From contig JNDT01001934.1 in assembly GCA_000697055.1 (NCBI GenBank), positions 1 to 64,000 of the forward strand: 64,000 nt of DNA, read 5' to 3'. A program made the translations under genes and the position numbers. Under the pieces are notes generated by a model. It did not search any database. It was given only the letters and a program-made list of their open reading frames with translations, and was not told the origin of the DNA. The DNA comes from Saksenaea vasiformis B4078 (taxonomy: Eukaryota > Mucoromycota > Mucoromycetes > Mucorales > Saksenaeaceae). Positions 1 through 64,000 of the stretch are shown here, piece by piece (position 1 is the first letter of the stretch; the number at the start of each line of letters is the position of its first letter).

Positions 1-366
1 GTTGGAAAGGGCTGAAGCGACGCGAACATAGAGGAGAACTACTAGCAGTGACAGTAGACGAATATCTGAGCTCTCAAGTAAGCTTAAGCAATTATTCTAC
101 TGTTGAGTATTCAAATGTTGCTCTAGATTTGTAACAACTGCCACGGCAGATGTCTCGAAAAAGTCACGACCAAGGATTTAATCTCACACCATGGTGTACT
201 AGCTTGTAAACGCTGTAGAACACTTTGGCAACGGGATGTAAATGCTAGCAAGAACTTGTTTTGGATTACCAACGACATCTGGAAGGGCTATGGTCGACCT
301 ACCGAGTTCTTGCGCACACAGACAACTATCGCCGGTACGAATCCGGTTTCCCTTGAAGGGATTTAG
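1..366 (+). CDS. Fanzor (eukaryotic TnpB-like) nuclease, C-terminal part, cut by the left window edge
   Basis: The frame enters at base 3 and runs 3-77, then 127-366 after a 49-bp intron, ending at TAG. It keeps the last hallmarks of the TnpB/Fanzor family: VTVDEY (RuvC-II glutamate, about codon 20), a zinc finger built from CNNC and CKRC pairs, and RDVNASKN carrying the RuvC-III aspartate, followed by GRPTEF. Family members are RNA-guided DNA nucleases carried by transposons; that role is inferred from family. No frameshift or stop is present in the visible 104 codons, so this copy could be intact. The RuvC-I part and N terminus lie outside the window. The intron interrupts the gene directly after the DEYxxSQ segment, the same place and phase as in the second Fanzor copy at 50.3-51.2 kb. 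Which Fanzor clade it belongs to cannot be judged. Confidence 0.85.
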
Positions 367-820
367 ATTATTACGGTTAGTGAAATGTCTTGTAATCCTT
401 AACTTAGATCAGTTTTACTTATGCTTCCCTTTAGGTGTATTCATCGGTAAGTCCTCTTGCAGGTTGTACAACAGAGTACTCATCAGAGAAACGTTTGCGA
501 CGCTGAAATGCTCTTGTATCGCCGAAACCAAGTGGATAGGTAAGTACACAGAGATCAACGGTAACGCTTTAATTTGACTAAATTTGGTTCATCATAGCGT
601 AAACTTGGTTTTAGGCGACCGCAAAAGAGCATTTTAGGCGACGCAAAACGTTCTGCAAAAAACAGTATGAGGGCAGGTGACTGTATGTCTTCTCACAATT
701 TTGGTTTTCGCAGCAAGTGGGCTTTTCTTTTTCCTCATTGTTAGACCATTTGCTGGTAGGAACTGACGTCTAAGTAAACATAAACGATCATTCACATAAA
801 AAAAAAGAAGACACTCTGTC

Positions 821-2112
821 ATGCATTTAAAGATACGAGACTTTCAACTGGGTTATATCTCAAATGGTTGCAAACCTAAAGACTGTCGATCCAACTGCAT
901 TCCATCCTGTTCTCCTACTGAAAGATGTGTCATGGATGTAATGGACCAATGTGGCCAATGTCCTGCCGTTCGTTGTGTCAGTCTTTCGTCCTTAGGCTAT
1001 CCTGAACCTGCAGACCATGCCATCGAATCTGGTCCTCAATCACGAGTAGGCTTGATTGCTGGCTTAACAACAAGCCTTGTAGGCGCTGCTGTCATTGCAG
1101 GTACCATAGTCGGCTTGGTTGTTTACAAGCGACGACGCCGACTGGTACGACAAAAGCAGAGTGATGAAAACCAACCAACGCTGCCACCCGTTCCTGAAAT
1201 TCAAATGATGCCCCCAGCATTCACTGTGTCACCTCCAATGTCGAAAATAGAGAAAGACCCATCTATAAGCAACCTATTAGCTCAGTGGCAACAGGTATGT
1301 TCCCCCATAATTCTCAATATATATATATTTGTCTATCTAGCTACTGGCTATTTTCTTCCCACGGATGACAGCATTTATAAATCTGACTTTAGGAACCAAC
1401 TTTCACTCATCATCCACAGCAATATACGCAAATTGGTCATCGTGATGCGAATCGCCAGCTATCTTCAGATGTGCCTTTATCACGTATTTCCTGCTTAGCT
1501 GCATCACATCGAGCTGCGAGTTCCTCAAGACAAACAAGTGATGTGATCCGTCGATCTCTCAATATAATGCCATCTACCGCAAATTCACGAGGCCAGAGGC
1601 CTGCTGATCCAACTGGACTTAATCGGTCAGCATCAGTCAAAGTCTCTTCCAAATACGACTGTCCAGGCTACTCACCAAATAATCCGTTTGGAGACTCTGA
1701 TGATGATGATAGCAGTGTGCATCTGCAACGTGCTGTCTCTGTAAAAAAGTTGAAACAAAGTGCCAGCGATGATGCCATCCTTCAATCGACAACCGCCAAA
1801 TACGACATTCCGTCTCCATCCGCAGCATATCATCAAGCGCCCATAGAAGAAGATACGTTATTTGATAATACACCAACTGTTCAAGTAGTGAGAGCAAAAC
1901 CGACCATGATTGAGATAAACACAGTCAGGCAAAATGATGGAAGAATCGTTCGCAAAGCATCCCGTCGTAAAGCCCCACAACAGGAAACGCATGACGCAAC
2001 TGACAACCAATCATCTAATGCACCGAATAGACGGTCAGGAGAGAGCACTCATTCCAGTGTTGGGGATGGTGAGATCATTGTAGTTTGGGATGCATCTCGC
2101 CCTACTTCATAA
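821..2112 (+). CDS. OPY2: Opy2-like single-pass membrane anchor protein
   Basis: Two exons, 821-1294 and 1420-2112, give 388 residues with both boundaries in phase 0. An N-terminal cysteine-rich segment (about residues 17-54, with CKPKDC, CIPSC, CGQC spacing) resembles the Opy2 extracellular domain. It is followed by one hydrophobic span (about 73-98) ending in KRRRR, a positive-inside signal. The long tail is Ser/Pro-rich and low complexity, with NNPFGDSDDDD-like stretches. In yeast, Opy2 brings Ste50 to the membrane for osmostress and filamentation MAPK signalling; this role is carried over from the family. No N-terminal signal peptide is evident from the ATG at 821, so either the membrane span acts as signal-anchor or a 5' exon is missed. 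The cysteine pattern is the main evidence and is short, so the name is probable rather than certain. Confidence 0.72.
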
Positions 2113-3047
2113 GTTACAAATCACAGTAATTCCATTGTATTCTTTAATCTAATGTGCACATTTTACTTAATACTATTACAAACATGACACATACAATGTA
2201 AGCATTTTTTTTTCCTTTAGTAAAAAGTTATTGGTATGGGTGCGCCGGTAGCCATCGGGTCACCCAGTTAGGACCCTTCCGACTGTAGTCCAAAAAGTGA
2301 GATCGCCATCTATCAAATACGCTTGGATATAAACAACCATGCTGTGGGAATTGATCCTTCAGCTTTTCGACTACGAGTTTGCCAGAATGATACATATAAA
2401 TAAATATATATATATGTGTGTGTGTGTTAAGGGGAGAGTTACCGTAGCCTGTTTGTAAATTATATAGCAATAATAGTTTGATGTAAAGCCATTGGCCTTT
2501 GTCTTTGCTTGTTCTACGTAGAAGACTTGTTTTTGTGCTGTAAGCCGGGCAAATTAACCGATTGCCTTCCTAAAAAGGCAAGTCTTGTTCTTGAGCTAAA
2601 AGTTCACTCTGCATCTGTCACGGTCCGCGTAGGTGATCATGCGAGTCTGGATGCCTAACTATTGCTGAGGATACGTCCACACTTCCTATTGAAAATTTGT
2701 GCACCAGCAATTGACAGAGAAGCGTGGCAAAATGGGTTCGAGTAGCAGCATGCTGGTTGCCAGGATACTTACAACGCGTACAAAGGACCGTAGGAATACA
2801 CTGTTTATTGGTGAATAGCATTCACAGGGACTGGGAAGAGATAAAGAGGAGATACGCTTATGTACTAGGTTGTTGTGCTAAGCAGGTTGCAGACAGTAGA
2901 AATAGAGTTGTTTCAAATACCCACACAATGCCTACAAGATGACAAGTGACAATGGTTGCTGGTTTTCACATGCGTGTGTAACATGCAATCTTTTTCCCCA
3001 AAAAAATCTTCCCTTTGAATTTTTTTTTTTCCTCTTTTCTTGGGACA

Positions 3048-4805
3048 ATGGGTTCAAAACGCCGATCACCAGGAAATCAGCGCCAGTCTTCTACGCAGCC
3101 AGAGACAACGAGCGATCCCGGTCCAAAAGAAAATGTCGTCCTGCTTGCTGCTGAACCTACAAAGAAGAAATGGCAGAATTGGTGGTTACGAACCATAACG
3201 ACCTTCATGATGATCGGTGCCTTCTTCGCAATTCTCGCGTCTGGCCATATTTGGGTCATTTTGATGGTTGTCGCTATCCAGACGATTGTATATAACGAAG
3301 TGATTCATATTGCAGAGGTTCCTGCTAAGGAAAGAAGTCTAAAATGGTTTAAAACGATGAGTTGGTAAGCTTATATTACTATTGAGAGAAAGATTCTATC
3401 GCTTACCTCTTGTATACAAGGTACTTTCTGGTTACGACAACCTACTATTTGTATGGTGAATCGGTTATCTACTATTTCCAGCAAATAGTACTCGTGGATG
3501 CATCGTTGTTGCCTTTTGCAACACATCACCGTTTTATCAGCTTTATTCTCTACGTGATAGGTAAATATTATTTTTAAGGAGTAAAAAGGCACAGATGGCG
3601 GGGGTTAACTTGTATTGGCGTTATTTCCTAGGGTTTGTGTTTTTCGTGGCCAATCTGAGAAAGGGCTTGTATAAGCGTCAGTTCACACAGTTCGGTTGGA
3701 CACATATGGCTCTGATGCTTGTAGTCGTCCAAAGTCATTTCATCGTAAACAATATCTTGGAAGGTTTGATATGGTACGTAAGGAACAGAAGTGTGTATAA
3801 GCTGTCTTATGTGGTAATTTTGGGTAGGTTTGTCTTGCCTGTCTCTTTAGTCATATGCAACGATATCTTTGCGTATGTCTGCGGATTTTTTTGGGGTCGG
3901 ACCCAACTTATCCAACTCAGTCCGAAAAAGACCGTGGAAGGATTTATTGGAGCATGGATCTGTACACTCATTTTTGGTTTCTTGGTAATAGCAATGAAAG
4001 GCGATGAATCTAATGCAAATCTAACCAAGACAAAATGATGATAGTGGGTATCTTTACTGATGCGATTCGATTATATGATCTGCCCTGTAAAGGTAACATA
4101 AGGACAACTGTCAATCGTATATTCACCTTTCGTCAGGATCTTTCCATGTCAGCATGGTCAGATGTTGCCTGCGATCCCAAGAACCCAGTATTTGCCGCTG
4201 TTCCTTGGCAGTTGCCGGAGACATGGATTTCCCTTGCAAAATACATCGTATGTTTTTTTTTTCTTTTTGATTTTTTTTCCATCAAGGTACTGTACTGACC
4301 GTTTTTGAAGTTGCAAGTGGATATCACAGAAGTCTGGATCGCGCCTGTTCAACTTCATGCGCTCGTCATGGCCTGCTTCGCTTCTCTGATCGCTCCTTTT
4401 GGTGGCTTTTTCGCAAGTGGCGTCAAACGCGCATTCCACATTAAAGATTTCGGTCAAAGTATTCCCGGCCATGGTGGCATGACTGACAGAATGGATTGCC
4501 AGTTCCTCATGGGTCTGTTCTCTTATATGTATTACCAGAGCTTCATCAAAGTAAGTTTCTATTATTAGGATTAAAAAAAAAAAAAGAAAAGCCCGTTTCT
4601 CATTTCATTTTCTTGCTAGACGTATAACTTGTCTGTGGGAGCCATTCTGGCTACAGCCGTCAACCTATCTATCAACGATCAGTTGGAACTTCTGGAGCGC
4701 CTCTTAACCTACTTTGTCAACCAGGGAATTCTTGACGCCAGTGTTTTGCAAAAGTGTGGATCCAGTGCTCTTACGGAAAGTGCACGAGCTATTTTGGAAC
4801 ACTAA
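3048..4805 (+). CDS. CDS1: CDP-diacylglycerol synthase (phosphatidate cytidylyltransferase)
   Basis: Eight exons (3048-3364, 3421-3560, 3632-3773, 3828-3984, 4045-4092, 4137-4247, 4311-4550, 4620-4805) join to 446 residues, normal for the family. The enzyme makes CDP-diacylglycerol from phosphatidic acid and CTP in the ER and feeds phosphatidylinositol and cardiolipin synthesis. Recognisable landmarks are [40 protein letters not shown] and the C-terminal family signature [20 protein letters not shown] with its catalytic Asp residues. Multiple hydrophobic spans are visible. Exon 5 is only 48 bp. An ATG at 3595 lies inside the second intron and is a decoy; using the acceptor at 3631 restores the conserved ILYVIGFVFFV junction. 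The gene starts about 0.9 kb after OPY2 on the same strand. Confidence 0.97.
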
Positions 4806-5467
4806 ACTTGAGTGAAGGAAAGGAGACCAACTAATGGTAGCCATGGCGCAGGTCGCAAGAGGCTTTTTTTTTCTTTTATTTTTCTTGTCTTATTACAGAA
4901 CGTGTACTCATAAGCGTACTGCGTAAATGGTGCCGAAAATATTTGAGTTTTCAGAATAATGGTTGGATTAATTAGACATTGCTTTATATCTCAAAAGGGT
5001 TATTGTTTTGCTGCTATGACCAAAACATGTGTAGGAATGCAGTAAAGTATTACCAATTTTTTTTCGCGTGCTTATGTGGGTAATAGCTCCCTTGGGGGAT
5101 TGTGGTAGGCTAATCGAGACGTTAAGGCAGCTCTATTGAGGTTGGGTCGTCCACTTGGTTTACGTGGCTTATGGGAGACAACATTAAAAGGAATGAGAAC
5201 ATTATACAAACAAGGCCTTCTTTCATTTTCCTTTTAGTACAGGTGCAAAAAGCGTTAAAGTAACGAACGCGGACACCAAAAGCAGGGCTAATAGTAAAAC
5301 TCCGACACAAAAACTCATAAAAAGGCCGTCTAAGCGAAAAAATTTTCAGACAAGGCTCTTTCGAAGCTTTTCGTGTGAATCCTCATCTTTCTCGAAAAGT
5401 CAAAGTGTAGCCAAGATCTCCTTATAAAACAATGAAAAGAAATGAAAAAAAAGATAAACAGTTTGCT

Positions 5468-5604
5468 CTATGAATGTAAAAACAAATTCTCATAAAATGT
5501 CAGACCAGCTGGTCCCTCATCGCGACATAAAAGCCCTTTCTGTTCGGAAATCTACAATAGAATCCCGTCAGTAAAAAAAAAAAAAAGGAGAATGGTGCAT
5601 GCCG

Positions 5605-5637
<33 letters not shown>

Positions 5638-7369
5638 ACCACTAATTGCTCAGCTGCTACTGCAAGTGCCCAGTGCTCCAGTTCTGCTAGTTGAAGTGCT
5701 GTAATATGGCCACCATGTTCCTTCACGTGCTGCAGTACTCGTTTTGCAGTCTGATCATCGCTCATGTGCATGGATTGAATGACAAGTAGCCCGCTACTAA
5801 ATCGTCGCAAACGAAATGGCAAATTTAACGTTTCAAACTGCAAGCTAGCTCTATAAACATCTTCTGGAGATACCAAAGCTAAGGCAGACAGCTCATCAGC
5901 TGAATGGCCCCCCTCCCTCTCTCGATTTGCGTCACTTACCGACACCTCGCGCACGGTTGAAGATACAGTACACATCTGTAAGCGATCGCATGCTCGTGTC
6001 CTTGTCTAAAAGTTTGTCAAGAAATTCTGCCAATTCGCGTGCAAGTTCTTGATGATAGATCGATCCCGCTGAACCACTTGAAGGAAATAAATTAGCCACT
6101 ACTAACTGACATAGCCTCTGTCTTTCTCTCTCTTCTCTCTCTCTCTCTTTCTTACCGAGTTACAGGACTTGCGATACCTAGATTTAAGAGATAGCCGCGT
6201 AGCGTGGACATATTGCCATCCGACTCGGTAGTGTCCTTGCTCATTTTATTCGATATTGATTCAGCCAATTTGACCATTTCTGTTGCCTTTGCCATGAGAC
6301 GATCCAAGTCTTGAAATGCATCTGCCATCGTTTCGTTCGTTTCCAGAGTTGTTTTCTCAATTCGATCCTGAATTGCACCTAGAAAAAAGTTACCTGTTAT
6401 TAGCTAGCTTGGCAAAAAAAAATCCAGGATAACTTACTGATGCCAACGCCACGTAGCATGGGCGTTGTTGCCGTGCTGCTTGGCCTGTTATTGTTCTCTT
6501 CTGCTACCTAGAAAATGGCTAAGTCATCCTTTTCCTTTACTTCATTTCTTGTTACCTTTTCCCATGCTTTTGCGCTAAGCGATGCTTTGAGCTGGCTAGC
6601 AAAGTTGGGTAATCCTCCGCGTCGAAAAGCAATCCGAACCTCAGGTTCTTCATCCACTTTCACCCAATCTGTGGGGGCAGATGCAGCTTCTTTTTTTGGT
6701 AATCCTGCACCGCACATCTCGCATTGAATCATGCTGGGATGATTTAAGAAAGTGCATACTCCACACGCCGATTCTTCGCCATTTTCCCCATCCTCACGCA
6801 CTGAATTATTATTATTATTGGAAAGCATTGGTGCATCGGTGTTGGGAACGCCACACAGCTGGCACTTGGCAAGAAAGGCTTGATTAGCGAAAAAGCAGAT
6901 AGGACATGCCCATGTACCAGTCGATGGCGAGGGTGTGTTGGTTTGCGTGGTATAGTCATTATCAAGATGTAATATGATTTTGGGTGAAGATCGCAAAAAT
7001 CCACCCTATTCCCCCCGTTAAAATCGTATCAATAACCAGGGAAAAGCTTGAAGGAAAAAGGAAACGAAGCTTACATAATTCTCGACGTTTTTGATAAGCT
7101 GCAACGAAAGCTCGATAGAACATTCGATAGGATTGGTATTGTCCACATAAATTAGACGATGGGAGGTGAGGTAACAGACGCCGTCTTGGTACTTGTCCAG
7201 CTTTTGCTTGCTAGACAAGAAAAATCCCGTAAGCATAGGGAATGAAGCAACTGTAAATAGCTTACCCTTCGTAAAGCCCAACGTTGCCTTGTTGTATTAA
7301 TAGTGATTCATTAGGTCGTAATTCTGGTCTTTTGGACGATGACAACTGTGTGAGCTGAAAGTAGCGCAT
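5468..7369 (-). CDS. VPS36: ESCRT-II subunit Vps36
   Basis: Eight exons on the minus strand (7369-7266, 7210-7075, 7005-6556, 6507-6438, 6378-6156, 6076-5940, 5878-5640, 5551-5468) give 480 residues. Vps36 sorts ubiquitinated cargo at endosomes as part of ESCRT-II. The N terminus is a GLUE/PH-like domain ([27 protein letters not shown]). It is interrupted by two NZF-type zinc fingers: [20 protein letters not shown] and a second with [18 protein letters not shown]. The C-terminal half has the winged-helix signature [14 protein letters not shown], then ALVSPED and the terminal [17 protein letters not shown]. Two tandem NZF fingers match the yeast arrangement, whereas animal Vps36 lacks them. 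The last intron contains a (CTA)n microsatellite; failing to splice it would add a serine run and a stop. It is transcribed head-to-head with DOM34. Confidence 0.96.
5605..5636. repeat. (CTA)n trinucleotide microsatellite inside the last VPS36 intron
   Basis: About ten uninterrupted CTA/ACT units sit immediately next to the intron donor (ACTTACC on the plus strand). Length change here would alter intron length and, if the intron is retained, the length of a serine run. The next intron bases also contain a poly(T) run on the coding strand. Confidence 0.9.
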
Positions 7370-7504
7370 GGTGCTGCAACAAGCCAGACCCAAAACAGCG
7401 CAATCCTCGAACGGCCTCGCGATTTTGTCACGTGTGCATAAGTGAACGATCAATTCACTCCAAATCCGGGTCCTTTTCCTTTGTTTTTTTTTCTTCTACG
7501 AACA
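7370..7504. promoter_or_regulatory. Shared divergent promoter between VPS36 and DOM34
   Basis: Only 135 bp separate the two start codons, so both 5' UTRs and core promoters must lie in this interval or overlap the coding parts. A pyrimidine-rich stretch (around 7468-7499) lies just upstream of DOM34. No clear TATA box is visible, unlike the small secreted protein genes. A CACGTG E-box-like hexamer occurs at about 7430-7435. Confidence 0.6.
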
Positions 7505-9163
7505 ATGCGAGCAAGTATCGACGTACAGAACATGAGCCAGTTGATCTTTATTATTTTATTTTATTTTTTTTACGAGTAGTTAATAGGCAAGGCAATAGAA
7601 AAAGATAAAACGGGCTATGTGACATTATACCCGGAAGAACTCGAGGATATGTGGCATGTCTACAATTTGATCACGAAGGATGATATGATCAAAGCTACAA
7701 CGATACGGTAAAAAAAGAAAACACGGCACGTCTTGACAATCGATTTGACCATGGTTTCTATTTAGACGGTTGCAATCAGAAAGTTCAACGGGATCCACAA
7801 CAAGTCAGCGCATCCGTCTTGTCTTGACGATCACAGTAGAAAGCGTTGATTTCGATCCCCATGTCGGTCTTTTGCGAATTAATGGACGCGTTGCTAACGA
7901 GAGTCAGCATGTGAAGGCAGGTGCGCTGCCGACATTGTGAATGGAAAGCTCACCAGTTCGGTTTAGATGGGTAGCTACCATACGATCGACTTGGAACTGA
8001 ATCGCAACTTCACATTATACAAACCGGAATGGGATACGATTGCACTTGAACGTGTTGATGATGCATGTGATATTACGAAGCAAGCTGATCTTGCTGCTAT
8101 TGTCTGTCAAGAAGGTTTGATTATCCACTTTTCGGTTGAACTGCATCCTATTAACACGCAAAAAAAAAGGTCTTGCCAATCTGTGTTTCATGACGCAACA
8201 TATGACGATTGTCAAGCAACGGATCGAATTACCTATCCCAAGAAAACGAAAGGGCTCCGTTGCGAATTACGAAAAGGTACTGCGGAAAATGCCCGGGGGA
8301 GGAGAAGAGATGGCTGATCCATTTCATAGGGCTTGGAACGGTTTTACGAACAGATATACCAGGCTATTTTACGACATATCCATTTTGATATTGTAAAGGC
8401 CATCATTATTGCAAGTCCTGGATTTGTTAAAGTAAGCACTTGTGCTACGGAATACTGCGGTTTTTTTAACACGGGTACTTAGGACAAGCTGTATGAGTAT
8501 ATCTTTTATCAGGCAGTGGTAATTTTGCGCAGCAAAAAAAAAAAAAAAGGATAAGGGTTATTCATTTGTCATCACCGATAGAAAACAGACAACAAAGTGC
8601 TGATGGAGAACAAGTCAAAATTTGTTCTTATCCATTGCTCTAGCGGACACAAGCATTCTCTCAACGAGGTCATGCAGGATCCATCGATTCAAACCAAGTT
8701 GGCGGATACCAAAGCGGCACGTGAAGTGCAAGCTCTGGATAAGTTTTACGAAATGCTCAACAACGATCCCGATCGAGCCTTCTACGGTTTCAACCATGTA
8801 GCCAAGGCAAATGAAAGGGGAGCCATCGCCACTTTACTAGTTACAGACGAACTGTTCAGGTACGACGAATCCATTCTAATTGTTGTTCCTACTGACACGC
8901 TATACTTGCAACAGATCGGCTGATATTGCCACGCGGCGGAAATATGTAGCCCTTGTTGAAGATGTTCGAGCCATGAATGGCAGCGTCTTTGTTTTCTCGA
9001 GTTTACACGTATCAGGAGAACGTAAGCGAATGCCGGGACACGTAGAATGGTGAACTAAAGAGTGACAATTGTAGAATTAAATCAATTGAGCGGTGTGGCG
9101 GCCACGCTTAACTTTCCGTTACCGGACATTGATCTGGAGGATGAAGAAGAAGAAGGAGAATAG
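7505..9163 (+). CDS. DOM34: Ribosome-rescue factor Dom34/Pelota
   Basis: Ten exons (7505-7514, 7587-7707, 7766-7916, 7967-8114, 8170-8276, 8330-8431, 8483-8518, 8582-8859, 8915-9021, 9075-9163) give 382 residues, close to the family's usual 385. Dom34 resembles eRF1 and acts with Hbs1 to split stalled ribosomes in no-go and non-stop decay. Seen features are [29 protein letters not shown] in domain 1, [10 protein letters not shown], then [34 protein letters not shown] and an acidic tail [10 protein letters not shown]. As in the family, the eRF1 GGQ loop is absent. Exon 1 codes only three complete codons. The intron after 7916 needs a GC donor to keep the conserved VKMGSYHT junction; using the GT at 7911 instead drops two residues but keeps the frame. 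Confidence 0.96.
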
Positions 9164-9231
9164 AATGGATATTTACAGAAAAAAAAAGTTTTGTCTATGC
9201 AAATTATATAATCGTTTTATCATTCATACTG

Positions 9232-10139
9232 CTATTGTTCGGTGACCTTGTTGTCATCGGTGTTCGTATTATTATTAGTGGTGTCATTGGTGTTGTTAGT
9301 GTTGTTGTTGTTGTTGTTGTTGTTATTCTTCAGAACGTCTTCACCAAACAGTGCTGCCGCTGCTTGTGCCACTACTGCCTGTGCTGCTGCTTGTGCTGCC
9401 GCATAATTCATGGCTAAGATGGCATCAATTGCTGACAAGATATCGGCTTCCCACCACCCCATTTCATAGTCAACCAAACCAAACCGTTCCAACTTGTCTG
9501 CCCATGTTACAACCATCTCCCGGAGACCATACAGATGCTGATCTGTCAATCTTTCCGCTTCCGAACTTGGTTCATGCCGTTGTGCTAGTGCATAGAGCCA
9601 GCAATTATTGAGGCCTGCCCAAAATTGCTCTCGGTCGATAGCGTTATAGGGATGATCATCCGAAGTAAGACCTACACAAAGCCATGCTTTAAGAACCCCA
9701 CTTTATCCATTATTTTTTATGATCCACTACCTAGCTGTTCACAATGATCGACAACGGCCGTAGTGGCCTTACTTAGTGTTTGAAACCCACTCACCATATT
9801 CCGTTGTTCAACATGATCTAGTGTCTTTTTTAACTGCTTCTGTATTTCCTCAAAGTTTGTGGTATCTGAACTTGTCGTCGTCGTCGTCGTCGTCGCTACT
9901 ACTGTTTCGGATACAGCCTCTGTTTTGATGGGGACGGTACCGGAAGAAGAGGCTGGTACAGTAGTCGTACTTAGCTCTTCCACCTTGACGGGTACGAGCG
10001 GTTCAGAAACAGCATCGGTGGCCGTGGAATCACGGGCATCGTCCTCCATCGGCGGCGGAGAGTAGTTATCAGGTTGACTTTTCGCTGTTACAGAAGAAGG
10101 GCTTGACGATGGGAAAGACGGAGAACGTTCACCGTGCAT
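9232..10139 (-). CDS. Conserved-looking protein of unknown function with Asn-rich tail
   Basis: Two exons (10139-9731 and 9671-9232) give 282 residues; the joined frame closes exactly. I do not recognise the family. Residues 1-100 are Ser/Thr/Pro/Val-rich and disordered-looking. Around residues 100-135 a helical segment begins (EEIQKQLKKTLDHVEQRN). A compact Trp-rich region follows (about 137-225), including REQFWAGLNNCWLYALAQRH, VVTWADKLERFGLVDYE and MGWWEADI. The end is Ala/Gln-rich then a run of asparagines with Thr/Asp. The N-terminal ATG could also be upstream: the frame is open to 10220 but through less convincing sequence. It is convergent with DOM34, with only 68 bp between the stops. 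The Trp-rich core looks like a real domain; no function is proposed. Confidence 0.7.
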
Positions 10140-11226
10140 CCAGGTTAGGACTGGGGGGCTCGCCGAAAATATCCAACCGGAAAAGTATTTTGGCTTTAGG
10201 AACGACCGAACGCAGTCCAACTTTCTTCTTTGTTGCTTGTGCGCCGCTTGAAAATCGCGTCAAGAATTGATTTAGGCAAAAACTTTAGGCGCAATCTTGT
10301 CTATTCCACTAAAGAAGCATTATCTTCAGGTTGATATCCGGCTACAGAGATAACACTCTAACTGTACTTCAACAATGAAGCATCCTTTCTGATAGCAAAG
10401 CACCGTATACAAATGTATGTTACTGAAGAGACTCTATGATCAATACGCATTCGGATAAATATAAACGTCATCGCTGAGTTGTATCTGGGTAGATAACTGC
10501 TTACGTTTGAATAAAGAGACACTCTATCTTCAATTCATTCAAATGAAGAAAATATCAATTAGGAAGTAGTTCATATCATGGCACGGCATCTCAGTCGCCC
10601 TTATCAGCAAATGCACTGGTCTATTCAAAAGCTTGCGATCTTGAAGGACAGTCGACTGGAATGCGACTAGCCGGAAGAATTAGAGTGCTCAATCTCAGAA
10701 AAGCCGCGACGCTAGATAGGCTATACAGGTACATTGAGATAGCGAGATGATTGCTCTTCCCTGTGGGAATTACTAGGGACACCCCTGTAACGTCATTTGA
10801 CAGTTATTGAGTATACGTGTTATAAAGAAGAACAGATAAAAGTGCTAACCAGGCTACGAGTGTCATAAATTAATTATTTAAGCTTAGATAGGTGACATTA
10901 GTTACATCTGTTCGTAGGCACTCAATAGGCGTTTAGTTCACAACACTCATCCTAAGGACACCACGTTTACAAGCGCCCAGAGTCTCGCTCCGTATTCGTG
11001 TACTGTCCATGTTCATTAGAAAGCTGTAATATTTATTCAACAACTGTTCTTAAAAGACAGATCTGAGTGTCCATAGCGATCCTTGTCCTATTTGCATTGT
11101 CCAAGATGTTTCAGCTTTTTTTTTTAGTGTCCGCTGGCTGCGGCAACGCAGCTTTTCTCCAAGGTTTCAACCAGTCACAAGCGGCAACAAACAGCAAATC
11201 GACTGGTCTTTCTCGTTTGATTTACA
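10140..11226. other. Non-coding stretch upstream of RDS3
   Basis: About 1.1 kb without a supportable gene. It must contain the promoters of the unknown gene (leftward) and of RDS3 (rightward). I see no repeats, RNA gene or motif beyond AT-rich sequence. Confidence 0.5.
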
Positions 11227-11734
11227 ATGGCAAAGCATCATCCCGATTTAATCTTTTGTCGCAAGCAGCCTGGCATTGCCATTGGACGTCTGTGTGATAA
11301 ATGCGATGGTAAATGTGTCATTTGTGACAGGTAAGCCCATGGCACAAAGCAAATTTAGCATGACTCACTCCTTTCTTTTCTAGTTATGTTCGTCCAGCAA
11401 CGTTAGTCCGCATTTGCGATGAGTGCAATTTCGGTAATGTCAAGTAGATACAAAAGCAGGGACTTTATTAATCGACGATCATTTGTGTACAGGATCATTC
11501 CAGGGTCGCTGTGTCGTCTGTGGAGGCCCAGGTGTGTCAGATGCTTATTACTGTGTAAGCTGCACGAGACTAGAGAAAGATCGAGAAGGATGTCCAAAAA
11601 TTATAAATCTGGGATCATCAAAAACAGGTAAACGATTGCAGCTTACATTATGTGTTTTCGTTACTGAACTTTCCTTCTTTCTTTGAATAGATCTATTTTA
11701 CGAACGGAAAAAATTCGGGTTCAAACGAAGATAA
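11227..11734 (+). CDS. RDS3: SF3b splicing subunit Rds3/PHF5A
   Basis: Four exons (11227-11330, 11384-11433, 11493-11627, 11691-11734) join to exactly 110 residues, the length of human PHF5A. The protein is a compact zinc-binding knot of the SF3b part of U2 snRNP and helps branch-point recognition. It is almost wall-to-wall motif: [37 protein letters not shown], then [20 protein letters not shown] and the basic end [10 protein letters not shown]. Cysteine pairs are all present. Because the family is nearly invariant, this gene gives an independent check of the local splice rules: introns of 53, 59 and 63 bp with GTAAGC, GTAATG and GTAAAC donors. Confidence 0.98.
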
Positions 11735-14700
11735 CATTTCGCATGGCGTACGATCCAATTGTTGGCCATCCGTGTCGGAATTTGGGACGGACGCCTTTAT
11801 CACCATCATCTCCACCATTACCATTACACTTTCTATTAAAAAAATCACAATTACCGCGAATACGTCGTCATTGGACAGATCGTTCAATATTTGGATGAAT
11901 GTGAGTTTGTTGAAGGAATAAAAAGGTCTAGTACGTTCAAAGTAACAGAAATACATGTTGTTCAGATCATGTCGTAGTAGAAAACATGGCGTTATCCTAA
12001 CAGTCATCATCATCATCACCATCATCATCATCATACGTTTTCTCTTCTTCCGGCGCTTAGATGTGCAAAGCCCATTGTTTTTAGCCGTTGTAAGTGTAAT
12101 TATGAGCGTGTCTACCTGCCCCTTGCGCCGATTTCGCGTCTTCCAGCCAGTGGAGATGGCAGCGATCATTACGTAACTGTGACCACGATAGAGCAGTAGT
12201 GAGAAGTGGACACACTCTTCCGTAGACAATACCTTTTTAAGATTGAAGAGAAAACGTTGCGTTTTGAACGAATGAGCAATCTAAAGATCGCAACATGTTT
12301 TCTAACCATATCTTTGTCGAGAACTTGGAATTTTCATATAATTCGGTGTCGGTTTTAACTTATCTGGCTCTAGTGAGCTTTTTTACGCTGTGAAGTAGCT
12401 CCTCTAGATAACGTAATACTAAGGCTGGCATGCGGGTTCCTTTGATGTTGCGTTCTTGTCAGAAATAATTTTCTGTCATTTGACACAAAAAAGTGCCAGT
12501 AACGGGAGTTCACTCGCCTCACATAAGAGGGTATCAAATATAGCGGGTTGTAATGGGTATTTACAAGGAAAGGTTGGTCTTTTTTTTTCTTCCGACTTAG
12601 TTTTCTTCAATTACATTCCCGTCACTGATGCCAATTCATTGTATATACAGGAATCTTCATGTTTTTGTTTTATCTGTCGTCTGGTCTGCTTGGTCTTTGT
12701 CTCGAACCATCTCAGCTTTGTGTGTTTATGACTTATGTTCACCACTCACAGATGCTGACGCTTACAGTCCTCAATGGATCGCCAGCTTTTGCAGTACATA
12801 CTTTTTACTTACTATTACATTTACGAACTACAAACAAATATTTGCACAGATCTGCATAAACGTTACGTCATCCAGGAAACCAAGTTGGTGGAAGTAAAGT
12901 GTGAATTTATTGACGATTCGCGTAGTAATGGCCATGTATTTGGTCCTCCATGGACACCGAAATTTCTGCAGAGTAGCAGAAAATTTTACGCCCAAAACTC
13001 TATTTCAATTGATGGCTATGAGCGCGTCGCTAACTAAGCGTGTCCACTCTAGCCAGGTCAGGAAGAGAGAAGAGTGGGGAAAGGAAAAAAGGTTCTGCGA
13101 TATGAACAGATAAGAACGGAGGCAGCGAGTAGTCTTCTAGAAATGAGGAAAGGGAAAAGAGGGTGAGAGCGCGGGGGACGGATTTGTCCAAGAAGGATAG
13201 TGCAAGAAGAGAAGATTAAACATAAAAGCTTACAAACAGTAAATCAGGCTGCAACCCCCCAAGATCAGACGGGTACAGATCTAAAACTTAAAATGATACA
13301 AGATGTGATTTTCCACGAACCCGTAGATGCAATGCTTGTTCTGAAATAGTTAGCTTCTTGGATGCGTCATGAAACCTTCTTTGAATTGCAGGTAGGTCTC
13401 AATGTAACGCTGAGTAGGTCAAACATTTGTACATGTGATCAGTACTGCCTTCTTTGTTGTTTATCTGTTCCTCAAACAATATTTGCGCCATCACGAATGG
13501 TCATGGCGATTCCCATCAATAAAATGTTATTCATTTTTCTCACCCTAGATGTATCTACATCTGTCAACTTAGAAGTATGCATTATCTGACTTTCTAACCT
13601 TTATTTGTCATGAATCGCTCAAAAAGAAAACAAGGTACCTTGATTTTCTAGGTAGTTATGCAGTATGTTTTGTTCCTCAGGGCAGCTAATTTTCAAGCGG
13701 CGCAAAAAAAGAGTGTTTCCTGGATTGTGGGAACACAAAAACGCCAGTGCCACAAGTGACTGCAACAAATGCAGTGTGAAGCAAAGGACATGACATAATG
13801 AAGGAGATTGCTTGAAATCAGTAAAGTTGAACAGAAAGGAAAAAGTCATAAAAAAGGAAAAAAAAAGGCCATTGCTTGTTGTTGGGCGGATCTCACGGTT
13901 GTTTGTTTGCCTAATGCGATTTTTTTTTTCGCCTTGATCTAACGGTGCATTTCAAGTTGCTCGAAACGGACGACCTCTCTAAATAGAACATGAATCACCG
14001 TTTTTAGATTTACGGTTATTTTTTTATTGCATCGGAAACTACGCAAACGGCAATTCTAACTGTGGTGCAAGAACCGAGAGACCGAATGATGAAGTTATAG
14101 GGCGATGGGAGTTCAGGAATGTATGTGCACATTTATTATTTGTGAAATTTGCTTTACGTATAGCAAATAGGACAGTAAAAAAAGAAAAAGAAAATTAAAG
14201 TGTTTAGTCACGGATAGACCAAATATTCAGTTAAAGTATCCTTTGTACCTAAGCAAAATTAGAGTTGTTTTGATACTCCAATTTCCACATCATGTCTCAC
14301 TGGATCAGTAGTAGTACGAACGCCAACCTGACGTACCATCAGATCGTGATGTATACTAACGTTTCGCAGCTAATTCACGTGCACTATCATCCTTGACCTT
14401 TCTCTACCCGAAATAGGCTATGATCTTCTTTAGACCGATCTTTTAAGGTTCGCGGTTCGCGTATGACCTTACTTTCTCTCTTAAATTATAGAATCATTCA
14501 CCAATTTTGAAACGGAAAGGCGTATGTTTACTGGCGTTCTTGTAATCAGCTTATTATGATGATGCGTTTCACAGTGCTGATCCGGCCCTAAAACAAAGAA
14601 CACAGGTACAAAGATGCACCTACGTTGATCCCGTTTTACGACCATTCCGGATGTGCAATGCCTTGCCCAAGACCATATACGCTTTATCAAACAATTATTA

Positions 14701-15422
14701 TTTATTCGCAGGAGACGTTTCTTCTTTTTAACACAAAACGCTACTTCCTCTTTCCTAAGATAATGTTAAGCGTCAGGGCTCTGATCCTGTGACGAGCCAG
14801 CTCATGTAGGTTCGTTAGTATGATAGCAATTTGCCGGAATTGTTTACAAAAAGAGTCGAAGGCTGCGTCAATACCGCAGATGCATGAAGAGAGAATAAAG
14901 TTCGTTTACTTAACACAAGTTGTATTGGAAACTTTTCCAGCAGGCGTTATGTTGTACTTTCTCTATATACTTATTTTTAAGAGTATTATTATTTTGCATT
15001 GCAGTTACTTTCTAATTTGTACTCCTTACACTGTAAAAGTTGCTTTATTTGGGGTGATCCATTCCAAGCTTTTCTTATTACTGGCCTATTGGTCTATGTC
15101 TGGTTATGCAATTCTGCAAAGAAAAAAAATTCTCGGTTCTGCTCATGTAAATGCAGTATTCCATAATAGCTTTACATAGATTTATTGAGTGGCTAATAGC
15201 TGTATTCAGGAAAAAGAAAATAGATGCGTAATGGCAAATGATTATTTGTAGGTCTTTTGGGGGGAAGAGCTGGGGGATGAGATGTATCATGGGAAAAAAA
15301 AATAAAGTGTGTGTGTGTGTTTGTGTAGAGAAAGGAAAAGGCAGAGAAGAAAAAAAAAATAACAGGTCTATATACAGTTAGTGAACCGGCGTGCGGAGAA
15401 GAAAAAAAAACGAAAGAAAAGG
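11735..15422. other. Gene-poor interval between RDS3 and the dehydrogenase kinase-like gene
   Basis: About 3.7 kb with no gene I can support. It contains an ATC/CAT-rich simple repeat (about 12005-12034) and a purine-rich stretch at 13060-13200. A 119-codon open frame at 14820-15179 has hydrophobic runs but no recognisable motif or splicing context. The last part (15300-15420) has a (GT)n run and A-rich tracts, probably the 3' flank of the minus-strand gene. Confidence 0.45.
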
Positions 15423-16988
15423 TTAAGCATGGCTGACAGCGGCGTTGAGGGATACTGAATGATCTTGTTTGAGCGGTTGGTAAATTGGACGTTGTTGTGG
15501 ATCGGAAATTGCGTGAAGAAAGGTTTCGAGCTGGGTCGTGGCGGCATCCAGGGGGAGGAGGCTGGTAGTCATGGAAGCTGCGGCAGCGGCGGCAGACATC
15601 CGGCGGTGGTGACGAAGAAGGCCGTGAGCGGATGATGACAGCGAACGTGCTGGGTAGCGTTCCACCAAAGTTGCGTCGCGTTCCAGAGCGAGGTAGATGG
15701 TTGCACCAAGCCCTTCGGCAGAGACACAGTCAAGATGGCCACCCCAGTGGGACGCCAATTGTTTCGCCATACGCCAACCACCGAGACATTCCCATTCAAG
15801 GTTGTCGGGGTCGTCGTCAACGTGGAGGGTGGTTGACCGGGTGCGGCTAAGTACGCCAGCTGCCGACGGCATGCCCATCGGGTCACGAGGTACGTTGGGC
15901 ACAAGATCACGCGGTGACAGCGGCGCCGGACTTTCTAGCCGGAAGCCAACGCTGGTAGACCCACCAAACACTTGAAGCACCAATTGCTCCGGATATTTTT
16001 TGTCAAAAATGCGGAGTTGGCGTTGAAACCAGTTCTGCTGGCGTTGCCTGTCTTGGTTCTGAACTATCTGTGCACGGAGTGCGAGAATCATTGATTCGTA
16101 CAAGATCCGATGCAGGACTCCAGGTGCATATGTGATTTGTAAGTCTTCGCCCTTATTTTGGCGGTTGATGACTATCTCTGGTACGGGCCCGAGGCCTGCG
16201 CAAGCTTCGCGGGCATCGTTTGCAGCAATTTCGGCAATCGCTGCAGGGCATACCGCTTGCACGCGTTGATGAACATCGTCAGAAGTCCAGGAAAGATGCT
16301 GGCCTAAACGTTTAGCAATTTTTAGAATGTGCCAAGAAAAAAAAAAAGAAGGAACCCCCACGTAAGGGGAGATCCAGATAAATTTCTTTCTTTTTTATAT
16401 TCTTCTTACCTGCTAGTATGTGGATACCAATGCCGATATTATTGATACTTTCCATCAAGGAAGCTGAGGAGGATGTGGGGGAAGATAGAAGAGCATAGCG
16501 AAGACGTACAAGGCTGGCAGATTGTCGGTGCCGTAGACGGCGAAGTACGTCACTAAACGCGCGTTGAGAAGTCGCGCGAAGTGAAGGATGTAATAATGTA
16601 CAGATGTCGTGAAGGTACTGATGGGCCACATGTCGAATAATCGGCGTCTGAAGCGATTCAGGTGTCAGTGTCGATAGCAGACGAAGCAAATGTGTGCATC
16701 GGATCGGTAGTTCTGAACACAGGAACGAAGGCGTTGCTGCGACAGGCAGAGATGTAGTAGTACCACTGACATGCCAGATAAGTAAAACTTCTTCCTCCTT
16801 GATATTATTTTATAATTTTTTTACCTCGACGCATGTGAAAGATGAGAAAGCTAAATAGGCAAACTGTCAATAACAGAAATAAGATGTAAGAAACATTATT
16901 CTCATACCGAGATTCTTGTTTCCTGGGATGCCCAGAGATTTGCTAGAATACGTCGTGGAAGAGCATTTAAGATTTGTGATTGAAGCAT
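15423..16988 (-). CDS. Mitochondrial PDK/BCKDK-family protein, probably catalytically dead
   Basis: Four exons (16988-16908, 16850-16825, 16765-16410, 16303-15423) give 447 residues. The fold markers of pyruvate/branched-chain ketoacid dehydrogenase kinases are present: SELPIRCTHLLR (compare the family's ELPxRxAHRI), NNIGIGIHILAGQHLSW, a GPVPEIVIN strand, and the ATP-lid end SAEGLGATIYLAL. However, the N-box reads YESMILALRA, where the family has E-L-x-K-N-x-x-R-A; the Asn that binds Mg/ATP is Leu. The DxGxG box is not identifiable: VGFRLESPAP stands where it should be. An Ala/Ser-rich C-terminal extension of about 80 residues is added. The first 30 residues could be a mitochondrial presequence. 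Yeast Pkp1 is also divergent, so a regulatory or pseudokinase role is possible; this is inference. Confidence 0.82.
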
Positions 16989-17488
16989 GGCTATGTACGA
17001 TAAAAGAATAAGGAAAGAAAAGAGGAAGAGAAACCAAATAATGCAAGCTTTCCTTATATCGAGATGAAATTTTCTTTAGGTTCTATTTATTCGCCCCTTG
17101 CATTGCTACACCATGTCACCCCAAAATACGCAAGTGTACACATTAGAAACAATTATGATGAAATCACAAGTGGGCCAGGAAAAAAAAATTTCGATCCGTG
17201 TCACACTGACCTACGTGGGCTACCTTTCTTTTTGTTTGTTCAGTAAACAAATGTTTGCTCTTAAACTTCTCCTTAAGTCGTTACACATGTCATAAGAGAA
17301 AAAGCGACAGATACCATAAGCGTCCTTACAATAGGATAATTCACACGGACCGCAATTTACGTTGCTTTATGCATACCCAGAAAACTCCAATGACTATAAG
17401 AAGCAAAAACGGAGATCCCTTTTTTTTTCCTTCCCTTTGTTGTGTTCCCCCCGGTCTAAATAACGTTAATTGCCGAAATAGAATGGTT

Positions 17489-17523
<35 letters not shown>

Positions 17524-18596
17524 GCCGCTGTAAGTAAAGTGAGTTGTGTGTCAGATTACCGTCACAGACGCACCAGGGCGTCTCCCACCTTTTTCTCAGC
17601 CTTGTCTTTTCAAAGTAGAAAGATCATAAGGTTAGTACTAAGAACCTTTTTTTTTTTCTTTTTTGTTGCTTGACGCTTGTATACTTCGAATAGCAAACAT
17701 TACACATCAGTCGTCATGGTTCCTATCTTGGCAATTTTCTTAACCATTTGCCGTTGCTACTTCCTGTACCGTTCTATTTGTGGAGGGGTATGACTGATTT
17801 TGGCTTAGTTTTTTCGGTCATGCTACGTACATACACAGAAGTATGTAAAATGTTGCATCTTTTTTTCACAAAGTTTACTTTTGGCGTTTCTAGTTTAGAT
17901 TACACGAGCACGGATCTATGGACGATCGAAATCTTTTTTTTTTTTTTTTCATTATGACCTCTAATGGTTAAATGGCTTCTAATGGTAAGGTAGTTTTTGA
18001 GTGACCGAAAGCAGACTTTGCATCACCATAGATAAGGTTAATTTCGTGTTCCAGGGAAAAAAGAGAGGTGGAACACAGGTCTTAAAAGTTTAGACGTTGC
18101 AAAAGAACATAGAACTCCTTACTGATTAATAAGAAAAATCATATATACTTTCTTTTTTCCCTTACTACCCATCACTAAGACGACGGGAATAACGCAATTG
18201 TTTTATATATTTTGTCAAGAACGGGATAAAGACGGGACAAACTTTAGCCAACATTGGTCACACGTGTACGGATCATCGTACGTTTTCTTCTTCTTTTTCT
18301 TTCTGACAAATAGTTGCTCCGACTTGGCATTCCTTCCCCAAGAGCGCGAAATGCAGAGATAAGATTAAACCTTTTTTTCTTTTTCTTCTTGGGCCCAAAA
18401 TGAAAGGTAACTTGAACAAAATCCAAGTTTGTTAGGTATGCGAGACGAGGTAAAAAGAACCATTAAAACGACAAAACTATCGAGGGGTGTGTGTGTTTAA
18501 ATGTGGATGGCTGTGCAGGGTTGTTGAGCTGGTGAGATGGTACATACAAAAAAGGAAGAATGGAAGGGTGGAGAAGGTGAGGAAAGAAAAGTGGTG
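16989..18596. other. Intergenic region with CA microsatellite
   Basis: About 1.6 kb without a supportable gene. A (CA)n dinucleotide run lies at about 17490-17519, and long poly(T) runs occur near 17930-17950. The right end includes the 3' flank of the ATF1-like gene. Nothing else was recognised. Confidence 0.5.
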
Positions 18597-20193
18597 CTAG
18601 AACCGAAGGACACTGGTGGAACCATTCCCCCCTGCTACCATGCCATGCTGCGCCTGATGGACCGGTGGCGGCATGCCAACCATGGCATTGTGATGGAACT
18701 GATGTGATGGTGATGATGATGTGGAGATGGTGCCAGCAGCAGTAGCCGTTGTGTTGCTGACAGTGTTGGTCACAGGGCTACTTGTCATTACGCCACTAGG
18801 ACCGGTGGCAAACGCTTGGGGATACATCGCTTGTCCGAGATTATTGACCGGTGCAACCGGTCCCGGCGCTACGGCTCGCATCGTCATGGGAGCAATGGGC
18901 TTCTGAATTGTCGCAGGATGAAACCCGTTCGCTTGTGCAATCGGACAGTCCTTGTGTGCCATTAATAGCGTCTTTAAATTGACAATTTCTTCTCGTAATG
19001 ACTCTGCTTGCATTTGCAATCGTTCATTGTCATTTGTCAAAAACTCTACCTTCGATTGAAGGTTATTGAGCCACTGTTTCTTTCGCTGTCGACATTTCAA
19101 AGCGGCTATAATAATTCATACGCATAAAATCAATTACCATGTTTTTCTTTTTCTTTTTCTATTTTTTTTTTTTTTCCTTTGTCGTTGTTTGTTTCTTCCA
19201 AAGATACTGCTCCTTACCTATTCGGTTCCTTTCCAGGAAATTTTTTCGTTTCTCTTCGTCTTCTGGCGCTTTATCTTTTGCGTTTTTTCTCTTTTTGTTA
19301 CTGGTATTGCTGTCCTTCGTATCCTCTTCATCATTATACGTCGACATTTTTCGTGTAGAATTTCGTCGTGAGCTGACATTACTATCTTCTGATACTGATT
19401 TCGAAGGTGATGGCTGTCGTTGATCCATTTGCATATACATCTCTGGATTTTGCCGATCCATTTCTACTTTGACGGCTGGTTGCTGCTGCTGCTGCTGTGT
19501 GACAAAGACATTGGGTGCATGATACTGAATCGTTGACGCACCTGTAAAAAAGAAGAAAAAGAGCAATTTTGTGTTTTAGGATCTTATCGTGTTTCAGATC
19601 TCTCTCCTTCCTTTTCCTCTACCTGAGGTTGCTTTTAGTGATTGTTGATGTACAAAAGTGCTGGCCACACCTTGTTGAGCCATTTTCGTATTGACATAAT
19701 CATACTTGTGAAATTCTTCAGGGTTGGCTGGCCCTTGTAACATAGATGGTGATAGTGGACCTGTTCGAAGGGTATCCCAAGCAAACTGGCTTTCAACATC
19801 CTTCGGAAGAATGCCAGTGCCGAGAAGAGGTATCGCAGGGCTCGTGATTGATGCAACCGGCGGCAAGATCGGCTTGTTGGTGGTTTCTGACGGGCTGTTT
19901 CGTTTTTCCTTTGCATCGTTCCCACCAGTGACAGCTGCAGCGGCCCCAGAAAAGCTCTGCTCGAACGGATTTGGTTCCTGATCCAACTTTGAGCTTGAAT
20001 TCAATGGCAGTACAGCCATAGGTGGACTATTGGAGATCCGTGAGTGCAGTGTTGCGGCATGTGCTACTGCGCAAAAAAAAAGAAAAAGAAAAAAAGGTTG
20101 GGTTAGGTATTTCGCAACATAAAAATGTAAGGGGTATGGGGTTGTACCATGCGGGGATACACTGGAACTTGGTTCAAGTTCGGCTTCGGTCAT
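18597..20193 (-). CDS. ATF1: Atf1/CREB-type bZIP stress transcription factor
   Basis: Four exons (20193-20148, 20066-19623, 19541-19218, 19105-18597) give 440 residues. The N-terminal part contains the Atf1-specific osmotic-stress region: EPNPFEQSFSG, then LPPVASITSPA and FAWDTLRTGPLSPSMLQGP. A Gln run follows, and then a nuclear-type basic stretch. The bZIP basic region spans the last intron: ERNRIAALKCRQRKKQWL, followed by a leucine zipper (LQSKVEFLTNDNERL onward). SPM/SPS sites upstream of the zipper are compatible with MAPK phosphorylation. In fission yeast and filamentous fungi this family is the nuclear target of the Hog1/Sty1 stress MAPK; that link is inferred. The C-terminal tail is Pro/Gly/Met/His-rich. 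Confidence 0.95.
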
Positions 20194-22070
20194 ATCTCTC
20201 GATAGTTGATCAGTTTTTCTGTTCAGGTGACACTCTGAAGGTAGTTGAGGAAGGGCAGAATATTGAGTTGACCAGTATATCTACAACAAAAAGAAAAAGA
20301 AACGGTGCCTTAGCCCAATAGTTTCGCTTATCTAGGATGGCTAGTTTTCAGTTAACAACTTACACAAAATAACAGCCTCTTTCAGAAAGTTGAGCTTAAC
20401 GTCATGAATCAGTTATAATTTTCATTGTCATTCAATGTCAAGTTTACCTCGAGCAATTAAATGATTTGGGCACTTCTGTGAAAAGAAGGGAAAAGAAAGC
20501 AAACGGAGACTGAAAATGATTACGTAGGAGAAGCTCAATCATTACATCATGGATTTCCTACTTGGGAATCGATGTTCCCGCCACGTGGCGAGTGCATTCG
20601 AGCTGTTGTCAGAGACCAAAACAATTATTTTCTTGGGTGCATCGTTTCCTTTTCGCACATAGCAATTTGCTAATAATTATAATTCACCTGTTTTTTGTAT
20701 TCTTTCTGCTTGAACTGCTTGCATGCTGCACTGTCGGAATAAGGAACCACGCATTCATCTAAAATTACGCTAAGTAGTGGCGACAAAAAAAAAGGACTTA
20801 CGCGAAATCCGTATAAATTGAGGTGAGCTATAAATGTCAGATACGTGTTTGTCGTGCATAAGATTCTCGATATTAGAATATGTTATTGCTTATTTCTCAA
20901 TCGATACATGTACTTTGTGCTATGGAGGTTCGTCAGGAGTAGTTAACAGCACCTCAAAATGATTGGGCCGCTGTTGGATCGTTTGCGGAGCCGTATTTGT
21001 CCATACTCGTCCCTTCCAATTGCCGAGAATTGATTGTGTACGATCATGGTGATTATGCATAAAAGTAAGCTCTTGCATATTACGAAACTGTGCTATTATG
21101 TTCACTTATTGTCTTTGAAATGATATAATAATACTTTCCAGGATAGCATTTTTAATTTGGAAAAGAGAAGCTATAGTAATATAGACACACATGATCTACT
21201 TCAATTTATCTCTAAGTAGGGATTCTCATCCTTACATTTCCTTGGCGCCTCATCATGCAGGATGAATTGTGCATTTCCACCAATATAATTTACGTAGTCT
21301 TCAGTTCTCCCTTCTTGATCGGTTCAATTTCATAGAAACACCTAAGGTGCATATCTTTTTATTTTTGAGATACGGTCATACACTTAATACAAAGATTCTC
21401 AAAGGAAAGATGTTCCTTAATAATATTCATATCGTGATGCAGATAATGTTATTTATCGCCGGCGACCATTGCCCTAGAGTCTTCTTAGCTACGACTTATC
21501 TTACACATTCCTTGGATAGCTGCCGGGTTTTTGCCGATTCATCGACCAACCTTAGTAAATGTGATCAGTAATGTCATTTGCACATCATCTGGATCATTTC
21601 TATCTATTAGAGTCTTGCCAAAATGGATTAATTCTGCTCGTTGTGGGAATTCATAGTTGATCATGCTGTTTTTTGGTATACTTAGACGGGATCTCTTTCA
21701 CATTATAGTCTCTACGTTTTTTTTTCCTCCTAGTATCCAATAAGCGCACCAGCATGTATTAACTGCACTATAGATAACACCTGGTATACTACGGTCGAAA
21801 AAGAAAGAAGAAGCGTGTTATTCGTTTTGGGACATTGTATTGCTCCCGAGAACTAACGCTGTAAAACACAATGGGGAAGGAGTTTCTTGCCTCTTGATCC
21901 ATATGTTATTTATATATTCTCAAAATGTATTGCAGGATGGAAACAAGAAGCAGAAAAAAAGGAAAACTGAACAAAAACATTATGTATAGTCAATATGATA
22001 ATAGCATACGTAAAAGAGGATGGGGAGATAATGTGTGCAAATAACGCAATCCTGAGGACATAACAACTGC
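20194..22070. other. Intergenic region upstream of ATF1
   Basis: About 1.9 kb, AT-rich, without a recognisable gene, repeat or RNA. It should contain the ATF1 promoter (left part) and the 3' flank of the SAPS gene (right part). Short open frames here have no family features. Confidence 0.5.
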
Positions 22071-25000
22071 TTACATCCTATTCTTCTCTTCTGGTTTGAA
22101 TGAATCCGTTTCTATGCTGTTTGCTGTTTTCTTTTCTGGGTTTTCCGTAGGATTCTCAATTTCCTGCTTTGGAGGAACCGCTGTCACCTGCATATCTTCA
22201 AATTTATCTGTGAACGTGGTCCACTGCGTCTCATCAAACTTGTCTTCACCGCTAGCAAAATCACCAAACGGATCATCCTCATTCTGATCCTCAGTCGATT
22301 TCGATTCTTGAAAATCACCGCCTCTTCCTATTTCTGCAGAATTGGCCAGATCATCGTAATCGTTGGCATCTGCTGCATCCTCTTCTTCTTCCTCTTCGCG
22401 AATACGACTTTCAGTCCGTTGAAGTATATTTGTGTGTGGAAACTGCGAAAATCCGCCAGACCATTCTACTGCTTCTTTGCTTTCTTCCTGCAAAATAATT
22501 CATCAATTTCTCGTACATCTCGTTTGCAATTACTTTCCTCTTCCTCATCATCGCTACCATATTCTTCGTCATTGTCGCCGTGCCAGGTGGATATATGACC
22601 AGCGTTTCCGTTATGATTAGTCATACCAAAGCCACCTCCATAGTTATAATCAGGGTTATACATGTTGCGTCCACTATATTCTCATGAGCCTTTAAAATCC
22701 AGTATTACAAGTGTACCTGATCCAGTTATCGCCTTCATCTTCCTCCTCATCTTCATCTATATTGCCTTCGGCACCACGTCTGGCCAGATACTGAGAGTAC
22801 TATGGATCAAACATCAATCCCATGAACCTGCTATATTTGACTTACTTGCGACGCAGCGGTATCATCGAGTACATCCTCATTCTCCTCGTCATCACTCATC
22901 TCTGCCTCTATACCATCGCTGGGTCTAGTGCCTCCTAATGGAAGACGGTCTCGCTCTTTGGTCTCCTTGAGCTCATTATTGCAGTAACCGTTCCATCGTT
23001 CTAAATCGACATCGGTTTTAATTTCGGAAACGATTGCTTCCGGGTATCCTTCAAGCAACTTGATGATTTCATCTGCGATGAAGGTAAGATGGCCCATAAA
23101 ACCTAATCGCATGCCCTTTGGTTTCGCGCTACGATATTTCCTCAGCTCATGGATAGCATCACAACGTGTTTCCTTACCATTCTTCATCGTTCATTTCCTG
23201 CATTTGCACCATTTTGTCGGTTAGATGCCCATCCTTGAAGATCGAGAGTGCTAAATTGCGATTATAACCTTTATCCATACGACCATTGAAAACTTGGTGA
23301 AGCATATCGTATATCACATAATGTAAGAAGTTATTCCATGGAAAGCCAAAAAATAAGTCCTAAGGACCCGTAAGACATTTTCCACGCATGCTAATCACAC
23401 TTACAATACATGTGGGCATCACCTTGAATTGTACAAATTTGATTTTCAAATAGTCACCAATCGGTAAGTTCGACTCATATTCCGCATTGTTTGCATCATG
23501 CTTTTTCACAGAAGAATCTGCCTGATCTTCCTCCTTGACAGGTTCCGAAGTTGGTGTGCAGCCGTCCTCTTGTTTTGGATCAGATTGGCGTACATCAGAA
23601 GACTCTTGTTTATCGGTTATTGCGTCGCTCTTCTTCAACGTCGTCGCTTCTTTGGTATCCACATGGGGTTCTGTGGGAGGGTGTTTGCCGCTGCCATCTC
23701 CTTCTTCTTTCTTTTCTGCGCTTTGCACATCTACCTGACTGCTAGGAGCCACGTTCAAGTTAGACATATTGGAACAATGTAGAAGCTCGGCAAATAATTC
23801 GCAGATCTTTAGACGCTCAAAACCCAACGGCGTTTGCTCTCCAACGGTCGTACGGGTAGGTCCATTCTAATTAGAAACGTTCAGTATGAAAGAAAAAGCT
23901 AGATAATTGTACCACAGATTTGGGTTTAACCAGAAGATTGTTAAAGTCGCTAACGCGGTCTGCCAGGACCTTTAACATGTCAGCCAAAGATACCGACGGA
24001 TGGCGTGCAATGGCATCAGCCTGGTACCCGTAGACGCCATTCAACACGGGATCACTATCCATATCACTGATATGTTTTAAGAAATACATCCTCTACAATC
24101 GATAGTATAATGATACCTGTTATTATGTCGAATAAGATCAATGATAATGGTCACTCCGTTGATTAAAGTCGACGTCGAATTAGGAGCATCTGGGTCCAGC
24201 ATAAAATCAACTAGTTTTTTCATCACTCTCTCGCTAATAACAAGGGAACCAGTAAGAGAACCTTCATTTGTCATATGTTACAAACTTACCTCTTTAACTG
24301 AGTAATTAGATCGTTGACCCCTATACTCGGTGATTCGACTAGACTTGTCTGTGACATGCGAATGATCTCGCAGATGCATTGCTGAGCAATTGAGTGCTCC
24401 TATAAAAAAAATGCGTCAGGTAACCAATTGTGTCACAGAAGATAGAGTTACCTCGCTATCCAGATAGGGATCAAGTCTATCCACGAGATCATCCAGCAAG
24501 CCATGATCGCTTAGCCACTGCCATGCATCGTTCAATCTTAGTGTATCTGTTTTAATAATCTCTTACCTGAACAAGTCCTTTTCCTTCAGGAAGCTCCTCC
24601 AAGCGAACCAATGTCAAAAGCAGGTCCATAATTGCTGAAGTTTGTAGATGTGCAAGAATTTTGGTCAAATTCTCAGGCTTCGACCGTATAAACTCAACCA
24701 TCTGGCGGAGTTTCTTAGCATAAAACACACCTAGCAATAACACGTTCCAAACTCGAAGAAATTACCTCTGCTGTCTGCTTCGTCAGAAAAACGCTAATAA
24801 CTTTGCAAAAATAAGAAGCTTGAAGCGAGTCAATGCCAATGTTCCCAGTTGTCGGCGTTACAGGGTCTGTCACTCCACGACGTGGACTTGCTGGATGATC
24901 AAGAAGGCTCCAAAACTTTTCGAGAAGATCTTTATGCTCCAACACAATTGCTTCGACGATCTGCGGTATTTCACAGGAGATAATTTCACAAGCAAGGAAC

Positions 25001-25441
25001 GGGTACCTAAAGATGAAAAATGATATGTATCCAGAATCCAACATATATATCCACGCACTTAAACCGTTGTCCGTCATCCAAATCTGTCGCAGTAATGAAG
25101 CCGAGAAGCTTGCGCAAGTTGTCGTATTTGCATATGCTGGAAGAAAGGTGAAAGGCACGGGTCAAGGACAATAGGTCTGGCAACAAAGCCCAAAACCGCG
25201 CACGTAATATAAAAGCATGCTACAAATAATCTACCCGCCACAACCTAACGTATATAAGGGTTGTTGAAACTGCCATTTGGAGGGCATAAGGAAAAGGATA
25301 CTAATCGACGAGCTTTTGATTGTGAGACTTGACTTCTTGGAGAAGATCTTCTTCCTCTAAGATCTCGTCAAGCTCTATATCTTCACGATCCAATAGCGTA
25401 TCTATCGCTGAAGGATTATGGAAGCCGAATCGCCAAAACAT
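22071..25441 (-). CDS. SAPS-family regulatory subunit of Sit4/PP6 protein phosphatase
   Basis: A multi-exon gene starting with ATG at 25441 (MFWRFGFHN) and ending at TAA 22071. Family blocks appear in order: LDREDIELDEILEEEDLLQE; CKYDNLRKLLGFITATDLDD; YPFLACEIISCEIPQIVEAI; FCKVISVFLTKQT; MVEFIRSKPENLTKILAHLQ; QQCICEIIRMS; NGVTIIIDLIRHNN; TPLGFERLKICELFAELLHC; WNNFLHYVIYDMLHQVFNGR; an acidic Asp/Glu-rich tail. SAPS proteins bind the PP6/Sit4 catalytic subunit and steer it in cell-cycle and nutrient signalling. At least nine introns are implied. The boundaries in the acidic C-terminal third (about 22440-22870) are ambiguous because low-complexity GA-rich sequence offers several acceptors. There is only one copy in the window. 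Confidence 0.94.
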
Positions 25442-33304
<7,863 letters not shown>

Positions 33305-33555
33305 TATTTAATCTGTTGGTCTCTTGGGAGACCGCACTATTCTGTATTACAGTTCTATCCTATAGTGATAGGGTTTTAGATTTCTAAAAGCATGAACACA
33401 TCCAGAAACGATCTGTCTTTTGGGCCAATATCAGAGTTCAGAATGATTTATTTGTAAACACAAAAATCGAACGAATTCATGAAATAATAAATAAATAGCC
33501 TTAATAAATAAGGGAGGAAAACAAACGTTTTCCATCTAAGCTTGTGGATCCCAAA

Positions 33556-33777
33556 TTAGTGTTTGTAACCACCCTTGGAAGAGCTTTGGACGACATCAAC
33601 TTCGTCGCTGTTATCGTTCAAAGCGCCATACTGGAGGAGACCATTGAGGGCACCGCTTTTGAAACCACCATCATTGTTGATACCATCGGCATCCTGAGAA
33701 GAACCACCATAACCGGGAGTGGCGGAGACAGCAGCGGAGAAGAGAGCAACAAGAGCGATAACGGTAGCAGCCTTCAT
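33556..33777 (-). CDS. Small secreted protein SSP-A (intronless member)
   Basis: A single-exon gene of 73 residues. A signal peptide is clear: MK, hydrophobic core TVIALVALFSAAVSA and a VSA-type cleavage site, leaving a mature chain of about 54 residues. The mature part is Gly/Ser/Asp/Asn-rich, cysteine-free, and shares GINNDGGFKSG, LNGLLQYGALNDNS and VVQSSSKG with SSP-B and SSP-C. At the position where the other four members have an intron, this gene reads straight through (SGA-LNG). The upstream side has a TATA box. Function is unknown; secretion is inferred from the leader. SSP-A and SSP-B are divergently oriented about 1.7 kb apart. Confidence 0.9.
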   Translation of the reverse strand: MKAATVIALVALFSAAVSATPGYGGSSQDADGINNDGGFKSGALNGLLQYGALNDNSDEVDVVQSSSKGGYKH

Positions 33778-33850
33778 AGTGATTTCTTGATTGAGATTTT
33801 CTTGTGGAAGTGTTGTTGAGTATTGTCTGCTGGCTAGCCAATCGTCAGTC

Positions 33851-33859
33851 TTTTATATC
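33851..33859 (-). promoter_or_regulatory. TATA box of SSP-A
   Basis: ATATAAAAG on the minus strand, about 75 bp upstream of the SSP-A ATG. The same element recurs at comparable distance in front of all five SSP genes. Confidence 0.75.
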
Positions 33860-35375
33860 TTTTCGTATCCTCTCAAATTTACATTAGTTGCTGGACAGAG
33901 GCACTGGTACTGTCGGTAGTGCATGCGTTCTATGATTATAATTTCATGCAGGAGGTTTAATGAGAGGAGCCAGCTTGTTGTGGGTTCTCCATTCTATTGT
34001 TGAAGGATATATGCTGAAGATCTTGTTACCGCGCAGGGATAATCAGTGTAGCTGTTTTAGTACAATCACGATCTGAACCAAAGAGAGAAATTGCACCTTC
34101 CTGTCTCCTTAGTCACCTGTATTATCTGCCCTACAGTGTTCCGATTAATTGTTGCACTTCATAGCTTTGCAGCCACCCAGATTTGATGGCTTACTAGCCA
34201 GTTCGCCTACGATATGTGCTGCGCAAAGTTTTCTTGGAAACCAACGATTAGCAAGCATAAATGACTCTCCCCGCGGATGTAACGTGCAGATCGGTTAATT
34301 AGCATAAGAACCGGAAGGCTTTCTAAATGTAGGAGAATTAAGGGCCCATAGGGAGAGATAACAGCTCGGACCAGGTCATGTAGGGGACACCCGCATCCTA
34401 ACGCATGTAGAAAGCTCAAGTAAACAGTAACTCTGATTTGGGAATATTGAACTCAACTGTCGAACCCCTCTTTCCTATTTTGGCCTCACGCGGCAGATAG
34501 ACGGGTGAAATACTGCAACATGTTTACGCACCGTGAACGGAATATCCAAATCCATAGGATTGTAATTTTCTTACTTTCGCCACTACATGCATTCAAAGCA
34601 GATTGTGCTAAATGCAGCTTCATTGTTGTGGTTGCGATTAAAGAGGACGATAGAAATAGTCATTAACGAAAGAATAGTAGGAGCGCACCCATCCGTCTTA
34701 TGTTGTGCGATATAAAGCATGCTAGACATTAAACGACGTGCATGTATGGTTACAGTGGTTATGTCAGACGAGCATAGCGTACATATCTCACAGCCATGGA
34801 ATGACCCGGTGATCAATAAACACACTGTTGTATGTAAACACGCTGCTGATACAGAGAAAAATAATTACTTATGGTCCAAGGGTTTCATAAAATAGTCAAA
34901 GAAACGTCCTAGGCCAGGCTGGTCAGATTTGGCAAATGCAGAACAATTCTGCGTAGAATATCGTAATAGTTTAGGATAGCTAAGCTCTGGGATAAAGGCC
35001 AGACTTTCCGTTTGAACGGCCCTTCCTCTTACTTTTTCATATACATATGCACGAGGAGAAACAGGGATTAATAAATATCATGAGTGGCCTCTGTTTGCTC
35101 TTTCAGTATTAGCTGCATACATTGCTCAAAATGACGAATATGCTTTGTTCGATCTTCTCCTATGTTTTACACGTAAAAACTGCGCAATCAAAGGAAAGAG
35201 GTCCTTTCGGGCGAATCATTGGTGCAGCTGGAGTATCATCTCCTTGTTCCACTTGTAAAAGCAAAATTAATTAACCTAAGCACCTCTGCAGCTGTCTTTT
35301 GTTGAGTCACATCTCCTTGGCTGTCCTCGTTACATGGTGGCTCTATGCAATTTCTTTGTTTCAGGCGTCCTCAAG
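33860..35375. other. Divergent intergenic region between SSP-A and SSP-B
   Basis: About 1.5 kb with no gene supported. It separates two divergently oriented paralogs and so should hold their upstream control sequences. I noticed no shared long repeat between its two halves. Confidence 0.45.
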
Positions 35376-35376
35376 G

Positions 35377-35385
35377 ATATAAAAA
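35377..35385 (+). promoter_or_regulatory. TATA box of SSP-B
   Basis: ATATAAAAA followed by GGGAC, 60-70 bp upstream of the SSP-B start codon. Confidence 0.75.
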
Positions 35386-35445
35386 GGGACTGAATGGAAG
35401 CGTTTGGAGACATCTTCATCAGTCAAATACATCAATCAAGCAAAC

Positions 35446-35731
35446 ATGAAGGCTACATTTGTTCTCGCTATCGTCGCCGTTTTCTCTGCTATTGCCTCCG
35501 CTGCTCCTGGTGGTGGTAGCTCTCAAAGTTCTGATGGTGTTGGAAACGATGGTGGATTCAAGAGTGGTATCGTAAGTACCCAATAAACCTCACGAACTAC
35601 CGTTCTAAATTTTTGATCTACAGCTTAACGGTCTCCTCCAAAATGGTCTTCTTAACAACAATGAGAAGGATACAAATATTGTTCAAAGCAGCAAGAAGGG
35701 ACATGGCCGCGGTAAAGACTACGACTACTAG
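35446..35731 (+). CDS. Small secreted protein SSP-B
   Basis: Exons 35446-35571 and 35624-35731 encode 77 residues. Leader MKATFVLAIVAVFSAIASA with predicted cleavage before APGG. The mature chain has GVGNDGGFKSGI, then, across a phase-0 52-bp intron, LNGLLQNGLLNNNE, a VQSSKKG segment and a basic/Tyr tail (GRGKDYDY). There is no cysteine. Start choice: the open frame extends 42 bp further upstream, but the ATG at 35446 begins the conserved MKAT leader. The intron donor is GTAAGTACC, identical in SSP-E. Function is unknown. Confidence 0.92.
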
Positions 35732-38700
35732 ACCCGTTATACTGTTAGAATTTAAAGGCACAGTCCTTTTTTCTTCCACAGCAGTACACTGCTGAATTTG
35801 TCTCAGAAATATTTTTATTGTGAAGGTAGCAAATAAAGAGTGTTGTTATCCTGAATTTGTCCAAAACTTTTGATATTCACGTTGTCCTTCGATTCAAAAT
35901 CCTATCAGGAAGAAAATCGGGAGATAGAGTAGTCCGTGCGACCTAGAGCACTAGCAAACAGACCAATTTACATATAAGTTCGTTCCTGAGTCGAATTCCT
36001 TTGTATTACTATGATTGCCACCAAACTTCTATTTATTTTCTATATATATATGTGTTTTACAACGCTCGCTTCGAATTGTGCGGCTGCTACTTGTCCGGGC
36101 ATTTTTACTGCGATATAAGCTTATCAGAGTTACACGTCTATATCTCTGTATATTGTCGTAGTTAAGAAACAAGCACAATAGGCCAACTACATGAACAGAT
36201 TATGGTCACGGGTCTCGAACGTACCTGCCTGCTTAATGGAAAACTATATTCCATATGATCACAGACCCTAAACCGATGACTGCCACGATTCATAATTTCA
36301 GTTTAGACATTGTCTGGCAATGACAACTGGTATAATAGTGCCAAACTGTATACCAGTACCGTTCGGCATGTTTATGACATCTGGATTGTACGCGTAGCGC
36401 AAATTCAGATCCCAACATCAGTAGTACGAGCCGAGACAAAATTATCAATAAGCATTCAAGGAAACTGGGAAACAAGAGGTCAAAGAGCGCGTACTATCTA
36501 CGTCCAAAACGACGGACATGAAGGGAACCATCAATCAATAGAACATATAACAAAATAGCAGCAATCTCAAAAGAATCTATCTTCTTCCAACTGCAGAGTG
36601 TTTTGCCTATTAAATTGAAGCACGATCGTATGTGTGGGTGATGTAGACAGCCGTGCAATTTGGCAACTGATGTGATAAAAGGTAGATAATTATGTTGAAG
36701 TAAGGCATTGATATTGAGCTTCCGGAATTAGCTGGCTAGCCATTTGGCACACTTACAATAGTGGTGTCTCCCGACAGCACCGCCGTCCTTCGGATGCTGC
36801 AAGTACTGTCTGGTCATGGCCACACGAATTTTGTTTCATAGGCGGCTTTGTGTGATGACACCATGATGGTGTAGCTAAAACACTTCCTATCTCTTCTATA
36901 GCACCTGAGTTTCTATAGGTTATTGCAAAACTTTCTTGTCTGGGACCATCAGGTAATTATCAGCTCGGAGTTATACAATAGATCAATTTTACAAAACGTG
37001 GTTACCGCGGAAACAGGAGTACATGCCAACGGAGCAAATGCAGCAATCTGCACGATAGCCAATGATATACGTGCAACGCGGCAATATTGAGGAGTTGCAT
37101 GCATATTTCTGATACGAACACATGCTCCGTGCTCCTCGAGCTACATTAAAAAAATCCAGATTATGGCATAGCCATTCATCTCGAATTCATGGAAAGGGGT
37201 ACGCTGCTACAAAAAAAAAGTATACTTGAGGGCAGATAAACCTACCCTATTGATCAATCCCAATCAATTCTCGAGGTGGTGCAAGAGCCACTAGATAGTT
37301 TATATTAAGAAAAGAACGCCTTCCATGTGTCTGCCACGACAGAAATCAGAATGTGCGCCAGATTATTGACAGTGTCTTTTGGTTTCCATTTAACAAGGAT
37401 TCCTTGCGTGATATTGCGGTTATCGACTATTCCGTATACAAAATCGAAATCGCAAAAGATAAATGGAGCAGACGAGATGCATATTTTCAGTCACATTGAC
37501 CGAGACATCGTCCTCTTTTACTTTCCGTTTTTCAAGGTAGTGAAAGATTTTGCTTTCTGTACTTTTCTATTCTTCCTCATTCTATATGTATGGATCTTAC
37601 GTCATCCATCTTTCACCTTTTCCCTTCGATACTAGGGGCTATTTCCATTCCTATCCTCCCGGACCGGGATAGAGCGAATGTACTCAGTTAGCGATGCACC
37701 CACAGTCGCTATAAGATTTTAGTAAAAGTTTAATCGTAGTGAAAAATCAGCTGTTTGCGAGCTCACCTACAATGGATATTTTGATCGATTGAAAAGCACA
37801 TTAACAAAGATGTCTTTATTACGAGTGCAATATCGGACCTATTGGATCCTGTATCTAACACGAACAGCTCCGCTAACTTAATCACTTGTCGCTTGCAGTG
37901 CTTAAATTGGGATTAAGGAGTTGGCAAAAGAGCTTATTTCTACTTTCTCGCTCCTCTCCATTGACCGGAATCTCCGAAAAAGGGAGTTCGCGCTGAGGAA
38001 AGATTGAATTTACGGTTATTAGCGTATAGAATTGGCTCCATACTATACTTATATCATATTGGTCCCTCAATGGACGCAAAATCCTTATAGGACTACTCCC
38101 ACGCAAGATTCAAGGGTACATCACAAAAGAATACATTCGACGTAAAGTTTATTTGGAACGAACGCCCAACAGCCTAAAGGTGGCGCGGAGTTGTAGGATA
38201 AATACGATAAATCGAGGCGAATAGAAAAGATAGTGGAAGGCGCGTAGTACTAGAGTATATTAAAATTGTCATGTTTCCCACCATGAGAAACGGGTATTCG
38301 ACTGGATTTGACTTGGCTAAGGCTGGGTTAGTTCAGTGAAAAGGAAAAGAAAAAACTGTGGGATCCCAAATTCAGAAGTATTCAGAAAGATTCAAGAGGG
38401 TACACCGTTAGAACAAATTCAATTAGCTGGAGTTCGATAGGGTTCAGTAGCTGCCTTTTGCCACAGGAAATCAAACTAATCGAGTCCGCCGCAACGCTAT
38501 TCATGTATTATTTCACGTATCTTTGAAATAAGGATACTCGAATTCAACCATACCTTTTCCATGGGGGTTGTCTCGTTCTGTTAGAAAGAGTCTGTGAACT
38601 TAGAAGCAAGAGTTAAAGTACCAGTTATTAATCCTATCTATTCATTGATGCTATATTCATACGAAAAAGTTACAGATATGCCAAGCCTAACAGCTCTGAA

Positions 38701-38860
38701 ATGAAAAAGGAATTTTGGTGAAGCACCCGTCCCAAAGGAATCCAATCAGATACGATTTCTTAAAGTTAAGCAACGGAGAATAATCAACGTTTTAATAAAT
38801 AGCGATATTAAAGCAGCTGCATTACTAAATAGTAAATGTGCCTTCTGCTAATTTTGACTG
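35732..38860. other. Non-coding stretch between SSP-B and SSP-C
   Basis: About 3.1 kb without a supportable gene or recognisable repeat. The left end contains the SSP-B 3' UTR (AATAAAG at about 35832). Short open frames have no family features. Confidence 0.45.
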
Positions 38861-39163
38861 CTAGTTTCTGTCTTGGACAACGGTGGTATCCTCGCTGTTG
38901 TCGTTGAGAGCTCCCTTCTGGAGGACACCGTTGAGCTATGAATACAGTTAGATGAAATGCAGTTAATAATTATACTGTGTACTTACAATACCACTGCTGA
39001 ATCCACCTTCGTTGCCGACAGCGCCAGTGTCCTGAACAGTTGGTCCACCACCATAGCCCTTTCCATAGCCTCCTTCATAGTCGCCTTCATCTTCGTATCC
39101 AGGAGCGGCGGCAACAAGAGCAGTGAAGAGAGCAATAACACCGATGACGAATGTAGCCTTCAT
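38861..39163 (-). CDS. Small secreted protein SSP-C
   Basis: Exons 39163-38987 and 38935-38861 encode 83 residues. Leader MKATFVIGVIALFTALVAA, then APGYEDEGDYEGGYGKGYGG, a Gly/Tyr/acidic insert of about 20 residues that SSP-A and SSP-B lack. The family core follows: AVGNEGGFSSGI, the conserved phase-0 intron (51 bp), LNGVLQKGALNDNSED and VVQDRN. There is no cysteine. The 5' UTR has a TGAT/GATT-type short tandem array and a GGTTGGTT array just upstream of the ATG (seen on the plus strand at 39164-39200). Confidence 0.92.
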
Positions 39164-39249
39164 GATTGATTGATTGATTGATTGGTTGGTTGGTTGGTTG
39201 TTGAGTAGAGCGAGTTGTTTGATGCTGGACACTGGCTTGAACTTCGTCC

Positions 39250-39260
39250 CCTTTTTATAT
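39250..39260 (-). promoter_or_regulatory. TATA box of SSP-C
   Basis: ATATAAAAAG on the minus strand, about 90 bp upstream of the SSP-C ATG. Confidence 0.7.
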
Positions 39261-39261
39261 C

Positions 39262-41820
39262 TTTTGGTTCTGTTGATGGATACTACAAGAACAGTCGAAT
39301 ATGGAAGAAATTACCAGTAGCGTTAAGGAGTTTCATTTGGTTCCTCTATTTTTTTTTAAAAAAAAATTTAATGATCGACATGCAGCACCTGTCAGCTATT
39401 AGGGATCTACGATCATTATTTTTCCATAATTGTTGAACAGCGCTTTGGCAGGTGTACCGGAATAACAATAGGTCCTTGACACGCGAGCAATCATCTAATC
39501 CATATTTTCTGATACTGCGTCTTACGCCTCATACATTTTGATCTCCTGCTAGCTTTAGGTTTACCTTTCTTAGAAAATATACAGTAACAGTAACAGTAGA
39601 GCTAAAGTTTAGTAAATGAGACATAGCAATGCTATCAATATTCATATGAAGATTCATGGAATGAAGATGAAAGGGGTTCCGGAAGCTGTACCCCTGCGCC
39701 TGAACAAATTATTTCCTTTACTACTTTTTTTTCTCGGTAATGACACTACCGCATAAGTGTGCCTCCTTCACGGAAGTGAAATTGAAGGATTATATGAACA
39801 GCAGAATGATTTCTCTTGTTATTCAACAAGAAACTATGGCTTTCATATCGTTTGATAAATCCATTAAAATAAGAATTGTAACCGTTAAGTATATCGGAGT
39901 TGTTTGTTGACAGCCTTTGTAAAAGAACGGTAAATTGGTAATGCATTGTCGATCCTGTAGAGGCTCCTTGTTCTCCGACAGATGAGGGGTGGACGTCCTC
40001 TGATACAGATGCAATCGGTTCGAAAGGAAGTATTCAATATTTACTGTCGAAAAGGATCAAAGGATCTTCATCATTATTGTATACTTTACAATGTGCGAAA
40101 TGAAAGCAAAATATAGCGGATGGAGGTAAACAACAGTTACTATAGTTATTAACAGGAATAGCAATCATAAAATCGCTATGGGGCAAACATCGCAGCATCT
40201 GCTTAATTGTTTATGTTTTTCCCCCGTGGTGTTTTCATAAATCCATAATCAAATACTGCACCTGTACCGTCTGCATAGACTCTTTTCCTGTGGAAATCGA
40301 AGCATTTCTACCGATATTTGACTACAGAAGACAAGTAATGAATGCGCTTTTTTGCATTCAACTGTAAGCCAATTACATTCCAGTGTCAAAGAATAAACTT
40401 TCAACGACTTTATTGTTTACTTATTGTAACAGATACATTGCCATTTTTAGTAAAGTACAATGGAACTCTACCGCATTGCAGCTGCATAAAGAACAAAACG
40501 TACGGTACACGTGAGTGATGCATGGATTATGCTTAAAACTCAGAAACGACACACATGCTTTACACCATTTATTGAAAACGCGTTTACGCTGTTACAGCTA
40601 AAATCCAACTGTTCCTTGAAAAAAAAATAGACCAATAACTAACTTCCTTGAACTTGATCCTCATGCTATGCAAAATTGTTTGAGCGTTGTAAATATCTGA
40701 TAAATACTCATTTATCCTTCAAGGGTATTGCTGCACGCTAACAGCGGTCAACCGCGCAGCTCGAGTGACGGGGAGGGTAGGAGACGTTATCCACGTTTGA
40801 GCTGCATCAGAAGATGGTTTTAGCATGTATTACTGGCATGTATTACTGGATGCTTTCAGTAATGTTCCATTATGATAGGCCTTGTCATCTAGAATGTGAG
40901 GAATAGTGTGTATATGGGAAGCGTCAGGCTTTGGTCTTATGAAATATCAAGCTCTTACAACCACAGCCGTTGGAACAGAGGACTTCCAGGCTGAAGCTAC
41001 ACACAGGGAGTATAGATCTTCTGTTATGTAGTTGTGTAAACTCCTTCACCGGTATACAGTGACAAAGATAAATGTCTTCCTTGAAAATGTGATGATTTTT
41101 ATTTGGAGTGTACCACTCTCTCAAGCCATTTCTATACCAGATGTCAAAATTTCATTCAGTTGCTGTTGGCGCAATAGGCAACTCAATTGGTTGAAAAATC
41201 AATGTGGGTATATGATTATCATTTCAGACTACGCAACTGCGCTTGGTATCCTATTTTGCTATTTGGTTGTAAATACAACTGCTACTATTCCACTCAGTTA
41301 CAAATTCCCCACTTATTAATATTTCTCAAAAAGAATTAGCGTAGGAGTAGAGGAGAGCGACGCATTACGCTTAGCCTAATATCGAGTCAATGATTGATGC
41401 GCAAGGTGAAGCATCGTTGACATAGCCACTGTAATGGAAAGCAAAATAGGATTTGAATAGTTGTATAGAGATACTTGAGTACGATGTCTATGAATACCGA
41501 AAAGGTTGCAACTGTTGTAATTCATGATAGAAATTGAAACAATCTGGAAAGTCGATCGATGTCTACCAAAAAAGTGCTAGTAAGGCCAAAGGCTTGCGAA
41601 AGCACACCTAACAATATTCTCAGTTTCTTGGCGGGATATCCTCACGTCGGTGCAGAAGAAGTCTAAAAAATAGTCAGAGTGAGGTGTTTTACGACTAAAA
41701 GCTAAGGGCAATGTAAATAAATTGAGTTCTCTTCGGAAAAGGGTCGTCTTGAGGGAAAAGGTCGCCATGAGACGTTCCCCAAACCGGTCTTTCAGGATCA
41801 GATTGAACAATAGTTGTTTT
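39262..41820. other. AT-rich non-coding stretch
   Basis: About 2.6 kb with no gene I can support. An ATTACTGG-containing short direct repeat (GCATGTATTACTGG twice, near 40825-40850) is the only local structure noticed. Confidence 0.4.
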
Positions 41821-41825
41821 CATTT

Positions 41826-42040
41826 TCCGCTAACTTTGAATTCAAAGATTGCTCCTTAAACAAACCCTCAAACCATCTTGAATAATGACCGATAATCCTG
41901 TAATAATCTTTTGATTCGAAGATCTTCGGTCATTTTCCCGCAATATTACTGTAGAATCGCAAGCCTAGTAAGAATACCATATCTATCTACCGCTAAAATA
42001 CTGGAATCGCGACTTGGTATTATAGACTTAGTTGTTACGT
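41826..42040. repeat. Solo copy of the Fanzor-element 3' flank
   Basis: This segment matches, with gaps and substitutions, the sequence 190-410 bp downstream of the Fanzor stop at 51246. Shared blocks are a CTTGAATTC region, TTTGATTCGA, a TGTAGA block, AGTAAGAATA followed by CATATCT, and AAATA(C/T)TGG, all in the same order and orientation. No Fanzor coding sequence lies next to it, so it looks like a deletion derivative or a non-autonomous end of the same element. Confidence 0.6.
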
Positions 42041-42062
42041 CTGTACAAGTCCACGACGGCAG

Positions 42063-42106
42063 ATAGGCGCCAAGACTAGAGAGCTTCTTGAATTGGCGCC
42101 CCTATC
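42063..42106. repeat. Inverted repeat next to the solo Fanzor-type flank
   Basis: ATAGGCGCCAA is followed about 19 bases later by TTGGCGCCCCTAT, which can pair to form a strong GC-rich hairpin in an AT-rich background. It lies about 25 bp beyond the end of the repeat similarity, so it could mark an element end or an RNA hairpin. Confidence 0.5.
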
Positions 42107-42730
42107 GGGATATGGCCAATGGTATGACCAATGATAACGGACCCGAAGAAGGCAAAAGGTCACTAATGATCTCTTCCAGATATTTCAATCTACCGTGGAT
42201 GTATAACCCGGCTACGGCTGCTGGCGACCAACGCAGGATGTGGCTGTTCATTCTAGCATCTTCTAATATGCAAATTTGTTTTATAAAAGTTAAGATGTAA
42301 AAAGCAAAAAGAAGTAAAAAAAATTGTACAGACGACAAAAGAACACGTTTAATCTAAGTATGTCTCAGAAGGAAGAAGCGCTTGAGAGAAAAATGGCAAA
42401 AGATAGAGAACATAAAACATAGGAAAACTACAAGGTATGATATGGGATGGACATGGGATCGGTCGACATAGGATGGCTAGATTACAAGTGAAGACATAGA
42501 ATAAAGATGTCGATCCAGTCATTAGAGTATGAATATGGCTTTTATTGACCGAAGACGTAAGAAATTATGTCCTTCGACTGCCAGATAATGGATGGATGGC
42601 GGCCGCCTGAGATCGTTGCCGACTACTGAGATCACCCAGTGCAACTATACACTCTTCTTCTATCTATTCTTTTCTTTACCTATGATTTGGTGATAATAAT
42701 CCCTTCGTCGTCTTGTTCGTCTTTGTTCTT

Positions 42731-42825
42731 CCTACCCATCCTCTTCTTATCCATCCTCTTTTTACCCGTCCTCTTCTTACCCGTCCTCTTCTTACCCGTC
42801 CTCTTCTTAACCGTCCTCTTCTTAC
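42731..42825. repeat. 15-bp tandem repeat array
   Basis: About six units of CTTACCCGTCCTCTT with single substitutions. On the minus strand it reads as a Lys/Arg/Thr/Gly repeat of five codons (KKRTG), inside an open frame from 43000 to 42680. On the plus strand it makes a Leu/Phe-rich frame. Confidence 0.85.
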
Positions 42826-44000
42826 TTACCTTATTATTCCTGTTCTTGTTCGTCTTGTTCGTCGGTTTTTTTTTTGTTTCCGGGGAAGAGGGGAAATCGC
42901 AACCCATGACAGGTTCGACGCCTTCGCTGAAGAGAAGGCTGAAGAGAAAGTAGAGTGACACTCCACTAAAACCCCTCTCCCGTTGTGCTTGCCATTCCAT
43001 CCGCCGGCATCATCCCATCGCCGTGACATGGAGACGCATCCGCCGATGCATGGGTTGTCCGTTTGCGAGATCAACCTACCTCCGGGATCCGAACCTCCAT
43101 GGAGAGAGAGGATCGTACACCAGCTGAACCAGATGGACGCATCCAGCCCTGACAGACAAATGCTGTCAGGAACCGTGCCCGCCAGTTCCCGCCCCCCGGA
43201 ACCGACGAATACATCGACTTTAGACATTACTCTCTGGTGTCATGTAAACCAGTCGAACGAATGTTCTAATAAAAAGCGCATGTCGGCTATCAAACCGGAG
43301 TGACAGCTATACGGACAGATTCAGTACCAGGAATCAGCCGAACCCGTAGATCAGATCCACAGAACAATGCGTTAACTGACCTCTGAGGCTGAGGCACAGC
43401 TAAAAGGGAGGTATTTTAAAGAATCATCTCTGGGAACCTTCCATCCCCACAAGACCAAAGTCCTGAGACGTGCGCAGGCTAACTCAATGAAGAGAACTCA
43501 ATGAAGAGAAAGCCGGTCAGGCGAATACCCCAAGAACAGTTCCTCCGGACTGACTGTCCTTAGAACGCACGCTGCCACGTAGTTTAAGGATACCTCCCTG
43601 GGAACATGGCCGGCCCGCGCGTGTTGGCCAACTCCATAAAGGTGAAAACCAGTCAGCTGAAGCTCCAATCCGGAAAAAAAAAACCGGGAAGCCGATACCC
43701 GACCCAAAGGAGCCTGATCAATCCAATGGACACGCGAAATCCCATAATCATAATCGACAAAGGATTGTGAAGTTTCATCCCGGGACAGGAATCCGCTAAT
43801 CCTAAGGCGATGCGCCAGATAACCTCTCTCGAAGTTACCTACTGACCAGCTCCTCCTCCTCAGAAACCAGTTCAGCCAAAAGGACCAAGGTCCTAAAGGG
43901 CGACTTTGGAAATTCGGCACGGTGACGCATAACTTACTGGATGACGTCCAATGGAGGACTGGCAGCATATAGATGGTGTAAAGCCACGGCCATGGGTTTG
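42826..44000. other. GC-richer island with overlapping open frames, unidentified
   Basis: Sequence here is visibly richer in G and C than the neighbouring desert. Open frames occur on both strands: plus 42983-43303; minus 43227-42826 and 43968-43498 (156 codons). None shows a motif I recognise. The change in composition and an open minus frame suggest an inserted element or captured host fragment, but no terminal repeats or polymerase/transposase motifs were found. Confidence 0.35.
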
Positions 44001-44125
44001 CATAGTCCCGAGTCTCTACAAAAAAAAAGCATGAACAAAGTACAGCGAGTTGTTATCTACTCGCCGTACCATGATCGAGAGCGTATACAAGTGGTTAATA
44101 AAAAAGAAAAAAAGAAATTAAACAC

Positions 44126-44932
44126 AAGAAACATACCTTGAAAAGGAAGACCGATCGTGGAGACTCAGTAGACTATGCAAATTCTGACGCCAGAAGCGAA
44201 GCGGAAGGAGAGGATGGATGGATGGTACCTGCCTCGGAGTCGCAAACTATAATAGTTGAGTTACACCGTGTGAAACAAATAGTACAAAAACGTACCTAAT
44301 TTGATTCGGCATTTGCGGTTTGCATAACACCGACGCGATCGTGAATGGTTGCAATGTGTAATTAACAAGTCAATGAATGGAAAAGATCAATTCAATGTTA
44401 CTTACTTCGACCAAGGTGGAATGTTCAGGGCCCGACCAGTAAGTAGAATCTGTCCGCTTGAGAGTGCATGCGAAATCAGAAATGGGAGTTAATGAGAAAA
44501 GAATAAATGATCGATCGATTCATAAAGCATACCTTGTTCAAGTAAACAGAAACGCGTTAAAGACATGAGATACGCGTGTTTACGGGAACTAAACAACATG
44601 TAAAAAAAAACGATTTCATTTGGAAGATGACTTACCGGGTTGCTGCGCCGCAGCAAGTGAATAAGGAAATGAGGAAAGCAGTAATAAAGAGAAAGAAGAA
44701 CGAGATAAAAGATAAAGTTAAAAAAGAATAAGAAAAACAAAAGAGAGAGAAGAAGAGAAGTACAAAAGAAAAGAAGTATAAAAAGAAAAGCTCTTTTGTC
44801 GGCATCATCAGCAAAGAGCGGCCAGCTCTTTGCAACGTCTTGTATGTCTGGCCAGGACAACAAGAACGCATGATGATGGTGTTGGCCTCCGACACTGAGC
44901 ACAACAAGAAGTATAAAAAGGAAAACTTACCA
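44126..44932 (-). other. Cluster of consensus splice donors on the minus strand, possible multi-exon gene or relic
   Basis: Read on the minus strand, donor-like GTAAG/GTATG/GTAC sequences occur at about 44930, 44635, 44533, 44406, 44297, 44228 and 44137, with pyrimidine-rich tracts and AG acceptors between them. The density equals that of the real genes in this window. One candidate exon (about 44897-44790) is followed by a 140-bp pyrimidine tract. I could not assemble a protein with a known motif, so this may be a lineage-specific gene, a spliced non-coding RNA, or chance. Confidence 0.25.
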
Positions 44933-45583
44933 AAAGAAGATATAAACGAAAGAGGAAAAAACACAAAAAGGAAAAAAAAGACGGCCTTTTTAAAGGCCTC
45001 TCGAGAAATCAACCCCAGCACGTTATGTCACTCCCCCAAAAGATAATGCAGTGTACCCGAGGAAAACGAAAGAGGTGAATGTAATGAAGCGATCTTTCAT
45101 TTCGAATGTTTGTTGCAAAGGGCATTAACGCATTCGAATGTCATTTAGTTCGGTCATTTAGCTGAGTGCAACGGAATCGCGTTGTAAGAATATAAAATTT
45201 TACTGCGGATATTCATGCTGAGTGCAAACATAAATTGATCCGTTACTTCAGTCGGATTCCATTAACGGAAAGAAAAAGGTTCCTGCGATATCAATTGCCG
45301 TTTCTCATCACTAAAGGTAACTGTCAAATATGAATTGCTTATAATTATGTGTAACCAAAAAAAAAAAAGAAACGGATTTGCGTCTGCTGTCATTGCGTAG
45401 CGTTTTATGCGATCAGTTAAAATATCCGTAGGTCTGGATCACTCATTCTGTCATGGGTCATTACGTGGTAAAATAGATAGACTAGCTGCAGTCTCACGTT
45501 ACGCAAAGAGGCAAAAGCCGTTTTCTAGACGAAAGATGCGCTGAAGCGGAACTAAGATGCCAGCTTAAGTACTTCCTATTTAG

Positions 45584-46621
45584 TACAGTCACATGACAAA
45601 AAATTGGCAAAAAATTTCATTAGGAAGGTTGATATATTCATAAACTTGTATATTATGCATTTGACTGACGAAGAAAAGATTCGAATTGTTACTTTTGTTC
45701 AAGCTGGTATAAAACCAAAAAAGATTGCAAATAAGACTTTAGTACATTTAGAACCGTATTGCGTCTTGCATAATTACGAAAGGCCACACACAGTCAAACG
45801 ACCTGCAGGGTCTGCATTACCCAAAAAATTTAAGCAACGTGATATTCGCAATCTACTGAGAATAGTGAAGAAGAATCGTCGCGCAACGCTAAGTGAGATT
45901 ACGAAGGCATTACCAGTTAAAGTCAGTGAGCGCACAGTTCGCAGAACGGTTCATGAACAAGGATTCCACAGTCATATCGCAAAGAAGAAGCCATTTCTCA
46001 GCAAAGTTCACAAAAAAAGACGACTGGACTTTGCTAGAAAGCATAAAGACTGGACTATTAATGAGTGGAGAAAGGTAGTTTGGACGGATGAAGCATCCTT
46101 CGAAAAAGGCAAAACTCCCGTGTCACGCGTGTATGGCGATTTGCAAACGAAGCGAACAACACCGAATGTCTTACGCCTACATTCAAAAGTAACAAGTCAT
46201 CTATCATGGTATAGGGTGCCATCCGTTATGGTGAGAAATCAGAACTAGTAATCCTAAGCAAGAACAGACGGACAGCTAAGGATTTTGTGGACCAAGTGTA
46301 TGAGGGTCCGCTTCGCCGTTTCTGGAAAGGAAATGAACAACTAATCCTGATGGAAGATGGTGCACCCGTTCATAACAGCAATATTGCAAAAAAGTGACTG
46401 CGCGATCACTAGACCTTATTTCCATCGAAAACATTTGGAAGCAAATGAAAGATGGCGTACAAAAGAGGACTGAGTTTTATACAAAGCTTGACGGATTGGA
46501 AATTCTTTTACAGGAGACGTGGTATTCCTTGGATGCAGATTCATGGAATAAACTTATCAAATCCATGCCTGAGAGGATAAAAGCTGTAATCAAAGATGAA
46601 GGAGGCTCTACCAGCTGGTAA
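45584..46621 (+). pseudogene. Decayed Tc1/mariner (DDE) transposon
   Basis: The left end starts TACAGTCACATGACAAAA, typical of Tc1-type termini next to a TA. Transposase coding starts at ATG 45655 with a helix-turn-helix (LTDEEKIRIVTFVQAGIKPK) and a second HTH-like region (SERTVRRTVHEQGF). Catalytic pieces are found in three frames: WTDEASFE (first D, frame ending 46248), then LMEDGAPVHNS (second D) after an in-frame TAG in a MV(W)GAI block, then SIENIWKQMKD (third acidic residue, 46394-46621). Part of the usual segment before the third motif is missing. No matching right terminal repeat was found. It cannot encode an active enzyme. Confidence 0.88.
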
Positions 46622-49600
46622 CACTCTGCGCGTTATCAGCGTTCAGCTTACTTACTATGATTGACGCGTTTCAGTATGTTCTCACCATACTGTTCATTCT
46701 CATTTATGCGCTACATTTTAACGACTTTTATGTATTTCATACATAGGCTAAAACCTGAATTTTACTCAGAATGCCGTATAAATGGTTATTAGGAGCTTCC
46801 CGCAATGAAATAATTACAGTAATAGCGATCCTCATCCTGTTTACTCCAATATCTCTTGATATTGTACTGTGCACCATCTTCACAGTATATTAAATTAATT
46901 TTATTTAGGAGCCATACAAAGACGAGTAAACGATCTATCTAATAAAGATACAACAGTTTCACAGATATCTTGTTTGTACCTGTCTACCATCTTTATTTCT
47001 ACCTCTGTTTCTCAAATACATGAAGTCCACACATGTATAGGTTCCTATGGCGTCTAGTTAAACTTATTTGAACAACCTCTATTGAACATACCAGTTTATA
47101 CAAGACAGCATGACCGCTACTAAATTCAGTTAAGTTGACGTAGGACGAACCAGCATAGAAGACGTCAACGCAGCTATAGTATATTGCTATTCATAAACAT
47201 GCGCGATATTTTACAAACTGGGACCCAGAGTTTACGACGATAATCTTTTATTATAAATTCTTTGCCGCTCCTCGGCCTCTTCCATCTGCCAGCATACGAT
47301 ACATACCCGGTCGCCTTGCTTGAACCGTTTTCATTGGCTCTATTTATTGATAAATGCATGAGAATTTCAAATACTGCAAGTATTCCATGTATTACCGTCG
47401 AGAAGCCAGCCTTTAGTTTCTTCATGTCGCACATGCGACACATGTCCTGAGGAGGAGGGTGAGGAGGAGGGAGTTCGCCTCTTGCGCGTCGAAGGTCATT
47501 TCTTGCGCGTCTTGTCATGTTGTACGAGTTCATATCACGGATGACGGTAGTAAATGTAAGTAAAAATTTTGCAAAGCAGATGTGCAGCATTACCTCCAGT
47601 ATATGCGAGATGCATCTACGAATGATAGCCAGTGTAGTCAGGAGACAGCGAAGCTGAAGACAATGAATAGTATGTATACGAGCGAAATCATGAGTGACAG
47701 TAGCCTCACACAAAAATTTAACTGCATACCGGGCACAGTGATATAAAAGTCTGTGACATCAAAGTCAGATAGATATCGGTGTTTGGCCTTTTTTAGATTA
47801 TCGATTTTTTATAGCAAGAGTTTTTACATCAACATTCCTTATTCCGATTACTGACCATACGATACCTACAAAGAAAATTATCCAATCTATTTCAAAAAGA
47901 TCTTCTTCATTTTTCGATTACAGCTCTCTACGTTGTATACCTCTTCTCCTTATCATATGTTCAATGCATGTGAGTGCTGTTCAAAAGTTTGTAATATCTC
48001 TATGAATTGTCTGAATAGAAAACCGACAATTGCATAAGGAAAGAGCGCCCATTTGAGTTTTCAAGGAAACTATCTTTCGACGGCCTGTTGTCTTTTGGAA
48101 GCTGCAGTAGGAAATCATGTTTCATAAAGAATAGAAACAATGTTCAGAAATTTTGTAAATACAGAATTATCTTTAGATCTGGAAGATGACAAATAAGTAT
48201 GCAACGTCCGAGTATCCCTGTGCCTTGGACAAACAAAACAAAATGGTTTAGTCTATATTTTCTACATGATGCCATAACCTAGAAATATGCAGAAATATCC
48301 ATATCTGCTTTAGTGTACAGGACGATTCGTTTCTCACATGACAGATATTTCATTTTATCTCTTTTCCATCATCCTCCAGTAGATTTCTGTACAAAGACAA
48401 TGCGCACTCTTTGCAATTTTAGCGTTTAACTTATAGTATGTCTGCATATGACTATACTTCATATTAACTTCATATGCCATTTTTCGAGAGTATCAGAAAT
48501 AGATTGATATATTTTTCATATGCGTGGATATTTATCGTGTTTGAGAGTCTTATGTCATATATGCATGTTCCAAACCAGCAATATTGACACCATTCTACTG
48601 AATTCGATTATTGAAAGAGAACTCAGTAGCAATAGATATTGTTCTCATACAGGAATAAAAAATCTACAATCAAGTCTCATAGACTTCACTTTTTTTTACA
48701 AGTCTCAATACCCAAGTCTATAGTGCGTCATTTTAGAGTGCACGTTGATCAGTGCACATGAGTTTTAAAGCGAATATTAGGATCAAGGTACTCCAGAATC
48801 TAAAACATATGCAAACTAGACTTTGTTTCAGCTCAGCCCGACTCATTCTACAGTCACTAGCATTATAGCAATTTGCGCATGTCAAAGGCGTATGGAATTG
48901 TACATGCCATATTCCTTGCATTCAGAACAAAAAAAAGCTGTCTACCCATCACAGTTGGTAATTTACTGAGAAGTTTCTATTTACTAATAGCAATCAGTGT
49001 CCTCACGGTTGGAGTGAATCCTACAATAAACAATGAAATTGTTTTTGCATAAGGTTTATAGCAAGAAACCATTCCAAAATCGGTAAATGCGATATCGTCT
49101 CTCAAAACAAGATAGTGGACGGAGGTATAGATATCTGTAAATTTTTGAATTCTAAACCGATTACTATTATTCGATCGTTCGATTGGAAACGTTATCCTTG
49201 AAAAAGAACACAACAGAGAAAATCGTTGGTAGATGTAAATGTTTGTAAACCTTAAGTACTCTCTGTGTAATCAGGTGTCTCTTCACGCTACGCATACGGC
49301 GATTGCCCTATTTAGACTAATACACAGTATGCTGGTGTCTGTTTTCGGTAACCTTGTCAACACAGATGGTTGAAAACAGACGGGAAGAATTAATGGGAAA
49401 CTGTTCTGAATCATATGTGACATTATGTCATGAAGATTTCCATTCAAAGCGTAAGCCCTGCTTCGGCTGTGCTATGAATAGGAGATGTGGCCTATTTTGC
49501 AATAAGTAACATTGGAAGTAGTAGATTCCAATTGTTTCCGAGCTTTTATGCTTTAACTTTCTTTAGCTGTTTAAGTCTGTGATCAAGGTATACCTTCCAA

Positions 49601-50278
49601 ATAGCGTTTCTTCTTGCTTCAGTCCTTAATACCTAGTAAAGACTACCATTAGCATGAAAAATCTGCACGAATTGGATTCAGTATTGTATTAAGAAAAATT
49701 GAGCAACATTATGATCAGCTGTTGCAGAATCAGAAATATTAGCGATTTCTGCATGACTTGATTTTCCGTGCAGCATGAGGCCATTTCGGAAAAAAAAAAA
49801 TTTATTCGATCCTACACGATGATCAACTTTACATATCAGAAACAACAACCTCTAAGTTACGGAGGGTAAACGCTTTATCCTAGTAAATATGTAAGCGTTT
49901 ACTTTCTTGTAAACTTCTAGCAACTATCCATTATCTTTATGCGATCCTCTGGAAATGTACTTTCTTTTTTCATCCTGGATCTCTTGTACTTTTAACAAAG
50001 CAAAACTATTAGTATAAATAAATACAGATAGAAGTGACCTGTGTCTTTGTGTAACTTCATCATGTCCTGGTCCAAAACAGAGTTTTCTTCTGGCTTACTC
50101 GATGTACCTAGCGGGTTGGGAGGGATAATCCAAAATTTATATAAGAACGTGACTCAATGGCGAAAAGCACAGTAAAGCACTCATTCTTCTTCTATTCCTC
50201 TTACTATACAAGTAAACCAGTGGACAAAGTCCTTCTCCAAATTGTCAGAGGGGTTTCTTCCTCTGTTTTTTCGCTGAA
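46622..50278. other. AT-rich desert between the Tc1 relic and the reduced Fanzor gene
   Basis: About 3.7 kb. The only sizeable open frame is on the minus strand, 47713-47174 (179 codons, with a LPPPHPPP segment and CRMCDMKK), lacking any motif I recognise. It may be chance or a lineage-specific gene. A TATATAAG box at about 50138 lies 140 bp before the Fanzor ATG and may be its promoter. Confidence 0.4.
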
Positions 50279-51246
50279 ATGCCTCCAAAAAAGTTGCAAA
50301 AAGGGTAAACTTGTAATATCAAACGTATAACACTTCGATAGTCGTTAATGTACTTAGTAGCAAAGAGAAGGCTGTTGCTACCAAGAAATCTCCAACTCCA
50401 GTAGACTCGTTAAGTCGGAACAGTATCATTTCACAGTCTTCTAATACGCTCGCTTTTTTGTCTAGTGGGTCTGATGATGACTCACAACTACAATTAGCCG
50501 TCCAGCTTAGCCGTCAGAGCCACATGCTATCATCCACCGTTACTGGCCCTTCCTCTGCTGCTGCTCCTTCATCACCCGCTAGCGATCATGATTACTCAGG
50601 GATGTCTAACTTGCAAATAATCTTACACAAGAAACGCAAGAAGAAGAAGCAACAAAAGTATGTGCCTTTCAAATTGTAATATGAACTTGACTAACTTTTT
50701 TTTTATTTTCACGTATAGGAAACGGGCAAGGGAGAAGTAGTATGGCAGTTACACTTATTGACAGCGCTGTTAATTCTCTTTGGTTGGTAGGCGTCCACGA
50801 TCACAGAAACAGAAATGGCGAAAGGCACCACTACGGCCAGACAGGATCCCTTTGGTTGCATTCGGGAATGCCACACTCCAAACGAACATGCGCGGCAAGA
50901 TCTCTGGACTGGCTGACCGCTGTCGAGTTCTCCTGAAAAAGGCAGAAAATGCAGGTTTACTTGTTATGGTCACTGTGGACGAGTACAACACGTCAAAGGT
51001 AATATTGACAAACACATGGAGACACTCCATATTAACGAGGATACTTAGGTGTGCTCCAGATGTCAGCAGAAGAACATGGAAAACTTACGACTGAACGAAG
51101 AAGCGTACGGAACGCTGCATAGCGTGCTCGGTTGCCAAACCTGTGGCACGTTATGGCAACGCGATGTCAACGCCAGCAGAAACATACACAAGCTTGCAAC
51201 ATGCTCTTCACTTGGTCAAGGCCGACCATCAGTGTTTCAACGCTGA
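50279..51246 (+). CDS. Reduced Fanzor gene lacking the RuvC-I region, with UIM-like N terminus
   Basis: Exons 50279-50304, 50358-50657, 50791-50998 and 51049-51246 join to an uninterrupted 243-residue frame. Residues 1-108 are Ser/Lys-rich, beginning MPPKKLQKG, with an acidic-hydrophobic segment DDDSQLQLAVQLSRQS and a run of Lys/Arg. Residues from about 109 are Fanzor C-terminal sequence: QKWRKAPLRPDRIPLVAFGN, VTVDEYNTSK (RuvC-II Glu), zinc-finger pairs CSRC and CQTC, and WQRDVNASRN (RuvC-III Asp), ending GRPSVFQR. The RuvC-I Asp region and most of the usual N-terminal half are absent, so DNA cutting is not expected. The 133-bp third-exon junction is a hand choice: the nearer acceptor at 50718 runs into a stop after seven codons. 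The last intron is at the same site as in the left-edge Fanzor. It could be a relic, or a retained short regulator. Confidence 0.7.
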
Positions 51247-51439
51247 TCATATCTCGCTGTAACAAAAACAGTAGATGCTTACAGGTAAGCCTTCTTTTTA
51301 TCGCGTATTTTATTGACAATTTTTTGTCAGGTGACTGTACATCTGGAGAATTTTAATGTGGTTCCCATGGCAAGGGTACTTTTGCGAAGTAAAGCATTTT
51401 TGACGCTCAATTCAAATGATCGTATGGAAGAATTATTAC

Positions 51440-51660
51440 TGCCATTTTCGTTGATCTTGAATTCCATCATCCTTCCTTTAATAAAGCCGACAATCATTTA
51501 ACAATCCTTTGATTCGAATATTGACGGTAATTTTTCTCGTAAGATCAATTGTAGAGTCTATCTATAGTAAGAATAACATATCTCTATACCGGAAATATTG
51601 GCACGCCATAGCGTCACCATAAGCCTCAGCGTAGAGATCGTCTTAGTCAACAACGTTGGA
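51440..51660. repeat. 3' flank of the reduced Fanzor, shared with 41.8-42.0 kb
   Basis: Similar to the solo copy at 41826-42040 in the same orientation. In TnpB/Fanzor elements the region after the gene carries the guide RNA and element end, so this block is the natural place to look for both; that is inference from family biology. Confidence 0.6.
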
Positions 51661-51899
51661 ACAGTGTGTACCAAAACTCGGTCCAATCAATGACATTGAA
51701 TCGATATTAATTCAGCATGGCTTTCCACGTTATAAAAAGGTGATGTGATCTTTGATTCGGTCAAATGACCTATTTTCGCTAGTTAGTATAAGCCTTCCTT
51801 ATGACAACAAGAAGGAAATCTACGTTAAGATATTTTGCGTACGCCGTTTCTCTATAGGTTTCGCTGTCTACTGAACAGTTTTTTACGCTACCCGAAATA

Positions 51900-52275
51900 A
51901 ATCCTGCGTCCAAGAAGAGCCAGTTTTTGTTAAAGAAGAGATTGAATATGCGGCCGTTGGTCTGGGAACTGACGACAATATTGGCTTAAACCACAGCCGG
52001 GACGGTTCGGGATAGGCTGAATGATAGATAAAAAGAGACATGAACGATCCTGTATATGTGATGAAAACTGATATCCTTACCGGGCATGCAAGATGAAAAT
52101 AAGAAGAAATTCATGCATGTCTTTAACTCCGGATTATTTTGGATGGACCTTTAGTTAGACATTTTTACTGCTTGCAATGGGTTGCCGAAAAGCCATCACT
52201 GAAATACCTTAATGCAAACCGAACCACTCCTCAGCGAAAAGAGGCATCGCTACTCCAGCGCAGCTCGTAAGTCAT
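51900..52275 (+). mobile_element. Dispersed repeat R1, copy 1
   Basis: This copy shares with the 62-kb copy (opposite strand) the blocks around GGGACGGTTCGGGATAGGCT, ATGGATG before a CATTTTTACTGCTT block, and GAAATACCTTAATGCAAA. Broken translations give TVRDR and LKYLNANR segments also seen in the other copies. The identity of the element is unknown. Confidence 0.55.
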
Positions 52276-52758
52276 CAATCAAGGTTGAATCCTCTAGGAA
52301 TTCATTATCCTTTCCTTTTTTTTTTGTTAAAAAAAAAAGGAGAAGAGAAACGGACAAATAACAGAAGGCATTTCTAATTGTCCGTCCAAAATAAACCTCG
52401 TTCTTCTGCTACCTTTTGGCATGTTACCTTTCTGGATTTACAACTTGCCTTTATAAATAGTGAGAGAAGAATCTAGTTCTGTAGCACCAAATGGTATGGA
52501 GTTATTAGAATCCAGTTCAGAAGAGGAACGATCAAAATCGCATCCAATAGATAGAATAGAATAGTACGTATCACTATTGGAATGCGTGACGGTATGAGTG
52601 GTTTTCTTTCAGGACAGAACTTATCAAATGGACTAGATTCGGTACCCGATCATTGCACACAGCATTTCGATAAAAAAAAATAGGGCAATTAAAAAATAAG
52701 CAACTTTATTGCCATGAACAAAATAGTTCGCTGTAGCTGGGTTTAGAGAAAATTATTA

Positions 52759-53009
52759 TTATCCACGGCCGATCTTTTGGTTGACTTCGCTAGTTTGCTT
52801 ATCGGAAGAGAGAACGTCAGCGTCGACAACATTATTAAGCTAGTCAAGAAGAGGTAAATACCTCGGAATAAAATGAAAATCTTCCAGTAGATACTTACGA
52901 TTCCGCTAGTATCGCCTTTGCTTCCGACCTTGTCAGCTACTTGAGTAACAGCAGCAGATGAAACAGCGGCAAAGAGAGCAGTAAGAGCGAGGAAGAAAGT
53001 GACCTTCAT
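52759..53009 (-). CDS. Small secreted protein SSP-D
   Basis: Exons 53009-52899 and 52839-52759 encode 63 residues. Leader MKVTFFLALTALFAAVSSA, then AVTQVADKVGSKGDTSGI. The phase-0 59-bp intron sits at the family position, and the second exon gives LNNVVDADVLSSDKQTSEVN and a KIGRG end. There is no cysteine. It is closest to SSP-E (shared VLSSD, S-V-(N/D)-Q), and together they form a second subgroup of the family. Function is unknown. It is divergent from SSP-E, 1.5 kb away. Confidence 0.9.
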
Positions 53010-53063
53010 GGTTGATTATTGCTTTTTTTGTTGTTGTTGGGTGATCTGGAGAAATTATCTGGT

Positions 53064-53072
53064 CCTTTTATA
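53064..53072 (-). promoter_or_regulatory. TATA box of SSP-D
   Basis: GGTATAAAAGG on the minus strand, about 57 bp upstream of the SSP-D start codon. Confidence 0.75.
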
Positions 53073-53079
53073 CCAGTAC

Positions 53080-54420
53080 AGGGTAGGATCGGGACAGCTT
53101 GGTTTTAAGATGGTATTTTTTTAAGCAAATACTCCTTTCTTGTGTCTTAACACGGAACCAATACGAGTGCACTCTTTGATATACTTATTCAGGAGAATCT
53201 CAAATAACCGGAAGCTAATCAGCCACATCGTGTCGTCCGTTGCTCTAGGTGCCGCCATGCAATTCACTTGAATGGCCCTGAATCATAGCAACCCCTACGC
53301 CAAGGTTAGCACAGCCCGCAACCCCCAACAATGATGCAAGTGACTGTATAGTTCATCGAGATGTTTCTCGGGAGAAGCAAAATGTACATTGCAGCACTGA
53401 TGAACCAAGCTCGTGGGACAACTAATCAACGTCAGTGTCAACCTTTTTCTTTCCCGGCTACTGCACATGGTACAGTTATGCATTATACTATGTAGGTAAG
53501 TAAGCTATGTGGATGTTAGCCCTTAGCACTGACCCGCACGTTTAAAAGGTAAAACAACAGCAGGAGAACGTCAAAGACAGCCTACCCCAAATGAGACCCG
53601 TCTTCGATTCATATTGTTCTGGTTTACTGCTCGCTCGATCTTTAACCGTTAACGGAAATAGTTTCTAAGATTACTATTGGGTCGGTTACTTGACTGTTAT
53701 CGGAAGTATATTGTAGGAAGGAGAACGCCAAAATACCTATTTGGTCGAGGACAGTAACAAATGCTTACGAGGGGTTAAACACGCGGTTACTTGGAGCAAT
53801 GGAAAGCTCTTTGATTAGTACGTGATAACCTACTCTCCTTGAAAACTTTCCAATTACTCTATGCAGCCAACCCTCTTTGCTCATGAAGGCTCGTACCTGT
53901 CATGGCGTTCCAACTAAACCAAGTTAATGCACAGTTCCTAACTCTCAATTTTCATTATGTACATGCTTACTTCTTTTTTTTTTTGTTTTTGTTTATCTAT
54001 CGTAGGACGCTACCCATAATCAAGGAGTAAGTCTCTCTCTTTTTTTTTTTAAGAACCAGTTATCTAAAGGAAGGTTTTTAAAGTTTGTCTCTATCCACTA
54101 AAGGAGATTAACTTTAAAAAACAAGTTGTCGGTTGTACGGTTACCGTAACCCTGTTCTAGGCTTAGGTCAGAAGGAAAAAACAAATATACCGTATTTGGT
54201 AATGACCGATTTTCGCGCTTTTCCGAGTGTAGGGATTTCGGCTTCCATTCGACGGATGGAAGGATAAGGGGGAGAAAAAGAAAACTCAAAGTCTGTGTCT
54301 TCTCGATCATGCTTTCAGGAGAAGAAAAAAAAGAGTCCCTTTCGCCGACTCCCTGAGATCAGCTCGTCTGTTCTCAAAACCATAATTAAGAATGGTTGAA
54401 ATGGTCTCGATTTACCTGAA
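53080..54420. other. Divergent intergenic region between SSP-D and SSP-E
   Basis: About 1.3 kb with no supported gene. Like the SSP-A/SSP-B interval, it separates a divergent pair and should hold upstream control sequences. Poly(T) runs occur near 53973 and 54040. Confidence 0.45.
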
Positions 54421-54425
54421 TTCTT

Positions 54426-54436
54426 CTATAAAAAGG
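54426..54436 (+). promoter_or_regulatory. TATA box of SSP-E
   Basis: CTATAAAAAGGGCAC, about 65 bp upstream of the SSP-E ATG. The same AAAAGGG context is present at SSP-B and SSP-C. Confidence 0.78.
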
Positions 54437-54495
54437 GCACATAGCACGACTCAAAAGACATTATCTCTCGAACAACAAAAACATCTGTCTCAAAC

Positions 54496-54730
54496 ATGAA
54501 GTTCACCGCTGTTATCGCTATCGTTGCTCTTTTCGCTGCCGTTGTCTCTGCTGGTGGTATCCAGAAGGCTTCGGAAGTTGGTAGCGAAGGCAGCACTGGT
54601 GGTATTGTAAGTACCAATTAACGTGGATGGGGATATGTCTTATTCACCGACTATCTAGGCTAACAAGGCCGTCAAAGCCAATGTCCTCTCCTCCGACGAC
54701 TCGACCGCCAAGGTTGACCAGCGCCAGTAA
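54496..54730 (+). CDS. Small secreted protein SSP-E
   Basis: Exons 54496-54606 and 54659-54730 encode 60 residues, the shortest of the family. Leader MKFTAVIAIVALFAAVVSA, then GGIQKASEVGSEGSTGGI. The conserved phase-0 intron (52 bp, donor GTAAGTACC) is followed by ANKAVKANVLSSDDSTAKVD and the end QRQ. There is no cysteine. Codon choice in both exons is biased to C-ending codons (GCC, GTC, ACC, TCC), as in strongly expressed fungal genes, in contrast to the AT-rich surroundings. Function is unknown. Confidence 0.92.
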
Positions 54731-55199
54731 ACCAGGCCCACACCATTTGGATTAATTACCCATAGTCTTTCGAATGGTGTATTCGCTGAGGAAATAGTTA
54801 CTTATTTATTTAATTGTAATCTTTCTCAACGAAGTAATTATATAAAGTGAAGTCTTTTTATCACATTCTATACTGACATATGTGCCGTTCTACTTTCAAA
54901 ACGCGTTTTTTTATCGCATTGGCAAAACGTATGTGCATGTACTTTAAGAAAACACTAGATATAGGTATTGGAAACAAGTTAGCTCTAAATATGTTTTGCA
55001 TCGAATGCAGTCCTTTTAGAATGTCGCGCTCTAGATCTTATGGTAGAAGCGAACTTCTGTGCATGAACTCAAAGTGTATTTCACTATGTATTTGCTGTCT
55101 CACTGTTCCGGTCTGTTGGCTCCAGTCTTCAGTTGTAGGATTTGTTTTAGACAATAAACTGTGATAAGTATGTCATTTAGATGAAATAAACTTTCAGCA

Positions 55200-55420
55200 T
55201 CACGCCTGCTCTCTTGTCCGTCAGTTAGCCTGAAAGTTCTGTCTCGAACAGTCTCGGCTGTGATGGTGCTTTTCGCTCATCATTGAAGTAAGTGGACGTG
55301 GCCGCACACTTAGAATAATCTGTTTTCAGCAATAGGACGCCATACGTTGTATCGCTTCGAGTCTTCTACCGTGCACACACTTCGCCAGGTCCTACCCATC
55401 ACGGATGTCCAGCTCACATA
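55200..55420 (-). mobile_element. Dispersed repeat R1, copy 2 (fragment)
   Basis: On the minus strand this segment reads through GAAGCGATACAAC-type and CGGAC/AGAC-type blocks matching the 62.6-62.7 kb copy, and its broken translation contains ITAETVRDR (ITADTVRDR in copy 3). It has several stops. It lacks the second half seen in copies 1 and 3. Confidence 0.5.
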
Positions 55421-56357
55421 GTGCTGATCTGGCTATTGCCGTTGGCGATACTACACTTCAGGGGTAAAGTAAAATGACCTCCAAGCTTCGTTCCACTTAC
55501 TAACCATAAGTGTATCTTATGCTAGCTTAGATGAACTTTTTGCCCATCGAGGAGCCAAGTTAATACAATGGAGAATATGCACTGTCCGATATATATACGC
55601 TAATGGCCATGTATTCAACATTGTATTAATGCAAACTTAGCTCTCTACAAATGTAAAATTTATACGTTAGGACGAATCTATTCAATAAACAATAAGTTTG
55701 CCCTCCCGAATTTCGACACCGGTCTTCATTGTGTAAGGATCCTCCGTCTTGAACGATAGTGATATCATCAAACTCCTCAAAAAGGGATGATCATATGAAG
55801 TAAGAACCATCTGGCTACGCCATAGGAGCACGCCTGTCAGATTCATTGTATCTCAGGATTCAGCCATAAACAGGAGACATGGGAGCGGAGTTTTTTGCTA
55901 CTAGCATGTAAACTAAGGTGCGAGATGAATCTTCTTTGTTCTTTTACGCCCAGCCCTGCATGTGCGGGATTGGTGGGGCAGACATATGAAATAGCATATC
56001 TTTCTTTTTTCATGCATGCACAGAGACAAAGAAATCAATGTAGTGACCAAAAAAAGCTTATCTCCAGTCTCACTTTCTTGATCAACCAGACAAATGGTTC
56101 TCTCCTATAGCACAAAGTAGCTTAGATGCACAGTAAAAATAGGTGTTCTTTTTATAAAAGAAAAGTTGTTACAAGGTGCATGGAATTGGAAGCACAGCTG
56201 ATAGATCGATCGACAGACTGTCGTCAAAGTGGTTTGACAGCAACTTTAAAGAAGGCGGAGAAGTTATTATGGTGATTTATTGGCTGTGTTAGGCTTCGTT
56301 GTTTGTGCATCGATAGGACAAAGCGATGTGGTCGATAGGTATCATCTGGCTAGACTA

Positions 56358-56690
56358 AGTTTACAGGCAAGTATTGAGCTCATCGTTTAGCATGTCAATA
56401 ACAAGGCGGATCTCATCTCTTGCTCGTTCATGCAGTTCACGCGCAGCAGGTGTCATTTTTCTGTTGAACATTGGTGGTCTATTATTGATAACAAGAATAA
56501 GCCAAAAATCACCATGACGAATAACGATTACCGGACGTCGTAGCAGTTCTCGTAAAATTGTAGGTCGCATAGATTTCGCACGATATCATACTCCAGTCCT
56601 TTTCGCTGAGCCGCTATTCTCAGTAGCTCCAACGTGTTTTGTGCTGCAGGGGCTAGTAAGATGAATCCTTCCTAATGAAGCCCCTTACAT
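56358..56690 (-). pseudogene. Frame-broken protein-like relic, unidentified
   Basis: Two overlapping minus-strand frames look protein-like in series: one with LLAPAAQNTLELLRIAAQRK, the next (56570-56361) with VIVIRHGDFWLILVINNRPP and ARELHERARDEIRLVIDMLN. A one-base shift would join them. I do not recognise the family; it may equally be a short spliced gene or chance. Confidence 0.25.
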
Positions 56691-58201
56691 CGTATGTCTA
56701 AATCCTTTAATACGGAATGTTTTGTCTCATGCCGATATTTCTCAAACTGAGAGCGAATCCGCTGTCGGATATACTTCTTTTGGTAATGTGCTCCTTTTAC
56801 AGCTGCGTAACCCGCTTTTAGGAAAGTTCTATAGTTGTTCATTGACGAAAACGCGAGGAGGAAAAAAGAAGTTTACTTTTTACATCTCAGCCAATAATTT
56901 TTTTTACCAGTGACGTAATGGTAACAATTCGATTGGAGGATAGGGTTTGACTTCGGGGTAAAGCGTCGCCAGCAACCCGTATGAGCTTTCTACAGCCAAA
57001 GCTCTTGGGAACCCTTGGTGTGTTACACAACGCATATTACCTAAAGTTTTACCATACTAAATCACACTGTATTGAAGTCTAAGCTAGAACGTTTATTATA
57101 GGGTTGTAATGCGATCTACAGCCAGGAGCCATATGAAAACGGCATATAGGTCGCCAGCCGTGTAACACTTATGATCCCCAAGAAAATCGCTTTTGATACT
57201 CAATGATGGTGATAAATGGCCGACGCTTGTTTTGGTTCCATAGTGCAATAAATCGTTCATATAACCAAATTGCTGGAGAAATCCACTATCGCTCACAATT
57301 GCGTGTGGCTATCTGAGGTTAAGGATTCACATCCCTCAAACGCTCCCATCTCGAATGCTCCGTAATATTTCACGACAGATACCCTCTGCAGTCAGCCCTC
57401 TTTTATTTTAATTGTTCTCAAGGAACAAACATGCCTCTATTTATCTCGTGAGTTCCTGTTCTCAGGGCTATTTAGGGAGCAAAGACGTTGAAAAGGAACA
57501 GGGTGTAACCCTTTCTTATAACATAGTAGATGTAATTCAAAGTAACGAAGCATCTTAAGCACGTTGTACTGTCTTGGTCTCTATTCGGGAGATAGATACA
57601 GCTGAATACAATCATTACCCTGATGAGAAAATTTGCGTCATTCAGATTACAATACGTACTCGGTCAAAGAGTAAATTTTGCAGGCAGAAAGCATATTTCT
57701 TAACGGAGAGTATCCTGTAAGTGGATAGACAGCCAATTTACCTTATGACAAATGGAATGTCGTATATAGCCATAGGAATGGTAGTAATGTCTCAGCTCTT
57801 GAAGAATATTCAGATAGAAAGACAAACATCGATATATACGATCTAGAGCCATATGTAATGTTAAAAATGCATCAGAATGGTAGGCTCAAGTATCTTTTTT
57901 TTTGTTTTTTTTTTGGCGTTACTTAATAATAAAATCGATGGACTTATGACGGGAACCACCATCAGTAATGTAAGCTACCGAACTTGCTACATGTCTACCA
58001 TGGAGCTTAAGGGAATCCAAGGGCTTTTGTTGCATTGCGTAGTACGTAATATAAGAAAGCATAGCAATGAGCTACCCATCTGCATTATCTCGTTACTCGA
58101 CTGAGATCCTTCAATAGAAGGTAGGGATTTATTTTTGATGTCTATGCGAAACCTGTTCCGTTGTATAGTTTACATGGTGTTTAGAGGGAAGGTTGCTCTA
58201 T

Positions 58202-60373
58202 CTAATTTTTGTTTCCTGCAGCGAACGCTTGGATACTGCTTTCACCAAGCATACGGGCGGTGAGACTTGCGCTTGTCGCGTGTGTAATTTCGACAGCCAC
58301 GTAATCTCCTTTTTTGAATTTGGCTTGTTGCTGGTCGTCGATGATAAACACTTTATGACCACCATCTGTTCGACCGCCTAGTCTTGTTTCAACACCTCGT
58401 CTTGTTTTTGATACATCCGAGTCGATGAGAACAAGTTGTCGCGAGCCGATCAATGACTGATTTTTTTCTGATGCATTTTTGTGGAAGGTGTCAATGATTT
58501 CCGTTAGACGACGTGCTTTGACAGGTTCTGGAACATCATCCACGTATCTACGATGCGCATGTGTTTTTTCGCGCATACTTCCCAGATTGTCAGTCCAACT
58601 ATCTTTATTTATTTTTCACGCATCCTTTCTTACCTGTATGCAAACATAAATGCCATGTCATATTTTACTTGTTCCATGAGCGTCACCGTGTCTCGATGTT
58701 CTTCTTCTGTTTCCCCGCAGAAACCGGTAATAAAGTCACTGCTGATCCAAACGTTTGGAATGATGCTCCGCATTTCATCGACCAGCTGCAGATAGGCTTC
58801 CCGGGTATACCCGCGTCTCATTCTTTCCAGGACAGTACTGCTACCCGATTGGATAGGCATGTGTATGGATTTGCAGAGATTGGGTCTAGATGCAATTAAA
58901 TGCAGCAGATCTGTTGGGAAATCCTTGGGATGTGGCGAAGTAAATCGAATACGCATCTAAAAAAAAAAAAGATGCCATGGTTAGATGACCCTTATTCTTT
59001 CCTGAAATGGGAAACATACCTCTGGATTGACTAGACTAATTTTATCCAGTAATTCCGTGAATCGACGACCGCCATCTTTACGCTTGTATATCGTCTTGAA
59101 ACCTGAATTACTTAATTCCGTACCCAAAGGCGCTTGCGATGCAAAATATTTTGATTCTGAGGTATCTCTATAAGCTGTGAAGGCATGAGTGGAAAGTGCG
59201 TTCCTCCATTCAAAGGTACATACAATTTACATTTTGGCCAAGCACCGTCACTATCCATGCATGTTAATCTTCTTTTTCGTTTTTTTTTTCGTCATGGTAG
59301 GACTCTCCTTCTATTACCTTCTTTCACTCCTTGGTCGCTTAGATAGCGTACCTCGTCCACAATGGAGTCAATGGGTCGACTTCGTTCATTTCCTCGTGTA
59401 AAGGGTACAATGCAAAAACTGCACATGTTGTTGCAACCTCTCATAATTGACACCCAACCAGCAATATTATCTTCATCCAACCGCATAGGCATCACGTCGG
59501 CATAGGTTTCATCCGCTGAAAGCATCACGTTGGCGACACCATGACGATACTCACTCTCAGCCAAAGAGATAAGATGTGGAATGGATCGATAACCATCTGG
59601 TCCACAGACAATATCCACCAGTCGATCTTGCTCTAGCATCTTGGTCTTTAACCGTTCTGCCATACACTGTCTTCATGTATGAATACGATAGCCTATGTTT
59701 CACAATTTCTCTTTTTTTACCCCAAGAACACCCACAAGGGGTGGTTTATCTGTATTGACTCTTGTGCGGAAATGTCGTAGGTACTTTAATCTGTCCCATA
59801 TTCTGGTCTCTGCATTCTCACGGATCGCACACTTACATGGTAGGGTAAGCAGATGAGAAACTTAGCGATGGGTTTACTTACTGTTACTAAGAACACCACT
59901 TCTGCATCGTTTAACGTCAGCGTACGTTCATAGCCAGCTTTTGTCATGATCGCATTTAAAATTTCCGTATCGTTCACATTCATCTAATGGCTCTCTGTTT
60001 AACTCTCCTGTGTCCACCGACTGTGAACCGTTACCTGACATCCATAGACTTCAATGTAAAATTTTCGTCCACGACCCCAGTCTTGACCATGAACGTCCAG
60101 GTACGGAATGGCATCAGGCTGCGTTGCTGCTGGATCGATGGGCTTGGCCGATTTAGCAAGGAAATCATGCAACGATGGTGTGCGATTATCAAACACGAGT
60201 CGCTTTCGCGCTTTGGCGTCGGATCGTTTGGAATCGGCTGGTTGCACGGCGGCAGCAGCGCTGGGACGGATCGTCGACGAAGAAGCATAGAGACGAATGC
60301 CATGGACGGGCTTTCGACGAAGAGTGCATGTGCTTACATGGCGACCAGTGGATCTACTCCAATGTTGAAACAT
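58202..60373 (-). CDS. CDK5RAP1: CDK5RAP1/MiaB-type tRNA methylthiotransferase (radical SAM), mitochondrial
   Basis: Eight exons (60373-60035, 59983-59882, 59831-59721, 59666-59318, 59250-59224, 59174-59020, 58956-58634, 58577-58202) give 593 residues, close to human CDK5RAP1. The family converts N6-isopentenyl-adenosine 37 of tRNAs to the 2-methylthio form using two Fe-S clusters. Seen: an N-terminal Arg/Ser-rich presequence; [22 protein letters not shown] and VLGCMAERLK for the first cluster cysteines; the radical SAM motif [64 protein letters not shown]; and a C-terminal TRAM-like domain. Exon 5 is only 27 bp. Chosen start: ATG 60373, because further upstream is a poly(Phe)-coding poly(T) run. 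Confidence 0.96.
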
Positions 60374-60818
60374 GATAACCCGGGAATGAAGAATGGCTTG
60401 TGTTTCCAAGCGCCCACCAAAAAAAAAAAAAAAAAAAAAGGCAGCTGCTATGCCGTGGCTGAGCTTAAAATGTGTTTGCAGGGTGCCGTAGACGTATATG
60501 GACTCCTTCGTTTCTGAAAATATCATAGGATTGCGTCCGTAGGATGGTGCACAAAGGTGAGGGAAGCGAAGATCATTGACTCTTTCGCTTTTAGAATAAC
60601 TGCGAGAAAATTAATGCGCATCTCTGATCCTGCTCCACATTTCTTTTGATACAGGGTTTCCTGCTACGAATAAAATGGATAATAGCAGTATTAGCATTGA
60701 TACTCAAGCACACTAGGTACATCAGGTCTCCACAAACGTTCATGCAGTTATCCCAAGTAAGAAAAAAGATGTTCCTTGGTATGCAAGATTTTGTTAAAAA
60801 TAATAATAATAAAAAGAT
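60374..60818. other. Short spacer between RRF1 and CDK5RAP1
   Basis: About 445 bp between two minus-strand genes, holding the CDK5RAP1 promoter. A homopolymer of about 20 A (60421-60439) lies 45-65 bp upstream of the ATG; on the coding strand it is a poly(dT) tract, an element that often disfavours nucleosomes in fungal promoters. Confidence 0.5.
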
Positions 60819-61808
60819 CTATGATTGTATTTCTTTGGTCTTTGCTTTGATCAACTCATCTATTGTCTTGTTGTATTTATCTGTCAAATTTTGAACCTAA
60901 AAGTAACATGTTAGCCTTTTTCTTTCCTTGCATGAGCCAAGTCCGACAACGACTCACTAATTTCTCTAGTTTCTTGGTTTCATCCGCGGATTGAGATTTC
61001 GAGTCATGTTTGAGTTGCTTCATTCCATCTTGTCGAAGTGAGCGAATTTTGCCTTTGGATTGTTCACCATTCTGTTGCGCTAATTTGGCCATTTTGTCTC
61101 GTGATTCCTTGGTAGGTCTGAGGCGAGAGGATGAGCGATCTCCCTTTTTTGACGTAGAAATACTTACTTGGGGATGGGTACACGGATGATCTTGTTGTCA
61201 ATCACTGGATTCAGGTTGATCCCTGCTTCACGAATGCCCTTATCCACCGAAGAAATAAACTAATCGAGCAGGGTGAGTGTTTTTTTTTTATCGAATGAAG
61301 AAGGACGTACGTCGGGATCATGTACGGTGATAAGCAAGGTCTGTGGATCACGAATAGTGACCTGAGCAAGATCACGCAGAGGATATCCAGTACCATCGAT
61401 CTTTACACGCACACCATCCAAGATAGCTTTTTTTTTCATTGTTTTTTTTTTCTTTAGTACCTATGTCCGCCCTTCTTTTTTTCTTATAGATCCGTTACCA
61501 GGGTTTGCACGTCCAATACGCATCGAGGCCAAGTGTTCTTTTAATGTTTGGATTGTATGGGTCATACGTTGCTCCAGCTGTTTAGCATCAAATTGTTTTT
61601 CCACCTCGGCTGCATCCTCTTCTTCCGCAGCGGCGGCTTTCTTCTTGTTGCTCTTTTTGGCATACCAACGCATACCAACAACAGCCGGCTGCACTGCTGT
61701 GATTGCTGCTGGTCGCGGCGCTGCGAATCGCATGCTCATCGCAACGATGGGCATTCTGATTCCACTCGTTCGCAGTCCATATAGAAGACGTGGTATTCTA
61801 CTGGCCAT
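60819..61808 (-). CDS. RRF1: Mitochondrial ribosome recycling factor
   Basis: Five exons (61808-61499, 61426-61311, 61259-61168, 61117-60958, 60896-60819) give 251 residues. RRF splits mitochondrial ribosomes after termination together with mEF-G2. An N-terminal presequence rich in Arg/Ala/Met (about residues 1-50) precedes the core: SMRIGRANPAILDGVRVKID, PLRDLAQVTIRDPQTLLITV, IREAGINLNPVIDNKIIRVP, PTKESRDKMAKLAQQ and KIRSLRQD, then a Lys/Glu-rich coiled end with LTDKYNKTIDELIKAKTKEI. The conserved intron-spanning GRANPA junction supports the first splice. The basic/acidic linker (KKSNKKKAAAAEEEDAAE) is longer than in bacteria. Confidence 0.96.
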
Positions 61809-62126
61809 ACTTTTATTCGAGAGAAAAGAGAGAAAAAACGCGCGATGGAAAAGGGCTGGGGGTCGGTTCAAGCCACCCTCGTTGCCTTTTTTAGAATGCA
61901 TAATTTTTACCCGTCAATTGACGTTTTGGTTGGCCTAAATAATAAAAACGACCCCTGGTTGGAAGCCTTGCATCAACAAAGACCTATATGCTTCCCAAAA
62001 TGAAGTCTATCCACAAATGGAAAAGGCAACGGGACTGTAACCTTTAATGGAGTTCAATCTCTTTGAACCCAATCTATCCTCACTACAAGACTGGGTGTAA
62101 CACTTTTATAACATCGTGTCTTGAAA

Positions 62127-62747
62127 TCATCTGACGCTGAATTTACTGAATTTGGGATCAACGTTTGCGTCAGATAAATAGTGTGAGACGTTCAAGCTGA
62201 ATAATTTTAGGGCTGGAGAGTGATGCGTCTTGGCGCGGTTGATTTGCATTAATCCAAGAAATATTTCGCGCCTGGGTAACCTCAGTTTTGCATTAAAGTA
62301 TTCTTCCGGAAGCAGTAAAAAATGTCTCAAGGTAAGGCAAACGTTCCGTTGAAGCAAGAACATTGTCTTTGCATTGAGGTACTTCGGTGATCGATTTCCC
62401 AATATTCTGTCGGAAAGCAGTAAAAATGTGCTCAAGGTAAGAAGAGGTTTCATCCAAAAATGATCCGTATTTAAAGGCACGGATGAACCATTTTTAAATT
62501 CTTTGGCTCTGTTTTTCAAAACGACATCCCTAGTAACGATGTCAATGTATATACGTGCAGGATATCTCATGTTTTTATGGCCATCGTTTAGCCTGCACGA
62601 CTTCTGTCCCGAACCGTATCGGCCGTGATGTAGCCCATTGTTCACCACCAGGTAATGAATGTTGTCATACGCAGCGTCACGACAGAATCTCGCCGGAAGT
62701 TGTATCGCTTCAAATCCTCTGAACAGCGTCAAAACCCAAAGTGGCAT
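62127..62747 (-). mobile_element. Dispersed repeat R1, copy 3, with internal duplication
   Basis: A 206-codon open frame with no recognised domain, related to the segments at 51.9-52.3 kb and 55.2-55.4 kb. It contains an imperfect internal repeat: plus-strand blocks at about 62300-62338 and 62404-62441 share TATTCT..CGGAA, AGCAGTAAAAA and CTCAAGGTAAG. Similarity to copy 1 is clearer in other reading frames than in the open one, so the long frame may be accidental. Confidence 0.5.
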
Positions 62748-63050
62748 CTATGTCACTATAATCTCCTCCGCTGCCCCCATCGCGCCAGATGCGGGGCAGG
62801 CTGCTACCATTGGGTACCTATGCCCTTGGGGATAAGTAAATTGACACGGTATCTTTCATTTACTAAGCGTGAATGACTTTTTATGCCGCTCGAACAAATT
62901 TTGCATCCACTGCAGAGAACAAGTTCATGTGAGCGGAGTATTATTTTATCGCCAATTGATATACTGATAACTGCGTGTTTCATCCTTTATTTAGCGCAAA
63001 CCTTGCTCTTGATGGACGTAAAATTTACATAGAGTAGTGTAAGAATTTAT

Positions 63051-64000
63051 TCAATGACAGTATTTCGACCAGCGTACAATTCCATGTTTCATCAGTTTTT
63101 CAATGGCATCCACTTGTTTCGGGGCAATGGTTAAATTTTCGATCCCTTTGGAAGTAATCACCACAGTATCTTCAATACGTACGCCACCCACAGGTCGATA
63201 CCTTTCGAGAACATCCATATCAAAATATTTACGGAACTGTGGAAACTGTGTCCATCGATGGAGACTGGTATCGTTAAAATAAAGACCTGGTTCGACGGTG
63301 ACTACCATATTGGGTTCCAAAGGACGATTGGGTAAAGCTTTTCGTTCATACCGTGAACGACCCGTCTTCAGAATACCGACAGACCGTCTAACAATCCATC
63401 AGAAACATAGCAAAAAAGAAAGCTGCGAGACTTTACCCGCCAACGTCGTGGACATCCAAGCCAACAGAGTGACCCGTTCCTTTTTGATCCTATGAACACC
63501 CCTTTTTTTTTTTTCCTTTTTGTCTATCCGTTTTCCTACGTACCATGGAAGTAAAAGGCGTTGGGTAAACCAATACGAAGTAGTTCTTCTTCTGATCCCA
63601 CAAGTATGCCGATACGTACAAGTTCGCAACATAGGATGCGAACAGCCAACTGATGCATATCATACCACATGACACCAGGTTTCAGTCGTGAAAGAATAGC
63701 CTATGGAACGTTGGTTAGAAAAAAGAAAACAAGATGCTTGTCTTAGCCCCAACCCAACCTCTTGTGCTTTGAGGACGATCTGATAGATGGTTTTTGCTTC
63801 AGGTGAAAAGACACCTGTAACAGGGAATGTGCGAGTGATATCACTTCCATAGCAATGATATTCGGCCCCAGCATCCACGAGGACAAGTGCATGGCGGTCT
63901 TTTGGAAGGGGTTGATCATTTTTGGTATAATGGAGTGTCGCTGCACGCGGACCTGAAGCAACAATCGGTACATAACATTGTCGAGGACATTCATTATCTG
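63051..64000 (-). CDS. Xaa-Pro dipeptidase (prolidase), C-terminal part, cut by the right window edge
   Basis: Exons visible are 64000-63759, 63700-63544, 63479 to about 63440, and the last one to TGA at 63051. The M24 (pita-bread) metallopeptidase ligands are all present in order: VDAGAEYHCY and GSDITRTFP (two Asp), HGTGHSVGLDVHDVGG (His, rebuilt across an intron), TVEPGLYF (Glu) and GGVRIEDTVV (Glu). The interval DTSLHRWTQFPQFRKYFDMD is like eukaryotic prolidase (PEPD) rather than methionine aminopeptidase. It cleaves X-Pro dipeptides with two Mn ions; cytosolic location is usual for the family. One donor reads GTTGGG, weaker than the norm here. The N-terminal third lies outside the window. 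Confidence 0.93.

Follow-up and report, generated by a model that had tools for sequence, protein, structure and literature searches.

A multigene family of small, putatively secreted, nearly cysteine-free proteins in Saksenaea vasiformis, with relatives in Radiomyces spectabilis

Five clustered genes, their introns and further copies

The DNA analysed here, a window of 64,000 nucleotides from Saksenaea vasiformis B4078 (41.6% G+C), is the first half of a contig of 126,075 bases (C438). Inside it, a cluster of 21 kb (33,556 to 54,730) comprises five genes for small proteins, SSP-A to SSP-E (A to E in what follows), all of which were found where the initial annotation had placed them. Their parts are the following.

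33556..33777, minus strand: SSP-A, 73 aa, intronless
33850..33857, minus strand: TATA box of A, TATAAAAG, at -80
35446..35731, plus strand: SSP-B gene, 77 aa
35446..35571, plus strand: SSP-B exon 1
35572..35623, plus strand: SSP-B intron, 52 bp, phase 0
35624..35731, plus strand: SSP-B exon 2 including stop
35378..35385, plus strand: TATA box of B, TATAAAAA, at -68
38861..39163, minus strand: SSP-C gene, 83 aa
38987..39163, minus strand: SSP-C exon 1
38936..38986, minus strand: SSP-C intron, 51 bp, phase 0
38861..38935, minus strand: SSP-C exon 2 including stop
39252..39259, minus strand: TATA box of C, TATAAAAA, at -96
52759..53009, minus strand: SSP-D gene, 63 aa
52899..53009, minus strand: SSP-D exon 1
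52840..52898, minus strand: SSP-D intron, 59 bp, phase 0
52759..52839, minus strand: SSP-D exon 2 including stop
53065..53072, minus strand: TATA box of D, TATAAAAG, at -63
54496..54730, plus strand: SSP-E gene, 60 aa
54496..54606, plus strand: SSP-E exon 1
54607..54658, plus strand: SSP-E intron, 52 bp, phase 0
54659..54730, plus strand: SSP-E exon 2 including stop
54427..54434, plus strand: TATA box of E, TATAAAAA, at -69

Exons of a squalene epoxidase (PF08491, E 1e-43 and 8.5e-18) directly adjoin gene A.

The initial annotation had described a phase-0 intron of 51-59 bp at a shared junction in four of the genes, and the introns of B to E, of 52, 51, 59 and 52 bp, agree with it. All four begin with GTAAGTA and end in CAG (B) or TAG (C, D and E); modulo 3, their lengths are 1, 0, 2 and 1. 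The five genes do belong together as one family, as had been claimed, but the set was incomplete, at least four more members being present elsewhere in the genome. The 38.7-Mb assembly (666 contigs) was searched with eight members taken singly (B to I) and with a Radiomyces protein, which brought to light F (contig C368), G and I (both on C232, at a distance of 4.2 kb) and H (contig C168); only the best candidates were scored by the search, and the family in this genome thus counts at least nine genes. F, G, H and I have phase-0 GT..AG introns of 56, 49, 54 and 50 bp respectively. When the proteins of the family are aligned (22 sequences, the relatives described below included), column 75 has the final residue of exon 1, and column 76 the opening residue of exon 2, in all eight intron-bearing genes, which puts the intron directly before the LN of the conserved core. 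The conserved intron that had been proposed is therefore one homologous site, occupied in eight of the nine members of this genome, and the genes that carry it are predicted to be spliced there.

Several copies keep traces of their origin in the surrounding DNA. Similarity continues beyond the stop codon between C and G as well as between G and I, the 5′ flanks are common to C, G and I, and G and I have 77% similarity across roughly 660 bp of upstream sequence, so that duplication of DNA must have produced some members of the family. Gene A had a different fate: its open frame continues across the junction, and the intron is absent exactly. As the similarity between A and G starts at -85, includes the TATA box and extends into the coding region, a spliced cDNA that replaced part of the gene would account for this loss better than a retrocopy inserted elsewhere. 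We may take the family as a clear case of a conserved intron site with a single, precise loss within a gene cluster.

Besides the nine genes, the genome gave one weak match (C220:54879-54974, E 0.9, with one stop). The junction pattern GGNATHGTAAGTA was matched 18 times genome-wide against 27 times in a reversed control. Five of the 18 matches are B, C, D, E and H; in the other 13 the frame before the junction proved, on inspection, unlike that of family members, and five of these 13 have a dispersed repeat in common.

Family traits and relatives in Radiomyces spectabilis

Each of the proteins A to E starts with MK, followed by a hydrophobic run that ends in small-x-Ala, a leader which, read by eye, would be a signal peptide; secretion is predicted on this basis. 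The mature chains, of 41-64 residues in this genome, consist of a linker, variable and with much Gly, Ser and Asp, and of a conserved core made up, in this order, of a Q-containing segment, GNxG, SG(I/L)-LNxLLxxxLL and a closing VxQ. Leader and core are the conserved parts: in this genome mean pairwise identity is 0.50 in the leader, 0.16 in the linker and 0.35 in the core. Gly, Ser, Asn, Asp and Gln together account for 45-61% of the mature chains, which are hydrophilic overall (GRAVY -0.05 to -1.15).

As a check of its proposal, the initial annotation had named a profile search, and such searches did find relatives, in Radiomyces spectabilis, another member of the Mucorales. A profile of the nine members had a single match there in a database of 5.8 billion proteins (E 2.3e-9), and a second profile, led by this first Radiomyces protein with nine core segments added, retrieved 13 proteins (P0001-P0013), every one from the same species. 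The search of the protein database needs shared five-residue words, and a search with C alone gave five candidates, none of them at E 10 or better. As the first profile reached just one of the 13 Radiomyces proteins, relatives in other fungi may likewise have escaped detection. The Radiomyces proteins, uncharacterised, unnamed and studied here at the protein level, have 65-79 aa and, like those of Saksenaea, a leader and a core of the form Q...GNEG...SG(I/L)LNNLLKGGLL...Q. They are more alike among themselves, with a core identity of 0.75 against 0.35 here (leader 0.81, linker 0.28). The entries of all 13 give a longest contig of 623,957 bases, and 11 of them have locus numbers between 618675 and 618688, which suggests that they form a tandem array.

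Because the second profile had been led by the first Radiomyces match, mature chains were tested separately. With the mature profile of the nine members, all 13 Radiomyces chains scored between 23.9 and 48.6 bits, the best of 20,000 shuffles reaching 14.6; in the reverse direction six of the nine scored above the best shuffle, with F, G and I below it. When a profile was built from eight mature chains of this genome and the ninth was scored, the member left out outscored the best of 20,000 shuffles every time (nine of nine). The view that A to E make a single family is thus borne out, beyond the leader, by the mature parts themselves, and they are almost certainly members of a real gene family.

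The dN/dS ratios also speak for more than a chance likeness. Among 36 pairs, two have an undefined dN/dS and 33 of the 34 others lie below 1 (A-B 0.26, B-C 0.32, A-C 0.47), the exception being E-H at 1.06; the test is a blunt one, synonymous sites being near saturation in many pairs. The tree joins D with E (support 96/94) and places the two species, weakly (63/83), on opposite sides of one branch, while it gives no resolved order among A, B, C, F, G, H and I. Of the two subgroups that had been distinguished in the window, the D/E fork therefore stands; A/B/C stands in part, by pairwise identity (56-64%, higher than the identity to most others) and not as a grouping in the tree.

No named family had been recognized in these proteins, and this assessment holds in the collections that we searched. 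The 22 members match no Pfam family at E 0.001 (best 0.023), the nine members of this genome match no NCBIfam family at E 0.01 (best 0.013), and profile searches of the PDB gave no relative, the best hits (E 0.23 and 2.4) being unrelated. In the portions of the open-licence PMC literature available to us (including PMC7482071, PMC6339444, PMC6158513, PMC6433966 and PMC7550596) we found no description of the family.

Promoters and codon use

The motif TATAWAR is present at -58 to -96 in eight of the nine genes, while an interval of 50 bp drawn at random from the window has it with probability 0.02; gene I, which has extra sequence before its start compared with G, has its TATA box at about -157. 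In the nine genes, 312 of 350 fourfold codons (89%; 0.82-1.00 per gene) have C or T as their last base, against 360 of 703 (51%; 0.44-0.62) in nine further open stretches of the window, chosen by us as coding (p 5e-37). As a yardstick we took seven translation-GTPase fragments of this genome, which we named from their sequence: the three of eEF1A type have 53/58, 33/34 and 27/30 such codons (90-97%), the two of EF-Tu type 48/50 and 26/50, an eRF3-like fragment 38/47 and the last one 13/26. Its codon use is thus that of genes expressed at a very high level. Combined with the TATA boxes, this eEF1A-like codon use suggests expression in bulk and is, though indirect, the most telling hint of what the family does.

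What the family may do

Proteins that cover the hyphae and sporangiospores of the Mucorales seem poorly known, and the present family, unnamed, duplicated and with eEF1A-like codons, offers a direct candidate for an extracellular protein made in bulk. A paper on germination in Rhizopus delemar merely supposes that hydrophobin-like structures may coat the spores (PMC6158513). We tentatively favour the reading, which we hold to be somewhat short of probable, that the family comprises abundant extracellular coat or matrix proteins restricted to some lineages of the Mucorales. The leader would direct the proteins A to E outside the cell, and their TATA boxes, eEF1A-like codons, several copies and partial clustering would suit the genes to very high output. 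The product would then act in bulk, as a component of a hyphal or spore coat or matrix, where the short hydrophobic stretch in the middle of the core, together with a flexible linker, might serve attachment or self-association. It is because the genes look made for very high output that bulk action outside the cell seems most likely. Among the functions that had been envisaged at the outset (surface coating, pheromone-like peptide, effector, self-assembling peptide) the choice is hence narrowed, a pheromone acting at low dose being disfavoured by codon use and promoters that point to bulk production. Against a coat it must be said that codon bias indicates abundance, not site or purpose, and that the chains are not hydrophobic as a whole.

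An amphipathic surfactant helix, which inspection by eye had suggested, lost ground: the hydrophobic moment of the core never reached p < 0.05 in the 18 valid rows of the test (p 0.09-0.72), the rows of A, P0002, P0006 and P0009 being invalid as the wrong segment had been picked. AlphaFold models, of low confidence (pLDDT 58 and 56), have a single helix over the LNxLL segment, the rest of the mature chain being unstructured. With a non-significant helical moment and such poor models, no mechanism of assembly is supported, and self-association and assembly at the surface stay conjectural parts of the coat reading.

Hydrophobins (PF01185), which have eight conserved cysteines, are also small, secreted and present in several copies; for a role in coats they are a working analogy only. 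Their cysteine pattern is absent here, where the mature chains of the 22 members have no cysteine or one. The initial annotation had described the family as free of cysteine, and this is true of all five mature proteins A to E and of 20 of the 22 chains, while F and P0006 have one cysteine each. Nor does PF01185 figure among the ten Pfam families that the 22 members match with an E of 1 or better. To our knowledge the Mucorales are without hydrophobins; in a hydrophobin search of this genome the controls were silent. That an essentially cysteine-free surface or matrix protein does here the job of hydrophobins in Dikarya, the Gly-rich linker and the LLxxLLxxxLL core replacing disulphides, is a bolder proposal, which we find rather doubtful; if it is true, no earlier coat family of this kind from Mucorales is known to us. 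Chaplins and curlins, bacterial surface amyloids that are small and rich in Gly, Asn, Val and Gln, resemble the family in style only, the genes described here being eukaryotic and intron-bearing, and none of the Pfam matches of the 22 members with an E of 1 or better is to their domains.

It is possible, and we would give this a lesser though real chance, that the proteins are abundant interaction peptides, of a defensive or effector-like kind, released against or towards bacteria, competing fungi, amoebae or a host and diversified by duplication. They are small, look secreted, belong to a clustered multigene family that is lineage-restricted in the databases searched, and have linkers that vary strongly between paralogues (the identities of 0.16 and 0.28 given above); high expression would also suit an abundant antimicrobial product. 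However, net charge, which ranges from -8 to +2, is negative in 17 of the 22 chains and positive only in F and H, so that classical cationic antimicrobial peptides are disfavoured, and the amphipathic character of such peptides has no counterpart in the helical moments (significant in 0 of 18). The conserved leader and core, with almost all dN/dS values below 1, do not hint at an arms race that would affect the core, blunt as this measure is.

The family might instead have some other bulk role outside the cell, for example as a store of nitrogen, a lubricant or a matrix that binds metals, and the codon use and the TATA boxes would speak for such a role too. Radiomyces linkers are often rich in His, and metal binding could be read from the 3 to 7 His in the mature chains of seven of the 13 proteins, yet the nine members of this genome have just 0-2, and a mere store needs no conserved core; we consider such roles unlikely.

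Precursors of signalling peptides, pheromone-like or acting as quorum signals, are less likely again. Kex2-processed repeat proteins (KEPs) are plentiful in fungal secretomes (PMC6339444), and these too are small secreted precursors, found in many fungi. A dibasic site (KR, RR or KK) does occur in P0010 and P0011, as KR just before the core, and in B, as KK, but these are three mature chains of 22, with one site each and none with repeated units between sites, and codon use like that of eEF1A would be unusual for a signal.

That the likeness is a chance one between short, low-complexity sequences in frames that are not genes, as the failure of F, G and I in the reverse comparison and the lack of enrichment of the junction pattern alone might suggest, is very improbable in view of the shuffle tests on mature chains (nine of nine and 13 of 13), the common intron column, the codon bias and the annotated homologues in another species.

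Intron loss in gene A and the duplicated pair

In gene A (33556-33857 with its TATA box, minus strand), the one intronless member among the nine genes of this genome, the intron is missing exactly, and promoter similarity to G, a member from elsewhere in the genome, extends through the TATA box, which has been kept in A. Judging from its sequence, we can understand gene A as a precise intron loss. G itself belongs, with I, to a duplication:

C232:38000-46000 (locus L055), tandem duplication of G and I

Upstream of these two genes, about 660 bp are 77% alike, and I has additional sequence separating its TATA box from the start.

Transposase fragment, TnpB/Fanzor-like stretch and dispersed repeat

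45655-46248, plus strand, Tc1/mariner-type transposase fragment (PF01498, E 4.2e-19)
50600-51360, plus strand, degenerate stretch split across several frames

The transposase fragment, whose open frame ends at 46248, separates genes A-C from genes D-E. The degenerate stretch is reminiscent of TnpB/Fanzor proteins by its Cys-pair and RDVNASRNI-like end, while its match to PF07282 is weak (E 0.089, under the family cut-off). Genome-wide, 5 of the 18 matches to the intron-junction pattern (L012, L013, L018, L024 and L025) have in common a dispersed repeat surrounding the site; this repeat has no relation to the family.

Linkers in Radiomyces

Just ahead of the core, Radiomyces spectabilis proteins P0010 and P0011 carry a KR dipeptide, possibly a Kex2 site; several other members from this species have His-rich linkers.
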